DNA of 64,000 nt, from the NCBI GenBank assembly GCA_951812975.1, contig CATOTC010000001.1, positions 962,001 to 1,026,000 of the forward strand, read 5' to 3'. This document shows, piece by piece, positions 1 through 64,000 of the stretch. Source of the stretch: an uncultured Acidimicrobiales bacterium. Lineage in GTDB: Bacteria > Actinomycetota > Acidimicrobiia > Acidimicrobiales > Aldehydirespiratoraceae. The notes under the pieces were generated by a model, which saw only the letters and a list, made by a program, of their open reading frames with translations, was not told the origin of the DNA and ran no database searches. Made by a program: the position numbers and the translations under genes. How positions within the stretch are numbered: the stretch's first letter is position 1; every line of letters begins with the position of its first letter.

Positions 1-2
1 GG

Positions 3-428
3 CTGTTCATCTCCGGTGAGGGCGGATGGGGCGGCGACCGCGGGCCGGCAAGCGACTGGGCGCTTCCCGAACGCGAAGCCGACACGGTGGTCGGTTACGA
101 CACCCGCACCGACCAGGCCCTGTTGTACCGCCTCAACGGCGATCGCAACCCGCTTCACAGCGATCCGTCCTTCGCGGCAATGGCGGGGTTCGACAAGCCG
201 ATCCTGCACGGCCTCTGTACCTTCGGTTTCACCGGGAGGGCGTTGCTGCACGGACGCTGTGGGGGCGACACCAGCCGGTTCGGGTCGATGGGCGGCCGCT
301 TCAAGTCTCCGGTCATACCCGGCGAGCGTCTCGACGTCCACATGTGGGATGTGAACGGCCGGACTCTGTTCCAAACCCGGGTCGGCGACCGAGTCGTCTT
401 CGACGCCGGCGTCTTCACCACCCGCTAA
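3..428 (+). CDS. MaoC-like (R)-specific enoyl-CoA hydratase/dehydratase, 3' part (5' end outside window)
   Basis: Frame 3 is open from the window edge: LFISGEGGWGGDRGPASDW...DQALLYRLNGDRNPLHSDPSFAAMAGFDKPILHGLCTFG, a typical hot-dog/MaoC motif. Confidence 0.85.
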   Translation: MFISGEGGWGGDRGPASDWALPEREADTVVGYDTRTDQALLYRLNGDRNPLHSDPSFAAMAGFDKPILHGLCTFGFTGRALLHGRCGGDTSRFGSMGGRFKSPVIPGERLDVHMWDVNGRTLFQTRVGDRVVFDAGVFTTR

Positions 429-748
429 CCCATCCCGGAGTTCGAATACCGACGCGACATCGGCCCATGCCGCGCATTCATATCCATAGCTCCATTGCTT
501 GCTCTGATCATTGGAGCCTGCACAAGACCCAGGGTGAATCAGGCCAGGTGCGGGCTCAGTTGTCGATGGTTGCGAGCGCAGCGGACACCTCACAGTGAGG
601 TAGGGCCTTGTAGTGCTCGACTTGTGCATCACCGTTGGTTGCTGGCGCCGCGGTCAGTGCCGGGCCCGCGGAGTCGTCGCTGCGGTGGCACTCAGCGATG
701 GCACAGCGCATCACTACACCGATGCGGTACTTGACCTTGCGGGCGGTC

Positions 749-1981
749 TCACGCTTCCCAGAGGGCGGAGATGGGGATGGCTTCGATCTGATCGGCGAGG
801 CGGTACTTGCGTCGGCCGACATGCAGGACGGCGCCTGCTGCGAACCGGGGTCCCAATTCGTCGCGGAGCCACTCGATATGGCGGGCATCGCCGACGTTGG
901 GTGCGTTGGTCGCCTTGATCTCGATGGCGAGTACGCCACGGGCGCCATAGTCGGCAATCAAGTCGACCTCGCGGCGACCATCTGCCAATCGCAGGTGACT
1001 CAACTGCGGACCGCGGGTCATCAGAGCCGTCTCGGCCCGCAACTGGTTGATGACGAAGGTCTCCAAGAGCCTCCCGAGCAGATCACCGCTGGACATCACA
1101 GTTGCGACGTCGACGCCAACCGCCGCGCCCCACAGGCCGGTGTCTGCCACGAGGCGTTTGCGTCCTTTGACAAGTCGCGCCAGCCGGTTGCTGTGCCACG
1201 CCGGCAGCTCCGCGATTATGCCGAGATCGCTGAGCAAATGCGTGTAGGCGGTACCAGTCCGATGGTTGATCCCCGCAGAGTTGTTGAGTGTGGTATCCGT
1301 CGCCAGACCTGCTGTGTTGAGCGCGTACGCATCGAAGAAGCGACCGAGACGGGCGCTGTCGGGGGACGCACCCAACGTTGACGGGTCGCGGTTCAACATG
1401 TGGCTGAGGTACCCGTCGAGCCAGGCGTCGCGGCGCGCGGTCTCGCGCTCCAGGACTGCTTCGGGATACCCGCCCCTGAGCGCCAGTTCCACGTAGCCGC
1501 GCAGGTCCGGTGGGTCCGCCGGCTGTCGGATGCTTTCGCCTGTGCGCAGAATCTCGAGGAATTCGACGCCGATGGTTCCGAACTGCTCGCGCTCGGTCAT
1601 CGGGTGAATGGTCACCGGGAGCAAGCGGCCTGTACCGGGCCACAGGGAGGGATCGCGAGCAGAGCGGACCGAACCGCTGAGAATGAACCTTCCGGGAGCA
1701 CGCTCAGTGTCGACGGCTCGTTTGACTGCACCGAGCACCTCTGGGACAACCTGCCATTCGTCGAGCAGGATCGGCGGTTCGAGATCTCGCAAGGCGGCGT
1801 CGGGATCGGCCCGCACAGCAGCAGCCTCTTCGGCGTTGTCCAATTGAACCACTGTCGCTGCGTGCCGACGGGCGGTGGTCGTCTTGCCGGTAGCACGTGC
1901 ACCGGTGACGAACAACGCCGCGGGGGATTCGGCCAAGAACTCGATCCTGGAGTCGGCCATTCGAGGTATGTAGTCTGCCAC
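749..1981 (-). CDS. AAA ATPase with C-terminal DUF4143 (PD-(D/E)XK-like) domain
   Basis: YIPRMADSRIEF..FVTGARATGKTTTARR (Walker A), PILLDEWQ, C-terminal REVDLI..VLAIEIKAT. Confidence 0.85.
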   Translation of the reverse strand: MADYIPRMADSRIEFLAESPAALFVTGARATGKTTTARRHAATVVQLDNAEEAAAVRADPDAALRDLEPPILLDEWQVVPEVLGAVKRAVDTERAPGRFILSGSVRSARDPSLWPGTGRLLPVTIHPMTEREQFGTIGVEFLEILRTGESIRQPADPPDLRGYVELALRGGYPEAVLERETARRDAWLDGYLSHMLNRDPSTLGASPDSARLGRFFDAYALNTAGLATDTTLNNSAGINHRTGTAYTHLLSDLGIIAELPAWHSNRLARLVKGRKRLVADTGLWGAAVGVDVATVMSSGDLLGRLLETFVINQLRAETALMTRGPQLSHLRLADGRREVDLIADYGARGVLAIEIKATNAPNVGDARHIEWLRDELGPRFAAGAVLHVGRRKYRLADQIEAIPISALWEA

Positions 1982-1983
1982 AA

Positions 1984-2052
1984 CCGCAGACTACCAATTC
2001 TGCACGACTTCTAATACAAGTTCTGCACATAATTGACTACGAATTTTGCACA
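1984..2052 (-). repeat. Three 23-bp direct repeats (iteron-like) upstream of the DUF4143 ATPase gene
   Basis: Minus strand: TGTGCAAAATTCGTAGTCAATTA / TGTGCAGAACTTGTATTAGAAGT / CGTGCAGAATTGGTAGTCTGCGG. Confidence 0.85.
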
Positions 2053-2283
2053 AAGCCGATGTGGAACCCATGGGTTCTCGGGGGTCAGGCCATTGAAATC
2101 GGCCACCAGAACGCCGTTCGGTCCCTGATCCAGAGTGATATACCAAGCGGAACCTCCTACATGAGAACCCTAGAATCGCATGACAAACACACCATCGCAT
2201 CGGCATATTGAGAAACTGGTCGCATTCAACTTAAGACTCTTCGTTCCAGACCGATCCGGATTCGGGCGTTAGCGTGATCCAAG

Positions 2284-2703
2284 ATGCGATCGCTCCGCAT
2301 TCCTGTTCCGCTTCTCACCTGCATGGTCTGTTGGGCTGTGCTCTGTCTGGGTGCATGTGGGACGCAGACTGATGCAGGTGTGCACGAAGTCGCTGAGGAT
2401 CCATACTTGGTTCCCACCGCGTTTCCAGACTGTCGGTGGCAAGAAGGCGCTGACTCAGACTATGCGGAGGGAGGCGGGTACCCGACAGCTCGCGAGGCTC
2501 TCGTCGAATACCCGATCGAGGAACTTTTCTACGACAACTTTGAGGTCATCGACCAGACCGGCGGCACTGTGACCTGGAAAATCAGCGATGCAGAGGGCAC
2601 CCGCGCGGGAGAGGTCACGGCGCGCCAATTCGGTTCGGGGCTGTGGGGGGTCGAGACTGCTCTGTTCTGTTTGCCGAGTCGAATAGTGGCGGACCTCGAA
2701 TAG
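2284..2703 (+). CDS. Putative secreted lipoprotein, function unknown
   Basis: N-terminal hydrophobic segment and lipobox ...VLCLGACGTQ. Confidence 0.6.
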   Translation: MRSLRIPVPLLTCMVCWAVLCLGACGTQTDAGVHEVAEDPYLVPTAFPDCRWQEGADSDYAEGGGYPTAREALVEYPIEELFYDNFEVIDQTGGTVTWKISDAEGTRAGEVTARQFGSGLWGVETALFCLPSRIVADLE

Positions 2704-2786
2704 TGCCCGGTCGGCCAGGGCCGGCCAAATCCCCGATCTAGTACGTCTTTGGCTCATTCGCTCGACCAATATGTAACGTCAGGGCG

Positions 2787-4154
2787 ATGTATGTTCCTGC
2801 GGCTGAACACACCGGGCAGATCACTGCATGGCTTGAGCGCGAGTTGGGCGGCAGAGTCGTGGACATCAAGAAGCAGCCTCGTTGGCGGCCGGTGTGGTTC
2901 GCCGACCTGGAGCGTGACGGCGAGACCCTGGAACTGTGCGTGCGGACCGAGCGGTCCGACATGCCGTTGATCTTCCCGCTCGAACACGAGATGCGCTTCC
3001 AGTCGCTGCTGGACGAGCGCGGCATCCCTGTCGCCGCAGTTCACGGAATGATCGATACGCCCTATGCCTATGTGATGGACCGAGTCGGGGGTCAGGAACA
3101 CTTCGGTGACACCCGCGACGACGAGCGGGCAGCGGCAGTTGACGACTACCTCGGGCATCTTGCCCGACTTCATGCGCTCGATCCAGAACCCTTCGCCGCC
3201 GCCGGAATCACCCGGGCAGAGACCCCTGCTGCATCAGGGACCGTGGGTCTGGCCCGCTACGAGGAGGTCTACCGATCCCAGAAGGTTCACCCGGACCCGT
3301 TCCTGGAGTTCTGTCTAGGGTGGCTGCGGCGCAACCCGCCCGACTCCAAAGGACGTGAAGCCCCCATCGTGTGGGACTCGGGCCAGTTCCATCACGCCGA
3401 CGGCAAGATCGTGGCCCTGCTCGACCTGGAGATCGCCCACATCGGCGATCCGATGATGGACCTCGCTGCCTGGAGGATGCGCGACACCATCGTCGGTTAC
3501 GGCGACATGGCAACGCTGTACGCCCGCTACGAAGACCTGCGGGGCGAACCAATCGACATCGAGGCCATCCAGCACCACCATTTCGTGTTCACGCTCACCA
3601 ACCAACTTGCTTTCAGCGCCGCCATCAAAGAGCCGCCGGCCAACTCGGACCTCATGACCAACCTGCAATGGTGCTACGAGACCAACCTGTTCGCCACCGA
3701 AGCACTCGCCGAGATGCTCGAGATCGAGTTGCCTCAAGTCGAGATGCCCGAACCCCGAGTCTCACAGGCGTCCGCCGGCCATCAACACCTCGTGGGCATG
3801 CTGCGCTCGCAGCAGATAGACGATGAGGTTCAGCGCCACCAGATCCGCACCGCTTTCCGTCTGGCCCGCCACCTGCAACGCATCGACGAGGTCGGCGACG
3901 CCACCGAACAGGCCAACCTCGACGACCTTCACCGCCTCGTCGGCCACAGACCGGCCGACTGGCGGGAGGGTGAGGCCGAACTTGAGCGTTTTGTGCTCGC
4001 CAACGCCGACACGAGCGTGCACGACGAGGAGTTGGTGAAGTTGTTCCATCGCCGCAACCTGCGCGCCCACATGCTGTTGGGACCGCCGGGCTCGGCGATG
4101 ACCCACCATCATCAGATCCAAACGTTCTCCGGCGACTCTGGAGGCGTGAAATGA
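2787..4154 (+). CDS. Phosphotransferase (APH/choline kinase-like) family protein
   Basis: HADGKIVALLDLEIAHIGDPMMDLAAWRMRD motif; 4-bp overlap with next gene. Confidence 0.8.
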   Translation: MYVPAAEHTGQITAWLERELGGRVVDIKKQPRWRPVWFADLERDGETLELCVRTERSDMPLIFPLEHEMRFQSLLDERGIPVAAVHGMIDTPYAYVMDRVGGQEHFGDTRDDERAAAVDDYLGHLARLHALDPEPFAAAGITRAETPAASGTVGLARYEEVYRSQKVHPDPFLEFCLGWLRRNPPDSKGREAPIVWDSGQFHHADGKIVALLDLEIAHIGDPMMDLAAWRMRDTIVGYGDMATLYARYEDLRGEPIDIEAIQHHHFVFTLTNQLAFSAAIKEPPANSDLMTNLQWCYETNLFATEALAEMLEIELPQVEMPEPRVSQASAGHQHLVGMLRSQQIDDEVQRHQIRTAFRLARHLQRIDEVGDATEQANLDDLHRLVGHRPADWREGEAELERFVLANADTSVHDEELVKLFHRRNLRAHMLLGPPGSAMTHHHQIQTFSGDSGGVK

Positions 4155-5260
4155 CCGATGAAGATCTGTCGGTGGCCGCATGGCGGGAATTCTGTGAGGC
4201 CATGGCCGACGCCGGAGAAATGGTGCTCGCACCCGGCGTACCCGAACATCGCAACATCCGGGCCGAGGGGATTCGAACACTGAGCCGATATCTCACGTTC
4301 GCATTGGAACGGTGCCTGGAACGGGGTGACCCGACCCGGCCTGCTTTCGTGGATGTGCAGACGCCGATTCGAAAGTACATGGGCGACAACCCTGACCAGA
4401 CCTATTTTTCTGCCGTGGTGAGCGGCGACCGCTCCTATCGCATCAGAGCTTCCGCAGCGGGCACAGTGGCAGTTGAGATCGGCGTGTACGCCGGGGACTT
4501 CGGAGCAAACAGCGGAGGCAGGCGACTAGTCAGCGCGGTGGAGGACACCACCCTGCGACTCAACAACGACGGCACATACGAATTGCTGTTGACCCCCGAC
4601 CCGGACCCCGGCGATCCCAACCAACTGCGACTGGACCCCGATTCCACCTCGGTGTTGATCCGAACGTACTTCACCGACCTACAGGTCCGGCTGGCGCACC
4701 CCCGACCGACGATTGAAGCCGTTGCGGCGCCCGAACCCGCACCCATGCTCACCCCCGAGCACCTGAAGCAGAAACTGGAACTGGCCGCGCTGCATGCCGT
4801 CGGATCGTTCCGGTGGTGGGGGCGGTTCGCATCTCAGGGGCATCAATTCGCGCCCGTCAACACCTTCGCCCCCCTGCCGGACGATGGCGACATGCACACG
4901 CCCGAGAATGTGCGCTACTTCTCAGGAGACTGGCAGCTTGGTCCCGACGAAGCACTGGTGATCGACTTCGACCCTTCAGCCGGTGCCGACTACTGGGGAG
5001 TCGTGCTGATCACCCACTGGGGAGAGACCGTCGACTGGCTGACCCGCCCGACGGTCATCAACAAAGAGACTGCAGTGCGGCGCCAAGACGGATCGGTGCG
5101 TGTTGTAGTCGCACACGAGGACCCGGGCGTCCCCAACTGGCTCGACACCGCCGGGCATCCCAAGGGATCGCTGAGCCTCCGCTGGTTCCGCTCCAACGCT
5201 CCCCTACCCGCGGCTGCGTCCCGAGTCGTGGCTTTAGGCCAAGTTGCCACGCTCGACTAG
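4151..5260 (+). CDS. DUF1214-type domain protein
   Basis: C-terminal ...YWGVVLITHWGETVDWLTRPTVINKETAVRRQDGSVRVVVAHEDPGVPNWLDTAGHPKGSLSLRW pattern. Confidence 0.65.
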   Translation: MTDEDLSVAAWREFCEAMADAGEMVLAPGVPEHRNIRAEGIRTLSRYLTFALERCLERGDPTRPAFVDVQTPIRKYMGDNPDQTYFSAVVSGDRSYRIRASAAGTVAVEIGVYAGDFGANSGGRRLVSAVEDTTLRLNNDGTYELLLTPDPDPGDPNQLRLDPDSTSVLIRTYFTDLQVRLAHPRPTIEAVAAPEPAPMLTPEHLKQKLELAALHAVGSFRWWGRFASQGHQFAPVNTFAPLPDDGDMHTPENVRYFSGDWQLGPDEALVIDFDPSAGADYWGVVLITHWGETVDWLTRPTVINKETAVRRQDGSVRVVVAHEDPGVPNWLDTAGHPKGSLSLRWFRSNAPLPAAASRVVALGQVATLD

Positions 5261-5896
5261 CAAACGCATTTCTTCGATCTTCCGGCGGCGGTGACAGCCG
5301 TCGAGATGATCGTTGACGATGCCAGCCGCCTGCATCAGGGCGTAGCAGGTGGTGGGTCCGACGAAGCGCCAGCCCAGCTTCTTGAGCGCCCTGCTCATCG
5401 CCGTCGACTCGGCCGTGGTCGCCATGTCTGCCACCGCCGCGTGGTCTATCCGCGCCGGCCGGGCCCCATGTTCGGGCTCGAAACTCCAGAAGAACGCGGC
5501 GAGCGAGCCGTAAGCCTCCACCGTGTCGATGGCGGCGCGGGCGTTGTTGATCGTCGCTTCGATCTTGCCTCGGTGCCGAACGATGCCGGCATCGCCGAGC
5601 AGCCGTTCCACATCACCCGAACCGAAGCGGGCCACCTGCTCGAAGTCGAAGCCGCTGAACGCGGCTCGGAAGTGGGTCCGCTTGCGGAGGATCGTCAACC
5701 AGGAGAGACCCGATTGGAAACCCTCCAGACACATCTTCTCGTAGAGCCGCAGATCATCGAGGACCGGCACGCCCCACTCCCGGTCGTGATACGCCGCGTA
5801 GTCGTCGTGCCCTTCTCCCCACCAGCAAGCCAGCGTTCCATCAGCCCGCTGCGCCAGACCCTCCGGCAGTCCCTCATCACCCGCAGCAGCACTCAC
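5234..5896 (-). CDS. tag: DNA-3-methyladenine glycosylase I
   Basis: ACWWGEGHDDYAAYHDREWGVPVLDDLRLYEKMCLEGFQSGLSWLTIL. Confidence 0.9.
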   Translation of the reverse strand: MSAAAGDEGLPEGLAQRADGTLACWWGEGHDDYAAYHDREWGVPVLDDLRLYEKMCLEGFQSGLSWLTILRKRTHFRAAFSGFDFEQVARFGSGDVERLLGDAGIVRHRGKIEATINNARAAIDTVEAYGSLAAFFWSFEPEHGARPARIDHAAVADMATTAESTAMSRALKKLGWRFVGPTTCYALMQAAGIVNDHLDGCHRRRKIEEMRLLVERGNLA

Positions 5897-5906
5897 CGCG
5901 AAACTC

Positions 5907-7349
5907 TCAGCTGCGGCCGCGGAACTGGGACTTGGTTCCCCCTCCGTCCTTGTTGAGACGCTTCATGAGGTGGAGGCCTTCGAGAATCAACTCTGTGGCG
6001 CTGGCCACCAGAGCCGGCGACTCAGACTGGCCCTCGTCTGCCAACAGAGCCTGAACCGGCGCAATGAACGCCGGAATCTGCTCGAGCATCGCCGCGTACG
6101 CCTCGTCGGTCACGTCTTCGCCGGTGTCGACCACAAGGTCGCCCTCGAACGCCTCGACCACCCCGAGATGGGTGTCGGACGGCACCCGCTGTTTGAACAC
6201 TGCGAGCACCGCGGCCCGCACGAGGTTGTTGAGAATCTCCCCGTCGCGCCCCTCGTCGAGTGTCTCCATCTCGACCTTTCCCGAAGTTGACGCGGGCAGC
6301 GCCTCAAGGTCGACGATGCGCGGCACCACATGGCTGCCACCGGCTCGCAGCGTGCGTCGCACGGCGTTGGCGACCATGACCTCCTCGTTGGCGATCGACA
6401 GCCGCACCGACACGCCCGAACGTTGCGAGATATGCTGGCTGGCGCGGGCCGCGTGAGTCAGAGTCGCCACGATCTCGCTCATGAACGACGGCACCGACAC
6501 CTCGACATCGCCGGTGAAGGCGACTTCGGCCTCCTGTTCGACTATCGCCATCTCAGTGTCGACGTCGAGGGGGTAATGGGTGCGGATCTGGGAGCCGAAA
6601 CGGTCCTTGAGAGGCGTGATGATCCGGCCGCGGTTGGTGTAGTCCTCCGGGTTCGCCGATGCCACGAGCACCACGTCGAGCGGCAGCCTCACCTTGTGGC
6701 CCCGTATCTGCACGTCGCGTTCCTCCAACACGTTGAGCAGACCGACCTGGATGCGCTCCGCGAGGTCGGGGAGTTCATTCATCGCGAAGATGCCGCGGTT
6801 GGTACGCGGTACCAGGCCGTAGTGGATCGTCAGCTCATCGGAGAGATAACGACCTTCGGCCACCCGGATCGGATCGACCTCACCGATCAGGTCGGCGATG
6901 GAGGTGTCGGGCGTGGCCAGTTTCTCCCCCAGCCGATCATCGCGATGAACCCATGAGATCGCGGTGTCGTCGCCGTGTTCTGCGATCAGATCACGTGCGT
7001 AGCGTGAGATCGGGTTGTACGGGTCGTCGTTGATCTCGGATCCGGCGATGATCGGCATCCACTCGTCGAGCAGGTTGGTGAGGCCGCGGATCATGCGGGT
7101 CTTGGCCTGTCCCCGTTCACCCAGAAAGATGATGTCGTGACCTGCGATCAGGGCGTTTTCGAGCTGTGGGTTGACGGTATTGTCATAGCCCAACACTTCA
7201 CTGAACAGCGGCTCGGACCCGCGGATGCGCTCGATGGTGTTGTTGCGCAGTTCCTGGTGGACGGGAACCGACTCCCATCCACTGTCACGAAGCGCCCCCA
7301 GGGTCTCTGGTCTCAGTGTCTTTGATCTCACGGGCTCTGATCTCACCAT
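5907..7349 (-). CDS. MoxR/ChlI-like AAA+ ATPase (magnesium-chelatase-type)
   Basis: GHDIIFLGERGQAKTRMIR; MNELPDLAERIQVGLLNVLEERDVQIRGHKVRLPLDVVLVASANPEDYT; start codon uncertain. Confidence 0.8.
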   Translation of the reverse strand: MVRSEPVRSKTLRPETLGALRDSGWESVPVHQELRNNTIERIRGSEPLFSEVLGYDNTVNPQLENALIAGHDIIFLGERGQAKTRMIRGLTNLLDEWMPIIAGSEINDDPYNPISRYARDLIAEHGDDTAISWVHRDDRLGEKLATPDTSIADLIGEVDPIRVAEGRYLSDELTIHYGLVPRTNRGIFAMNELPDLAERIQVGLLNVLEERDVQIRGHKVRLPLDVVLVASANPEDYTNRGRIITPLKDRFGSQIRTHYPLDVDTEMAIVEQEAEVAFTGDVEVSVPSFMSEIVATLTHAARASQHISQRSGVSVRLSIANEEVMVANAVRRTLRAGGSHVVPRIVDLEALPASTSGKVEMETLDEGRDGEILNNLVRAAVLAVFKQRVPSDTHLGVVEAFEGDLVVDTGEDVTDEAYAAMLEQIPAFIAPVQALLADEGQSESPALVASATELILEGLHLMKRLNKDGGGTKSQFRGRS

Positions 7350-9588
7350 GCCCGAACCCTACACCGGTGTTCTGGCGGTGCCATCAGTCGGAAACCGGCG
7401 CCCCGCACCGCCAGAACGACCCAGCAGTACGCTCGACGGGATGGAACTGACCGGCCAGTGGCGTGCCACCACCGCCAACGACGAAATGCGCCGGACGTTC
7501 AACCAGCCCGAACTCGACGATCGCAACTGGTCGGAGATCGAAGTTCCGGGCCACTGGTCCAGCCGTCCGGAGTTCGCTCAGGCCCATTCGGTGCTGCACC
7601 GGACCCGGTTCGAGCTCGAGACACCAGACATTGAGCGCCGCCGCTGGCTGTGGCTCGACGGCGTCTGTCAACAGGGCGACGTCTGGCTCAACGGCCGCTA
7701 CGTCGGCACCACCGACGGCTACTTCATCCCCCACGGCTTCGACATCACCCAACACCTTGAGGACCGCAGCGACCACCTGCTGGCCGTGGATGTGACCTGT
7801 GCTCCCGACAACCCCGGCGCTGCACGCAAATCGTTGATGGGTGCGCTCATCGACCCCGAACTGTCCGGGGCCGCCAACGAGAACCCCGGCGGCATCTGGC
7901 GGCCGGTCCGGATTCGGGAGACCGGCCCCACCGCAGTGCTGTACTGGCGCACGGTCTGTCTCGATGCCGACACGGACCGAGCGACTCTCGCAATGCGGTG
8001 TGTGTTCGACACCCCGGTTGCCGGGCCGGTGGTGTTGCGAACCCGGGTGGCGGGCCACGACCATGAACTCTCCCATCCTGCCGCCGCGGGCGAGAACCGG
8101 GTTGAGTGGACGGTCGAGGTGCCCGAGCCGGATCTGTGGTGGCCCCATTCACTCGGCGAACAGCCCCTGCACGACCTGCGCTGCGAGGTGGTCGTAGACG
8201 CCGAGGTCTCCGATTCGTTCGAGACCCGTGTCGGTTTCCGTTCGATGCGGATGCGCAACTGGATCCTGCATGTCAACGGCGAGCGCCTCTTCGTCAAGGG
8301 CATCGGCATGCTCCCGACTTCGGCCCGGCCCGGCGACGCCGGTGCCGCCGAGGTGACCGCTGACGTGCTCGCGGCCAAACAGGCCGGTCTGGACATGATC
8401 CGGGTGATAACCCACATCGCCCGGCCCGAGGTCTACGAGACCGCCGACGAGACCGGCATGCTGTTGTGGCAGGACTTGCCGCTGCGAGGACAGATGGCGC
8501 GCGGGGTTCGAAACCAGGCGACGCGGCAGGCCCGAGAAGCGGTCGACCTGTTGGGTCATCACCCGTCGGTTGCCGTCTGGTGCGCCCACGACGAACCGTT
8601 CAACAAGCCAGACACTCCTTCACCTACGCCACCCCTGCTCGGCCAGCAGACCCCCTCATGGAACCGCACCGTTCTGGACCGTTCAGTTCGCCGTGTGCTC
8701 AGCCGCACCGACGGTTCCCGTCCGGTCGTGGCACACACCGCTGTGCCACCCACCTTTCCCGACTTCGACGGCACCACCAGCCATCTCTGGTTCGGATGGC
8801 ATCACGGCAGGGCCGCCGACCTCGCCGCGGCGGCAGCCCGGATCCCGCGGATGGCCCGCTTCGTCACCGCCTTCGGAGCCGCCACTGTTGAACCCGACAA
8901 CCCGCATCTCCAAGGTTCCCGTCCTCGTGATTCCCATCGGAAGGACTATCGCTGGCCATCGCTGGACTGGGAACAGATCGCCGCGTCGATCGGTGCTCCC
9001 GCCGAGTCACTGTTGCACCTGGTAGCACCCGAACATGCGACAGATGCAACCGACTGGGCCAAGCGCACCGGTTTCGCTCAAGCCGAGGTCGTCAAGACTT
9101 CGATTGAGTTGTTGCGTCGGCTGAAGTACCAGCCGACTGGCGGGTTCTCACTGTTCTATCTCGCTGATGCCGCAGATGCCGGCGGTTTCGGGGTGCTCAA
9201 CCGCAGCCGGGGCGCCAAGCCGGGTTGGCAGGCATTGGTCGATGCTTGCCGTCCGATCATCGTGGTCGCAGATCCTCTGGGTGCCGTGCTCGCCCCCGGT
9301 GAGGGGATCGACTTGGCCGTGCACGTCGTGTCTGACGTGCGCAATCCCATTCCCGATGCTCGGGTGAGGGCAACGGTGCGGGCCAATATCACCGGCGGCG
9401 GTTCTGCGATCGTTTCAGAGCAGAGCTGGAGCGGAACGATTCCCGAAGACGCATGCTCGCTGATCGGCAGAGTGAAGGCCGCCGTGCCGGGACTAGCAAA
9501 CGAACTTGTCGTCAGTCTGAAGTTGACTGCGGAAACGATGACCGTCACCAACGAATACCGGACTCCAGTTCACAACCTGGTCGGATAA
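7348..9588 (+). CDS. Glycoside hydrolase family 2-like protein (beta-galactosidase/mannosidase fold)
   Basis: LTGQWRATT...EIEVPGHW...VWLNGRYVGTTDGYFIPHGFDITQHL; IRVITHIARPEVYETADETGMLLWQDLPLRG; start at 7348 or 7441. Confidence 0.75.
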   Translation: MPEPYTGVLAVPSVGNRRPAPPERPSSTLDGMELTGQWRATTANDEMRRTFNQPELDDRNWSEIEVPGHWSSRPEFAQAHSVLHRTRFELETPDIERRRWLWLDGVCQQGDVWLNGRYVGTTDGYFIPHGFDITQHLEDRSDHLLAVDVTCAPDNPGAARKSLMGALIDPELSGAANENPGGIWRPVRIRETGPTAVLYWRTVCLDADTDRATLAMRCVFDTPVAGPVVLRTRVAGHDHELSHPAAAGENRVEWTVEVPEPDLWWPHSLGEQPLHDLRCEVVVDAEVSDSFETRVGFRSMRMRNWILHVNGERLFVKGIGMLPTSARPGDAGAAEVTADVLAAKQAGLDMIRVITHIARPEVYETADETGMLLWQDLPLRGQMARGVRNQATRQAREAVDLLGHHPSVAVWCAHDEPFNKPDTPSPTPPLLGQQTPSWNRTVLDRSVRRVLSRTDGSRPVVAHTAVPPTFPDFDGTTSHLWFGWHHGRAADLAAAAARIPRMARFVTAFGAATVEPDNPHLQGSRPRDSHRKDYRWPSLDWEQIAASIGAPAESLLHLVAPEHATDATDWAKRTGFAQAEVVKTSIELLRRLKYQPTGGFSLFYLADAADAGGFGVLNRSRGAKPGWQALVDACRPIIVVADPLGAVLAPGEGIDLAVHVVSDVRNPIPDARVRATVRANITGGGSAIVSEQSWSGTIPEDACSLIGRVKAAVPGLANELVVSLKLTAETMTVTNEYRTPVHNLVG

Positions 9589-9610
9589 ATTCTCGGTCCG
9601 GTTATCAAAT

Positions 9611-9630
9611 TTGTTAGGCAAGCCTTACAA
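9611..9630 (+). promoter_or_regulatory. Putative DtxR/IdeR-type iron box (imperfect palindrome)
   Basis: TTGTTAGGCA|AGCCTTACAA, 8/10 arm symmetry, 7 bp before the first GTG of the permease. Confidence 0.5.
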
Positions 9631-9637
9631 TCGCACT

Positions 9638-10684
9638 GTGAAATTCAGCGCCGTGAAATTCAGCGCCGTGAGAATCGGCCCTCGAACCTTTCGACACCAT
9701 ACCTTGGCTTTGCCCATTGCACTGACCCTCCTATTGGCAGTGCTCGTGCTGAGCCTGCGCTACGGTGCTCTGAGAATTGACACGGGCACCGTCTGGAACG
9801 CTGTTTGGGACTACGACCGCAGTGACCACCGCCAGATCGTGGTTCGGGAACTTCGGCTGCCCCGAACCGTCATAGGAGTGCTCGCCGGCGCATGCTTCGC
9901 GGTCGCCGGAGCCCTCACCCAAGGCGTAACCCGAAATCCCCTGGGAGCACCCGGGATCCTCGGCGTCAACGCTGGCGCGGCATTCGCCGTGGTAACCGCC
10001 ATCTACACCGCCGGCATCACCAGTCCCGCCGGATACGTATGGTTCGCGTTCATCGGAGCTTTGGGCGCAACCGTCCTGGTCTACGCCGTGGCCAGCGCTG
10101 GCTCAGGTGGGGCCACGCCCGTGAAGCTGGCGTTGGCCGGTGCCATTATCAGCGCGCTGCTCGGTTCATGGACAGCGGCCGTGTTGTTGCTTGACCTGGA
10201 GACCCTCGATCAAGCCCGGTTCTGGCTGGCCGGATCGATCTCTGGGCGAGGTACCGAGGAAGCCGCGCTGCTCTTGCCGATAATTGCTGTGGCGTTGCTC
10301 GCGGCGTTGTTCATGGGGCGCCAAGTGAATGCCCTGAGCCTTGGGGAGGAGGTGGCTACCGGTCTCGGCCAGAGGACCTCTATCGTGCGCGCCGCGGCGG
10401 GCGCATGCGTGGTGGCCCTCGCCGGATCTGCGGTGGCCCTGGCCGGTCCCGTGGCGTTCATCGGGCTGGCCGTACCACACATCGTGCGCTCCGTCGTCGG
10501 CCCCGACTACCGCTGGATCATCCTCTACTCGGCGCTTCTCGGTCCGTGCCTGCTCCTCGGCGCGGACATCATCGGCAGGGTGGTCGTCAGTCCCTCGGAG
10601 CTGCAGGTAGGTATTGTCAGCGCCGCGTTGGGAGCGCCGTTCCTGATCTATCTGGTGCGCAGCATGAAACTGGCCGAGTTGTGA
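9638..10684 (+). CDS. FecCD-family iron/haem ABC transporter permease
   Basis: LRLPRTVIGVLAGACFAVAGALTQGVTRNPLGAPGILGVNAGA; start at one of three tandem GTGs (9638/9653/9668), not the TTG at 9611. Confidence 0.9.
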   Translation: MKFSAVKFSAVRIGPRTFRHHTLALPIALTLLLAVLVLSLRYGALRIDTGTVWNAVWDYDRSDHRQIVVRELRLPRTVIGVLAGACFAVAGALTQGVTRNPLGAPGILGVNAGAAFAVVTAIYTAGITSPAGYVWFAFIGALGATVLVYAVASAGSGGATPVKLALAGAIISALLGSWTAAVLLLDLETLDQARFWLAGSISGRGTEEAALLLPIIAVALLAALFMGRQVNALSLGEEVATGLGQRTSIVRAAAGACVVALAGSAVALAGPVAFIGLAVPHIVRSVVGPDYRWIILYSALLGPCLLLGADIIGRVVVSPSELQVGIVSAALGAPFLIYLVRSMKLAEL

Positions 10685-11661
10685 ATCGTACGGCACGGCT
10701 GTGTTCGGCTGCGGCGGCCGCCGTGTTGGGTCTGGCGATCGTCGGCTTGGTAGTCGGGGACTACCCCGTGCCCGCCCGCTCGGCCATAGCCACTGCCGTC
10801 TGGGACCGGGGCGGAGAGTTCGACTTCGTAATCAATTCTCTGAGGTTTCCCAGAGTGACGGTGGCGGTGCTGGCCGGAGTCTGTCTGGCCGCGTCGGGAC
10901 TGCTGTTCCAAACGTTGATCGACAATCCTCTGGTGTCGCCCGACATCATCGGAATCGACACCGGAGCCGCGGCGGTTGCTGTCGCCATTCTCGCCATCGG
11001 GTTGGATGCCCGGCTCCTGCCCTACGCGGCCTTTGCAGGAGCGCTTGCAACCGCTGTGCTGATCTTCACGCTGTCATGGCGGCGCGGTTTCAGCGGAGGT
11101 CGCCTCGTACTTGTGGGGATCGGGATAAACGCGCTGTTGAGCGCCGTGATCACCTATATGCTCGTGCGCTTTCCCGTCGAGCGGGTCAGTGCGGCTGCGC
11201 GCTGGCAAGCGGGTACCCTTTCGGCGTCTTCCTGGGACGACGCCCGCACACTGGCCGTGGCTCTGGTTGTGCTGCTTCCGGTCGCATTTCTACTCGTGCG
11301 TCGACTGCGGATCATGCAACTGGGCAACGACACAGCAATTGCTCTGGGTATGCGCTTGGAGCAGAACCGAATGGCTGTGATCGCCACCGGCTGCGGTCTG
11401 GCCGCCATCGTCGTGGCAGTGGTCGGGCCCTTGGGTTTCGTGGCCCTGCTTGTTCCCCACGTGGCGCGCTCACTGGCCGGAGCGCTCACCGTCGGCGTGC
11501 TGTTGCTCACCGCACTGCTCGGCTCGGTCATGCTCCTGTCAGCCGATCTGGTAGCCCAGCGGCTTTTCGCTCCGACCGTGCTTCCCGCCGGAGTGGTCAC
11601 CGCGGCGATGGGCGGCCCTTATCTGCTGCTGGTGTTGAGGAGGTTCAACCGTGCGGTCTGA
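10681..11661 (+). CDS. FecCD-family iron/haem ABC transporter permease
   Basis: GTG start overlapping the previous stop; LRFPRVTVAVLAGVCLAASGLLFQTLIDNPLVSPDIIGIDTGA. Confidence 0.9.
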   Translation: MNRTARLCSAAAAAVLGLAIVGLVVGDYPVPARSAIATAVWDRGGEFDFVINSLRFPRVTVAVLAGVCLAASGLLFQTLIDNPLVSPDIIGIDTGAAAVAVAILAIGLDARLLPYAAFAGALATAVLIFTLSWRRGFSGGRLVLVGIGINALLSAVITYMLVRFPVERVSAAARWQAGTLSASSWDDARTLAVALVVLLPVAFLLVRRLRIMQLGNDTAIALGMRLEQNRMAVIATGCGLAAIVVAVVGPLGFVALLVPHVARSLAGALTVGVLLLTALLGSVMLLSADLVAQRLFAPTVLPAGVVTAAMGGPYLLLVLRRFNRAV

Positions 11662-12517
11662 CCACAAGCTTGATCCCGTCTTGGCCGCCGACCGTGCGAG
11701 GCGCAACCCCGGTGATGTGTCTTCGCGATCCAGACCCGTTCTGAGCACTGAGAACCTTGATGCAGACTACGGCGGTCCGGTGGTGCTGGACGACCTCACA
11801 GCCTCGATACCCACCGGCGAGATAACTGCCATCGTCGGGGCCAACGCTTCGGGGAAGTCCACGCTGTTGCGGGCGCTGGCACGCCTGTTGAAACCCGCGC
11901 GCGGCGTTGTCTACCTTGACGGTGCAGACATCCACAGCCAGTCCACCCGTTCCGTGGCGGTTCAGCTCGGTCTGCTGCCCCAATCACCCCGGGCTCCGGA
12001 GGGGGTCGTTGTCGGCGACCTGGTGCGGCGGGGGCGCTACCCGCATCAGCGGCTGTTCGACCAGTGGTCCAAGGCGGATGAACGGGCAGTGGTGCGAGCA
12101 CTCGAGCTGACCGGACTCAGCGACGTGGGAGATCGACCCCTCGATGAGCTGTCGGGCGGTCAACGCCAGCGTGCTTGGATCGCCATGGCCCTGGCCCAGG
12201 ACACACCGGTGATGTTGTTGGATGAACCCACGACCTTCCTGGACATCGCCCATCAAGTGGAGATGCTCGATCTGCTTGCTCGACTGAACCGGTCAGAGAA
12301 TCGAACCATTGTGATGGTGCTGCATGACCTGAACCAGGCTTGCCGCTACGCCTCGCACCTGATTGCGCTGGCAGACGGCCGTATTGAGGCTGTAGGGCAT
12401 CCCTCAGAGGTGGTTACCGCGGAGATGATCGAGCGCGTGTTTGGCTTGCACGTGAGCGTCATCTCCTGCCCGGTCAGTGGCACGCCTCTTTGCGTGCCCC
12501 ACACACACTGCCATTAG
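11651..12517 (+). CDS. Iron/haem ABC transporter ATP-binding protein (FecE/HmuV-like)
   Basis: IVGANASGKSTLLRALARLLKP; LSGGQRQRAWIAMALAQDTPVMLLDEPTTFLDIAHQ. Confidence 0.92.
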   Translation: MRSDHKLDPVLAADRARRNPGDVSSRSRPVLSTENLDADYGGPVVLDDLTASIPTGEITAIVGANASGKSTLLRALARLLKPARGVVYLDGADIHSQSTRSVAVQLGLLPQSPRAPEGVVVGDLVRRGRYPHQRLFDQWSKADERAVVRALELTGLSDVGDRPLDELSGGQRQRAWIAMALAQDTPVMLLDEPTTFLDIAHQVEMLDLLARLNRSENRTIVMVLHDLNQACRYASHLIALADGRIEAVGHPSEVVTAEMIERVFGLHVSVISCPVSGTPLCVPHTHCH

Positions 12518-12568
12518 CCGGAGCGTTATTCGCCAAGCTCGAAAATCACTGCCAAGTTGCAAACCCCG

Positions 12569-12594
12569 GATGTGTTAGGTATACCTAACACATC
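12569..12594. promoter_or_regulatory. Perfect 26-bp palindrome, putative iron-regulator (DtxR/IdeR-like) operator
   Basis: GATGTGTTAGGTA|TACCTAACACATC; core TTAGGTATACCTAA; abuts GTG 12595. Confidence 0.75.
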
Positions 12595-12597
12595 GTG

Positions 12598-13722
12598 ATG
12601 ATTGCGCACCCTCCTAGCAACCACACCTTTCGGGCACTGGCGGTGAGCGCGCTGTCGTGGGCAGCTCTGGTCTTCTTCTCGGCCGGCTGCGGCGACAGCG
12701 GTGCTTCCGTCGGTTCCGAACCTGTCGCAGCCACCGACATCGCCACCGCTGCTCCGACCACCACAGACGCACCTGAAGCAACCACGCCGGACTCGACCCC
12801 GGTCACCACTGACAACTCTGAAGCCTCAACCGGAGACGATCCAGTCCTGCCCGTCACCGTGACAGACGAAACCGGCGCCGAAGTGACCGTGAACTCCGTC
12901 AAGAGGATCATCCCGCTCGACGGCGACGTTGCAGAGGTCGTGTTCGCACTCGGCTTGGGCGACAACGTGGTTGCCACAGACCTGTCAGCCACGTTCCCGC
13001 CCGAAGCCGACGCTCTGCCAGAGATCGGCTATCAGCGGGCGCTGTCTGCGGAGACCTTAGCCGCTTTCGCCCCCACCGTACTGCTGGCCACCGACACTGC
13101 CGGTCCACCCGAAGCGCTCGACGACATGCGACGGCTCGGCTACCCGCTGATAATCCTGCCCAACGAATCCACACCGACCGGCGCCGGTCAGAAGATCAGA
13201 GCCGTTGCCGCTGCCCTGGGAGTCCCACAGCGGGGAGCACGACTCGCCGATGCTCTGGACGCTGCCATCAACGAAGCCACCGCCGGGCCGCGCGAACCAG
13301 AAGACCGTCCACGGGTGGTGGCTCTGTATGTTCGGGGTACTGCGGCACAGTTGGTCTTGGGGAAGTCGTTGAACACCCACTGGCTGATCGATGCCGCCGG
13401 CGGAGTCGACATATCGGAGTCAATGGGCATCGGCGACACCGCCCCCATCTCCGCGGAGGCAATCCTGGCCGCCGCCCCGGACGTGATCCTGGTGCCTCGC
13501 GCAGGGCTCGAATCGGTCGGCGGCGTGGAGGGGTTGGTGGAGATCGGTGGGCTCGGCCAGACCCCGGCGGGGCTGAACCGGCAGGTTCTCGCCTACGACG
13601 ACCAGCTCCTGTTGGGCAACGGTCCCCGGACCGCACAGATGCTCGCAGCGCTTCGCGACGATCTCGCTTCGGTGACCCCAGCAACAGCAGGCAACCAAAA
13701 CGGCTCGGAGGAGGAGTCATGA
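12598..13722 (+). CDS. Iron/haem ABC transporter substrate-binding lipoprotein
   Basis: Signal peptide with FFSAGCGDS lipobox; VKRIIPLDGDVAEVVFALGLGDNVVATDLSATFPPEA (BtuF/HmuT-like); GTG at 12595 is an alternative start. Confidence 0.88.
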   Translation: MIAHPPSNHTFRALAVSALSWAALVFFSAGCGDSGASVGSEPVAATDIATAAPTTTDAPEATTPDSTPVTTDNSEASTGDDPVLPVTVTDETGAEVTVNSVKRIIPLDGDVAEVVFALGLGDNVVATDLSATFPPEADALPEIGYQRALSAETLAAFAPTVLLATDTAGPPEALDDMRRLGYPLIILPNESTPTGAGQKIRAVAAALGVPQRGARLADALDAAINEATAGPREPEDRPRVVALYVRGTAAQLVLGKSLNTHWLIDAAGGVDISESMGIGDTAPISAEAILAAAPDVILVPRAGLESVGGVEGLVEIGGLGQTPAGLNRQVLAYDDQLLLGNGPRTAQMLAALRDDLASVTPATAGNQNGSEEES

Positions 13723-14354
13723 CCACCAGAAGTTCCGAGGCCCTGCGCCTGGGAGTCGGTTTGGCCCATGTTGTCCAAGGTGCCGAGATACGGCTGGCCA
13801 CACCGGACGCTCGAACTCTGATCGCATCGGCGCACCCCTCGTCCGACGTGACGCTGTGCGACCTGCGCGAGGCACTGCTGTACAGCGTCTGCCCACACCG
13901 ACCCGATGTCAGCCGCTGGATCGAGACAACCGATATCTGCGGATCTCTGCAGAGTCGCGGCGGCGGTGTCTACCGCCTGCGTGGAGTTGAACCCGAGCAG
14001 AGGTGGTTCTCCACATTGCTGCGCACGGACCACGTGATCGAGGTGCTGAGCCGACTCGAATGCGAAGAACCCCTTTGCGGTGCTGTCAACGCCAAGCTGT
14101 TGCCGGACGGCCCATTGGGTGTGACCGCCGTCTGCGTGAGCGCCGACGATCCCCGCATCAACATCGACGAAGTAGCGGTGATTCTGCACGGCGCCTGTCT
14201 GGTCTCCGAACTGATTGGCCGTCCCGACGCACAGTCGCCCGAGTTCAGCCGACTCAGTCCGAATCCGACGGACACACCCAATCAAACAATGAACCCATCC
14301 AATCCAACAACAAGCCCATCCAATCCAACAACAAGTAAGGAGAACAAGAAATGA
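13719..14354 (+). CDS. Uncharacterised protein within the haem/iron uptake operon
   Basis: ATGA overlaps with both flanking genes; cysteine-containing core and a repetitive NPSNPTTSPSNPTTS tail. Confidence 0.65.
   Translation: MTTRSSEALRLGVGLAHVVQGAEIRLATPDARTLIASAHPSSDVTLCDLREALLYSVCPHRPDVSRWIETTDICGSLQSRGGGVYRLRGVEPEQRWFSTLLRTDHVIEVLSRLECEEPLCGAVNAKLLPDGPLGVTAVCVSADDPRINIDEVAVILHGACLVSELIGRPDAQSPEFSRLSPNPTDTPNQTMNPSNPTTSPSNPTTSKENKK
14294..14335 (+). repeat. 21-bp direct repeat x2
   Basis: CCCATCCAATCCAACAACAAG at 14294 and 14315. Confidence 0.9.
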
Positions 14355-14674
14355 GTATTGTCCGCATCAACGCCATCACCGTCCCCGAAGATTCCGGTGA
14401 CGAACTGCTGCGCCGCTTCGAAGCACGGGTCGGCGAGGTAGAGACCATGGCTGGATTCGAGGGTTTCGAACTCCTTCGTCCGGCCGAGGGCAGCACCTGG
14501 TATGTGTACACGCGTTGGTCCAGCGAGGAGGACTTCCTGGCATGGGTCAGGTCGGCTTCTTTCACCAGGGGCCATGCCGAAGCCAACCGCCAGCCCGTAG
14601 CGCACGGCTCAGAAGTGCTGAGTTTCGACATTGTGCTGTCCGCAGGGCCGGCTGATGCCAAAGAGGACAACTGA
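14351..14674 (+). CDS. Antibiotic-biosynthesis-monooxygenase-fold protein, probable haem-degrading monooxygenase (MhuD/IsdG-like)
   Basis: VRINAITVPEDSGDELLRRFEARVGEVETMAGFEGFELLRPAEG..WYVYTRWSSEEDFLAWVRSASF. Confidence 0.75.
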   Translation: MSIVRINAITVPEDSGDELLRRFEARVGEVETMAGFEGFELLRPAEGSTWYVYTRWSSEEDFLAWVRSASFTRGHAEANRQPVAHGSEVLSFDIVLSAGPADAKEDN

Positions 14675-14679
14675 CAGAC

Positions 14680-15342
14680 ATGCATCGCAGAAGGATTCTT
14701 CAGCGCGGTGTTGCAGCTTGGTGGTCGGCACTGCTGCTCGCATTCGTTCTGACCGCAACGGCATGTGGCGGTGGCGACGACGCAGGCACGGAGGCCCCAC
14801 CACCCGAGTCCCCCGGCGAGTCGACCACCACAACCAGCGAGCCGACCACCACAACCACAACCAGCGAACCGACTGCCACCACCACAACCAGCGAACCGAC
14901 TGCCACCACCGGAGCCTCCACTATCGATGAGGGCACGAGCACTACCAGTACGACCGTTGCGGTTGAAGCAACTCCAAGCAGTTCCGAAAGTTCCGACAGA
15001 CCGGGCGATGAAGAGCAAACGGTCATGGACGCATGGGCTGTGGTGTTCGACTCTTCTCTGGACATTTCAGCCAAGTTGAACCATCTGGACGGCGCCGCAT
15101 CGCTGGAGGCGAGCAACGCTGCTTACGCCGCTGCGGGGGAGCGCATGGGTGGTATCAGCCTGGAACCGACCGCCGCAGAGGTCGACGGCGACTCCGCCAC
15201 CGTCACCTACAATGTGCTCTTCGGGGCAACGGTCGCCTATGAAGACCTGAGCGGGACGCTCCAGCGGGTCGATGGCAGTTGGGTGGTTAGCCGGGAGTCA
15301 TATTGCGGGTTCCTGGCATCTGCTCGCACCCGCTGCCAGTAA
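14680..15342 (+). CDS. Lipoprotein with Thr-rich low-complexity linker
   Basis: ALLLAFVLTATACGGGDDAG lipobox followed by TTTTSEPT repeats. Confidence 0.65.
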   Translation: MHRRRILQRGVAAWWSALLLAFVLTATACGGGDDAGTEAPPPESPGESTTTTSEPTTTTTTSEPTATTTTSEPTATTGASTIDEGTSTTSTTVAVEATPSSSESSDRPGDEEQTVMDAWAVVFDSSLDISAKLNHLDGAASLEASNAAYAAAGERMGGISLEPTAAEVDGDSATVTYNVLFGATVAYEDLSGTLQRVDGSWVVSRESYCGFLASARTRCQ

Positions 15343-15499
15343 CTGTTCTCAGTTGTGGGCAGGTCGGCCACATGGGTGTCGACCTGTCCACAGCTGCGTT
15401 GCGGTTTACACTCCTTGAGCATCCTGGTGACTGCGGGGAGGACCGATTCTTGAGCAGCAGAGTGGATCCGAAGATTGATTCCGGCATTCCGAGAAGCCG

Positions 15500-16513
15500 A
15501 TGAGCGTCGTCCTCGAAGCAGAGATCAGCCCTCAGATGAGCACCGAAGCTGCGGTGCGGTTGGCTGAACTCGCCGAAGAAGCCGGTTTCGCCAGGTTGGG
15601 CATCTCCGACGTGGTGTATTGGCCCGACTCGTTCATGGTCCAAGCGCTCTGCGCACAGGCCACCCGCCGCATCGCAGTGGGGGCGATGGTCACCAACCCC
15701 TACACACGTCACCCAGTCGTGTTGGCCGCAGCGCTCGCGACGCTCGACGACCTTGCCGGTGGTCGGGCATTCTGCGGGCTCGGTGTGGGGGCCGGCCTGG
15801 AGCCGTTGGGGATCGACTACCCGAAACCGGTTGCCGCGCTGCGCCGAGCCGTGACCGAGATCCGCACGTTGCTGGGCGGCGGGGAGGTGGGCGGCGAGCG
15901 CCTGATCCGTCCGCCGACGCATCCGATACCGATCTCCATCGGCACGCGCAGCCCTCAAGTGATGCGCTTGGCCGGAGAAGTGGCCGACATCGCCCTGGTC
16001 GGTGGGCGCTACCTCTCGGCGGGTCTGGCCGCGCAATACCGATCTTGGCTGGCCGAGGGTGCTGGGCGTGTTGGGCGCACGCTCGAGGACTTGGAGGTGG
16101 CGCCACGCCTGACGCTGTGCTGCTCTGCTGACGGCGACCTGGCCAGACGAAGCGTCAAGCGCTATGTCGCCCACTACCTCACCCTGATTCGCCCCGCTGA
16201 ACTGGATGTGGACCCCGATCGCATGACCGCCGTCGAGGCAGCTCTGGAGCGCAGCCAGGGTTGGTACTTCGACCACAACCGAACCGACGACAGTGCCCTC
16301 GACGAACTCATCGACAACCGTCTGGTGGAGGCGTTCACCATCGTCGGCACCCCCGAAGAGTGCGCGCAGCAGCTCGAAGCTGTGCTCGACATGGGTTTCA
16401 CCAGTGTCAGCCTCAATCTTGCCGCCACTGCCCGCCGCACCGCCGCGGAGGGCCTGGCCGAAACCATCACCTCGTTCTCCCCCGTTGTCGCCGCGCTGGC
16501 CTCTCATCTGTAG
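15500..16513 (+). CDS. LLM-class (F420-type) flavin-dependent oxidoreductase
   Basis: AVRLAELAEEAGFARLGISDVVYWPDSF..RRIAVGAMVTNPYTRHPVVLAAALATLDDLAGGRAFCGLGVG. Confidence 0.85.
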   Translation: MSVVLEAEISPQMSTEAAVRLAELAEEAGFARLGISDVVYWPDSFMVQALCAQATRRIAVGAMVTNPYTRHPVVLAAALATLDDLAGGRAFCGLGVGAGLEPLGIDYPKPVAALRRAVTEIRTLLGGGEVGGERLIRPPTHPIPISIGTRSPQVMRLAGEVADIALVGGRYLSAGLAAQYRSWLAEGAGRVGRTLEDLEVAPRLTLCCSADGDLARRSVKRYVAHYLTLIRPAELDVDPDRMTAVEAALERSQGWYFDHNRTDDSALDELIDNRLVEAFTIVGTPEECAQQLEAVLDMGFTSVSLNLAATARRTAAEGLAETITSFSPVVAALASHL

Positions 16514-16715
16514 GCCAGTCGAACGGAACGTCCTGCGCGGGGAACTGCTCCGTGCGGCCCGCGGAGGCGGAGTTCGGAGCGTTCACAGAGGACGAACTCT
16601 CCTCGGCGCGTTCTGAGACGGGCCGGCGACTACGCTGCTGCTCTTCTCCAGTTAGCTAGGGACCCGATAGACAGATACCGTTTCACCCAAGCGAAGCGAC
16701 CCGAAAGCAACATTC

Positions 16716-17528
16716 ATGGCGCAGACCTCCACGCGGCAGACCCAGGGCCAACACGAGGTCGCGCCCGTCCATCGGCGACCGAAGCAGCTCCCGTGGCCTC
16801 TGAGCCTCTACCAGTCCGCGATCGGCAAGAAGTACGCCATGGCGATCTCGGGCATCGGTCTGCTCGGTTTCGTGGTCGTCCACATGATCGGCAACCTGCA
16901 CCTCTATGAGGGCCCGGTGCAGGTGCACGAATACGGTGAGGCTCTGCGTGACCTCGGCGGACACCTGGCCCCTCGCACCTTCCTGTTGTGGGTGATGCGC
17001 CTCGGTCTCATCGCCATGTTCGCGATCCACATCCACAGCGCCTACTCACTCAGTCGCATGAGCCTGAAGGCCGACGATTCATACGCCGGCAAGCGCAACT
17101 ACATCGCTGCCAATTTTGCCAGCCGCACGATGCGCTGGACCGGCCCGATCGTGCTGCTCTACCTGCTGTTCCACCTCGCCGACCTCACCTGGGGCTGGTG
17201 GCTCGGCGACGAGTACGTGCGCGGCGACATCTACCACAATGTCGTCGAGTCGATGAGCTCGCTGCCCGTGGCGATCATCTACATCGTCGCCAACGTTGCG
17301 TTGGCGATGCACATTTTCCACGGCACGTGGTCGATGTTCCAGACCCTGGGAATCAACAACCCCAAGTTCAACGATCTGCGCCGCGGCATCGCCGGAACCC
17401 TCGCCGCGGTCATCCTCATCGGAAACCTGAGCTTCCCGATAGCCGTTCAAGCGGGCCTGCTCAACGAGGACAACCGCTCCGTCCCAGTCGGAGAGTTCAA
17501 CCCCGACGAAAGCAGCGCCGATGCTTGA
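16716..17528 (+). CDS. sdhC: Succinate dehydrogenase cytochrome b subunit
   Basis: Multi-TM protein [32 protein letters not shown]; directly upstream of the flavoprotein subunit. Confidence 0.88.
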
Positions 17529-19434
17529 CGCAAGGATCCCCGACGGGCCGATTGCCGAGAAGTGGGACAATCACAAGTTCTCGGTGAAGCTGGTCAACCC
17601 GGCCAACAAACGCAAGTTCGACATTATCGTCGTGGGCACCGGACTGGCCGGCGCATCTGCTGCAGCCTCGCTCGCCGAACTCGGTTACAACGTCAAGGCG
17701 TTCACGTTCCACGACTCGCCGAGACGGGCCCACTCGATCGCCGCACAAGGCGGCATCAACGCCGCCAAGAACTACCGCAACGACGGTGACTCGGTATACC
17801 GCCTCTTCTATGACACCGTGAAAGGCGGCGACTACCGCTCGCGCGAGGCCAACGTCTACCGCCTGGCGCAAGTCTCGGTTGACATCATCGACCAGTGCGC
17901 CGCTCAAGGAGTGCCCTTCGCCCGGGAGTACGGCGGCCTGCTAGCCAACCGCTCGTTCGGCGGTGCTCAAGTCAGCCGCACCTTCTACGCCCGGGGACAG
18001 ACCGGTCAGCAGTTGCTGCTCGGCGCCTACCAAGCCCTGGCAGCTCAGGTAAGGGCCGGGAAGGTCACTCTCTACAACCGATCGGACATGCTCGACGTCG
18101 TCATAAAGGACGGCCATGCGTGCGGCATAGTCACCCGCGACTTGCTCACCGGCGAGGTCCACGCCCACAGCGCCCACGCGGTTGTGTTGGCTACCGGCGG
18201 CTACGGCAACGTCTACTACCTGTCGACCAACGCCATGGCCTGCAACGTGACCGCGGCGTGGCGTGCACATCGCAAGGGCGCCCTGTTCGCCAACCCCTGC
18301 TACACGCAGATCCACCCGACCTGCATCCCGGTCAGCGACGAGTTCCAGTCGAAGCTCACCCTGATGTCGGAGTCGTTGCGCAACGACGGACGGATCTGGG
18401 TGCCGCGCCAACTCGACGACGCCCGATCCGCCGCGGACATCCCCGAATCAGAGCGCTACTACTACCTCGAAGAGAAGTATCCGTCGTTCGGCAACCTGGT
18501 GCCCCGCGATGTGGCGAGCCGCAACGCCAAGACTGTGGTCGATGAAGGCCGCGGCGTCGGTCCCCTCAAGAACGGGGTCTACCTCGACTTCGCCGCGGCG
18601 ATCGCCCGCGACGGGGTTGAAGCGGTACGGGAACGGTACGGCAACCTCTTCGACATGTACGAGCGCATCACCGGCGAAGACCCTTACAGCCTGCCCATGC
18701 GAATCTACCCTGCGACCCACTACACCATGGGCGGACTCTGGGTGGACTACAACCTGATGACCACCGTGCCGGGGCTCTACTGCCTCGGCGAGGCCAACTT
18801 CTCTGACCACGGCGCCAACCGACTGGGTGCCTCGGCGCTGATGCAGGGACTCGCAGACGGCTATTTCGTGCTGCCCTACACGATCGGCGATCATCTCGCC
18901 CCCAAGCTCGGTGACGCCCCAGTGCCCACGACAGATCCGGTCTTCGCCGAAGCACTCGCCGAGGTGGACCGGCGAACCAGGAGTTGGACTCAGGTGAAAG
19001 GCACCCGATCCGTCGAGCACTACCACCGCGAACTCGGCAAGATTGTCTGGGAGTACTGCGGTATGGCCCGCAACAAGACGGGTCTGGAGAAGGCCCTGTC
19101 TGAGATTCCCGCTCTACGTGAAGAGTTTCGCAAGAACGTCAAGGTGCTGGGAAGTCCCGACGGGGTGAACCAGCAACTGGAGAAGGTCAACCGGGTTGAC
19201 GACTTCATGGAGTTCGCGGAACTCAAGGTCCGTGATGCGTTGCACCGCGCCGAGAGCTGCGGCGGCCACTTCCGTGAGGAGTCCCAGACTCCCGAAGGCG
19301 AAGCGTTGCGCGATGACGAGAACTTCTCCTACGTCGCCGCCTGGGAATGGCGGGGACCTGATGCCGACCCGGTGCTGCACAAGGAGCATCTCAACTTCGA
19401 GAACGTCCAACTGACCCAGCGCAGCTACAAGTAG
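17521..19434 (+). CDS. sdhA: Succinate dehydrogenase/fumarate reductase flavoprotein subunit
   Basis: [67 protein letters not shown]. Confidence 0.95.
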
Positions 19435-19444
19435 GGGCCACAAG

Positions 19445-20254
19445 ATGAGCAGTACCGAAAGCACTGATAACGGCAGTGTGGAACAAGACAGAGCGCTGAA
19501 CCTCAAACTGAGGATCTGGCGCCAGGACGGACCGCACGCCGAAGGGTCGTTCCTCGACGTTGATGCCGACCAGATCCCCACCGACGCCTCGTTCCTGGAA
19601 ATGCTCGACATGGTCAACGAGCGGTTGATCGAAGACGACATCGAGCCGATCACGTTCCCCCACGACTGCCGCGAAGGGATCTGCGGTACCTGTGGCGTGA
19701 TGATCAACGGCCAGGCCCACGGACCTGAGAGAGCCACCGCCACCTGCCAGCTGCACATGCGCAAGTTCCGCGACGGCGACCAGATTGTGATCGAGCCGTG
19801 GCGCGCCGCCGCCTTCCCGGTGCTGAAGGATCTCATGGTCGACCGGCGTGCCTTCGACCGCATCATCGAGGCAGGCGGGTATATCTCCGCCCCTACCGGC
19901 ACACCGCAGGACGCCAACGAAATCCCGGTGCCGAAAGAGGTGGCTGACACCGCCATGGACGCCGCGGCCTGTATCGGCTGTGGTGCTTGTGTGGCGGCTT
20001 GCCCCAACTCGGCAGCTCAACTGTTCACCTCCGCCAAACTCGCCCACCTCAACGTTTTGCCACAGGGTCAACCCGAGCGCTGGAGACGCACCGAGGCGAT
20101 GGTGGAGACGATGGAGGACTACTTCGGTTCCTGCACCAACCACGGTGAATGCCACGAAGCATGCCCCAAGGAGATCTCGCTCGACTTCATTGCCTTCATG
20201 AACCGCGACTACATCAAGTCGAAAAGCAAGAACCGCAGTCTCGCCAGTCAATAG
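19445..20254 (+). CDS. sdhB: Succinate dehydrogenase iron-sulfur subunit
   Basis: [34 protein letters not shown]. Confidence 0.95.
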
Positions 20255-20333
20255 CTCCGGTCCGCCGATTCACGCTCGGATTCGCAGGTCTACCGGGCGG
20301 TCGCGTCGCTGTCGGCGTTGCTTGACGAGTCTG

Positions 20334-20411
20334 CCTATCTGTGAAACAGTGACCAGTGTCACACCTCGGCAGATAGGTTGATTCCGCTCGGTTGAGGCAA
20401 CCGCCTCAACC
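20334..20411 (+). other. Intergenic RNA stems: 8-bp stem enclosing a 5-bp hairpin, then a 9-bp perfect hairpin
   Basis: CCTATCTG(20334)/CAGATAGG(20370); GTGAC-cagt-GTCAC inside; GGTTGAGGC-aacc-GCCTCAACC at 20390-20411. Confidence 0.55.
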
Positions 20412-20648
20412 CCTCAACTTCTCTGCCTGTGACAGAAGGGAGGAGGCGCACGACGAAAGCAGGAAGTCGGACAGGCATTCGAAAATGGCCGATGCCCTGC
20501 ACTCTTGTTGCCATACGAACCCACGTTGCACCGTGGACGGGACCGCTCCCACAAGCTTCTCGCGCCCGATGCGCCCAAGAGGCGACCGGAGAAGCGCTTA
20601 GAGAGAAGATCCCAAAGGCCGCAGCAACGTAACGAGGACCTCTCTCGA

Positions 20649-20690
20649 ACAGGTGGGGTGTCCCTGTGGGGACACCCCACCTGTAGTTTT
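20649..20690 (+). terminator. Rho-independent terminator
   Basis: ACAGGTGGGGTGTCCC-TGTG-GGGACACCCCACCTGT (16-bp perfect stem) then AGTTTTTG. Confidence 0.9.
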
Positions 20691-20755
20691 TGTTCCGGCC
20701 TGGCAGAGCGCCCGCCTGCGGGTAGCTTTGCCGACGTGCCTGCAGTGACTGCGAC

Positions 20756-21709
20756 ATGACAGCCGATACGACAGAGTCCCCGGGCGGCCTGGCCCGCCGA
20801 TACGGGCGCTTCGTCGGATGTGGGCTGCTGATGGGGGCCGCCGATGTCGTTCCCGGCGTTTCTGGGGGAACGATCGCTTTGGTGCTGGGGATCTACCAGC
20901 GCCTGATCCAAGCCATCCGCAGCGCGGCAAAGACCCTCTTGACATTCGCAAAAGCCGACCTGAGGGGGGCCTCAGCAGGCTTTAAGTCACTCGATTTCGG
21001 CTTTTTCGTCCCGCTGGGAATCGGCATCGTGGTGGCGGTCGGATCGTTGGCCGGGGCGATCGAGACACAGCTCCACGACAATCCCGAAGAAATGGCCGGG
21101 CTGTTCTTCGGCCTCATCGGCGCCTCGATTGTCGTTTCGCTACGACTCATAAGCCGACCGACGGCAGCCCACTACGCGCTGATGGCCGCAGTCGGGACAG
21201 TCCTGTTCGTGGTGCTCGGCTATCAGTCCGGGCCGGTGTCGGACCCCACTGCGATCATCCTGGTCGGGTCGGGCGCGCTGGCCGTCTGTGCCATGATCCT
21301 TCCAGGCATCTCCGGTTCGTTCATCTTGTTGATGATCGGCATGTACAGCACCGTTATCGGCGCGGTCAGTGACCGTGATTTCGCTGACATCGTGTTCGTC
21401 GGGTTGGGCGCCGCAATCGGTCTCGCCCTTTTCTCGTCGGCACTCGGCTGGGTCATGGACAGGCACGGCGACCTTGTCACGGCAGCCATGATCGGGCTGA
21501 TGCTCGGTTCGTTGAGAGTGTTGTGGCCCTGGCCCAACGGGGTGGGTGTGATATCCGAGCGACATGCCGACGTCATCGACGGCACGGGGCTGTCTTGGCC
21601 GGCATCGGGCGATCTGCCCGCACCGCTGATCCTTGCGGTGGTGGCATTCGGTGCGGTGATCGGCTTGGCCAAGGCAAGTGAAACCCTTGCTGCGCGGGAA
21701 CACAGTTGA
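20756..21709 (+). CDS. DUF368 membrane protein (PopT-type polyprenyl-phosphate transporter family)
   Basis: GLLMGAADVVPGVSGGTIALVLGIYQRLI; CAMILPGISGSFILLMIGMY. Confidence 0.88.
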   Translation: MTADTTESPGGLARRYGRFVGCGLLMGAADVVPGVSGGTIALVLGIYQRLIQAIRSAAKTLLTFAKADLRGASAGFKSLDFGFFVPLGIGIVVAVGSLAGAIETQLHDNPEEMAGLFFGLIGASIVVSLRLISRPTAAHYALMAAVGTVLFVVLGYQSGPVSDPTAIILVGSGALAVCAMILPGISGSFILLMIGMYSTVIGAVSDRDFADIVFVGLGAAIGLALFSSALGWVMDRHGDLVTAAMIGLMLGSLRVLWPWPNGVGVISERHADVIDGTGLSWPASGDLPAPLILAVVAFGAVIGLAKASETLAAREHS

Positions 21710-22155
21710 GATCGATTCCGCTGCTTCATCGTCTGCTTCTGAGTATCGCCACGGGGATCTCGGTGGTGATGGTCGTCGCGGCCTGCGCTGCCGACGACCC
21801 TCTTGGGGTCGACCTCGCGGAGGATGCGCCAGGACCCCAGATCGAGCGACCCGAGGACCTCGTTGATCTCACCGGCAATACCGAAATCACTGTCGAGGTC
21901 GGTGACAACTACTTCAGTCCTCGCAATTTCATCGTTGACCCCGGCACCGAGATCGTGTTCGTCAACGTGGGATTCACCCCTCACAACGTGGTTCCAGCAA
22001 ACGAGGGAGCGTTCGAGCGAATCCCCGACTCTGCGCTCGATGAAGGGCCGGTGACCCTGGTACTCGAGGACTCGGGCGATTACCCCCTCTTCTGCTCAAT
22101 CCACGGCACAGCGACCTTCGGCCAGACCGGCTACATCGTGGTGGCCGGCACCTGA
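21706..22155 (+). CDS. Cupredoxin-domain (plastocyanin-like) exported protein
   Basis: VGDNYFSPRNFIVDPGTEIVFVNVGFTPHNVVP...DYPLFCSIHGTATFGQTGYIVV. Confidence 0.85.
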   Translation: MRSIPLLHRLLLSIATGISVVMVVAACAADDPLGVDLAEDAPGPQIERPEDLVDLTGNTEITVEVGDNYFSPRNFIVDPGTEIVFVNVGFTPHNVVPANEGAFERIPDSALDEGPVTLVLEDSGDYPLFCSIHGTATFGQTGYIVVAGT

Positions 22156-22220
22156 CCAGCGCATTCTGGCAGAGCGCGGCCTTGGCTATTCGGGCAATCG
22201 GCACCGTACGATAGCGGGTC

Positions 22221-23651
22221 ATGAAGTCACGCTTCGCATCCCTCATCGTCCTGACCGTGCTGGTACTGATCGCTGCGGCATGCAGTTCAGGCGACGACGA
22301 CAGCTCCACAGCAGTCGACGACGCCACGACCACCGTCGAACCGGACGCCGATGGTAGCGGCACAGACAGCGATAACGGCGACGCCGACGTCACAGACACC
22401 GACAGCAGCGACTCCGGATCCGACGCGAGCGACGACGAACCCACCTACACCGTGCGCAGCGTGCCCGCCGACTATCCCACGATTCAGGCAGCCGTCGATG
22501 CGGCCGAACCCGGTGATCTGGTCCTCATCCACGAGGGGGTCTACAACGAAGCGGTCGTCGTGCAGACCGACAACATCGTGATCCGTGGAATCGACCGCAA
22601 CAAGGTGATCCTCGACGGCCAGTACGCCGAGATCGGAAGCGAGAACGGGATCATCATCTCAGCCAACGGAGTAGCCGTTGAGAACCTGACTATCCGCGCC
22701 TACACCCGCAACGGACTGTTCTGGACCGGCGACTACGGCAACGACTTCTTCGTCGACGGTTACCGAGCTTCGTACGTGACCGTACACAACGTCGGCGTGT
22801 ACGGGATCTACGCCTTCAACGCCCTCAACGGCCAGTTCGACCACACCTACGCCAGCGGGTCCGACGACTCGTCGTACTACGTCGGCCAGTGCCGCGACTG
22901 CAACGCCCTGCTCTATGAAGTCGAGGCCACCAACAGCCAACTCGGCTACTCCGGAACCAACTCGAGCGGGACCGTGATAGCCCGCTCGCACTTCCACAAC
23001 AACATGATCGGCGTGGTAACCAGCAGCCTGTCCACCGAACAACTGGCCCCGAACACCGGAACGATCATCGTCGGCAACTACATCCACGACAACAACAACG
23101 AACAGGTGCCGTCACGCAACCACAGCTATCAACTCGGGCTCGGCACGGGGGTCATCCTGGCCGGTACCACCGAGAACATTGTTGAACGGAACCGGATCGT
23201 CGACAACAACCGGGCCGGAGTGACCACGCTTGATTGGATCGCGGCGATCCTCGGCGGTGAAGTTGACTACAAGGCCGTCGGCAACATCGTGCGCGACAAC
23301 ATCATTCATGGATCGACACTTGATGCGGACCTCTTACTGGCACTCGAGTCGGTCGAGCAAGGCGGCCAACAGAACTGTTACTACGGCAACACTTTCGACA
23401 GTTCCACACCGGCCGATATCGAAGTCTCACTGAGTTGCGACAACCCGACGAACGAGGGGCTGGTGCCACTTGATCAGCTGATCGCCAAGTTCAACATCGG
23501 CTTCGACCCCATCGACTACCGGGACGCTCCCGTACCCGAATACAACTTCGAAAACATGCCTGGCGACCCGGCGACCGACCCGCCTCAGCCGGCGATCAAC
23601 CTGCCGATGGCCTTGGACCTCGACAGCATCGCGATTCCACCCGCGAGTTGA
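22221..23651 (+). CDS. Right-handed parallel beta-helix repeat lipoprotein
   Basis: Lipobox VLIAAACSS; YPTIQAAVDAAEPGDLVLIHEGVYNEAVVVQTDNIVIRGIDRNKVILDG. Confidence 0.82.
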   Translation: MKSRFASLIVLTVLVLIAAACSSGDDDSSTAVDDATTTVEPDADGSGTDSDNGDADVTDTDSSDSGSDASDDEPTYTVRSVPADYPTIQAAVDAAEPGDLVLIHEGVYNEAVVVQTDNIVIRGIDRNKVILDGQYAEIGSENGIIISANGVAVENLTIRAYTRNGLFWTGDYGNDFFVDGYRASYVTVHNVGVYGIYAFNALNGQFDHTYASGSDDSSYYVGQCRDCNALLYEVEATNSQLGYSGTNSSGTVIARSHFHNNMIGVVTSSLSTEQLAPNTGTIIVGNYIHDNNNEQVPSRNHSYQLGLGTGVILAGTTENIVERNRIVDNNRAGVTTLDWIAAILGGEVDYKAVGNIVRDNIIHGSTLDADLLLALESVEQGGQQNCYYGNTFDSSTPADIEVSLSCDNPTNEGLVPLDQLIAKFNIGFDPIDYRDAPVPEYNFENMPGDPATDPPQPAINLPMALDLDSIAIPPAS

Positions 23652-23680
23652 TTCGGCGGCGACCCGGGACGGGCGGCGGA

Positions 23681-25168
23681 TCAGAGCGCTTCGAGAAAGC
23701 GGACCAGCGCGGCTCGCTCAGCAGCACTCAGTTCGGAGAATGCCGTGGCGCTGTGTTGTGCCTCCCCTCCATGCCACAAGATCGCCTCTGAGAAGTTCCG
23801 GGCCCGGCCGTCATGCAACAAATAGGTCTGGCCGTTGACGGTCTCGAACAGGCCGATCCCCCACAGCGGGGGTGTGCGCCACTCGACGCCGACCGGTTCA
23901 CCTCCGACGGTCTGATCGCTCAGTCCCTCTCCGAGGTCGTGGAGCAGCAGGTCGCTGTAGGGGCTGATCTGTTGAAGGCTGAGACCCTGGACTGCTCCGA
24001 CACCGGTGCGAAATGACGATGTGTGGCATGCGCTGCATCCGATCGTGTTGAACAGTTCCCACCCGCGCTGGACTTCGGGGTCGTCGATGTCACGGACTGC
24101 AGGCACGGCCAAGGCCCGCGCGTAAAAAGAGAGCTTGAAGAGCGCCTCGTCAGAGACCTCTCCGTCGAATTCATAGCCGTCGCTCCCCTTCAAGCCTCCG
24201 CCGAATCCGGCCGGTTCGTAGTATGCGCTGACCGGGAGTCCCCGGCGCTCGCACAGACCACCACGATCACAGGCTTCGTCGGGAAAGTAACGACTGGTGA
24301 GTCCCAGATCACCGAACAGCGCCGTTGCGGTCTGCTGCTCGACGCTGGGTTGAGTCGCGTTCCAGCCGAATCGTCCCAGTACTTCGGTGCCGCTCAATAA
24401 TTCCACAGCCTCGCCCGTCCGCCCGCTGATCCCGTCGCCGTCTCGGTCTTCGGGATCAGCGTTGGCGATGAGATCGGCGGCCGGGATCAGCTCGAGGAGT
24501 CCCAGTCCCGACAGGTGGGGAGCCACCCGCGGGCGCAACACCACACTGTCTGGGAGGGCGCCGGCGGGGAGGGCGCCGGCGGGGAGGGCGCCGTCGGGGA
24601 GGGCGCCGTCGGCCAGAACGGCCGTGTAGTCGGGACTGCGCAACGAATACTCTTCGCCGTCTGCGAAGGTGCCGACAAGTTCCGTGTAGCTGACTATCAC
24701 ATGTCCTTCGGCAACTGCGCCGTGAGCCCTCTCGGTCAACTGGTCTCCGAAGAGTCGCCGCGTTTCTGGATCGGTGTCGGCGAGCAGGACGATGAACCCG
24801 CTCGGCAGTGGACCGTCACCGGTCGGGCCTGCGGCACGTCCGTCGCCTGCGTGGCAGGACGAGCAGGAATCAGTGACGTAATGAGGCCCCAGTCCGGAGA
24901 ACTCCGCGTCGGACTCTGCGATCCACTGAGCCTCAAAAAGGTCGGTGCCTTCGGCGAAGATCTGACGTTCGTAGTCGTTGATGTTGCGGGCGGTGAGTCC
25001 GAAAGCGCGTTCTGTGTCGTCGAACGCCGTGGTCATCCCCCCTGAACGGGCTACCAGTTCCGCCCATCGGGTGACCTGTGGTCCGCGGTCGGCCTGACCG
25101 GAGTGGCCACACGCAACGACGATGAGTGTCAGCACTGCGAACAGTCCGACCAGGGTTGTTCTCACCAC
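23681..25168 (-). CDS. Di-haem c-type cytochrome oxidoreductase (DHOR/DUF1111-like, cytochrome c peroxidase-related)
   Basis: CSSCH and CSACH haem motifs; lipobox LIVVACGHS; true start probably GTG 25168/25165, downstream of the repeat array. Confidence 0.8.
   Translation of the reverse strand: MVRTTLVGLFAVLTLIVVACGHSGQADRGPQVTRWAELVARSGGMTTAFDDTERAFGLTARNINDYERQIFAEGTDLFEAQWIAESDAEFSGLGPHYVTDSCSSCHAGDGRAAGPTGDGPLPSGFIVLLADTDPETRRLFGDQLTERAHGAVAEGHVIVSYTELVGTFADGEEYSLRSPDYTAVLADGALPDGALPAGALPAGALPDSVVLRPRVAPHLSGLGLLELIPAADLIANADPEDRDGDGISGRTGEAVELLSGTEVLGRFGWNATQPSVEQQTATALFGDLGLTSRYFPDEACDRGGLCERRGLPVSAYYEPAGFGGGLKGSDGYEFDGEVSDEALFKLSFYARALAVPAVRDIDDPEVQRGWELFNTIGCSACHTSSFRTGVGAVQGLSLQQISPYSDLLLHDLGEGLSDQTVGGEPVGVEWRTPPLWGIGLFETVNGQTYLLHDGRARNFSEAILWHGGEAQHSATAFSELSAAERAALVRFLEAL
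24550..24609 (-). repeat. In-frame 15-bp tandem repeat x4
   Basis: (C)GGGGAGGGCGCCGNC units encoding (PDGAL/PAGAL)n. Confidence 0.9.
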
Positions 25169-25175
25169 TACGTTG

Positions 25176-25310
25176 TATCCCGACACACTGGATCCCGGCA
25201 CACCGGATCCCGGCACGTCGTATCCCGGCACACTGAATCCCGGCACGTCGTATCGCGGCACACTGGATCCCGGCACGTCGTATCCTGCCACGCCCTATCC
25301 TGGCTCAGGT
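25176..25310. repeat. 15-bp tandem repeat array, about 9 units, filling the divergent intergenic region
   Basis: Units such as GATCCCGGCACGTCG, TATCCCGGCACACTG, AATCCCGGCACGTCG. Confidence 0.92.
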
Positions 25311-25336
25311 GAACACGAGGTTCGGAGCCAGCTGAC

Positions 25337-25693
25337 ATGGGCACGGTCGCGTCTGCAGAGTGGATCGCACAACGCCAACGCAAGGTTGCCGATCTAGAGT
25401 TCAGTCCTGAGTTGTCAGTGACAATCGAGCAGCGGGTCACCGGCGACAACGAAGACGTATGGCATGTGGAGATCGACGCAGGCCAGGTCACCTTTCGCAG
25501 CGGTCCACACCCGAACCCCACCCTGACACTGACCGGCTCAAGACCCACAATCGAGGCGATCCGCAGCGGCAGGCAGTCTGCGCAGCGGGCGTTTCTGGAC
25601 GGTGAACTGAAAGTCGGCGGCGATATCAGCGCACTGCTCGACAGCCACGTCCAACTCGAAAATGTGGCCGCGTTGCTGGCGGCAGCCATTTAG
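25337..25693 (+). CDS. SCP2 sterol-binding-domain-like protein
   Basis: DVWHVEIDAGQVTFRSGPHPNPTLTLTGSRPTIEAIRSGRQSAQRAFLDGELKVGGDISALL. Confidence 0.75.
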   Translation: MGTVASAEWIAQRQRKVADLEFSPELSVTIEQRVTGDNEDVWHVEIDAGQVTFRSGPHPNPTLTLTGSRPTIEAIRSGRQSAQRAFLDGELKVGGDISALLDSHVQLENVAALLAAAI

Positions 25694-25696
25694 CGT

Positions 25697-26533
25697 CTAT
25701 TTGAGGAACCTGCTGGTGGTGTTGTCAGCCAGGATCTTGCCGCCTGTTTGGCAAGTCGGGCAGTAGGCCACCGTGTACCGCCGATACTCGACAGAGCGCA
25801 CGAGGTCGTCACAGGTGCTGCACCGCGACCCGATCCGGTGGTGGACCTCGTTGGGCCGGTCCGCGGAACGGCCGATCTCGTCGAGTGTTCGCTCGAAGGT
25901 CAGGTGCCGGTCGATAACCGAGACTGTCGCCGCGTGGAGTCGGTCGATTTCGTCGTCTCCCAACTTTGAAGTCATGGCGAAGGGCGAGAGTCTCGCGGCG
26001 TGGAGAATCTCGTTGGAGAGCAGACGGCCGACACCTGCGATCCGCCGCTGATCCCGCAAGAATCCGTGGACTCGGGTGTTGTCGGATCCGAGCGCTGACG
26101 CAAAGTCCGCTCGGCTGATGTCACGTGCCTCAGGTCCGAGATGATCGACCGGTTCCTGGCTGGTCGGGTCCCCCGTCACCAGCCAGACGCCTGCTTTGTG
26201 CTCGGTACCGGCTTCGGTCAGCAGCAGTGCCCGACCGTCGGCGAAGACCCAACGGGCCATACCCGAACGCGGTTTCCGTGCCTGTTTCGGATCGGGCCGG
26301 AGGCGGCCCCCCTGCATCAGGTGGAGCACGAACGTGAAATCACCGAACCGCAGGAACAGGTACTTGCCACGGCTCGCCGCGGCGGTCAATTCATGACCGT
26401 AGACCTCTCGGGGCGACGGTGCATAGGTCTTGAGCGCACTCATGTGGAGCGGAACGAAAGCGCTCAGTTCCGCGCCCGCATAGTCGCGGGCTAGGCGCTC
26501 GGCATGAGCCACGATCTCGGGCAGCTCCGGCAT
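25697..26533 (-). CDS. Fpg/Nei-family DNA glycosylase
   Basis: MPELPEIVAHAERL N-terminus and C-terminal zinc finger CSTCDDLVR..YRRYTVAYCPTCQ. Confidence 0.88.
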   Translation of the reverse strand: MPELPEIVAHAERLARDYAGAELSAFVPLHMSALKTYAPSPREVYGHELTAAASRGKYLFLRFGDFTFVLHLMQGGRLRPDPKQARKPRSGMARWVFADGRALLLTEAGTEHKAGVWLVTGDPTSQEPVDHLGPEARDISRADFASALGSDNTRVHGFLRDQRRIAGVGRLLSNEILHAARLSPFAMTSKLGDDEIDRLHAATVSVIDRHLTFERTLDEIGRSADRPNEVHHRIGSRCSTCDDLVRSVEYRRYTVAYCPTCQTGGKILADNTTSRFLK

Positions 26534-26551
26534 ATGCCAATCCCCCGGCTT

Positions 26552-27529
26552 CTAGGAACCCGATTGCTGATCGCTTCGGCGCAGGCCTGGAAGCCGCCAA
26601 TGTGCGACGCGGCGTTCCGGATCGGCTTCGGGCACATCCAGGCCTGGACGGGACATGTTCACCACGTCAACCTGGCCCTCGTACAGCTGACCGGGCTGTG
26701 CCGCTCCGCTCCAAACAACCCTCTGGGGAAAGGCGATCGTGATCGACTCCGCTGCGAAAGCCTGATGGATCGCAAGCACGAGGTCGTGGCGGGCAGCACG
26801 CTCCGAAGGAACGTCGCTTGCATGCCAATACAGAACGATGAAGCCGATGCTGGAATCGCCGAAACCCTCCAAGAACACCTCCGGCTCGGGATCCAACAAC
26901 ACACGAGGAACCCTCTCCAGCGCATCGTAGATCACGCCAGTGGCCCGCTGAAGGTCGGTGTCATATGCCACGCCCACGGCCAACTCGCTGCGCCGCACCG
27001 GATCCCGGGTCAGATTGACGATGGTGGCATTGGCGACATTCGCGTTCGGGACCCGGATGTGTCTCCCGTCACGAGTCTTGACTTGAGTGGTGAGCGAATC
27101 AATGTCCTCGACAGTCCCGATATACCCGTCCAACTCGACAGTGTCGCCCACCGTGTAGGGCCTGCGGGTCTGCAACAGCAGCGATGACACGAAGTTGCCG
27201 ACCACTCCCTGAAGCGCCAGAGCCAGCACCAGACCACCAAGACCCAGAGCGCCGAGCAGCGGGCCGACCCTCACGCCGAGACTCGTGAGCGCATACGACA
27301 GGCCGACGAGAAAGACCGCATAGGCCGAGAGCCGCCCCGTGATGATCGCCGCGAACCCGGGTCCAAGGCCGCGGGAGATCACCCGGCGCATGACTCTGGA
27401 GACGAGCACAGCCAACAACACGGAACCGACGAGTACCGCTCCCGCCCTGATCCAATCCCCGCCGGTAAGGGGGTCGTCCAGCAGCGATGCGCTTTCTGAC
27501 TGGGCCATCACGGCCGCGAACCACCTCAT
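26552..27529 (-). CDS. MscS-family mechanosensitive ion channel
   Basis: GPLLGALGLGGLVLALALQGVVGNFVSSLLLQTRRPYTVGDTVELDGYIGTVEDIDSLTTQVKTRDGRHIRVPNANV. Confidence 0.9.
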   Translation of the reverse strand: MRWFAAVMAQSESASLLDDPLTGGDWIRAGAVLVGSVLLAVLVSRVMRRVISRGLGPGFAAIITGRLSAYAVFLVGLSYALTSLGVRVGPLLGALGLGGLVLALALQGVVGNFVSSLLLQTRRPYTVGDTVELDGYIGTVEDIDSLTTQVKTRDGRHIRVPNANVANATIVNLTRDPVRRSELAVGVAYDTDLQRATGVIYDALERVPRVLLDPEPEVFLEGFGDSSIGFIVLYWHASDVPSERAARHDLVLAIHQAFAAESITIAFPQRVVWSGAAQPGQLYEGQVDVVNMSRPGLDVPEADPERRVAHWRLPGLRRSDQQSGS

Positions 27530-27603
27530 TAGAGACCGATTCTGTCATAGGTGGCCGCGACGGTCCAGAGCCGCGCCAATGCCGGATCGGGTTCTGTTGC
27601 GGG

Positions 27604-28602
27604 CTAGATCAACCCGAGCTCGCGCACCGTCTCGCGTTCTTCGGCCAGTTCAGCGACCGATGCGTCGATGCGGCTCTGCGAGAACTCGTTGATGTCCAGA
27701 CCAGCGACGACGGAGTAATCACCGCCGGTACAGGTAACCGGGAACGACGACATCAAACCCTGCGGAACTCCATAGGAACCATCAGAGGCAATCGCCATTG
27801 AGACCCAATCCCCATCGTCGGTTCCCAACATCCAGTCGTGAACATGGTCCACCGCAGCCGAAGCCGCCGAAGCCGCCGACGACAGTCCGCGAGCCTCAAT
27901 AATGGCCGCCCCGCGTTGCTGGACAGTGGGAATGAAAGTGTCTGCCAGCCAGGCCTGATCCCCGATCGCTGCGGCCGCGTCGGAACCGTTGACTGTGCAG
28001 TGGAACACATCGGGATACTGGGTGGCCGAGTGGTTACCCCAGATGGTCATCTTCTTGATGTCGTTCACTGACGCATCGAGCCTGTTCGCCAGCTGAGCCA
28101 TGGCACGGTTGTGGTCCAGGCGAGTCATCGCCGTGAACCGATCATCGGGAACATCCGGCGCATTATTCATCGCGATGAGCGCATTGGTGTTGGCCGGGTT
28201 GCCGACGACCAGCACCCTCACATCGTCGGCTGCGTTGTTGTTGATCGCCTTGCCCTGCACCGTGAAGATCGCTCCGTTGGCTTCTAGCAGATCCTTGCGT
28301 TCCATCCCTTTGGAACGTGGACGGGAACCCACCAGCAGTGCAATATTGGCCCCCTCGAACGCGGTGTTCGGATTGTCTGACTGGGTGATGCCGGCGAGCA
28401 GTGGAAACGCCCCGTCGTTGAGTTCCATCGCCACCCCCTCCAGCGCGTTCATCGCGGGCGGGATCTCAAGCAGTTGCAGGACTACCGGCTGGTCGGGTCC
28501 CAGCATGGATCCACTCGCTATTCGAAACAGAAGGCTGTAACCGATCTGGCCGGCGGCACCGGTCACAGCTACGCGAACAGGTTCATTCATGGACATCCTC
28601 AT
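27604..28602 (-). CDS. mdh: Malate dehydrogenase
   Basis: [59 protein letters not shown]. Confidence 0.95.
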
Positions 28603-28726
28603 TCACGAGCAACTTGGGGTCTCCGAATGCGGGAAATTGGCGCACCGCGCTGAACGCTAGCAGCGAGACCACCGGGCATTGCGAATAGTGCGACATTCTC
28701 CATCGGCTCTTTGGTGACTGTCACGG

Positions 28727-30727
28727 TCAGGTTGGTGCATCGGCGCGGGTGTTGCCGATCCAGGAGTCGTACATGGCGCTGTAGGTGCCTTCGACAGCGA
28801 CCAGTTCCTCATGAGTTCCCTGTTGAACGATCCGGCCCGCGTCGAACACCACCACCAGGTCGGCGCGCTCGGCGGTCGACAGGCGATGGGCGATCGAGAT
28901 CATGGTGCGACCGACCGCCAAACGGCTCAGCGCCGCGGCCAGCGCCTCCTCGGTCTCGGGATCGACGGCTGAAGTCGCCTCGTCGAGCAGCAGCAGGCCG
29001 GGGTCGGCAACCTGTGCACGGGCCAACGCCACCAGTTGTCTCTCCCCAACCGAGAGGCGACCGCCCCTCTCACCGACGACAGCGTCGAGCCCGCCCGGCA
29101 CCCCGGCCAGCCAATTCGTGAGGCCGAGCGCCTCAACAGCCGCCACTGCATCGGCCCGCTGTGCGTCGGGGCGACCGAAACAGATGTTCTCCCCTATCGA
29201 AGTGTCGAACAGGAAACCGTCCTGGGGAACCATGCGGATCGTGCGCCGCCGCGCTGCGGGGTCGACGGTGGCCAGATCAACGCCACCGACCAGGATCTGG
29301 CCCTCGGTCGGGTCAGCGAGCCGTGTCAACAGACGCGCCAAGGTCGTCTTGCCGCTGCCCGTCTCACCGACCACCGCGACGTTGCTCTCAGCGGCAATCG
29401 ACAGATCCACGTCGTGGAGCACCGGCTCCGCGTTCCGGTAGCGGAAACTGACACCACAGACCGCCACCGAGAGCGGACCCGCCGGCAGGTCGACGCCCTC
29501 TTCGGGCTCTTCCACTTCGATCGGCACGTCGAGAACCGACAGGATCTTCCACCAACCCGCCAGGGCAGTCTGGGTCTGATCCATCACCTCGCCCACCTCG
29601 GCGATCGGGTGCAGCAACATGTTGACCAGGAACAGGAACGCCACCAACTCACCGACGCCGACGTCGACAGCTCCACTCCACCAGACGCCCACGCCGACCG
29701 TGGCCGCCAGAGACAGAGACGAGAAGAAATCGACCACGGGGAGCATCCCCGCGAACCAGATACTCGAGCGAAGTTGCGCGCCGTACTGGCGGTCGACCAC
29801 GCCGTCGAGACGATCACGCTGCGCCGCGTCGTAACCATAAGCCCGGATGACCGGCGCGCCCGAGACCGCCTCGGAGGTCTCACCGAGGGTCTCCGCCACC
29901 CTGGTGCGGACCAGTCCATAAGCCGCGAACTGACGGACCTGCACCCAACGGAGGAACGGAATCAACGGGAGATGGCAGGCCAGGACCAGCAGCGTCAGCT
30001 TCCAGTTGTAGATCGCCATGACGGTCACCGCACCGGTGACGATGGAACTGTTGATTATCCAACTCAACGCTCCCCACTGGGTGAACTGAGCCAGCGACTC
30101 CACATCGGAGGTGACCCTGCTGACCAGCACTCCGCGCCTGCTGCCGGTGTGATCGGCCATGGAGAGCTTGTGGATGTGCTCGAAAGCGCGAACCCGCAAG
30201 CCCAACAGCAGCGACTCGGCGGCTGTGACCAGACGTATATGGGTGATCCGGGCCGCGGCCAGCACCACCAGCGCAATTCCGAACGCCAGAGCAGAGGCAA
30301 GGAGCACGAATCGGGGCTGGTAGCCATTCTCACCCAACAGACCCTTGTCCATCACCTGCTGAACGAGGATGGGGACGATGAGCCGACCTGCCGCGGCGGT
30401 GAAGGCCATGGCCAGGGTTACACGAAGGCCTGTCTTGAGCTCCGGGCTGATCGCCAACCCCCGTCGCAGAACCGTGAGAGCTCCGACATCGGGCACTGCC
30501 TCGCCATCGAGCAGCGCAATTGCCTCTTCCACTCCCGAAGACACCGCACCAGGTTGTGCGGCTCCGGCTACGCCCGGCGAAGACACCGCACCAAGTTGCG
30601 CGGCTCCGGCTGCGCCCGGCGAAGACACCGCACCAAGTTGCGCGGCTCCGGCTACGCCCGGCGAAGACACCGCACCAAGTTGCGCGGCTCCGGCTACGCC
30701 CGGCGAAGACACCGCGTGCTCAGCCAT
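28727..30727 (-). CDS. ABC transporter, fused permease/ATPase (heterodimeric exporter half)
   Basis: GETGSGKTTLARLLTRL; LSVGERQLVALARAQVADPGLLLLDEATSAVDPETE; N-terminal 14-aa repeats. Confidence 0.9.
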   Translation of the reverse strand: MAEHAVSSPGVAGAAQLGAVSSPGVAGAAQLGAVSSPGAAGAAQLGAVSSPGVAGAAQPGAVSSGVEEAIALLDGEAVPDVGALTVLRRGLAISPELKTGLRVTLAMAFTAAAGRLIVPILVQQVMDKGLLGENGYQPRFVLLASALAFGIALVVLAAARITHIRLVTAAESLLLGLRVRAFEHIHKLSMADHTGSRRGVLVSRVTSDVESLAQFTQWGALSWIINSSIVTGAVTVMAIYNWKLTLLVLACHLPLIPFLRWVQVRQFAAYGLVRTRVAETLGETSEAVSGAPVIRAYGYDAAQRDRLDGVVDRQYGAQLRSSIWFAGMLPVVDFFSSLSLAATVGVGVWWSGAVDVGVGELVAFLFLVNMLLHPIAEVGEVMDQTQTALAGWWKILSVLDVPIEVEEPEEGVDLPAGPLSVAVCGVSFRYRNAEPVLHDVDLSIAAESNVAVVGETGSGKTTLARLLTRLADPTEGQILVGGVDLATVDPAARRRTIRMVPQDGFLFDTSIGENICFGRPDAQRADAVAAVEALGLTNWLAGVPGGLDAVVGERGGRLSVGERQLVALARAQVADPGLLLLDEATSAVDPETEEALAAALSRLAVGRTMISIAHRLSTAERADLVVVFDAGRIVQQGTHEELVAVEGTYSAMYDSWIGNTRADAPT
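30537..30704 (-). repeat. 42-bp in-frame tandem repeat x4 at the ABC transporter N-terminus
   Basis: GAAGACACCGCACCAAGTTGCGCGGCTCCGGCTACGCCCGGC; encodes AVSSPGVAGAAQLG. Confidence 0.95.
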
Positions 30728-32528
30728 CTAGATCGGCCTGTTCGTAGGACATCACCAGGGAGCGGTAATCCTCACGCTCCAGAAGGTCGTCGTGTCGACC
30801 CACCGCCACGACCCGGCCGGCATCGACGTAGGCGACCCGGTCTGCCAACAGGATCGTGGAGATGCGGTGGGCCACCACAATGACCGTCGTCTCGAGATGG
30901 TCGCCCAGGTTGTCGAGGATGCGGGCTTCCACCACGGGATCGACCGCGCTCGTGGCATCGTCGAGCAACAACAACTGCGGCGAGCGGGCCAGAGCCCGGG
31001 CCAAAGCCACACGCTGTCGCTGCCCTCCAGAGAGAGTCTGACCACGCTCCCCCACCACAGTCGCTGAACCCGAAGGCAACGCGGCAACAAACTCCTCCGC
31101 CTCAGCAAGCCGCAGCGAACCCGCAACATCAACGCCGGTCCTTCCCATGGCGACGTTCTCTGAGATCGATGAGGCGAACAGGAAAGCTTCCTGAAACGCT
31201 AAGGCCACCCCGCGTGACAACTCCTCAGCAGCGAGCTGATCAACCGGCACTCCGCCGACACTCACGCCTCCACCGGACGGTTCGAGCAACCCCGCGATGG
31301 TTTCAACCAGCGTGGACTTTCCCGACCCGGTCGGACCCACCAGCGCCAGCGTCTCTCCCGGATCAACCACGAACGATGCTTCCGAGACGGCTCGGTTTCC
31401 GCTGTAGCTGACCGTCAGGTCGTCGACCACGACGCCGAGCGGTCCCTGAGGAAGTCGAACGGTACCCTTGCGGTCGCCGACTGGATACGCCATCACCCGG
31501 TCGACCCGCTCCAACGAAACCACCGAGCGAGGCAGTTCTTCAAGAAAGAACCCCAACACCCGCAACGGTGTCGTCAGCAAGCCGAACAGCGTTACCGCCA
31601 ACACCAGGTCGCCTTCGCTGGCATCACCGCTCGACACCAACGATGCGCCGACCAGGATCAGCAGGATGATGCCGACGTTGGGGAGCGCGTCGATCAACGG
31701 TTCAAAGTTGGCCCGAAGACGGCCGACCCGCACCCTCCACTGCCGCAAGCGGTCTGAGGCTTTGAGCATGCGCTCAACTTCAGCGGCTTCACGGCCGAGC
31801 GTCTTGACGACCACCGCACCATCGAAGCTCTCATGGGCTATCGCGGATACGTCGCCGACGCGCTGTTGGGCGAGGGCAGCCGGTTCTTCCACCAATGACG
31901 TGTACTTCTGGCTGATGACGACCAACACGGGGAAGAGGACCGCGGCGATCAGGGCCAGCAGTGGATGGACCAGAAAGATGCTGACCACCGAGACGGCAAC
32001 AAGCAGCACGACGCTCACCGAGAACGCCAGAGGCTTCAGGACCACCGTGGCCATCTGCACGTCGATATCGGCGTGAGCGAGCAGCTCTCCGGTGGGTTTT
32101 GAGCGATGGAATCGCAGTGGCACGTCGAGGTAGTGCCACAACAGCCCTCTCCGCCAGTCCCGCTGGGTCCGGAACTCGGCCATCGACAGAAAGAACCGGC
32201 GGGTGACCACGCTGATCCCCCGTATCAACGAGATACCGACCAACGCCGCTACTGCCCACCAGACCGTGCTCGCTGAAACATCTCTCTCTCCACCGGTGCC
32301 TGAGAGTTCGCCGCTCTCGAACGCCGGCACGATCAACTCGTCGGTGACCCAGCGGAACACCCAGGCGCCTCCGACCGCAGCGAACACGAACACCATCGCC
32401 CCGAACATGGCGATGGCGTGAGGTCCGGGGTGGGCGCGCAACGACCGTGCGATCAGCCGGCCACCGCGGCGCCAGATGTGTTCGTCAACGTTCAGGGCTC
32501 TGCTCACGCTGGCACTCACCCTCGCCAC
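30720..32528 (-). CDS. ABC transporter, fused permease/ATPase (partner half)
   Basis: GPTGSGKSTLVETIAGLLEP; LSGGQRQRVALARALARSPQLLLLDDATSAVDP; 8-bp overlap with 28727-30727. Confidence 0.9.
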   Translation of the reverse strand: MARVSASVSRALNVDEHIWRRGGRLIARSLRAHPGPHAIAMFGAMVFVFAAVGGAWVFRWVTDELIVPAFESGELSGTGGERDVSASTVWWAVAALVGISLIRGISVVTRRFFLSMAEFRTQRDWRRGLLWHYLDVPLRFHRSKPTGELLAHADIDVQMATVVLKPLAFSVSVVLLVAVSVVSIFLVHPLLALIAAVLFPVLVVISQKYTSLVEEPAALAQQRVGDVSAIAHESFDGAVVVKTLGREAAEVERMLKASDRLRQWRVRVGRLRANFEPLIDALPNVGIILLILVGASLVSSGDASEGDLVLAVTLFGLLTTPLRVLGFFLEELPRSVVSLERVDRVMAYPVGDRKGTVRLPQGPLGVVVDDLTVSYSGNRAVSEASFVVDPGETLALVGPTGSGKSTLVETIAGLLEPSGGGVSVGGVPVDQLAAEELSRGVALAFQEAFLFASSISENVAMGRTGVDVAGSLRLAEAEEFVAALPSGSATVVGERGQTLSGGQRQRVALARALARSPQLLLLDDATSAVDPVVEARILDNLGDHLETTVIVVAHRISTILLADRVAYVDAGRVVAVGRHDDLLEREDYRSLVMSYEQADLDG

Positions 32529-32556
32529 TTCGGAGAGTCTGGCAGCTGACGCGGTC

Positions 32557-33753
32557 TCAGAGCCGGTCGACGATCGCCGACGCGAACTCTGAGCATTTCA
32601 CTTCAGTCGCCCCGTCCATCAACCGGGCAAAATCATAGGTGACGACCTTGTCGGCGATCGTGCTCTCCACCGCGGCAACGATGTCGTCCGCGCAGTCCTG
32701 CCAGCCGAGGTGTTCAAACATCATCACCCCCGACAACAACACCGATGACGGATTGACCTTGTCCTGACCTGCATACTTCGGGGCTGTCCCGTGGGTCGCC
32801 TCGAACACTCCGTGACCAGTCACATAGTTGATGTTGGCTCCCGGGGCTATGCCGATACCACCAACCTGCGCTGCCAGAGCGTCGGAGAGATAGTCACCGT
32901 TGAGGTTCATCGTGGCGATGACATCGAACTCGGCCGGGCGGGTGAGCACCTGTTGCAACGCAATATCGGCGATGGCGTCCTGCACCAGAATCTTGTCTCC
33001 CGGGTCTCCGCCGCAATCGTCCCAACCGACCGCCACTTCGGAGAACTCTTCACGGACGAGCTCATAGCCCCACTTCTGGAAGGCCCCCTCAGTGAACTTC
33101 ATGATGTTGCCCTTGTGGACCCAATGGACCCGCTTGCGGTTTCGGCGCACCGCGTACTCGAGCGCGGCACGCTGCAACCGCTGCGAACCGGTCTTGGAGA
33201 TCGGTTTCACGCCGATTCCGCTGTCCTCACGGATCTGCCATCCAAACGCGTCATAGAGGAGGTCCATCATCTTGCGCGCCTCGGGTGTGCCCGACTCGAC
33301 TTCCAACCCGGCGTAGATGTCTTCGGTGTTCTCCCGGAAGATCACCATGTCGACCAGGTGGGGTTCGCGCACCGGCGACGGGACGCCGGTGAACCAGCGC
33401 ACCGGGCGGAGGCACACATACAGGTCCATGATCTGGCGGATGGCGACGTTGAGGCTGCGGAAACCCCCGCCGATCGGTGTCGTGAGCGGACCCTTGATAC
33501 CGATCAGGTACTCGCTGAAGCTGTCAATGGTCGCTTGGGGAAGCCAGTCGCCGGTCTCGTTGAAGGCCTTCTCGCCGGCGAGGACCTCGCGCCACTCGAT
33601 GGTGCGGCCGTATCTTGAGGCTGCGGCGTCGAGCACCATCTTTGCGGCCGGCCAGATGTCGATTCCCGTGCCGTCACCTTCGATGAAGGGGATGACGGGG
33701 TTGTCCGGTACGGCCAACGTGCCGTCTGATTGCATCGAGATCTTGTCTGCCAT
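32557..33753 (-). CDS. icd: NADP-dependent isocitrate dehydrogenase
   Basis: [50 protein letters not shown]-type block; [26 protein letters not shown]. Confidence 0.93.
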
Positions 33754-33794
33754 GGCGTTGACTGTACCCGCCGTGCCGCAGGTGCCATCAATTC

Positions 33795-34112
33795 TCAGCG
33801 GAGTCCGAGGACGGTGAGAAGGGCCTCGTCAACGCCCCAGAGTTCCTCGGGTGTGAGGTGGCCCGCCAAGTCCCCCAACCGAGAGGCATCAACGGCACCG
33901 ATCTGCTCGACGAGCACCCTGGTCTTCTGGCCGCCGAGGTCAATTTCGGGTCGAAACGAGGCTGCTCGTGCGGATTGCGATGTCGGGACTACTACGACGA
34001 CTGACCGTGGAAGCAACTCGTCGGCTTGGATCACCACGCCGAAACGATCTCCGTGCTGTTCGTGCCCGGTTCCCTTCGGAAGCTTGAACTGGAAGACGTC
34101 ACCTCGGAGCAC
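33795..34112 (-). CDS. MazF/PemK-family toxin
   Basis: [47 protein letters not shown]...[18 protein letters not shown]. Confidence 0.88.
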
Positions 34113-34338
34113 GCATCGACTCCATCATCTCCGCTACCGCAAGCATCTCGGATCGATCAAGCTCATCGGCTTCGAGCCTTGCCGCTTCAGCGGCGAGAGC
34201 AGCGCGACTCAGTCTCCGCCTCGCCGCCTCCACCAACGCACAACGAATCGCCTCCGAGCGGTTCAAACCAGACGCTTCTAAGACGCGCAGCGCTTTCGTC
34301 GCTTCATCATCAAGCCGGACCGAGACAGCATATGCCAC
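34099..34338 (-). CDS. Ribbon-helix-helix antitoxin
   Basis: YAVSVRLDDEATKALRVLEASGLNRSEAIRCALVEAA; 14-bp overlap with toxin gene. Confidence 0.85.
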   Translation of the reverse strand: MAYAVSVRLDDEATKALRVLEASGLNRSEAIRCALVEAARRRLSRAALAAEAARLEADELDRSEMLAVAEMMESMRAPR

Positions 34339-34346
34339 TTCGTAAA

Positions 34347-34367
34347 TGTATCACATCTTGCGATACA
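34347..34367. promoter_or_regulatory. Inverted repeat, putative operator of the MazEF-type pair
   Basis: TGTATCACA-tct-TGCGATACA (8/9 arms), 9 bp from antitoxin start. Confidence 0.6.
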
Positions 34368-34426
34368 ACCGCTGAGGTTCCGAGGTCAAGGCTGCGGTCC
34401 GGGTTCACGCCGGCCGCAGACCGGCC

Positions 34427-35140
34427 TCAGGCTGTAAGGGTTCGTGCTTCGTCGAATGCTTCTTGGAGGCGTGTTCCGACTTCAGCGCTGAGCGCTGCCA
34501 GCGCTGGGCGACTCATTCGGCTCTCCGGTGCCCAGATCGGCTTTCCGACCACGATCGCAACTCTGCCTCTGGAGGGGAACTTCGCCCCCGCGGGCAAAGC
34601 CGCCTCGGTTCCCGCGATTCCCACGGGGACTATCGGGGCACCCGTCTTGGACGCCAGATACGACATCCCGTCAAAGACACCAGTGACCCGGTCACCGCTT
34701 TGGCGGGTGCCCTCGGGGAAGACCAGCAACATCGAGCCCGAATCGAGCATCGCCCGGGCCGAACGCATCGCATCTCGGTCGGCTTCACCGCGTCGCAGCG
34801 GTATCGAACCGAGCGCCGCGCAGACCCATGCACCGATCGGATGGACGAACAGCGATTCCTTGCCCAGAGCCCGCAACCGGCGTCTAGTGCAACCCGAGAA
34901 GAGCGGGGCATCGAGGTTCGAGCGATGAACAGGTGCGATTATCACGGGACCGGTCGCAGGAATGTTCTCCGCCCCCCGGGATTTCAACCGCAACCACCGC
35001 CACAGCAACGTTCGGATGAGAAACCGGATCGTGTAGTAGAAAGCCATCGAGCGACGCTGGAGACCGACCTCCAGGGCCCACTCCATGCTCTTGGCTTCCC
35101 TCTGGGCTTTTTCGGCTCTGCCCTCAACAGGCTCGCTCAT
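34427..35140 (-). CDS. 1-acyl-glycerol-3-phosphate acyltransferase (PlsC-like)
   Basis: GPVIIAPVHRSNLDAPLFSG; LLVFPEGTRQSGDRV. Confidence 0.85.
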   Translation of the reverse strand: MSEPVEGRAEKAQREAKSMEWALEVGLQRRSMAFYYTIRFLIRTLLWRWLRLKSRGAENIPATGPVIIAPVHRSNLDAPLFSGCTRRRLRALGKESLFVHPIGAWVCAALGSIPLRRGEADRDAMRSARAMLDSGSMLLVFPEGTRQSGDRVTGVFDGMSYLASKTGAPIVPVGIAGTEAALPAGAKFPSRGRVAIVVGKPIWAPESRMSRPALAALSAEVGTRLQEAFDEARTLTA

Positions 35141-35153
35141 CGTGGGACCCGCT

Positions 35154-36710
35154 CTAGTGGAGGAACTGTCGTTCGGCGGTGAAGACCATGGAGACACCAC
35201 GTTCATCGGCCGCCGCGATCGTCTGGCTGTCGTTGACTGAGCCCCCCGGCTGCACGATTATCGCTGCTCCCGCGTCTGCGGCCGCGTGGATACCGTCGGG
35301 GAAGGGGTAGAAGGCATCGCTGGCGCAGGCACCGCCTTCCGCTCGGCCATTCGCCTTGCCCGCGGCGATCTCCGCAGCTTCAACCCGGTTCTGTTGACCG
35401 GCTCCGATCCCCCAGGCCACTCCCTCGTGAGCCAGAACCACTGCGTTCGACTTGACATGACCGCATACCCGCCAGGCGAAGGCCGCGTCGGCAAGCTCAG
35501 CCGCAGTCGGTTCGCGCTCAGTGACCACTCGCCAACCAGCGGGCGACGATGCGAAACACTGGTTCTGTTGCACCAGGAACCCGTCGCTGATCTGACGCAG
35601 GCTGACACCGGCCGGCGATGTTGACCGCGGCGGCTCGGCGCGCAGAATACGGGTGTTGCGGCGCTTGGCTATCAGCCGCTCCACGGCGCCGTCTGCAAAC
35701 CCCGGCGCAATGATCACATCGGCCTGAGCAGCCGATTCGATTGCTTCGACCGTGGTTTCGTCGACGGTTCGATTCAGCGCGACGATTCCTCCGAACGCGC
35801 TGCGAGGGTCGCACTCGAACGCACGCAGGTATGCATCGGCGAGGTTTGTGGCGACGGCCGCTCCGCAGGGGTTGGCGTGTTTGATGATCGCTACCGCACA
35901 GCTGTCGCAGAGCGAGCCGAGTTCGTGGGTCAGCCGCCACGCCGCGTCGGCGTCGAAGATGTTGAGGTAGCTGAGCGGCACGCCCGAATACTGTTCGACC
36001 TGATCCCACATGCCGGTCCCACCGATCGAGCGGTAGCGCGCCCCGCTCTGATGCGGGTTCTCGCCGTAGCGGAGGGAATCGGCGCGTTCGAGGGCCAAGT
36101 GGATCGTGGGGGGAAGCGGCGTCGGTTCCGGTTCGCTGCTGTCGAACCAGTCGACGATCGCAGCGTCGTAGGCGGCGGTGTGAGCGAACGCGGCTCTGGC
36201 CAAGCGTCGGCGAGTGGCGTCCGACAAACCGGTGCCGCGGTCGTTGGCCCGCAGTTCCGCCAGGATCGGCTCGTAGTCGGCCGGGTTCGTGGCGACGCCA
36301 ACGTAAGCGTGGTTCTTGGCCGCGGACCGCAGCAGTGTCGGCCCGCCAATATCAATCATCTCGATTCCAGGTTCGGAGCCGAACGGATAGAGGTTGCCGA
36401 CCACCAGGTCGATCACTTCGATGTTGTGAGTCTCGAGATCAGCCTGATGCTCGGGGTCTTCCCGATCCGCGAGGATGCCCCCGTGAAGCCGCGGATGGAG
36501 CGTCGCCACACGATGTCCCAGCATGATCGGCGACCCGGTGTAGTCCGCAACGTCGGTGACCGGGATGCCCGCGGCCGATATGACCTTCGCGGTGCCGCCG
36601 CTCGAGATCAGCTCCCAGCCGAGGTCGACCAGTCCGCGGGCGAAATCCACGACCCCCGATTTGTCGAAGACCGACAGAAGCGCACGACGCGGAGGCGGAA
36701 CACTAGTCAT
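35154..36710 (-). CDS. purH: Bifunctional AICAR transformylase/IMP cyclohydrolase
   Basis: RALLSVFDKSGVVDFARGLVDLGWELISSGGTAKVI; DLRYGENPHQSGARY-type block; AFYPFPDGIHAAADAGA. Confidence 0.95.
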   Translation of the reverse strand: MTSVPPPRRALLSVFDKSGVVDFARGLVDLGWELISSGGTAKVISAAGIPVTDVADYTGSPIMLGHRVATLHPRLHGGILADREDPEHQADLETHNIEVIDLVVGNLYPFGSEPGIEMIDIGGPTLLRSAAKNHAYVGVATNPADYEPILAELRANDRGTGLSDATRRRLARAAFAHTAAYDAAIVDWFDSSEPEPTPLPPTIHLALERADSLRYGENPHQSGARYRSIGGTGMWDQVEQYSGVPLSYLNIFDADAAWRLTHELGSLCDSCAVAIIKHANPCGAAVATNLADAYLRAFECDPRSAFGGIVALNRTVDETTVEAIESAAQADVIIAPGFADGAVERLIAKRRNTRILRAEPPRSTSPAGVSLRQISDGFLVQQNQCFASSPAGWRVVTEREPTAAELADAAFAWRVCGHVKSNAVVLAHEGVAWGIGAGQQNRVEAAEIAAGKANGRAEGGACASDAFYPFPDGIHAAADAGAAIIVQPGGSVNDSQTIAAADERGVSMVFTAERQFLH

Positions 36711-36767
36711 TGCCCGAACCTAGCAAGCCGCAAGTACCAAGAGGACGAGCGGATTGATCCCTCACAC

Positions 36768-36821
36768 GGCCGCGACCTTACGAGGCCGTAGTCCGAGCGG
36801 CACGCCCGCGGCCTCGCGGCC
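36768..36821 (-). other. Structured leader upstream of purH (nested inverted repeats)
   Basis: GGCCGCGA/TCGCGGCC and CGAGGCCG/CGGCCTCG arms within 54 nt. Confidence 0.45.
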
Positions 36822-36923
36822 GGTGAGCGTCGCGAACAAGAGCGGGGGTCCAGCGCAGTGAACGAGAGCGGGAGACGACAGGTCTCGGCGCACCCACGAT
36901 GTTCAATCCGCGCATTCGAAGAG

Positions 36924-37808
36924 TCACAGGCCGGCGACGATGTCGGCCATAAGCTCGCCAGCTTCAGTCGGGTTCTGCCCGACGTGAACACCAGCATCGG
37001 TCAACGCCTCGATCTTGGCAGCAGCGGTGCCCCGTCCACCTGAGACGATGGCTCCGGCGTGACCCATCTTCTTTCCTGGGGGGGCGGTGACCCCGGCGAC
37101 ATAGCCGGCGACGGGTTTGGTCATGTGGTTCTTGATGAACTCGGCCGCCTCCTCCTCGGCTGAGCCGCCGATCTCACCGATCATCATCACAGCCAGAGTC
37201 TCCGGGTCGTCTTCAAAGGCCCGCAGGCAGTCGATGAACGAGGTGCCCGGGACCGGGTCGCCACCGATGCCCACACAGGTCGTCACCCCGACATCGGCCT
37301 GTTTGAGTTCGTAGAGAGCCTGGTAGGTCAGAGTCCCGGAACGGCTGACGATTCCAACCGGGCCTCCTGCTTTGGCTATGTGACCTGCGGTGATACCGAT
37401 GTTGCACTTTCCGGGGCTGATTATTCCCGGGCAGTTCGGACCGAGCAGCAGGACATCGGGGAAGTCCCGCTTCAGGGCGTTGTAGAAGTAGACCTCGTCG
37501 TGTGCGGGCACACCTTCGGTGATGGCGACAATGAACTTGACGCCACCCTCGGCGGCCTCCAGCACCGCGCCCCGCACGCCTGGAGCGGGAATGAATATAC
37601 AGCTAGCGGTTGCCCCGGTCGCCTGCACCGCCTCGGTCACGTTGGCGTAGACCGGCACGCCGTCGACATCGGTGCCCGCCTTGGTCGGATGCGTGCCGGC
37701 GACCACCTGTGTGCCGTAGCCCCGGTTCAACAAGCCGTAATAGCTGCCTTGTGACCCGGTTAGGCCCTGGTAGACGACCTTCGTGTTCTCATCGACGAAG
37801 ATGCTCAT
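36924..37808 (-). CDS. sucD: Succinyl-CoA synthetase alpha subunit
   Basis: VVYQGLTGSQGSYYGLLNRGYGTQVVAGTHPTKAGTDVDGVPVY; GPNCPGIISPGKCNIGI. Confidence 0.95.
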   Translation of the reverse strand: MSIFVDENTKVVYQGLTGSQGSYYGLLNRGYGTQVVAGTHPTKAGTDVDGVPVYANVTEAVQATGATASCIFIPAPGVRGAVLEAAEGGVKFIVAITEGVPAHDEVYFYNALKRDFPDVLLLGPNCPGIISPGKCNIGITAGHIAKAGGPVGIVSRSGTLTYQALYELKQADVGVTTCVGIGGDPVPGTSFIDCLRAFEDDPETLAVMMIGEIGGSAEEEAAEFIKNHMTKPVAGYVAGVTAPPGKKMGHAGAIVSGGRGTAAAKIEALTDAGVHVGQNPTEAGELMADIVAGL

Positions 37809-37835
37809 GGTCTGCTTCCCTTCTTCGTCGCTGAC

Positions 37836-38975
37836 TCAGCCGGCGAGCTCGACCACGCGGCGCGCCGCGTCGAGCATCGTCGGTTGCATCATCAAGTTGT
37901 CGGTCAGGTGTGGTTCCAGCATCGCCGTGCCCTCGGCGGCGTTGGTGCCGTCGAGCCGGATCACGATCGGGGAGTCGATGTCGACACGCTGCATTGCTTC
38001 GAGGATGCCGCTGGCGATTTCCTCGCCGCGGGTGATCCCCCCGAAAATGTTGATGAATATGGCCTTCACAGCCGGGTCGTTGTTGATTACCTCCAAAGCC
38101 CCCGCCATGACGTCGGCATTCGCGCCACCGCCGATGTCGAGGAAATTTGCGGGGCTTCCACCGACCTGATTGACGACGTCAACGGTGCTCATCGCCAGAC
38201 CAGCGCCGTTGGCGATCACCCCGACCGAGCCGTTGAGCCCGACGTACTGAAGCCCCTTGGCATGCGCTGCCTCCTCACGTTCATCACGGCTCTGCGTGGC
38301 GTCGTACTGGCGGTAGTCGGGATGGCGGAACTCGCTGTTGCCGTCGAGGGTCACCTTGGCGTCGAGCACATGCACCGACCCCTCGGGAGTCAGGATGAGG
38401 GGATTGATCTCAACGAGGTCGGCGTCTCCTCGGGTGTAGGCGGCGTAGAGCTTCAACAGGATCTCAACGGTCCCCTCGACCGCCGCGGACGGCAGGTTCG
38501 CTACCGCCACCCAGTCCCGGCACACCTCCTCGGTGAGCCCGTCGAGCGGATCGATCCAGATCTTGGCGATGGCCTCCGGGTTCGTTTCGGCCACAGTCTC
38601 GATCTCGACGCCGCCTTCAGCCGAGAGCATCCCGAGGTGCTTCTTGGCCGAACGGTCGAGTGTGAAGCTGGCGTAGTACTCCTCGGCGATGTCCGACGCC
38701 TTCTCAATCCAGACCCGCCGCACGATGTGGCCTTTGATATCAAGCCCCAGGATATTGCTTGCGTGTTCACGCACCGCGTCGAGGTCCGCCGCGTACTTGA
38801 CACCTCCTGCCTTGCCCCGCCCGCCGGTATGGACCTGGGCCTTGACCATGACCGGTGTGCCGAGCCGCTGCGCGGCTGCCACCGCCTCTGAAACGGTGAA
38901 AGCTGCTTCTCCGGGAGAGACTGGCAGACCGTAGCCGGCGAAGAACTCTTTTCCCTGATGCTCAAAAAGATCCAC
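37836..38975 (-). CDS. sucC: Succinyl-CoA synthetase beta subunit
   Basis: MDLFEHQGKEFFAGYGLPVSPGEAA; VKAQVHTGGRGKAGGVK. Confidence 0.95.
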   Translation of the reverse strand: MDLFEHQGKEFFAGYGLPVSPGEAAFTVSEAVAAAQRLGTPVMVKAQVHTGGRGKAGGVKYAADLDAVREHASNILGLDIKGHIVRRVWIEKASDIAEEYYASFTLDRSAKKHLGMLSAEGGVEIETVAETNPEAIAKIWIDPLDGLTEEVCRDWVAVANLPSAAVEGTVEILLKLYAAYTRGDADLVEINPLILTPEGSVHVLDAKVTLDGNSEFRHPDYRQYDATQSRDEREEAAHAKGLQYVGLNGSVGVIANGAGLAMSTVDVVNQVGGSPANFLDIGGGANADVMAGALEVINNDPAVKAIFINIFGGITRGEEIASGILEAMQRVDIDSPIVIRLDGTNAAEGTAMLEPHLTDNLMMQPTMLDAARRVVELAG

Positions 38976-39062
38976 CGCACCTCCAAGTTCGCGTGAACTC
39001 AGGCGATACTAGGCGGGTCCCGATGCTGTGACACAGTCCGCCGCAAACAGACCCGAGGAGCT

Positions 39063-39557
39063 ATGCCCGTCGCCCGAGGTCCACAGATCACCGCCCGCAA
39101 TGCGCTGCTAATCGGATTCACAGCGGTGGTCATAGCGGGTCTGCTGTTCGGCATGGTCTGGTTGGCCTCCTCCCAGGGAGACACCGAGATCGTGCTCGGC
39201 GACCGGGACTTCGACGCGGGCAAGATCGGGGCGATCAGCCGCGAGATCGCCGACAGAGGTCCGATTCTCTACTCCGATGTGGGCAGCAGCGGTCGACGCG
39301 ACATCATCGTCACCCACCTCGGTGCAGACCCGGAGCAGGGTTGGCTGGCTTTCGCAGCTCGGCGGGCAGACGATCCCCGAGACTGCTTCTTTGCCTGGGA
39401 CGCAGACGCACAGCTGTTCTTCCTCACCACCGCTGAGGGGAGCAGCACAACTTGTGACGAAGTCGCCGTCGATGCCGCAGGTACCGGACTGTTGCAGTAC
39501 GAAGTCGAGGTTCGGGACGGCAACATCCACGTCCTGCTCAACAACAACCGCGAGTGA
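39063..39557 (+). CDS. Membrane-anchored protein of unknown function
   Basis: Single N-terminal TM segment LIGFTAVVIAGLLFGMVWLAS. Confidence 0.6.
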   Translation: MPVARGPQITARNALLIGFTAVVIAGLLFGMVWLASSQGDTEIVLGDRDFDAGKIGAISREIADRGPILYSDVGSSGRRDIIVTHLGADPEQGWLAFAARRADDPRDCFFAWDADAQLFFLTTAEGSSTTCDEVAVDAAGTGLLQYEVEVRDGNIHVLLNNNRE

Positions 39558-39572
39558 GCAGGGGAACTCGGA

Positions 39573-41861
39573 CTAGAGCTTCTCCAGAGGCGCCAGGGAC
39601 AGCAGCAGGGTCTTCTGTCCTACAGCAGGAAAGTTCACGGTGGCCTCGGGGCTGTCGCGGCTTCCGCCCATGTCGACAATCACTCCCTCGCCCCAGGAGG
39701 AGTGATGAACATCATCACCGATCTTCAGTCCGAGGGATTCCGCTCCCTTGGGCGCGAAGGGCGACTTGGCGGCGGGACTGTCGCCCTTCAGCGCCTCATC
39801 GACGATACGGTCGCGGTGCTCGTCAATGCCCGAGGGTCCGCTCTGCCGCTCGCTTCGGCCGCCACTATCCTCACTGCTCCGGCTCGCGCCGCGCTGGCCG
39901 AAGGTGCGCCGGCCGCTGGGGAATGAACGGTCGAAACGGTTGCTCCGGCGCTCCCCGCCGATCTCGTTGACCAGTTCCGGGGGGATCTCAGAGAAGAACC
40001 GGCTGGGTGGGTTGTACTGGGTCATGCCGTTGAGCATGCGGCTCTGGGCCCAGGTCAAATGAAGCGACTGCATCGCCCTGGTAACTCCCACATACGCCAG
40101 ACGTCGCTCCTCCTCGAGTTCCCGCGGTTCGCCCAAGGTTCGAATGTGCGGGAGGACGCCGTCCTCCATACCGGTCAGGAAAACGACGGGAAACTCAAGC
40201 CCCTTGGCTGAATGGAGGGTCATCAGCGTCACCAGCGACTCGCTGTCGTCCATGTCGTCGGTGTCGGTGACCAGGCTGATCTGTTCCAAGAACTCGTCGA
40301 CTGTCTCGAATTCGCGGGCCACTCCCAGCAGTTCCATGATGTTCTCAAGCCGGCCCTCGGCTTCAATGCCATGCTCAGCCTTCAGCTCCTCGAGATAACC
40401 GGAGCGTTCAAGAGCTTCTTCGATGATTGTCGCCGGCCCCGCTTCGAGTTCTCCGATCTCTGTTGTGAGTGTCAGGAACTTCCCGATCCCGGCGGTCGCG
40501 GGGCCGCTGACACCGGCACTCCGATAATTCTGGAGTGCTTGGGAGAACGACACGCCGTGAGCGGTGGCCCAGGCATCGAGCTTGGCGATCGACGAGTCGC
40601 CCACACCGCGTCTGGGCACATTGAGGACCCGCTTGACGCTGACTTCGTCCGTCGGATTGACGATGGCCCGCAGGTACGCCACTGCATCCTTGATCTCGCG
40701 TCGATCATAGAAGCGGGCACCACCCACCAACTGGTACGGAATCCCCACCCGCACGAGGTGTTCCTCAAGCACCCGCGACTGGCTGTTGGTGCGATAGAAC
40801 ACCGCCATCTCATCCCAGCGCATGCCCTCATGGGCCTGCAGGCGAGCCAGTTCGTGGGCCACGTAACGGGCCTCGTCATGCTCGTCGCCGGCGTGGTAGC
40901 GCACGATCTTCTCGCCCTGTCCGCGATCAGTCCAGAGGTCCTTGGGGACACGCCCCATGTTCTGTGCGATTACCGCATTGGCGGCGTCGAGGATGGACTG
41001 TGTCGAGCGATAGTTCTGCTCGAGCACGATCGTGGTGGCGTCTGGGAACGCCTTCTCGAACTCCAGAATGTTGCGCAGGTCGGCACCGCGGAAGGCGTAG
41101 ATGGACTGGTCTCCATCACCGACGACGGACACTCCCCGGTGCTGTTGGGCGAGCATCAACACGAGTTCGTTCTGGACCGAGTTGGTGTCCTGGTACTCGT
41201 CGACGAGGACATGGGCGAAGCGTTCCCGCCAACGCGCCAACACGTCGGGCTGGGTCCGGAACAACTCGACGGCGCGCATCAACAGGTCGTCGAAGTCCAT
41301 CGCCGCGGCCGCTACGAGTCGTCGCTGATACTCCAGGTATATGTCTGCGACACGCTTCGCGAAGAAGTCCTCCGCTGCGTCTGCGTAAGTGCTCGCCGAG
41401 ATGTTGTCGTTCTTGGCGGTGGAGATCGCAGCGTGGACCGACCGCGGCGTGAACCGCTTGGGGTCGATGTTGAGGTCGCGGATCACATAGCCGGTCAACC
41501 GTCGGGCGTCTGCCTGGTCGTAGATCGAGAACCGTCCTGGATAGCCGAGCCGGTCGGCATCTGAGCGCAGGATCCGCACACAGGCGGAATGGAACGTCGA
41601 GACCCACATCCTCTCGGCCACCGGTCCGACCAGGGTGGCCACGCGCTCCTTCATCTCGCCCGCCGCCTTGTTGGTGAACGTGATGGCAAGGATCTCGAAG
41701 GGCGACATGCCCTCGTCGATCATGTGGGCGATCCGGTGCGTGAGCACTCGCGTCTTGCCCGAACCAGCCCCCGCGACGACCAACAGGGGGCCTCCCGAGT
41801 GCAGCACCGCGTCGTATTGTGACGGGTTCAAACCCTCAAGGAGAGGCGATGTTTCGGGCAT
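39573..41861 (-). CDS. pcrA: UvrD/PcrA-type DNA helicase
   Basis: LNPSQYDAVLHSGGPLLVVAGAGSGKTRVLTHRIAHMI; VLVDEYQDTN; LMTLHSAKGLEFPVVFLTGMEDGVLPH. Confidence 0.95.
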   Translation of the reverse strand: MPETSPLLEGLNPSQYDAVLHSGGPLLVVAGAGSGKTRVLTHRIAHMIDEGMSPFEILAITFTNKAAGEMKERVATLVGPVAERMWVSTFHSACVRILRSDADRLGYPGRFSIYDQADARRLTGYVIRDLNIDPKRFTPRSVHAAISTAKNDNISASTYADAAEDFFAKRVADIYLEYQRRLVAAAAMDFDDLLMRAVELFRTQPDVLARWRERFAHVLVDEYQDTNSVQNELVLMLAQQHRGVSVVGDGDQSIYAFRGADLRNILEFEKAFPDATTIVLEQNYRSTQSILDAANAVIAQNMGRVPKDLWTDRGQGEKIVRYHAGDEHDEARYVAHELARLQAHEGMRWDEMAVFYRTNSQSRVLEEHLVRVGIPYQLVGGARFYDRREIKDAVAYLRAIVNPTDEVSVKRVLNVPRRGVGDSSIAKLDAWATAHGVSFSQALQNYRSAGVSGPATAGIGKFLTLTTEIGELEAGPATIIEEALERSGYLEELKAEHGIEAEGRLENIMELLGVAREFETVDEFLEQISLVTDTDDMDDSESLVTLMTLHSAKGLEFPVVFLTGMEDGVLPHIRTLGEPRELEEERRLAYVGVTRAMQSLHLTWAQSRMLNGMTQYNPPSRFFSEIPPELVNEIGGERRSNRFDRSFPSGRRTFGQRGASRSSEDSGGRSERQSGPSGIDEHRDRIVDEALKGDSPAAKSPFAPKGAESLGLKIGDDVHHSSWGEGVIVDMGGSRDSPEATVNFPAVGQKTLLLSLAPLEKL

Positions 41862-41975
41862 CGGCTCACCCTACCCGTGTGGGGTGACACGACGACCGTC
41901 ATCGCACCGGGTCGATCATCCCACCGTGCATCGACAAATCGGTGTCGGTCCTCTATCCACTAGTAGATTGGACCG

Positions 41976-42620
41976 GTGAGCCAGGCCCAACTCGCCTTTG
42001 TCGTAGGTGTCGTAGCCACGGTCGTGACGTTCGTCCAGATTCTGCCGCAGATCACGCGGCTGCTGCGGATAGGGCGCACCGAGGGCATCTCGCCGGCCTG
42101 GGCTGCCATCGGTACCACCGTCAACGCCAGTTGGATCGCCTACGTGGTGGCCGAGGAACTGTGGGTGACCATTCCTGCGGTCATCGCGGGGGCCGCCAGC
42201 TATGGCGTGGTTCTGTATCTGCTCTACCGCAACAATGCAGGGATTCGGGCCGGGGTGATGTTGGCCGCTCTGGTCGCAGGGGCGTGCGTGATCGTGCAGT
42301 TGGTGGCCGGTTGGACGGTTCTGGGGACTGTGCTCGGTCTGTCAAACGGGCTCTACCTCGGGCCGTCTGTGGTGGTGGCGTGGAGGACGCATACACCGGT
42401 GGGAGTCTCTCCGCTGTCGTGGACGCTGGTGGCACTCGAAGGAATCTTCTGGGGCCTCTTCGGCGTCCTCGTCGAAGCTGCGCCGGTTGTCGTCTACGGC
42501 GTCAGCGCTACCTTGCTGGCCACTCTGGTGCTGCTGCGCCTGTGGGTCACCCGCCACCGCATCCGCCACGCCCTCAACACGCCGGCGCGCGGCTCCGGAT
42601 CCAACCCCCTAAGAGACTGA
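41976..42620 (+). CDS. PQ-loop/SemiSWEET-like membrane protein
   Basis: VATVVTFVQILPQITRLLRIGRTEGISPAWAAIGTTVNASWIAYVVAEE, multi-TM. Confidence 0.75.
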   Translation: MSQAQLAFVVGVVATVVTFVQILPQITRLLRIGRTEGISPAWAAIGTTVNASWIAYVVAEELWVTIPAVIAGAASYGVVLYLLYRNNAGIRAGVMLAALVAGACVIVQLVAGWTVLGTVLGLSNGLYLGPSVVVAWRTHTPVGVSPLSWTLVALEGIFWGLFGVLVEAAPVVVYGVSATLLATLVLLRLWVTRHRIRHALNTPARGSGSNPLRD

Positions 42621-43391
42621 GAACTCCCGATTCAGATCAATGATCCAGAACATGGCACCTTGATCATCGGCTAGCTGCGCCATACGTCCTGGTGCCTGGT
42701 CCATCGCAGGGACAACGACCTGACCGCCAAGGCGAACACACTTCTCAACCGCGGCGTCACAATCATCGACCGCAAAATAGACCGTCCAGTGGCTTGGGAC
42801 GCCTTCAGGAGCCGGTGAAACGGTTCCGATAATCTCCTCGCCTCGGCGTATGCCCTTGAGTTCTCCGCCTCCCATCGACACGCCGGTCCAGCCCAACAGG
42901 GCCGAGAAGAACCCCAGGGCAGCATCCACATCGCTGGTCAACAGCTCGTTCCAACACATCGTCCCGTGTTCGTCGACCAGATGGGCGCCATAGTGGTTCA
43001 TCGGCTCCCAGAGGATCACTACTCCCCCTGTCGGATCCGACACCACCGCGATTCGACCGGCCCCTGATTCAACGTCGATCACCGGTCCCATCGGCGTGCC
43101 GCCCGCTTCCACGACACCGCCGAGAGCGGCATCAACATCGTCGACCTTGATGTAGGTCTCCCAGCAGTAGGGAACGCCCATCTCGCCCAACTCCGGTGGT
43201 TGGCGCATCAGGCCGACCACGGGCTGTTCGTCCTTCAGACCCAGCGAATAGACAACCTCTCCGTTGTTGGTGTCGTCGCTGAAACTCCACCCGAACAGCG
43301 CCGAATAGAAGACCTTGGCAGCGTCGACATCACCGGTGCAGAGATCAACCCAATTGAACACGCCGTGCTCGTAACCGTCTCGTCGCGGCAT
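42609..43391 (-). CDS. VOC/glyoxalase-superfamily protein with two domains
   Basis: GVFNWVDLCTGDVDAAKVFYSALFGWSF and MCWNELLTSDVDAALGFFSALLGWTG. Confidence 0.88.
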   Translation of the reverse strand: MPRRDGYEHGVFNWVDLCTGDVDAAKVFYSALFGWSFSDDTNNGEVVYSLGLKDEQPVVGLMRQPPELGEMGVPYCWETYIKVDDVDAALGGVVEAGGTPMGPVIDVESGAGRIAVVSDPTGGVVILWEPMNHYGAHLVDEHGTMCWNELLTSDVDAALGFFSALLGWTGVSMGGGELKGIRRGEEIIGTVSPAPEGVPSHWTVYFAVDDCDAAVEKCVRLGGQVVVPAMDQAPGRMAQLADDQGAMFWIIDLNREFSVS

Positions 43392-43479
43392 CACAAGCTC
43401 CTTCAGTTCGCCCTGACCTTCAAGCCTCGAACCAACAGCAATGTACAAGCACAACGGGCGGCTGTGCGCCCCGTCGCGC

Positions 43480-44193
43480 TCAGGCTGTGAGCTTGTAGCC
43501 GACGCCGCGGACCGTGACGATCCGCTCAGGGCGATTCGGGTTCGGTTCGATCTTGGCTCTCAACCGCTTGATGTGGACGTCGAGGGTCTTGGTATCGCCG
43601 ACGTAGTCGTAGCCCCAGACCCGGTCGATGAAAGTGTCGCGGGTGACGACCCGACCCGGATTCCGCATCAGCAACGCCAGGATCTGAAACTCTTTCAACG
43701 GGAGTTTGACCTGCGCCCCGTCGACTATGACTTCATGGCGTTCACTGTCGAGGTGCAGCCCACCGACCTGCAGCACCGGTTCGTCGGAGTCAGAACCGGG
43801 AACAGGCGAGGTTCCGTTGATCGCCGCACGACGCAACAGTGCCCTTATCCGGGCAACCAGTTCCCGCAGCCGGTACGGCTTTGACACATAGTCGTCGGCG
43901 CCCACCTCGAGTCCGACCACCGCGTCGATCTCCTCACTCTTGGCGGTGACCATGATGATCGGGACGCCAGACTCGGAGCGGATCTCGCGGCAGACGTCGA
44001 TACCCGATATTCCCGGCAACATCACATCGAGAAGCACCAGGTCGGGAGTTTCTTTCTTGAACTGGGCCAGGGCTTGGGGGCCGTCGCGGGCGACATCGAT
44101 CTGGAACCCTTCCCGCTGCAGCCCGACCCGGAGGGCCTCCAGGAACGACTCCTCATCGTCCACAACAAGGATGCGCGCACCTCTACGGTTCAT
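43480..44193 (-). CDS. regX3: OmpR-family response regulator (RegX3-like, phosphate)
   Basis: ILVVDDEESFLEALRVGLQREGF..LVLLDVMLPGISG; winged-helix C-terminus; locus context. Confidence 0.85.
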   Translation of the reverse strand: MNRRGARILVVDDEESFLEALRVGLQREGFQIDVARDGPQALAQFKKETPDLVLLDVMLPGISGIDVCREIRSESGVPIIMVTAKSEEIDAVVGLEVGADDYVSKPYRLRELVARIRALLRRAAINGTSPVPGSDSDEPVLQVGGLHLDSERHEVIVDGAQVKLPLKEFQILALLMRNPGRVVTRDTFIDRVWGYDYVGDTKTLDVHIKRLRAKIEPNPNRPERIVTVRGVGYKLTA

Positions 44194-45533
44194 GCTGTTC
44201 TTTCGGCGGGCGCGGTGCTCTTGCCGGGCGCAGCCGGAGCCGCGGTGCTTTCGCCGGGCGCAGCCGGAGCCGTGGAAGCCGACTGGTCATTGACAGGGTT
44301 GGGGGCGTTGTCAGCGGTGTCTGGCATCAGCGGGAGTTCCATGGTGAAAGTCGCGCCCTCGCCCTCGATCGAGGTCACCGAGACGCGGCCTGCGTGATTG
44401 GCGGCAATGTGGCGCACCATCGACAGGCCGAGGCCTGTTCCGCCGCTGGTGCGGCTGCGTCCTCGATCGACTCTGTAGAAGCGCTCGAAAATGCGGTCCA
44501 GATCATGGCGTGGGATCCCGATTCCGCTGTCGCGAACCTCGATTTCGACGTGACCGTGGGCTTGTGCGACGGCCACCGAGATGTCCCCACCATCGGCGTT
44601 GGAGAACTTGATCGCGTTGTCCAACAGATTGAAGACCGCCGAGGTGAGTTGACGACGGTCCCCGCGCACCAGGAGATCCCGGTCCGGCATCTCGACTTCG
44701 ATCGTGACATCGTTCTGTGCCGCAGCAGCCCGAACCCGATCATGGGCACCGCCTACGACGTCGCCGATGACGACTTCGGTGAACTCGGTGTCGTCGCCGT
44801 GTTCAATTCTGCTGAGTTCGAGCAGGTCCTGCACCGTGTCGGCGAGCCGTTCCGCCTCGACCCGCAGTCGATCAGCCAGCGAGTCGATCACATCGGGGTC
44901 ATGCTCACCGATCAGCGTTTCAGCGAGCAGAGACACCGCACCGATCGGCGTGCGAAGTTCATGGCTGATGTTGGACACGAAGTCACGCCGGATCGCGTTG
45001 CTGTGCTCCACCGCGGTGACATCGTGAATCAGCGCGATCGCACCGGAGAGTTCGTCGTTGTCAATTATCGGCAGCGCGGAGACGAACAGCACTCGACGGG
45101 GCGGTCCGAACAGCGTGACAGTCTCGGTGAACCTCTCCCCCCGGGTCGCCTCGTGGATCAAGTCATCGATCTTCTGAGCGATCACAGCTTCGCTGTGCCT
45201 GCCCTCGCGGTACCAGCCGGCAGAGGTGTTGCAATAGACGACCGATTCGTCTTCATCGACGACGACAACACCCATGTCAATCGCCTCGAGTGCGGCCTCA
45301 TAGCGGCGTTCGGTTCCCCGCAACTGGCGCTCTGCGTCGCTGGCCTCGAGCACTGTCTCGAGTCGCTTTACCGCGGCCACCGGAGTTCGAGAAGCCGGCG
45401 CAACAGCACCGGAGACACGGTTGGAGATGCGGTCGAGATGCTGGTTGACAAGACGCCGCTGCCGAATTCCCACCACGAGCACCGCCACCGCACCGGCCGC
45501 TGCGACTGCTAGAGCGACCACCAGCGCTGTCAT
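44190..45533 (-). CDS. senX3: Sensor histidine kinase (SenX3-like)
   Basis: FVSNISHELRTPIGAVSLLAETL; FSNADGGDISVAV; FERFYRVDRGRSRTSGGTGLGLSMVRHI; repetitive C-terminal tail. Confidence 0.85.
   Translation of the reverse strand: MTALVVALAVAAAGAVAVLVVGIRQRRLVNQHLDRISNRVSGAVAPASRTPVAAVKRLETVLEASDAERQLRGTERRYEAALEAIDMGVVVVDEDESVVYCNTSAGWYREGRHSEAVIAQKIDDLIHEATRGERFTETVTLFGPPRRVLFVSALPIIDNDELSGAIALIHDVTAVEHSNAIRRDFVSNISHELRTPIGAVSLLAETLIGEHDPDVIDSLADRLRVEAERLADTVQDLLELSRIEHGDDTEFTEVVIGDVVGGAHDRVRAAAAQNDVTIEVEMPDRDLLVRGDRRQLTSAVFNLLDNAIKFSNADGGDISVAVAQAHGHVEIEVRDSGIGIPRHDLDRIFERFYRVDRGRSRTSGGTGLGLSMVRHIAANHAGRVSVTSIEGEGATFTMELPLMPDTADNAPNPVNDQSASTAPAAPGESTAAPAAPGKSTAPAERTA
44223..44272 (+). repeat. 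Two copies (30-bp period) of dispersed 20-nt repeat GCCGGGCGCAGCCGGAGCCG
   Basis: Exact at 44223-44242 and 44253-44272; also at 51895-51914, and as reverse complement at 30601-30620. Confidence 0.95.
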
Positions 45534-45545
45534 GCCGAACCGCTC

Positions 45546-46271
45546 CTATGAAGTCTCGTCCGGGAGGACGCCGAATTCTGCCAGTCGAGCCTGCGCCCGC
45601 AGTGCACCGGAGTGCTCGGGCAGCCAACCGTCGACCATGTAGCGAACGCGTTCACCCATGTTTACTGCGTGGTCGCCGATCCGTTCGTAGAACCGGCAGA
45701 CGAGCGCCAACTGCACTCCCACCTGCAGGTCAAACGCATGTTCGCGGTTGCTTTCGAAGATCGCCGCGATGGCATCGAGATGAAGCTCGTCGAGTCGGTC
45801 GTCGATGTCGTCGAGGGCGACCGCCAGGCCGCTGTTGCCCTCTGCGTAACTGTCGACCGCCAGCCGCACCAGACGCGCCGCCTCCTCGCTCATCTGGGCG
45901 ATCAGACCCCGGATCCGGGGGCCGATGGAACTGCCGTAGACGCGGCGGGTCGCTTGGGCGATGTTGGCCATCAGGTCACCGGAACGTTCGATCTCGGCGT
46001 TCATCCACAACGCGGTCGTGATAGCTCGCAGGTCTGATGCCATCGGTTGCTGCAGAGCCAGAAGCTGGTAGCAGCGTTCTTCCAGCTCGACCGACATTGC
46101 ATCGATCGCGTCGTCGTCCTCGATGATCCGCTGTGCCTCGGCCAAATCGCCCGACAGGAACGCTTCTGTTCCGCGCGGGATGGTCTCACCGACGACCCCC
46201 GCCATGCGAACAATGGCCTCACGGATCGACTCGAGCTCTTCGTGGTAGGTCTTGCGGAGTTCCTCAGTCAC
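45546..46271 (-). CDS. phoU: Phosphate transport regulator
   Basis: TYHEELESIREAIVRMAGVVGETI; LRAITTALWMNAEIERSGDLMANIA; FYERIGDHAVNMGERV. Confidence 0.93.
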   Translation of the reverse strand: MTEELRKTYHEELESIREAIVRMAGVVGETIPRGTEAFLSGDLAEAQRIIEDDDAIDAMSVELEERCYQLLALQQPMASDLRAITTALWMNAEIERSGDLMANIAQATRRVYGSSIGPRIRGLIAQMSEEAARLVRLAVDSYAEGNSGLAVALDDIDDRLDELHLDAIAAIFESNREHAFDLQVGVQLALVCRFYERIGDHAVNMGERVRYMVDGWLPEHSGALRAQARLAEFGVLPDETS

Positions 46272-46311
46272 CGTGCACTCCTCTCATCTCATCCACCTAT
46301 CTCATCTCATC

Positions 46312-47271
46312 TCAACCGAAGCGGCCGGTCACATAGTTCTCGGTTCGCTCATCAGCAGGGTTCGAGAACATCTTCTGAGTCGAATCGTATTCCACCAGGA
46401 TGCCGGTACGGGTATCGGACTCCGGGTTGACCTCGACGGAGAAAAACGCAGTGCGGTCGCTGACCCGGGCCGCCTGCTGCATGTTGTGGGTGACGATCAC
46501 GATCGAGTAGTCGTCCTTGAGGCCGTGCATCAGCTCCTCGATCCGGGTGGTGGCGATCGGGTCCAATGCCGAGCACGGCTCGTCCATCAACAGCACGTCG
46601 GGGTCGGTGGCTATGGCCCGGGCGATGCACAGACGCTGCTGTTGCCCCCCGGACAAGCCCAGCGCGTTCTCATCGAGCCGGTCCTTCACCTCGTCCCACA
46701 GGGCGGCCTTGCGCAACGAGTTCTCGACGATATCGTCCATCGCCGGACCCTTCTTGGCCAACCCGGCCACCCGCGGGCCGTAGGCGACGTTGGCCCAGAT
46801 CGACTTCGGGAACGGGTTGGGTTTCTGGAAGACCATCCCGATCTGCCGGCGCACCTCCACTGAGTCGACCTTGGGGTGGTACAGGTCGACTCCGTGATAT
46901 CGGAGCGAGCCGGTGACCCGGGCCGTCTCGATCAGGTCGTTCATGCGGTTGAAGCAACGCAGCAGCGTGGTCTTTCCGCAACCGGAGGGCCCGATGAATG
47001 CGGTGATCTCGTTCTTGTGAACCTTAAGACTGGCGTCGCGGACCGCCCGGAAGTCCCCGTAGTAGACGTTGAGCTCCTCCACATCGAAGATCACGGTTCT
47101 CTCCGTCGGGAGTTCGGCACCTTCCCGTGCCGCCGGGTCCAGAACGGGTTCGTCAGCTCGTTGGTCGGTCGCCGTCATATCGGGATCCTCGGGGCGGCCG
47201 CCTTTCGTGTTGAACGGATCAAGCCCTGTGTCGTTGAACGAATCAAGCCTAGTGTCATGTCCGGTCGTCAT
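46312..47271 (-). CDS. pstB: Phosphate ABC transporter ATP-binding protein
   Basis: [63 protein letters not shown]. Confidence 0.95.
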
Positions 47272-47275
47272 TTGG

Positions 47276-48256
47276 TCAGCCTCGCTTCTTCTCGAATCGA
47301 TTTCGCAGCAGGATCGCGGTCATGTTCATCAACAGCACGAGCACCAGCAGCACGACGATGGCTGCTGCCGCGGCCGTTGCGAATCCCGGGTCGCGACCTC
47401 GTTCACTCACCCATTCCACGATGATGATCGGCAGCGCCGTGAACTTCTCCCGCAACCCTGACGTGTCCCAGACATCTGGATTTCGGGTGAGTCCCCCCGA
47501 GATCGCGCCGACGAGGATCAGCGGTGCGGCCTCGCCGATCGCCCGTGACATAGCCAGGAGCGTGCCGGTCAGGATCCCTGGCGCTGCATAGGGGAGGATC
47601 TGGGTCCGAACCATCTCAGACTTGGTCGCCCCGAGCCCGTAGGCCCCTTCCTTCAGTCCAGTCGGGACTGCCCGGACCGCCTCCTGCGCGGTGATGATCA
47701 CAATCGGCAGCACCAGCACCGCCAGGGTCAGGCCCGCGGACAGCACGGACCGGCCGCCGGTGGCGTCGGCCAACCAGCCGAGTCCGAGGAACCCGAAGAT
47801 CGTACTCCTCTCGACGAACAGGAACAGGCCCAGCAGTCCGTACACCACCGACGGCACCCCCGCGAGGTTCCTGATCACCAGTTCGATGATCGAACTCCAG
47901 CGGGACTTCGGTGCATACTCCTCGAGGTACACCGCGGCACCAACCCCCACGGGGAAAGCGCTTGCCGCCACGATGATCCCGATCCACAATGAGCCGTAGA
48001 GTCCCTGCTTCACTCCGAGTTTGTCGTCTATCGAGCGGGACCGGAGCGACCCGTTCAGAAAGTCCCAGGCGCGGGTGGACAGTTGGGCCCAACCGTCTGC
48101 GACAGTGTCGACGATCAACACTGCAAGGACCGCCAGCGACACGATCAGGGAGAGCAGGATCACAGCCTTGAACAGCCCTCCAGCGAAGTCGCGTCGCTGC
48201 CGGGTGAACGCGGTCGCTCCCTGTCTTGCGGCGGTTCCTATCGTGGTGAGTGCCAT
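47276..48256 (-). CDS. pstA: Phosphate ABC transporter permease
   Basis: [47 protein letters not shown]. Confidence 0.93.
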
Positions 48257-48265
48257 GACCGCTGC

Positions 48266-49204
48266 TCAGTACTGCTCACGGACGCGGGCTACGAACCGGT
48301 CGCCGATCAAGTTGAGTCCCAGAGTCAGCATGAACAGCACCAGACCGACGAAGAACAGGCTCTGGAAGGTCAGGCCCTCCCCGACGACTTGATCGGTGCC
48401 CGAAGCGAGTGATGCCATCGCCGCGGGCATCGTGAGACTGCCGTCATAGGGGGAGTACGTCTTGATGGCAGCATCAGCCGCGCCGCCGGCCATGAACACC
48501 ACCATCGTCTCCCCGAGCGCCCGCGACACCGCCACGATCAACGAGGCGACGAGTCCCGAGACCGCGGCCGGGAGCACGACCCGCAGGGTCGTGACCGCTC
48601 GGCGCGCCCCCAACCCCGCTGACGCCTCCCGCAGTGATTTCGGGACTGCTGCCATCGCGTCCTCTGAGATCGACGCAACCAGGGGGATCGTCAGGATCCC
48701 GACACCGATCCCCGCGGCCAGCATCGAACCGCGGCCGCCTTCCCCGCCGATGTGGGCGACCACATTGGGGGCCAGCCACAGCAGCGCGAAGAAGCCGAGC
48801 ACCACGCTGGGGATTCCGGCGAGGATCTCCAGAATTGGTTTGAAAAAGGCCCGGTGCGATGGCCTGGCGTACTCGGACAGGTAGATGGCCGCGCCCATTC
48901 CCAGAGGCGCGGCCACCACCATGGCGATGGCTGTGGTCCAGAGGCTTGCTACCAGCAGGGTCGGCATGTCGTAGATCCCGCGGCGCGGGAACCACCCGAT
49001 TTGGCCCCACGTGGCCGACCAGTCGACATCGCGCATGAAGATCCAGGCTTCCGCGAAGAGCGCGTAGATGATCAGCGCCGAGACGACCACCGAGACGAAC
49101 GCTGTGCAGAACATCGCACGGCTGATGATCCGTTCCCTGCGCACCCGGCGCGGTGAACCGGAGAGCGCCTCAATGCTCAGTTCAGCAGATCCAGCCTCGT
49201 TCAT
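48266..49204 (-). CDS. pstC: Phosphate ABC transporter permease
   Basis: APLGMGAAIYLSEYARPSHRAFFKPILEILAGIPSVVLGFFALLWL. Confidence 0.93.
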   Translation of the reverse strand: MNEAGSAELSIEALSGSPRRVRRERIISRAMFCTAFVSVVVSALIIYALFAEAWIFMRDVDWSATWGQIGWFPRRGIYDMPTLLVASLWTTAIAMVVAAPLGMGAAIYLSEYARPSHRAFFKPILEILAGIPSVVLGFFALLWLAPNVVAHIGGEGGRGSMLAAGIGVGILTIPLVASISEDAMAAVPKSLREASAGLGARRAVTTLRVVLPAAVSGLVASLIVAVSRALGETMVVFMAGGAADAAIKTYSPYDGSLTMPAAMASLASGTDQVVGEGLTFQSLFFVGLVLFMLTLGLNLIGDRFVARVREQY

Positions 49205-49246
49205 CTAATGACCGTGTTCACAGTTCATCTAATGACCGTGTTCACA
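49199..49246 (+). repeat. 24-bp perfect tandem duplication spanning the pstC start codon
   Basis: GTTCATCTAATGACCGTGTTCACA x2; contains spaced GTTCAY motifs. Confidence 0.95.
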
Positions 49247-49328
49247 ATCGATCGTTCACGGTCGAACGAATGGATCTCGGGACTCATGCATCGGGGGCCA
49301 ATTCTAAGTGCTGGACCTGCCGATCGAC

Positions 49329-50402
49329 TCATCCTGCCCAATTGGCGCGGACTTCGGACTTGGCCGCCTCGGTCAGTTCGACGTATCCGACTTCAGCGAC
49401 GGCCCTATCAAGGCCTTCGCCCATGTAGTAGTCGACGTAGGCGTCGAGTCCCGGGTTCGCAGCGGCTGCGTCGGAGTTCACGTAGATGAACAGCGGACGG
49501 CTGAGCGGGTACTCCCCCGAAGCGATCGTGCTCGGTGTCGCTCCTACACAACCGCTCTCACCGTCGTCGACGTCGAGAAGCTTGACTCCCTGTGCATTGT
49601 TGGCGAAGGCGAAACCGACCCATCCCAGCGAGGTGTCAGAGCCTGTAATGCCCTGCAGGATTACGTTGTCGTCGCCCGACGGGCTGTAGTCGGGGCGTGT
49701 GGTCCCGTCTTGGCCGCGTTCCTCCGCCGGGTCTTCGATCACCAGTTCGACGTAGGTGTCGAAGGTTCCGGACTCCTCTCCGGGACCGAAGATGTCGAGG
49801 GGGATGTCAGGCAGGTTCCCTGCACCGCCGAGTTCTGCGGAAACGGCGTTGGCGTCCGCCCAGGATCGGGTTCCAGTGGCCTCGGGGCCGGTCAGCGCGT
49901 ACAGGTCCGCGAACGAGACACACTCGACGGCATCGTTGGCGGCGTTCGTCATGACCCCGAGTCCGTCGATCCCGACCTGCAGTTCGACGTAGTTGATTCC
50001 GTTGGCGGCGCATTCCTCTGCTTCGCTGTCTTTGATTGCCCGCGAGGCATCAGAGATGTCGGTCTCACCGCTGCAGAACAGGGCGAACCCGTCGCCGGTT
50101 CCCGGTCCGTCGACAGCGATCGAGACATTCGGATGGATGTCGTTGAACAGCTCCTGGACGCGCAGCGAGATCGGTTCAACGGTGGAGGAACCGGAGATGA
50201 AGATCTCACCCGATAGGTCCATATCGGAGGAGTCGTCCATATCGGAGGAGTCGTCCATATCGGAGGAATCTGAGCTGGACGAGTCCGAGCCAGAGGTATC
50301 TGAGCCAGACGAGTCTGAGTCGTCGTCTCCGCACGCGGACGCGACGAGTGCCAGACTCAAGAGAATCGCCAGCAACCTAACAACATTCCTAGATTGACGC
50401 AT
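49329..50402 (-). CDS. pstS: Phosphate ABC transporter substrate-binding lipoprotein
   Basis: Lipobox SLALVASACGDD; IFISGSSTVEPISLRVQELFNDIHPNVSIAVDGPGTGDGFALFCSGETDISDASR. Confidence 0.94.
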   Translation of the reverse strand: MRQSRNVVRLLAILLSLALVASACGDDDSDSSGSDTSGSDSSSSDSSDMDDSSDMDDSSDMDLSGEIFISGSSTVEPISLRVQELFNDIHPNVSIAVDGPGTGDGFALFCSGETDISDASRAIKDSEAEECAANGINYVELQVGIDGLGVMTNAANDAVECVSFADLYALTGPEATGTRSWADANAVSAELGGAGNLPDIPLDIFGPGEESGTFDTYVELVIEDPAEERGQDGTTRPDYSPSGDDNVILQGITGSDTSLGWVGFAFANNAQGVKLLDVDDGESGCVGATPSTIASGEYPLSRPLFIYVNSDAAAANPGLDAYVDYYMGEGLDRAVAEVGYVELTEAAKSEVRANWAG

Positions 50403-50489
50403 TCGGGTTCCTTCCCGGGTCTTGGACCCGCTCGGTGCGAATCCGGTTCGGGCGCAAAGCTACGCGGGCATTGCTAAATCGCACCGCCG

Positions 50490-50522
50490 GATGAGTGAAC
50501 GAACAGTGAACACCCGGTGAAG
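50490..50522 (-). promoter_or_regulatory. PHO-box-like operator: three contiguous 11-nt direct repeats upstream of pstS
   Basis: Minus strand CTTCACCGGGT/GTTCACTGTTC/GTTCACTCATC. Confidence 0.75.
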
Positions 50523-50550
50523 AATCCACCGGACCCGAAAGGGCGTTGCT

Positions 50551-50940
50551 CTATTCGTCTGTCGGCGATTCGGGTGGTTGTGAGGTGCCGATCCCAGGCG
50601 GGCCGATCCCCAGATGACCTTCGATGCGAGCCAACCTCTCCCTGACGTCTCCCAAACCGATGCCGAGCACCTTGATCTCCCCGCTCAGCTTGGTGTCGAG
50701 AGTCTTGATCTCCCCGCTCAGCTTGGTGTCGAGAGTCTTGATCTCTCCGCTCAGCTTGACGTCGAGAGCCTTGTGATCAGCGCGCAGTTCGGTGCCGAGA
50801 GCCTTCACCTCAGCACGGGTGCCATTGTTGAGCTGAATCATGAGGTCACGGGTCTTGGTGTTCTCACGGGACTGGTGCCAAGAGTTGCCGAGCATTGCCA
50901 CGAACAACGTCGAGATCATCGCCAACAGGGCCGCGTCCAT
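50551..50940 (-). CDS. Membrane-anchored coiled-coil protein with LDTKLSGEIKT repeats
   Basis: N-terminal TM-like segment then heptad-like repeats; 33-bp tandem DNA repeat at 50671-50769. Confidence 0.65.
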   Translation of the reverse strand: MDAALLAMISTLFVAMLGNSWHQSRENTKTRDLMIQLNNGTRAEVKALGTELRADHKALDVKLSGEIKTLDTKLSGEIKTLDTKLSGEIKVLGIGLGDVRERLARIEGHLGIGPPGIGTSQPPESPTDE

Positions 50941-51125
50941 GTATGCAGCCTAGTCGGGACGTTCGAGTTGTCAACTCAATAACATGAAATAACATTAAAA
51001 TTCCCCCCGGCATCCGTTCCGCGGCCAACTCAGAGCCAGCAGGTCCGAATAATTCGGTTGACAGGTATGCTGAAACTCGCCAATCTGGTTTTCGCCGGAG
51101 TTTCCGGCCGCAGGACAGGACCGAC

Positions 51126-51266
51126 ATGAGCAACATTCACCGCACCGATTATCAGCATCAAGCTGACATCGCCGCGCGCGTAAATGTGCAGACGGTCATG
51201 CCAGCTTCTTGGTTTACCACGAAGCCGTATCACACCCAGCGGCCCTTCGGCGCTCCCTCCGGGTAA
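51126..51266 (+). CDS. 46-aa leader peptide (uORF) upstream of the WhiB7-like gene
   Basis: ATG...TAA: MSNIHRTDYQHQADIAARVNVQTVMPASWFTTKPYHTQRPFGAPSG; purine-rich AGGACAGGA upstream; too short for the supplied ORF track. Confidence 0.6.
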   Translation: MSNIHRTDYQHQADIAARVNVQTVMPASWFTTKPYHTQRPFGAPSG

Positions 51267-51288
51267 CTCGACCCAACAAACGGGAAGT

Positions 51289-51329
51289 ACGCAGAAAGGC
51301 CGCTGGTGAACCCAGCGGCCTTTCTGCGT
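51289..51329 (+). terminator. Attenuator-type hairpin in the WhiB7-like leader
   Basis: ACGCAGAAAGGCCGCTGG-TGAAC-CCAGCGGCCTTTCTGCGT, 18-bp perfect stem, no U-tract; competing copy of the 3' arm at 51234-51247. Confidence 0.8.
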
Positions 51330-51436
51330 TGCCCGGCCAACATCCGCCGCACAAGACGCGCAAGAACCGCCCAGTAACCGACACAGACAGAAATCCACGC
51401 CACAAACAAAACCCAAGCACGGAAGGAGACGGGGAC

Positions 51437-51799
51437 ATGTCAACCCTCGTCGACATAACTGAACAACTCCAAGCCGACAACACCGCCTGGGAGACGCACG
51501 CGGCCTGCAAGGCGGTCGACAACGCCTATGACCTGTTCTTCTCCGACGACATCGGAGAGATCTCGGCCGCGAAGCGCGTCTGTGCCGAGTGCCCGGTGAT
51601 AGCCCCCTGCCTTGAGACTGCTCTGGACAACCAGGAGCAGTGGGGAGTCTGGGGTGGGCAGCTCTTCGTGAACGGAGAGATGTTGTCCGTCAAACGGCGT
51701 AGGGGCCGTCCTCCCAAGGTGGCTCGTCCCGAGGATTTGATGCCGGTCGTTCCGGTGCCGATACATCTTCGGGAACGGGCAGAGCGGCGGACCGCTTAA
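51437..51799 (+). CDS. whiB7: WhiB-family Fe-S transcriptional regulator, WhiB7/WblC-like with AT-hook
   Basis: C...CxxC...C cluster ligands (ACKAV..VCAECPVIAPCL), GVWGGQLF followed by KRRRGRPPK AT-hook; RBS GGAAGGAG. Confidence 0.85.
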   Translation: MSTLVDITEQLQADNTAWETHAACKAVDNAYDLFFSDDIGEISAAKRVCAECPVIAPCLETALDNQEQWGVWGGQLFVNGEMLSVKRRRGRPPKVARPEDLMPVVPVPIHLRERAERRTA

Positions 51800-51875
51800 C
51801 GGCGCTGATCGACCACTCCCCCAAGAACCCGGGCAACGGTTAAAGCGAGCCCCGGTCCTTGGTCGATCAGCGCCG
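51800..51875 (+). terminator. Long hairpin immediately after the whiB7-like stop codon
   Basis: CGGCGCTGATCGACCA (51800-51815) / TGGTCGATCAGCGCCG (51860-51875), 16-bp perfect stem, no U-tract. Confidence 0.55.
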
Positions 51876-51942
51876 GAGCGGCCGCGTTGCTATCGCCGGG
51901 CGCAGCCGGAGCCGCCAGATGGTGGCGCCGAATGGCTGGCGC

Positions 51943-52146
51943 GTTCTGCAAGATGTTGGCGCCGGGTAGTTCGCGCGTTCTGCAAGATGTTGGCGCCGGG
52001 TAGTTCGCGCATTCTGCAAGATGTTGGCGCCGCGTAGTTCGCGCATTCTGCAAGATGTTGGCGCCGCGTAGTTCGCGCATTCTGCAAGATGTTGGCGCCG
52101 GGTAGTTCGCGCATTGTGCAAGATGTTGGCGCCGGGTAGTTCGCGC
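51943..52146 (+). repeat. 34-bp tandem repeat x6 (minisatellite)
   Basis: GTTCTGCAAGATGTTGGCGCCGGGTAGTTCGCGC; starts at 51943, 51977, 52011, 52045, 52079, 52113. Confidence 0.97.
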
Positions 52147-52178
52147 GCTCCACGAGGTAGCGTTCTGTCCGAGTCCTC

Positions 52179-52766
52179 ATGTCCTCGTTCTGTAGATTCC
52201 CCGCGTTCTGGCGCATCGCTGCGATCTTGTTGACCGTGGCGTTCGTCGCTGCTTGCGCGGATGACTCCGGCAGCGAATTCGGTGAGGCCAAGCGGGTCGA
52301 TCTCACCGACGGAGCCCTCAGTCCCGAGGGCAGTACCGGCCGGACCCCGGCCGTTGAGGGGTCTATCCGCGATCTCGGGTTCGCCTCTCTTTCCGGTGGT
52401 GAGTCAGACACCTTCGCCAACCATCTCGACAAGCCGCTGGTGGTCAACTTCTTCGCCGCCTGGTGCAGTCCGTGCCGTGCCGAACTGCCCGAGTTTGAGA
52501 GCGTCTACCAGGAGTTCTCCGACGAGGTGAACTTCATCGGCATCAGCCGCGACGACTCTGCCGACGCGTCGCTCGAACTGTTGGCCGAGACGGGCGTGAC
52601 CTATCCGTCGGGATGGGACGAGGACAGCTCGCTGTTTCCCGAACTGGGTCTGCTCGGTATGCCCAGCACGCTGATGGTCGACCGCGACGGAGTGGTCGCC
52701 GAGCAGTGGAGCGGAGTGCTCACGGCGCAGGGACTGCGCGACCTGATCACGGAGCACCTGCTCTGA
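52179..52766 (+). CDS. TlpA/ResA-like thioredoxin lipoprotein
   Basis: VAACADD lipobox; VVNFFAAWCSPCRAELPEFESVYQEF. Confidence 0.9.
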   Translation: MSSFCRFPAFWRIAAILLTVAFVAACADDSGSEFGEAKRVDLTDGALSPEGSTGRTPAVEGSIRDLGFASLSGGESDTFANHLDKPLVVNFFAAWCSPCRAELPEFESVYQEFSDEVNFIGISRDDSADASLELLAETGVTYPSGWDEDSSLFPELGLLGMPSTLMVDRDGVVAEQWSGVLTAQGLRDLITEHLL

Positions 52767-53869
52767 TGGGGGTCTACGCCTTCCCGTTCGCGCTCGGACT
52801 CGTCGCGGCGTTCAACCCCTGTGGCTTCGCCCTGCTGCCCGTCTACCTGTCTTATTTCCTGGGTGTTGACGGTGACTACAAAAGCAGCCGTCTGGCCACC
52901 ATTGTGCGCGGCCTGGTGGTGGGCCTGGTAATGACTGCGGGATTTATCGCTGTGTTCGGTCTCTGCGGGGTGGCATTCGAGACTGTGATCAATCAGGGCA
53001 CGGTCTTTGAGTACACGGGCTATGTGACGATCGCCATCGGCGTGTTGATGCTTCCCTTGGGAGTCTTTATGGCCCTGGGCAAGGACTTCGTGCTGCGGCT
53101 TCCGAAACTGAACGTGGGAACCGGCAGTCGGGACCTCTCGTCGGTGTTCCTCTTCGGTGTGAGTTACGCGGTCGTTTCGCTGTCGTGCACCATCGGGTTG
53201 TTCCTGTCGTCGGTCACCAACTCGTTCACCACCGACGGGTGGTTGGAGGGATTCGGCAACTTCCTCGCCTACGCGCTGGGGATGGGCGCCTTGATCACTT
53301 TCTTGACCATGAGTCTGGCGCTCGCCAAGACCGATGTGGTCGCCGGGATGCGACGGGTGCTGCCCTACGTGAGCCGGGTGTCGGGTTTCGTGCTGTTGGC
53401 CGCCGGCCTCTATCTGATCGACTACGGCTATTTCGAGATCCGCCTGTTGTCCGGTGATGTCTATTCGAGTCCGCGGGTCGACCGTTTCTTAGAGTTCCAG
53501 GCAGCAGTCAACAACTGGATTCAGGACACCACGCCGGAACGTATAGCGGTCATCAGCGTGCTCGGGGTCATCGGCGCGCTGATCATCGGCTGGCGCGACC
53601 TCGAGCCCGACCGGATCAAACGACTCAGTGTCAGCTCGGGGTACGTCTGCAGCTACCTGATCATCGAGTTCCTGTTCAACGGTGGCGAGTTCATCTTCCT
53701 GCCGCTGGTGCGCTTCGTCGGCGGGTGGCCGCTGCGGGTCGTGAACTGGTTCAGTGATCCGCTGCGTTTCGGGGTGCCGATCGAGGTCCTGATCACGGCG
53801 CTGGTGGTCTGGGTCGTGTGGCGACGAATTGCGGGCCGTCTCCGCGCCCGACAGGTCGAGAGCGTTTGA
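52766..53869 (+). CDS. CcdA-like cytochrome c biogenesis membrane protein
   Basis: FPFALGLVAAFNPCGFALLPVYLSYFLG; ATG overlaps the previous TGA. Confidence 0.85.
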   Translation: MGVYAFPFALGLVAAFNPCGFALLPVYLSYFLGVDGDYKSSRLATIVRGLVVGLVMTAGFIAVFGLCGVAFETVINQGTVFEYTGYVTIAIGVLMLPLGVFMALGKDFVLRLPKLNVGTGSRDLSSVFLFGVSYAVVSLSCTIGLFLSSVTNSFTTDGWLEGFGNFLAYALGMGALITFLTMSLALAKTDVVAGMRRVLPYVSRVSGFVLLAAGLYLIDYGYFEIRLLSGDVYSSPRVDRFLEFQAAVNNWIQDTTPERIAVISVLGVIGALIIGWRDLEPDRIKRLSVSSGYVCSYLIIEFLFNGGEFIFLPLVRFVGGWPLRVVNWFSDPLRFGVPIEVLITALVVWVVWRRIAGRLRARQVESV

Positions 53870-53875
53870 TCGCGG

Positions 53876-54508
53876 TCAGGGAGCGAGGCGTTCGGTTATC
53901 CAGGCGTCCGCTTCTCGGCGGTAGCGGACCCGGTCGTGGAGACGGTCCGGGCGGCCCTGCCAGAACTCGACTTGATGCGGGGTGATCAGGTACCCGCCCC
54001 AGTGCGGCGGCCTCGGGATCTCATCGGGGTACTGCTCTTCGAGTTCAGCGACGCGCGCTTCGAGTTCGGCCCGCGAGGAGAGGACTTCTGACTGTTCACT
54101 GGCGCAGGCGCCGATCTGAGCGCCGCGGGGACGGCTAGCAAAATATGCGTCGGATTCCGATTCGGGTACATGGCTGACCTCGCCCACGACACGGACCTGC
54201 CGCTCGATCTCGCGCCACACCATTGTGAGCGCGGCACGGCTGTTGGCTTCGAGTTGGCGCCCCTTGGCCGACAGGCGGTTGGTGTAGAACACGAATCCGC
54301 GGCTGTCGACGCCCTTCAACAGAACGGCGCGGGCATCGGGCCAACCGTCGGCGTCGACCGTCGACAACACCATGGTGTCGGCGATGTAGGGGTTGACATC
54401 TGCCCAGAGGTCGAACCACGCACGGAACTGCGTTATGGGATCGTCGGCAACGTCTGAGACATCAAGCCCGATGCGCCCGAACTCTTCACGCATCGCGGCC
54501 ATGTCCAT
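53876..54508 (-). CDS. pdxH: Pyridoxamine 5'-phosphate oxidase
   Basis: DGWPDARAVLLKGVDSRGFVFYTNRLSAKGRQLEAN; PPHWGGYLITPHQVEFWQGRPDRLHDRVRY. Confidence 0.93.
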   Translation of the reverse strand: MDMAAMREEFGRIGLDVSDVADDPITQFRAWFDLWADVNPYIADTMVLSTVDADGWPDARAVLLKGVDSRGFVFYTNRLSAKGRQLEANSRAALTMVWREIERQVRVVGEVSHVPESESDAYFASRPRGAQIGACASEQSEVLSSRAELEARVAELEEQYPDEIPRPPHWGGYLITPHQVEFWQGRPDRLHDRVRYRREADAWITERLAP

Positions 54509-54909
54509 TGCCGGAGCCTACTGTTTGCGAGGTGAGCGCTAGTCGTCTATACGCAATCGCAGGCTTGGCGATGGCGGGAATTGCCGGGGCATCATTGCGA
54601 TGGGCCGCGACCGAGATCATCGACGACCCGTTGGTGACCCTGCTGCTCGTCAACAGTGCGGGCGCGTTCATTCTGGGGATGCTGCTGCGCACCCATAAGG
54701 AGCATTCGTCGGTCCGGCTCTGCGTGGGTGTCGGTTTCTGCGGTTCGCTCACCACCTTCTCCTCGCTGGCAGCCGAGATAGCTGAGCGGATCGACCACGG
54801 TCAGATAACGAATGCGATCGGTTTCACGGCGGTCACCGTCGGCGTCGGACTGCTCGCGGTGATGGCCGGCAGCCGCTTGGGCACCCAGTTGGAGAGCAGG
54901 CGCGTATGA
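54508..54909 (+). CDS. crcB: CrcB/Fluc fluoride channel subunit
   Basis: GIAGASLRWAATE...LLVNSAGAFILGML...GFCGSLTTFSSLAAE; likely starts downstream of the annotated codon. Confidence 0.85.
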   Translation: MPEPTVCEVSASRLYAIAGLAMAGIAGASLRWAATEIIDDPLVTLLLVNSAGAFILGMLLRTHKEHSSVRLCVGVGFCGSLTTFSSLAAEIAERIDHGQITNAIGFTAVTVGVGLLAVMAGSRLGTQLESRRV

Positions 54910-55226
54910 CCGCGATGGCATTCGGCGCCGCCGCTCTGATCGGCACACTGGCCCGTTGGCAACTCGGTGCGCGCCTCAGATCACCGCAGGGAACCTTGGT
55001 CGCAAACGTTTTGGGGTCGTTCGCCTTCGGCCTGTTGCACGCTGCCGGACCCGACGAGGTGGTCATCGTCGGTATCGGCGGGCTCGGTGCGTTCACGACG
55101 TTCTCGGCGTTGGGCGGAGAGATCATGGAGATGTGGCCCCGTTCCCGCAGCCGCACCCTGGGCTACGGATCACTCACCCTCGTCGCGGGGGTAGCCGCCG
55201 CCTGGCTCGCCATCTCATTGGCCTAG
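54906..55226 (+). CDS. crcB: CrcB/Fluc fluoride channel subunit (second copy)
   Basis: GALIGTLARWQL-type start, VANVLGSFAFGLLH...GGLGAFTTFSALGGE. Confidence 0.85.
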   Translation: MTAMAFGAAALIGTLARWQLGARLRSPQGTLVANVLGSFAFGLLHAAGPDEVVIVGIGGLGAFTTFSALGGEIMEMWPRSRSRTLGYGSLTLVAGVAAAWLAISLA

Positions 55227-55227
55227 C
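55202..55227 (+). repeat. Left 26-bp direct repeat at the crcB 3' end (23/26 match to 56792-56817)
   Basis: CTGGCTCGCCATCTCATTGGCCTAGC. Confidence 0.85.
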
Positions 55228-55316
55228 CTGCCCGCTGAATCAGGTTCCGCCTCTATCAGGTGAAGGTTCACTCAGGCCACCGACGAATTCGACCTCAAGC
55301 CCGGCTTGTCGCAATC

Positions 55317-55408
55317 CGCGCATCAGGTTGTTCTCGAAACATCCATCAAATCGTTCTTATATCATCCATTGAAATCTTCCTGAAACGTCCATCAGACACC
55401 TCTTGTTG
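55317..55408 (+). repeat. Iteron-like 23-bp direct repeats (three clear, one degenerate) upstream of the second DUF4143 gene
   Basis: CATCCATCAAATCGTTCTTATAT / CATCCATTGAAATCTTCCTGAAA / CGTCCATCAGACACCTCTTGTTG at 55340, 55363, 55386; degenerate unit at 55317. Confidence 0.7.
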
Positions 55409-55423
55409 TGTACGCTGAGTCCT

Positions 55424-56713
55424 GTGGACATCAAGAAACCCGGTGACGCTGACCAGCAGGAGACCCGCTATATGCCACGGGTCGTCGACTTGGAGATAGA
55501 AGACTTGCTCCGCCTCGTGCCGACTGTGGTCCTCGAAGGTCCTCGTGGATGCGGGAAGACCACCAGCGCCCGACAGTTCGCAACCAGCGAGGTGTCCCTG
55601 GACGAGATTCCCAACGCGCGTCGCTCGGCACAGGTGGACCCCCGGTCGATCCTCGATGGCGACACACCACGGCTGATCGACGAATGGCAGCTCGCTCCCG
55701 GCATCTGGAACGCAGTGCGGCGTGCCAGCGATGACCGGCGCAGGACCGGACAGTTCATCTTGACCGGCTCGGCGAACCCAGCCGACGACATCACGCGCCA
55801 CTCCGGCGCCGGCCGAATCGGGCGTGTGCGACTTCGGCCGATGTCGCTGTTCGAACAGGGCGTCTCGGACGGGAGCGTCTCGCTGAGGACGATCTTCGAC
55901 GGCACCGCACCTCGAGCCGAGACGCCGCCGCGAACTCTCGGCGAAGCAGCGGAATGGACCGTTCGGGGCGGGTTTCCGCAGACGCTGGGGATGTCCGTCG
56001 ACGATGCGCAGCGCTTCCTGGTGCTGTATCTCGACGAGATCAGCCGCGTCGATATCGCCCGCGTCGATGGGATCGCTCGCGACCCGGTTCGCGTCCGTCG
56101 GCTGCTCCGGTCATTGGCCCGCAACATTTCCACCCGAGCCACGCTCCGCACCCTGGCCCAAGACGCGGACGGCGGCAACCTCGACCCGAAGACCGTCACG
56201 AGCTACCTCTCTGCCCTCGAGCGAGTGTTCGTCGCGGACGACGTGCCGGCGTGGTCGCCTCGCATGAGATCGAAGGTCGCGCTGCGTTCCGCACCCGCGC
56301 GGCAACTGGTCGACCCCGCACTGGCGTGCGCGATGCTCAGGACCGGACCCGAACGGCTGCTCAACGATCTCGAGTCGTTCGGCCTGCTCTTCGAATCGCT
56401 CGTGCTGCGCGATCTGCGGGTGTACGCGGGACCGCTGCGCGGCTGGGTCGGGCACTATCGGGACGAGACCGGCCTGGAAGCAGACGCCATCGTCGAACTC
56501 GGCGACGGTGCCTGGGCAGCGTTCGAGGTCAAGCTGGGGGGCGAACGAGCCATCGAGCATGCGGCGACGTCGCTCACCAAGCTCGCAGGACGGGTCGACG
56601 ATGCCGTCCGCCGCAGGCTCGCAGCCCTCGCCGTGGTGACCGCCACTGGTGGATACGCCTACCAACGCCCCGACGGCGTTTCGGTCATCCCCCTCACGAC
56701 CCTCGGCCCATAG
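55424..56713 (+). CDS. AAA ATPase with C-terminal DUF4143 (PD-(D/E)XK-like) domain, paralogue of 749-1981
   Basis: VVLEGPRGCGKTTSARQF; PRLIDEWQ; GQFILTGSAN; C-terminal EADAIVELGDGAWAAFEVKLG; start codon uncertain (55403/55424/55472). Confidence 0.85.
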   Translation: MDIKKPGDADQQETRYMPRVVDLEIEDLLRLVPTVVLEGPRGCGKTTSARQFATSEVSLDEIPNARRSAQVDPRSILDGDTPRLIDEWQLAPGIWNAVRRASDDRRRTGQFILTGSANPADDITRHSGAGRIGRVRLRPMSLFEQGVSDGSVSLRTIFDGTAPRAETPPRTLGEAAEWTVRGGFPQTLGMSVDDAQRFLVLYLDEISRVDIARVDGIARDPVRVRRLLRSLARNISTRATLRTLAQDADGGNLDPKTVTSYLSALERVFVADDVPAWSPRMRSKVALRSAPARQLVDPALACAMLRTGPERLLNDLESFGLLFESLVLRDLRVYAGPLRGWVGHYRDETGLEADAIVELGDGAWAAFEVKLGGERAIEHAATSLTKLAGRVDDAVRRRLAALAVVTATGGYAYQRPDGVSVIPLTTLGP

Positions 56714-56791
56714 GGCATGCACAGACTGTGACCGATCTGGGGTCATCACCAAACACCCTCCGCAACGATCGCATCCTGGTCAACCGAGATA

Positions 56792-56817
56792 CTGGCTCGC
56801 CATCTCCCTGACCTAGC
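56792..56817 (+). repeat. Right 26-bp direct repeat (partial crcB 3' end)
   Basis: CTGGCTCGCCATCTCCCTGACCTAGC. Confidence 0.85.
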
Positions 56818-56849
56818 GCACTCCCGACGCCACGGGCGGTTGATTACTT

Positions 56850-56867
56850 TGATATCTATAGATATCA
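56850..56867. promoter_or_regulatory. Perfect 18-bp palindrome, putative VapBC operator
   Basis: TGATATCTATAGATATCA, 7 bp before GTG 56875. Confidence 0.7.
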
Positions 56868-56874
56868 TCGGATC

Positions 56875-57096
56875 GTGACCGATATCTTGATCCGAGACGT
56901 TCCTGAGAACGTGGTAGCCGAAATTGATGTCAAGGCAGCGACTGCGGGACTCTCACGGGCCGAATACCTGCGACGAGTGCTGTTGCGCGAACAAGCCGAC
57001 TCATCAAGCGAGGTGACCGTCGAATCCTTGGCGCGAATCGCGGAGATGTGCAGCGACCTGGGGCGGCCGGAGGTGATGGCCGGCGCTTGGACGTGA
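56875..57096 (+). CDS. vapB: Ribbon-helix-helix antitoxin (VapB/FitA-like)
   Basis: [38 protein letters not shown]. Confidence 0.85.
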
Positions 57097-57536
57097 CCAC
57101 ATGGCTTGCCGACAAGTCTGCTCTGGCGCGACTTGCCCTGAGCCCGGACGCCGAGAGATGGGCCTTGAACATTCAGCGTGGTCGCGTACGCGTAACCACC
57201 GTGACTCTTCTTGAGGTCGGATTCTCCACACGATCGGCGGCCGATTATCGTGCCACGCTTGCCGAGTCGCCGGTCGCGCTCATGCCCGTTGAGTACCTGA
57301 CGCCCAAAATAGAGGCCCGAGCGCTCGATGTGCAGTTGGCGTTGGCGAACAGGGGGCATCACCGAGCGCCGTCGATCCCCGACCTGCTGATCGCGGCGAC
57401 AGCCGAAATGTCTCGACTCACCGTTCTCCACGTCGACAAAGACTTCGAGTTGATCGCAGACGTCACAGGCCAGCCAATGGAGACTCTCCGCCTCAACCCG
57501 GATCACCCGGAGACGAACCCGACCGGCACCGAATGA
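57093..57536 (+). CDS. vapC: PIN-domain toxin (VapC-like)
   Basis: GTG start overlapping antitoxin stop; [11 protein letters not shown]...[11 protein letters not shown]...[33 protein letters not shown]. Confidence 0.88.
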
Positions 57537-57750
57537 CGGCTCGCGACCGAGTCCCGCTGACCCTCCACACCGCGGAGCGCTCCCCCGGTCGTGCGGGCTG
57601 CAACGGCGATGGGAGCTTTCGCGGTGGCGCCGTTGTCCGCGCTGCTGTCCCTCTCACGGTCGTTCAGTACGGAGTGTCAATCTCGGTTAGACCGCCTAGA
57701 TGGAGGTGCAGGGCTTCGGGCATTTCGATCGCACCGTTGTGTCACACTCA

Positions 57751-58542
57751 TCAGATCCAGCCAAGTACCTCCGCGACGATATAACCGATGGAAACCAAGC
57801 TTGCGAGAAACGCCACAATTCGCCGGCTCTTTGTCCAGGATGGCGAGTCGTCGCGATCATCGTCAACCCTAAGGTTGGCCGATGACCCCTCGGACGATTG
57901 AGCTGACTGAACAGTCACCCGGGCACCCTCCCCGTACACAGCAACGTTGACGGCCTGATCCACCGCACCAGCCGTCGGCAGGGCCGACGAAGAGGGCGTG
58001 CCGGCGCGCATCTCGGCGACTAGTTCTGCGAGAGTTGTGCGCACCTGGTCAATGACTCCGTGAATGGCCACGCCACTGATTGACCAGTAGAGCGCCGTGA
58101 TCCGCTGGAACCGATTGCCACTTTCTTCATCCATTAGCGATCCGATTTCACTGGCCATCGGAAGCGACAGGTATACAAAGCCATTATCAGAGCGGTCCGC
58201 TGAAGCGGCCGCAGCTTCGAGTGCTCCGATTCCCTCTAGGAAAGTGTACTGATTTGAAATTTCTTCCTGAGTGACGTTGGGAATGGATGACGCAGCGATC
58301 TGTTGGCGTTTCACGATCGCGTTTCCCGTTACCCCGTCGGCTAAAATCGCTGCGCCGACGGTGCGATAGTCGGGGGCATCGTCTTTCGAGTCATAGCCAC
58401 GAAGCTCTCGGGTGGCCCACTCGCGCAACTCGATCGAACCAGCCTTCCCACCTAGTACGACACACTTCCGCAGGGTGTCAGCGAGTGGCTGAGATGTCAG
58501 TACGTCGCGCTCGATCTGCTCAAGAAGGGTCAATTTGGCCAT
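57751..58542 (-). CDS. AbiTii-like domain protein with C-terminal transmembrane helix
   Basis: LLEQIERDVLTSQPLADTLRKCVVLGGKAGSIELREWATRELRGYDSKDDAPDYRTVGA resembles the AbiTii family; terminal TM IVAFLASLVSIGYIVAEVLG. Confidence 0.7.
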   Translation of the reverse strand: MAKLTLLEQIERDVLTSQPLADTLRKCVVLGGKAGSIELREWATRELRGYDSKDDAPDYRTVGAAILADGVTGNAIVKRQQIAASSIPNVTQEEISNQYTFLEGIGALEAAAASADRSDNGFVYLSLPMASEIGSLMDEESGNRFQRITALYWSISGVAIHGVIDQVRTTLAELVAEMRAGTPSSSALPTAGAVDQAVNVAVYGEGARVTVQSAQSSEGSSANLRVDDDRDDSPSWTKSRRIVAFLASLVSIGYIVAEVLGWI

Positions 58543-58600
58543 GGGTCTTACTACTCGTCACTCAGGGAAGATGGCATTGAAGTACACGATCGACGCCAAC

Positions 58601-61600
58601 TCATGTGGTCAAGCGTGATCGAACGTCGTCGGCGAGCAGTCGATCGCGATCCTCTTCTGAGAGGGTGCGGATACAGGAGCCGGTTGCATCGTCACGGGTG
58701 ACGTGCATCACGGTGTCTACATACTCGGCAACGGGCTGGAGATGCGAGATGAGGGCGACCATCTTCCCGCCGCCTGCGACCTTGCCAAGTGTCGCGAGTG
58801 CGGTTTCTAGGGCGTTGGCGTCGAGCGATCCAAATCCCTCGTCGACAAACACGGCGTCGAGGCGGCCACCGCCCCGCGACGCGATCTCGACCAATGCGAG
58901 AGCGAGAGCAAGGGACGCCTGGAAGCGCTCGCCGCCGGACAATGCCTCCGGAGCACGGATCTCGCCGGAGGCGAGGTACTTCACTCCAAAGTCGGACACG
59001 AAACCAAACCGGTTGTTGGAGATGGTCTTCAGTCGCCGGGACGCCTCCGCCAGCAATTCAGCTTCACGCATCTCGAGGAGGTAGTCGACGAACTGGTTGT
59101 TGGCCAGAGCAGCGACGAGCACGACAAGGTTGTAATAGAAGGGGTCGACCACGCCCAAGACTTCGTCGACATGAGCCGCCGCAGTTGCATCGGCAGTTGC
59201 TGCCGCTAGCTGCTCCTCCGCACGGCTCACGTCACCAACCGCCTCGCCGTGCGCGCCATGGAGGGCATCGACGGTGTCGCAGTCAACGTCGGAGAGTATT
59301 CGAGCCAGTTGGGCTTCACACGAAGCGACAACGCCCTCCACAGTGGTAGACACCTCGGTAGCCGTCGCCATCATCACGTTGGCTGCCTTGAGCGCGGCAT
59401 CAGCGGCTTCGATCGTGGCCGCGAGATCGGTGGTCACCGCACCTTCATCGAGAGTGTGTAGGGCGTCAAGATCCAACGACACCTCTAGGGGCGCCACGCC
59501 GACGCAAACCCGGCCAGCAGCAACGACGTCACGCACGCGAGCCAAGTAGATATTGATCTCACGAATGGCTCTCCGTGCGGGATCCGTAACTTCCTCGGCT
59601 ACTTCAGCCCGGACCCTGGCGTCAACTTCCATGGCATCAAATCGGCATTGCTCCGCTTCCGTCCGCCGACGGCTTAGGTCGTCAAGCAAAGTGACGACCG
59701 CCGCACACCGACGATGAAGGTCCGCGAGCACATCGACTGTCACAGGACTACCGGTCCGCCAGACCGAGGGCATCTCGGCTACTAGTGCGTTGTGAGCTTC
59801 GACCTTCTGGGCGGCATCGGCTAGATCTTTCTTAACGGAACTCAGTTGTTCGGTATAGAGAGCGTCGGCGGTGCGAAGTTCGACCTTCGCAGTCGTTAAC
59901 TCCTCGCGAGCTTGTCGCTCGTTGCTCGCGGCATGCTCTACAGCAAGCTCTGCTGCACTGAGAGCGTCCGTGAGGCTGGCGATTGCCTCTTCAGCGTCCT
60001 CGCAGGTTGGGTCGGCGCCTGATTCTCTTACGCGCTTTTCCAAACCAGCGACGGCGCTAGCCGCTTCCTCCGAGGACCTCGAAGCGACAGACGCACCCTC
60101 GCGAGCACGCGCGTGGGCCTGTCGGGTCTCTTCGGCACCACTCCGGGCAGCGTTGAGTGCACTTTCAGTCGAGTCAACTGCATCGTGGGCTGAATGTAGA
60201 TCGGGACTCTCCGGTGGCTCGAAACCCTCTGGCAGGTCTCGACTACAGACTGGGCAGTCGTCGCCGGGTCCATGGCCTTCAGCAACAACAGCGACCGCGT
60301 TCTCACGCTGTGCGTTCTCATACACGCGGCGAGCATCCAGGTCGGTTTGCTTGGCCAGATCTACCGCAGCTTGCGCGACATTCACGATCTGTTCCATCTC
60401 ACTGACTCGGGCCGTAGCGACTCTTTCGGCCGCGGCGGTTTCCGCCACCTTGCCGCGCGCCTCGTTCAGCTTCTCGAACAGATTGCGGGCCTTTTCGGTC
60501 CGCGTACGAGCGTAATCAAGGTGGCTCTGGGCTTCGGTGCTCACCGCCTCAGCCTCGGCCAGCGCAGTGCTCAGAGTCGACGGCACCTCTGTCTGGGGGG
60601 CCTGGGCTTGAACCTTGCGAAGCTCGCTCTGCGACTTCTCCAGTCGTTCGAGATCGCTCGGCATCGCGTCAGCGGCATCGGCAAGATGAGACGTCGCAAT
60701 CGTCAGGGCGTCGCGTGAACCGAAACCAGCTAATGCAGTAGCTGCGTCGGCATCGATGCTTGCGATGTCCCGCTCGGCCTGATTCTTGTCGGCATCTGCT
60801 CGGTCGAGTTCTCCTAGGAGGTGGGTTCCGCGCTCGAGACAGGAGCGGAGGGTGGCGGTTGGATCGCAGTCAAAACCGGGGACAGCGGCGAGAGCGGAAT
60901 TCAAAGGGCCGAGGGTACGGCTGATGCGTTCGCTGATTTGGCGTGGCTCGACGACGGCCTCGATCGCATCAGCGAGGCGTTGCTGCCGTGCGGCGGCTGC
61001 TTCCGACCGCTCCTTCGCGTCGGAGACGATCAGGTTCGGGTCGGCGGGAAGGTTCGCTCGGCGCTCGGTGTAGCGCGTGTACGTGTCCCTGACCTTATCG
61101 CGGTAGGCCGTTGCTAACCCGCGGGTACGATCGATGTCGCTCAGCCCGAGGATCGACTTGAGGATTTCATTTCGCTCGCTCTCGGTCGATCGTAGGAGTT
61201 CGTCGAATCGGCCTTGGGGCATGACAACGGCGCGGGTGAACTGTTCGCATTCGAGGCCGAGCAACTCCTCGACTCGCTTCGTCACCTCACGTGCGCCGTC
61301 GACCATCGGTGCATGGTTGGTGGTGGATTCGAGCTTGTCGACAGGAGACGCTTTCGAACGGCGACGCGCCCGGGTGACTTTCCAGGTGTGGCCTCCAGCG
61401 TCAAAGGTCAGTTCGACACGCCACAGATTCTCTCCGTCGGCGATGAGGTCGGCGATGTTCCCGCCCCCTGACCATGTCTTTCGGCCGTACAGAGCTAGGC
61501 AAAGAGCCTCGATGATGGTGGACTTGCCCGCGCCGGTGTCACCGATGATCGCAAAAAGGTCGAGATCGTCGAATGAAATCTCGGTCGACTGCCGGTACGA

Positions 61601-61657
61601 CCGCAGGCCAGAGAACGTGAGCAGGCGAGGTCGCACGTCAGGTGTCTCCCTCGTCAC
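58601..61657 (-). CDS. sbcC: SbcC/Rad50-like SMC ATPase
   Basis: LFAIIGDTGAGKSTIIEALCLALYGRKTW; CPVC zinc hook; ALSGGERFQASLALALALVEIA; LDAVFVDEGFGSLD. Confidence 0.93.
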   Translation of the reverse strand: MTRETPDVRPRLLTFSGLRSYRQSTEISFDDLDLFAIIGDTGAGKSTIIEALCLALYGRKTWSGGGNIADLIADGENLWRVELTFDAGGHTWKVTRARRRSKASPVDKLESTTNHAPMVDGAREVTKRVEELLGLECEQFTRAVVMPQGRFDELLRSTESERNEILKSILGLSDIDRTRGLATAYRDKVRDTYTRYTERRANLPADPNLIVSDAKERSEAAAARQQRLADAIEAVVEPRQISERISRTLGPLNSALAAVPGFDCDPTATLRSCLERGTHLLGELDRADADKNQAERDIASIDADAATALAGFGSRDALTIATSHLADAADAMPSDLERLEKSQSELRKVQAQAPQTEVPSTLSTALAEAEAVSTEAQSHLDYARTRTEKARNLFEKLNEARGKVAETAAAERVATARVSEMEQIVNVAQAAVDLAKQTDLDARRVYENAQRENAVAVVAEGHGPGDDCPVCSRDLPEGFEPPESPDLHSAHDAVDSTESALNAARSGAEETRQAHARAREGASVASRSSEEAASAVAGLEKRVRESGADPTCEDAEEAIASLTDALSAAELAVEHAASNERQAREELTTAKVELRTADALYTEQLSSVKKDLADAAQKVEAHNALVAEMPSVWRTGSPVTVDVLADLHRRCAAVVTLLDDLSRRRTEAEQCRFDAMEVDARVRAEVAEEVTDPARRAIREINIYLARVRDVVAAGRVCVGVAPLEVSLDLDALHTLDEGAVTTDLAATIEAADAALKAANVMMATATEVSTTVEGVVASCEAQLARILSDVDCDTVDALHGAHGEAVGDVSRAEEQLAAATADATAAAHVDEVLGVVDPFYYNLVVLVAALANNQFVDYLLEMREAELLAEASRRLKTISNNRFGFVSDFGVKYLASGEIRAPEALSGGERFQASLALALALVEIASRGGGRLDAVFVDEGFGSLDANALETALATLGKVAGGGKMVALISHLQPVAEYVDTVMHVTRDDATGSCIRTLSEEDRDRLLADDVRSRLTT

Positions 61658-63047
61658 CGATCAGGGCAGCAATGATTCCGCTCTCGGCAATCTCGACGTC
61701 ACTCTCGGTGGTGGTTGCGGCGTGGATCTCCTCGAACAGGCTTGCTACCCGCTCTGGGTCCGCTCCGTGGGCATTGTGCCGGTCGACTAGGGCCTGTCCG
61801 TGCTCGGCGAACCACCCTCTGAACAGCTGGGTCGGGGTCTCTGTGATCTCCGGCACCTCGACCTCGTCGGCGACGTTGACATCTGGACGGCGAGCATCGA
61901 CTACTGACACGACACATGCATCAGGAAGGGCAGCGTGGACTGCGGCCGTGAGTGTGTCGTACCCCGGAATCTCGAGCGACACCGTGTCGTTCTCCTCGAA
62001 CCCGTCGCCTTTTCGCTCGTGCTCGACGGTTACCTCGACCAAGTCGTGGCCCAGAACAGCAGCTCGCTCAGCGAGGGCCGAGTACGGCGCTCTTATGCGG
62101 TGAATTCGCCGACCTGCCGTGAGGGCGACGTCGTAGATCTTGGTGGGTCGGCCCGGGGTGAGATCTGCAACAACCAACTGCTTGGTCTCTCCCTCCTCGC
62201 CGAAGTCGATCTCGAGGATCGAGCCGGCGTAACGGCCGCGGTTGTCCGCAACGGCCTGAGCGATGTGTATGTGTCCGAAGGCCAGATAGCCGTAAACACT
62301 GTCAATGTGGGTCGGGTCGGTGGCGTACTCGGAGGAGACATGGATCTCCTTTTCGGTGGACGTACGCGCGCTGGATACATGCAGGTGGGACGCGAACACG
62401 GCCACGTCAGCTGAAGTGTCGAAATCGACGAATGCCGACTTGGCGAGGAGGTCACAGATCTTTCGGACGCTGTCGGCGTAGGTCGCGTTGGCCGCAAGGA
62501 TGTCGTCAAAATCGCCAAGTACGCGGTTTGCGTGAAGGAACGGCAGTCCGGCTACTCGCAGACGACCGCCCGCCTGGGTGGAGAGGGTCAGCACCGCTCC
62601 GTGAGCGGCCGTGGTCGGACGGTGCATCACCCTGATGCGCGTCGGTGAGAACGCCAACGGATCGTACGAATTCTCGCTCGCCAGTTCAGGGACGGGATCG
62701 CCGACGGCAACACCGAGCGTCTCCATAGCGATGGCCGAGTCGTGGTTGCCGGCTAGCACCGCCACAGGAGCGATCTCACCCAGTTCTCGAAGCGCTCGGA
62801 TTGCCCGTCCGAAGTCGGCCATGGCCGGCCGGCCGCTGTTGAAGAGATCGCCGGTGTGGATGATCGCGTCGGGTTGCACGGCGACGGCAATTTCGATGAT
62901 TTCAGCGATGACGCTGTCGTGGTCAACTTCACGCGGCTCGTCGCGAACGGTGACTCCAAGGTGCCAGTCGGACGTGTGCAGCACGCGCACAGCGGTCTCG
63001 GGACGGGCGGGCACGGCATCCGACGAGAGGGTGCGCAGAGAATTCAC
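61638..63047 (-). CDS. sbcD: SbcD/Mre11-like nuclease
   Basis: RVLHTSDWHLGVTV...AIIHTGDLFNSGRPAM...VAVLAGNHDSAIAMETLG. Confidence 0.92.
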   Translation of the reverse strand: MNSLRTLSSDAVPARPETAVRVLHTSDWHLGVTVRDEPREVDHDSVIAEIIEIAVAVQPDAIIHTGDLFNSGRPAMADFGRAIRALRELGEIAPVAVLAGNHDSAIAMETLGVAVGDPVPELASENSYDPLAFSPTRIRVMHRPTTAAHGAVLTLSTQAGGRLRVAGLPFLHANRVLGDFDDILAANATYADSVRKICDLLAKSAFVDFDTSADVAVFASHLHVSSARTSTEKEIHVSSEYATDPTHIDSVYGYLAFGHIHIAQAVADNRGRYAGSILEIDFGEEGETKQLVVADLTPGRPTKIYDVALTAGRRIHRIRAPYSALAERAAVLGHDLVEVTVEHERKGDGFEENDTVSLEIPGYDTLTAAVHAALPDACVVSVVDARRPDVNVADEVEVPEITETPTQLFRGWFAEHGQALVDRHNAHGADPERVASLFEEIHAATTTESDVEIAESGIIAALIGDEGDT

Positions 63048-64000
63048 TGTCGTCCCAGAATCTGTTCGGCATCGATGTCGTCGTCCGCCGAGCCCAGCAC
63101 CTCGGCGACGCGAGTGGCGTACGGCGGGTAGGGGAACCTCACGGGCACAGGGGCTGGCAGCATGGGCTGGCTCGTAATCATGGTGCCGGGCGGAACGATC
63201 TGGGCCCGCGCCCTCATCGTCTGGGGAAGGAACCCAAGCTCGGTGGCTTCAGACGCCTTGATCTGTCCTACTACCTCAAGCGAGGCGTTGTTCGTGATGT
63301 CACGGGCCACTCCTGACGGGTTCTGTTGTGCGCCGATAAGGATTACACCGAGTGACCGACCGCGTGCGGCAACATCAACCAGCAGGTGCTTGATCGGCGA
63401 TCCGCCCTGACGAGGCGCATACTTGTTGAGTTCGTCGAGCACGACGAAGGTCTTTCCGGTCGCGGTGGAGTTCTCGTGCTGCGACCAGATGTGGTGGAGG
63501 ACGGATGCGACCACGAAGCGCTGCGCGTCTGCGTGAAGCGCGTGGACATCGACCACCGAGACCTGGGAAGACAGGTCGACCTCGGTGAGCCCCGCCCGGA
63601 TCAGGCGCCGGAGCCGAGGGGTGGCCTTCCACAACCGCCGAACGAACGCTTGTTGGGTCGCTGCCGTTGTGCCCCCGCACCACATCGGGTCATAGCCGGG
63701 TGAGCCCTCGGTGACCATCCCCGACACGAACTCAACCAGACCGTCGAGGTCTTCGACCACGAGGCCGTCGCCAGCCAATCGAGGGTTGCTGACCTTGTAG
63801 GCACGAAACTGGCGGGCGGCCGACTCCCACGTCGACGGCACTGGGAGCACCTGACTGTCGGGGTTGACGAGCACGATACGCCCGTTGTCGTCGCCCGCTA
63901 GAGGCCAGGCCCAGCGGAGCAGTTGGAGTCGTACGACTTGCTCGATGAACGAGAGCTGCCCCGACTCAAGATCGTCAAACAGGTACTCCAGCAACCCGGC
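63044..64000 (-). CDS. herA: HerA-like DNA translocase ATPase (5' end outside window)
   Basis: GKTFVVLDELNKYAPRQGGSPIKHLLVDVAARGRSLGVILIGAQQNPSGVARDITNNASLEVVGQI; ATGA overlap with sbcD. Confidence 0.82.
   Translation of the reverse strand, partial: AGLLEYLFDDLESGQLSFIEQVVRLQLLRWAWPLAGDDNGRIVLVNPDSQVLPVPSTWESAARQFRAYKVSNPRLAGDGLVVEDLDGLVEFVSGMVTEGSPGYDPMWCGGTTAATQQAFVRRLWKATPRLRRLIRAGLTEVDLSSQVSVVDVHALHADAQRFVVASVLHHIWSQHENSTATGKTFVVLDELNKYAPRQGGSPIKHLLVDVAARGRSLGVILIGAQQNPSGVARDITNNASLEVVGQIKASEATELGFLPQTMRARAQIVPPGTMITSQPMLPAPVPVRFPYPPYATRVAEVLGSADDDIDAEQILGRQ

Follow-up and report, generated by a model that had tools for sequence, protein, structure and literature searches.

Evidence for a uORF-controlled transcription attenuator upstream of whiB7 in the Acidimicrobiia

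Background

The attenuators of whiB7 and wblC are reportedly the subject of studies by Burian and Thompson in 2018 and by Lee, Lee and Roe in 2022. The whiB7/wblC leaders of Mycobacterium and Streptomyces are described as combining a uORF with an intrinsic terminator (PMC11550727, PMC4128351, PMC13393426), and an antiterminator which overlaps both uORF and terminator sequence is described as well (PMC11550727, PMC10727445, PMC13393426). The promoters activated by WhiB7/WblC carry a motif 3 bp upstream of the -35 element, with a spacing of 16-19 (PMC7157823, PMC10727445). Other attenuators suitable for comparison are those of the trp/ilv type with leader peptides, for example that of ilvB1 in M. 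tuberculosis (PMC13236596), and those of antibiotic-resistance genes, ABC-F and other, including vmlR, are5sc and tiaA (PMC12421871).

The leader described here is found in a 64-kb window (the whole stretch of DNA that was analysed) of a 3.0 Mb genome whose named relatives are Acidimicrobiia, and it is very probably a uORF-controlled, ribosome-dependent transcription attenuator of whiB7. With the known whiB7/wblC attenuators it shares a uORF, a putative terminator hairpin, an overlapping antiterminator, the whiB7 gene and an AT-rich box 3 bp before the -35 element. Compared by published descriptions, it differs from them in belonging to the class Acidimicrobiia and in its unrelated uORF peptide, as well as in an 18-bp hairpin with, in the window's genus, a weak T-tract. 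An earlier sequence-only reading of this DNA had seen in the layout what looked like a distinct solution. This can no longer be maintained: the same layout is found in Mycobacterium, Cellulomonas and Frankia, and the overlapping antiterminator had already been published. Judged by its sequence, the leader is a member of the known whiB7/wblC switch type. The leaders of Mycobacterium alsense, Cellulomonas and Frankia fold the same way and specify unrelated peptides. The M. alsense whiB7 uORF (L108, -334 to -175 relative to the match) has a very high alanine content (MITNAFGVGVAAAAPAPAPSLAAHAAETAVRADALKHRAAAATDPSVDRGPT), in keeping with the induction by alanine starvation reported in mycobacteria.

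Within the literature searched, the switch is new for the Acidimicrobiia. Of the papers found that name both whiB7 and Acidimicrobiia-type taxa, one records that marine Acidimicrobiales have a whiB7 clade of their own, and the leader is not described in the whiB7 passages found in any of them.

Results and discussion

The locus

The uORF, the 18-bp hairpin, the 13/14 copy of its arm and the WhiB gene all lie exactly where the sequence-only reading had placed them, correct to the base. The features of the locus are:

51048-51054, plus strand: AT-rich box of the WhiB7 type, AATAATT, 3 bp upstream of the -35 element
51058-51086, plus strand: predicted promoter, with -35 TTGACA at 51058-51063, a 17-nt spacer and a -10-like CAATCT at 51081-51086
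51094-51108, plus strand: small hairpin, GCCGGA..CCGGC, where the transcript is predicted to begin
51126-51266, plus strand: uORF of 46 codons, ATG at 51126, stop codon TAA at 51264-51266
51236-51306, plus strand: predicted antiterminator, a long interrupted stem whose base CCAGCGGCC (51236-51244) pairs with GGCCGCTGG (51298-51306)
51289-51329, plus strand: putative terminator hairpin of 18 perfect pairs with a 5-nt loop
51437-51799, plus strand: whiB7 orthologue, 120 aa, with four cysteines, a GVWGG turn and an RGRPPK AT-hook
51800-51875, plus strand: strong hairpin directly 3' of whiB7, MFE -45.3 kcal/mol, z -4.3

The protein encoded at 51437-51799 matched the Pfam WhiB model at 1.1e-18 (67.9 bits; cut-off 23.6); an NCBIfam search with it returned nothing. 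In an alignment of 19 proteins the four cysteines and the G(V/I)WGG turn of the WhiB domain form invariant columns, and all 19 possess a C-terminal KRRRGRPPK-like AT-hook which aligns with the RGRPRK of M. tuberculosis WhiB7. Against solved structures the family profile scored best with M. tuberculosis WhiB7 (1e-18), the next Wbl proteins following at 3e-12. By these sequence comparisons the protein is a WhiB7 orthologue, more similar to WhiB7 than to the remaining Wbl proteins. Orthologues are present in 25 of the 37 genomes sampled from the family, the window's own genome counted, and no close whiB7 match was found in family genomes G002, G007, G009, G017, G022, G027, G032 and G035. The gene appears to have been lost in entire genera, g5 for example, and also in one genome of the window's own genus that is 98% complete.

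The uORF

In each of the 25 family orthologue leaders the uORF is open and has a shared C-terminus, with an end motif resembling TKPYxxQRPSGAPPG; in the window the C-terminal sequence is TKPYHTQRPFGAPSG. The hairpin and a promoter with the WhiB7-type AT box accompany the uORF in all 25. The sequence-only reading had made its case depend on conservation of the uORF or of the segment within it that duplicates the hairpin arm; both are conserved in this set, which speaks for that reading. An SD-like AGGA (51117-51120) lies ahead of the uORF start.

High third-position G+C is a sign of translated sequence in genomes of this kind. Over 72 uORF bodies the G+C content is 0.73 at the third codon position as against 0.56 at both the first and the second, a bias which marks the uORF as a probably translated frame. 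The peptide itself is weakly constrained, with a pN/pS of about 0.6-0.9 in most groups. In the uORF bodies of 72 Acidimicrobiia leaders alanine makes up 16.8% of residues (9.9% expected from base composition, 12.0% in proteins). Proline accounts for 3.7% in the same bodies, compared with 12.5% expected from base composition and 4.9% in proteins, and is common only in the uORF tail, where pairing requires C-rich codons.

Promoter and 5' end

The AT-rich box is conserved across the family leaders as a TAATTCGGTTGAC-like sequence. Of the promoter, GTTGAC is invariant in the aligned family leaders and lies three bases after the box; a 17-nt spacer leads to a weak -10 element in which only A2 and T6 are kept. 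The arrangement of box and promoter at the window's leader matches the published WhiB7/WblC spacing, and transcription is predicted to start near 51094, upstream of the uORF. At this predicted 5' end GCCGGA...CCGGCCGC is conserved in the family, followed by CGC and the ribosome-binding site of the uORF. In the folding model the 51094-51108 hairpin is a weak competitor of the antiterminator. A 5' segment that pairs with the uORF tail in the manner of a trp leader was considered and rejected; the conserved GGCCGC near the 5' end weakens the modelled antiterminator by no more than a few kcal/mol.

The duplicated arm and the predicted antiterminator

The hairpin at 51289-51329 consists of the arm ACGCAGAAAGGCCGCTGG, the loop TGAAC and the arm CCAGCGGCCTTTCTGCGT, the 3' arm continuing into TTTCTGCGTT. 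Only one other perfect inverted repeat (arms of at least 14, loop of at most 10) occurs in the window, at 20649-20684, with 16 pairs and a 4-nt loop. Inside the uORF, ACCCAGCGGCCCTT (51234-51247) is a 13/14 copy of the hairpin's 3' arm. A chance origin of this duplicated arm is excluded, because no duplicate of 13/14 or better arose in 5000 dinucleotide shuffles of the 199-nt leader, the best being 12/14 in nine of them. A 256-nt leader has a far more stable fold than its shuffles (z -8.0). A search of 50900-51900 against Rfam gave no match at the gathering score, only chance miRNA-like matches.

In the predicted antiterminator the final ~10 uORF codons pair with the region that begins at the stop codon and reaches to the 5' arm of the terminator; the stop codon itself lies in a small apical stem. 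The duplicated arm had been proposed to act as antiterminator. The predicted pairing of the uORF segment with the 5' arm is supported; the structure extends beyond the 12-bp duplicate, which forms the base of a longer stem. The calculated stability lies between -29 and -49 kcal/mol in each of the 25 family leaders, and in all 25 the native uORF tail is more stable than the mean of its synonymous recodings (mean z -2.0).

Because the upper stems shift from one species to the next, column-wise pair counts on a MAFFT alignment were equivocal, and 28 of 500 shuffles attained the covariation score. We therefore turned to swap and shuffle tests that need no alignment. For 37 diverged leaders with tails less than 75% alike, the native pairing energies summed to -1212 kcal/mol versus -882 (sd 21.6) when the halves were permuted, and the lowest of 20000 permutations reached -980 kcal/mol. 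Against tails shuffled at constant dinucleotide content the native mean z was -3.8, with 34/37 leaders below -1.64; here, as in the recoding and swap controls, the leaders are kin by descent, so that the samples are not independent.

A covariance model built from the 25 family leaders was used for a blind search of 247 genomes of the class. It gave 19 matches, one per genome, of which 17 lie 5' of a gene with the GVWGG..GRP signature and the remaining two correspond to chance expectation. By sequence, the two halves of the antiterminator are shown to be co-adapted across the class, and this class-wide co-adaptation is the main added value of the present analysis. The central proposal of the sequence-only reading, a uORF-controlled attenuator before a WhiB7 orthologue, is strongly supported by conservation, by the swap and shuffle controls and by the covariance model.

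The putative terminator and the spacer

Between uORF and whiB7 the family leaders possess a GC-rich hairpin whose 5' arm contains GGCCGC (or GGCCGT). In the window's genus the T-tract is poor and situated within the stem, and no terminator is called there by a strict scan. Elsewhere in the family the hairpin is shorter and followed by TTTCTGCTTTT, with a good T-tract.

The poor T-tract in the window's genus would agree with a simpler explanation, namely a plain terminator or spacer hairpin accompanied by a chance ORF without a role, and the spacer at 51330-51436 could contain the whiB7 promoter which this requires. We consider it exceedingly improbable. The uORF tail and the strand downstream of it are conserved and co-adapted, and the blind matches of the covariance model sit at whiB7. 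The conserved promoter lies upstream of the uORF and puts the start at ~51094 instead of downstream of 51330, the spacer 3' of the hairpin is poorly conserved, and a strict promoter scan of 51330-51436 found nothing.

The proposed switch

As the readout of the attenuator model we used the free-energy cost of opening the 5' arm of the terminator; the fraction of the arm that is paired was dropped as a poor readout. For an RNA ending just past the 5' arm this cost is ~13-15 kcal/mol without a ribosome or with a ribosome far upstream, and it drops to ~3 kcal/mol once the P-site has advanced from codon -14 to codon -11 relative to the stop (median of 76 leaders). The model thus locates the switch ~13 codons ahead of the uORF stop, which in the window corresponds to Lys33-Pro34-Tyr35. 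The idea that full translation masks the uORF segment and that an upstream stall exposes it agrees with the model of the 76 leaders, where late translation of the uORF frees the terminator arm and an absent or far-upstream ribosome leaves it paired. A ribosome that has arrived at the stop codon has the antiterminator base behind it, where pairing is sterically uncertain in the model; masking would be incomplete if pairing across such a ribosome is possible.

The equilibrium energies in the window are -36.6 kcal/mol for the terminator versus -34.5 for the antiterminator (-28.6 in three relatives), and in the window's genus the terminator equals or exceeds the antiterminator in stability. Since the leader's own terminator rivals the antiterminator at equilibrium, the switch must be kinetic.

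The following course of events is proposed. RNA polymerase would start near 51094, at a promoter built like those activated by WhiB7, and a ribosome would enter the uORF during synthesis of the leader. On reaching the last ~13 codons it would melt the antiterminator, whereupon the terminator hairpin could form and transcription would presumably stop before whiB7. If initiation fails, or if the ribosome halts ahead of codon 33 or so, the uORF tail would capture the terminator 5' arm first, and the polymerase would read through into whiB7. WhiB7 would then probably activate its own promoter. Antibiotics or starvation may serve as inducers.

A long leader with a translated uORF is also what one would expect of translation attenuation at the whiB7 ribosome-binding site, or of uORF translation shielding the RNA from Rho, and such systems occur in other bacteria. 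We regard this as very unlikely here, since the conserved pairing stops at the terminator arm, ~100 nt before the whiB7 ribosome-binding site, and the family has a conserved GC-rich hairpin with a T-rich tail. A Rho model moreover predicts the opposite sign, in that lost translation would lead to termination.

It is somewhat less improbable, though still unlikely, that the leader works as an arrest peptide or amino-acid-specific sensor, in which a given peptide or codon (for instance KPY, or the Ala-rich middle) would be the signal and RNA pairing would play a secondary part. Lys-Pro is kept in 25/25 family uORFs, at the modelled switch point, the uORF bodies are enriched in alanine (16.8%), and mycobacterial whiB7 also answers alanine starvation, according to work cited in PMC10727445 and PMC11550727. 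Against this, the peptides of other families share almost nothing past an RP/KP-like end that is largely explained by RNA pairing, the amino-acid constraint within groups is weak, and whiB7 elsewhere answers many unrelated inhibitors.

As proposed, the whiB7 attenuator resembles those of the trp/ilv type in that the position of the ribosome in the leader ORF selects antiterminator or terminator. Unlike them, the window's uORF is without a run of codons for one amino acid, its coding tail is itself the antiterminator strand with the stop codon in the cap, and complete failure to translate also favours readthrough in the model. With vmlR, are5sc and tiaA it would share the principle that a drug-stalled ribosome on the uORF favours the antiterminator, which for the whiB7 leader is a proposal. 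The uORFs of are5sc and tiaA are tiny and stall ribosomes at the start codon, whereas here they have 46-50 codons and the gene controlled is a regulator.

The whiB7 switch extends deep into the mostly uncultured Acidimicrobiia; intrinsic control of the drug response is therefore probably an old trait of the phylum. The diverged leaders supply natural covariation for a precise model, with the switch ~13 codons before the stop and readthrough as the default when translation fails, and they argue for an RNA-family entry. The chances seem to us evenly balanced that these leaders form one ancient RNA family outside Rfam, built as a single long hairpin from the uORF's coding end and stop codon together with the terminator 5' arm. 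Such a family would read completion of the last ~13 codons whatever the block, and would have persisted in at least two classes of the Actinomycetota while the peptide was free to change.

Regulon scan and flanking sequences

The sequence-only reading had predicted an antibiotic-inducible resistance regulon. A strict promoter pattern occurs at four sites of the genome, the one at whiB7 being the only plausible one. The other three were rejected as regulon members; they lie in or beside unrelated genes and their number is near chance level. The WhiB7-type box is absent at four putative ABC-F and HflX genes.

Directly 3' of whiB7, the hairpin at 51800-51875 is the probable end-of-gene terminator. 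Just 3' of the gene there is also a tandem array (51917-52146) comprising 6.8 copies of a 34-bp unit, AGATGTTGGCGCCGGGTAGTTCGCGCATTCTGCA, with 94% matches. A second set of tandem repeats, of 33 bp (50671-50773), is located within a minus-strand ORF (50551-50940) and encodes a repeated KTLDTKLSGEI peptide.
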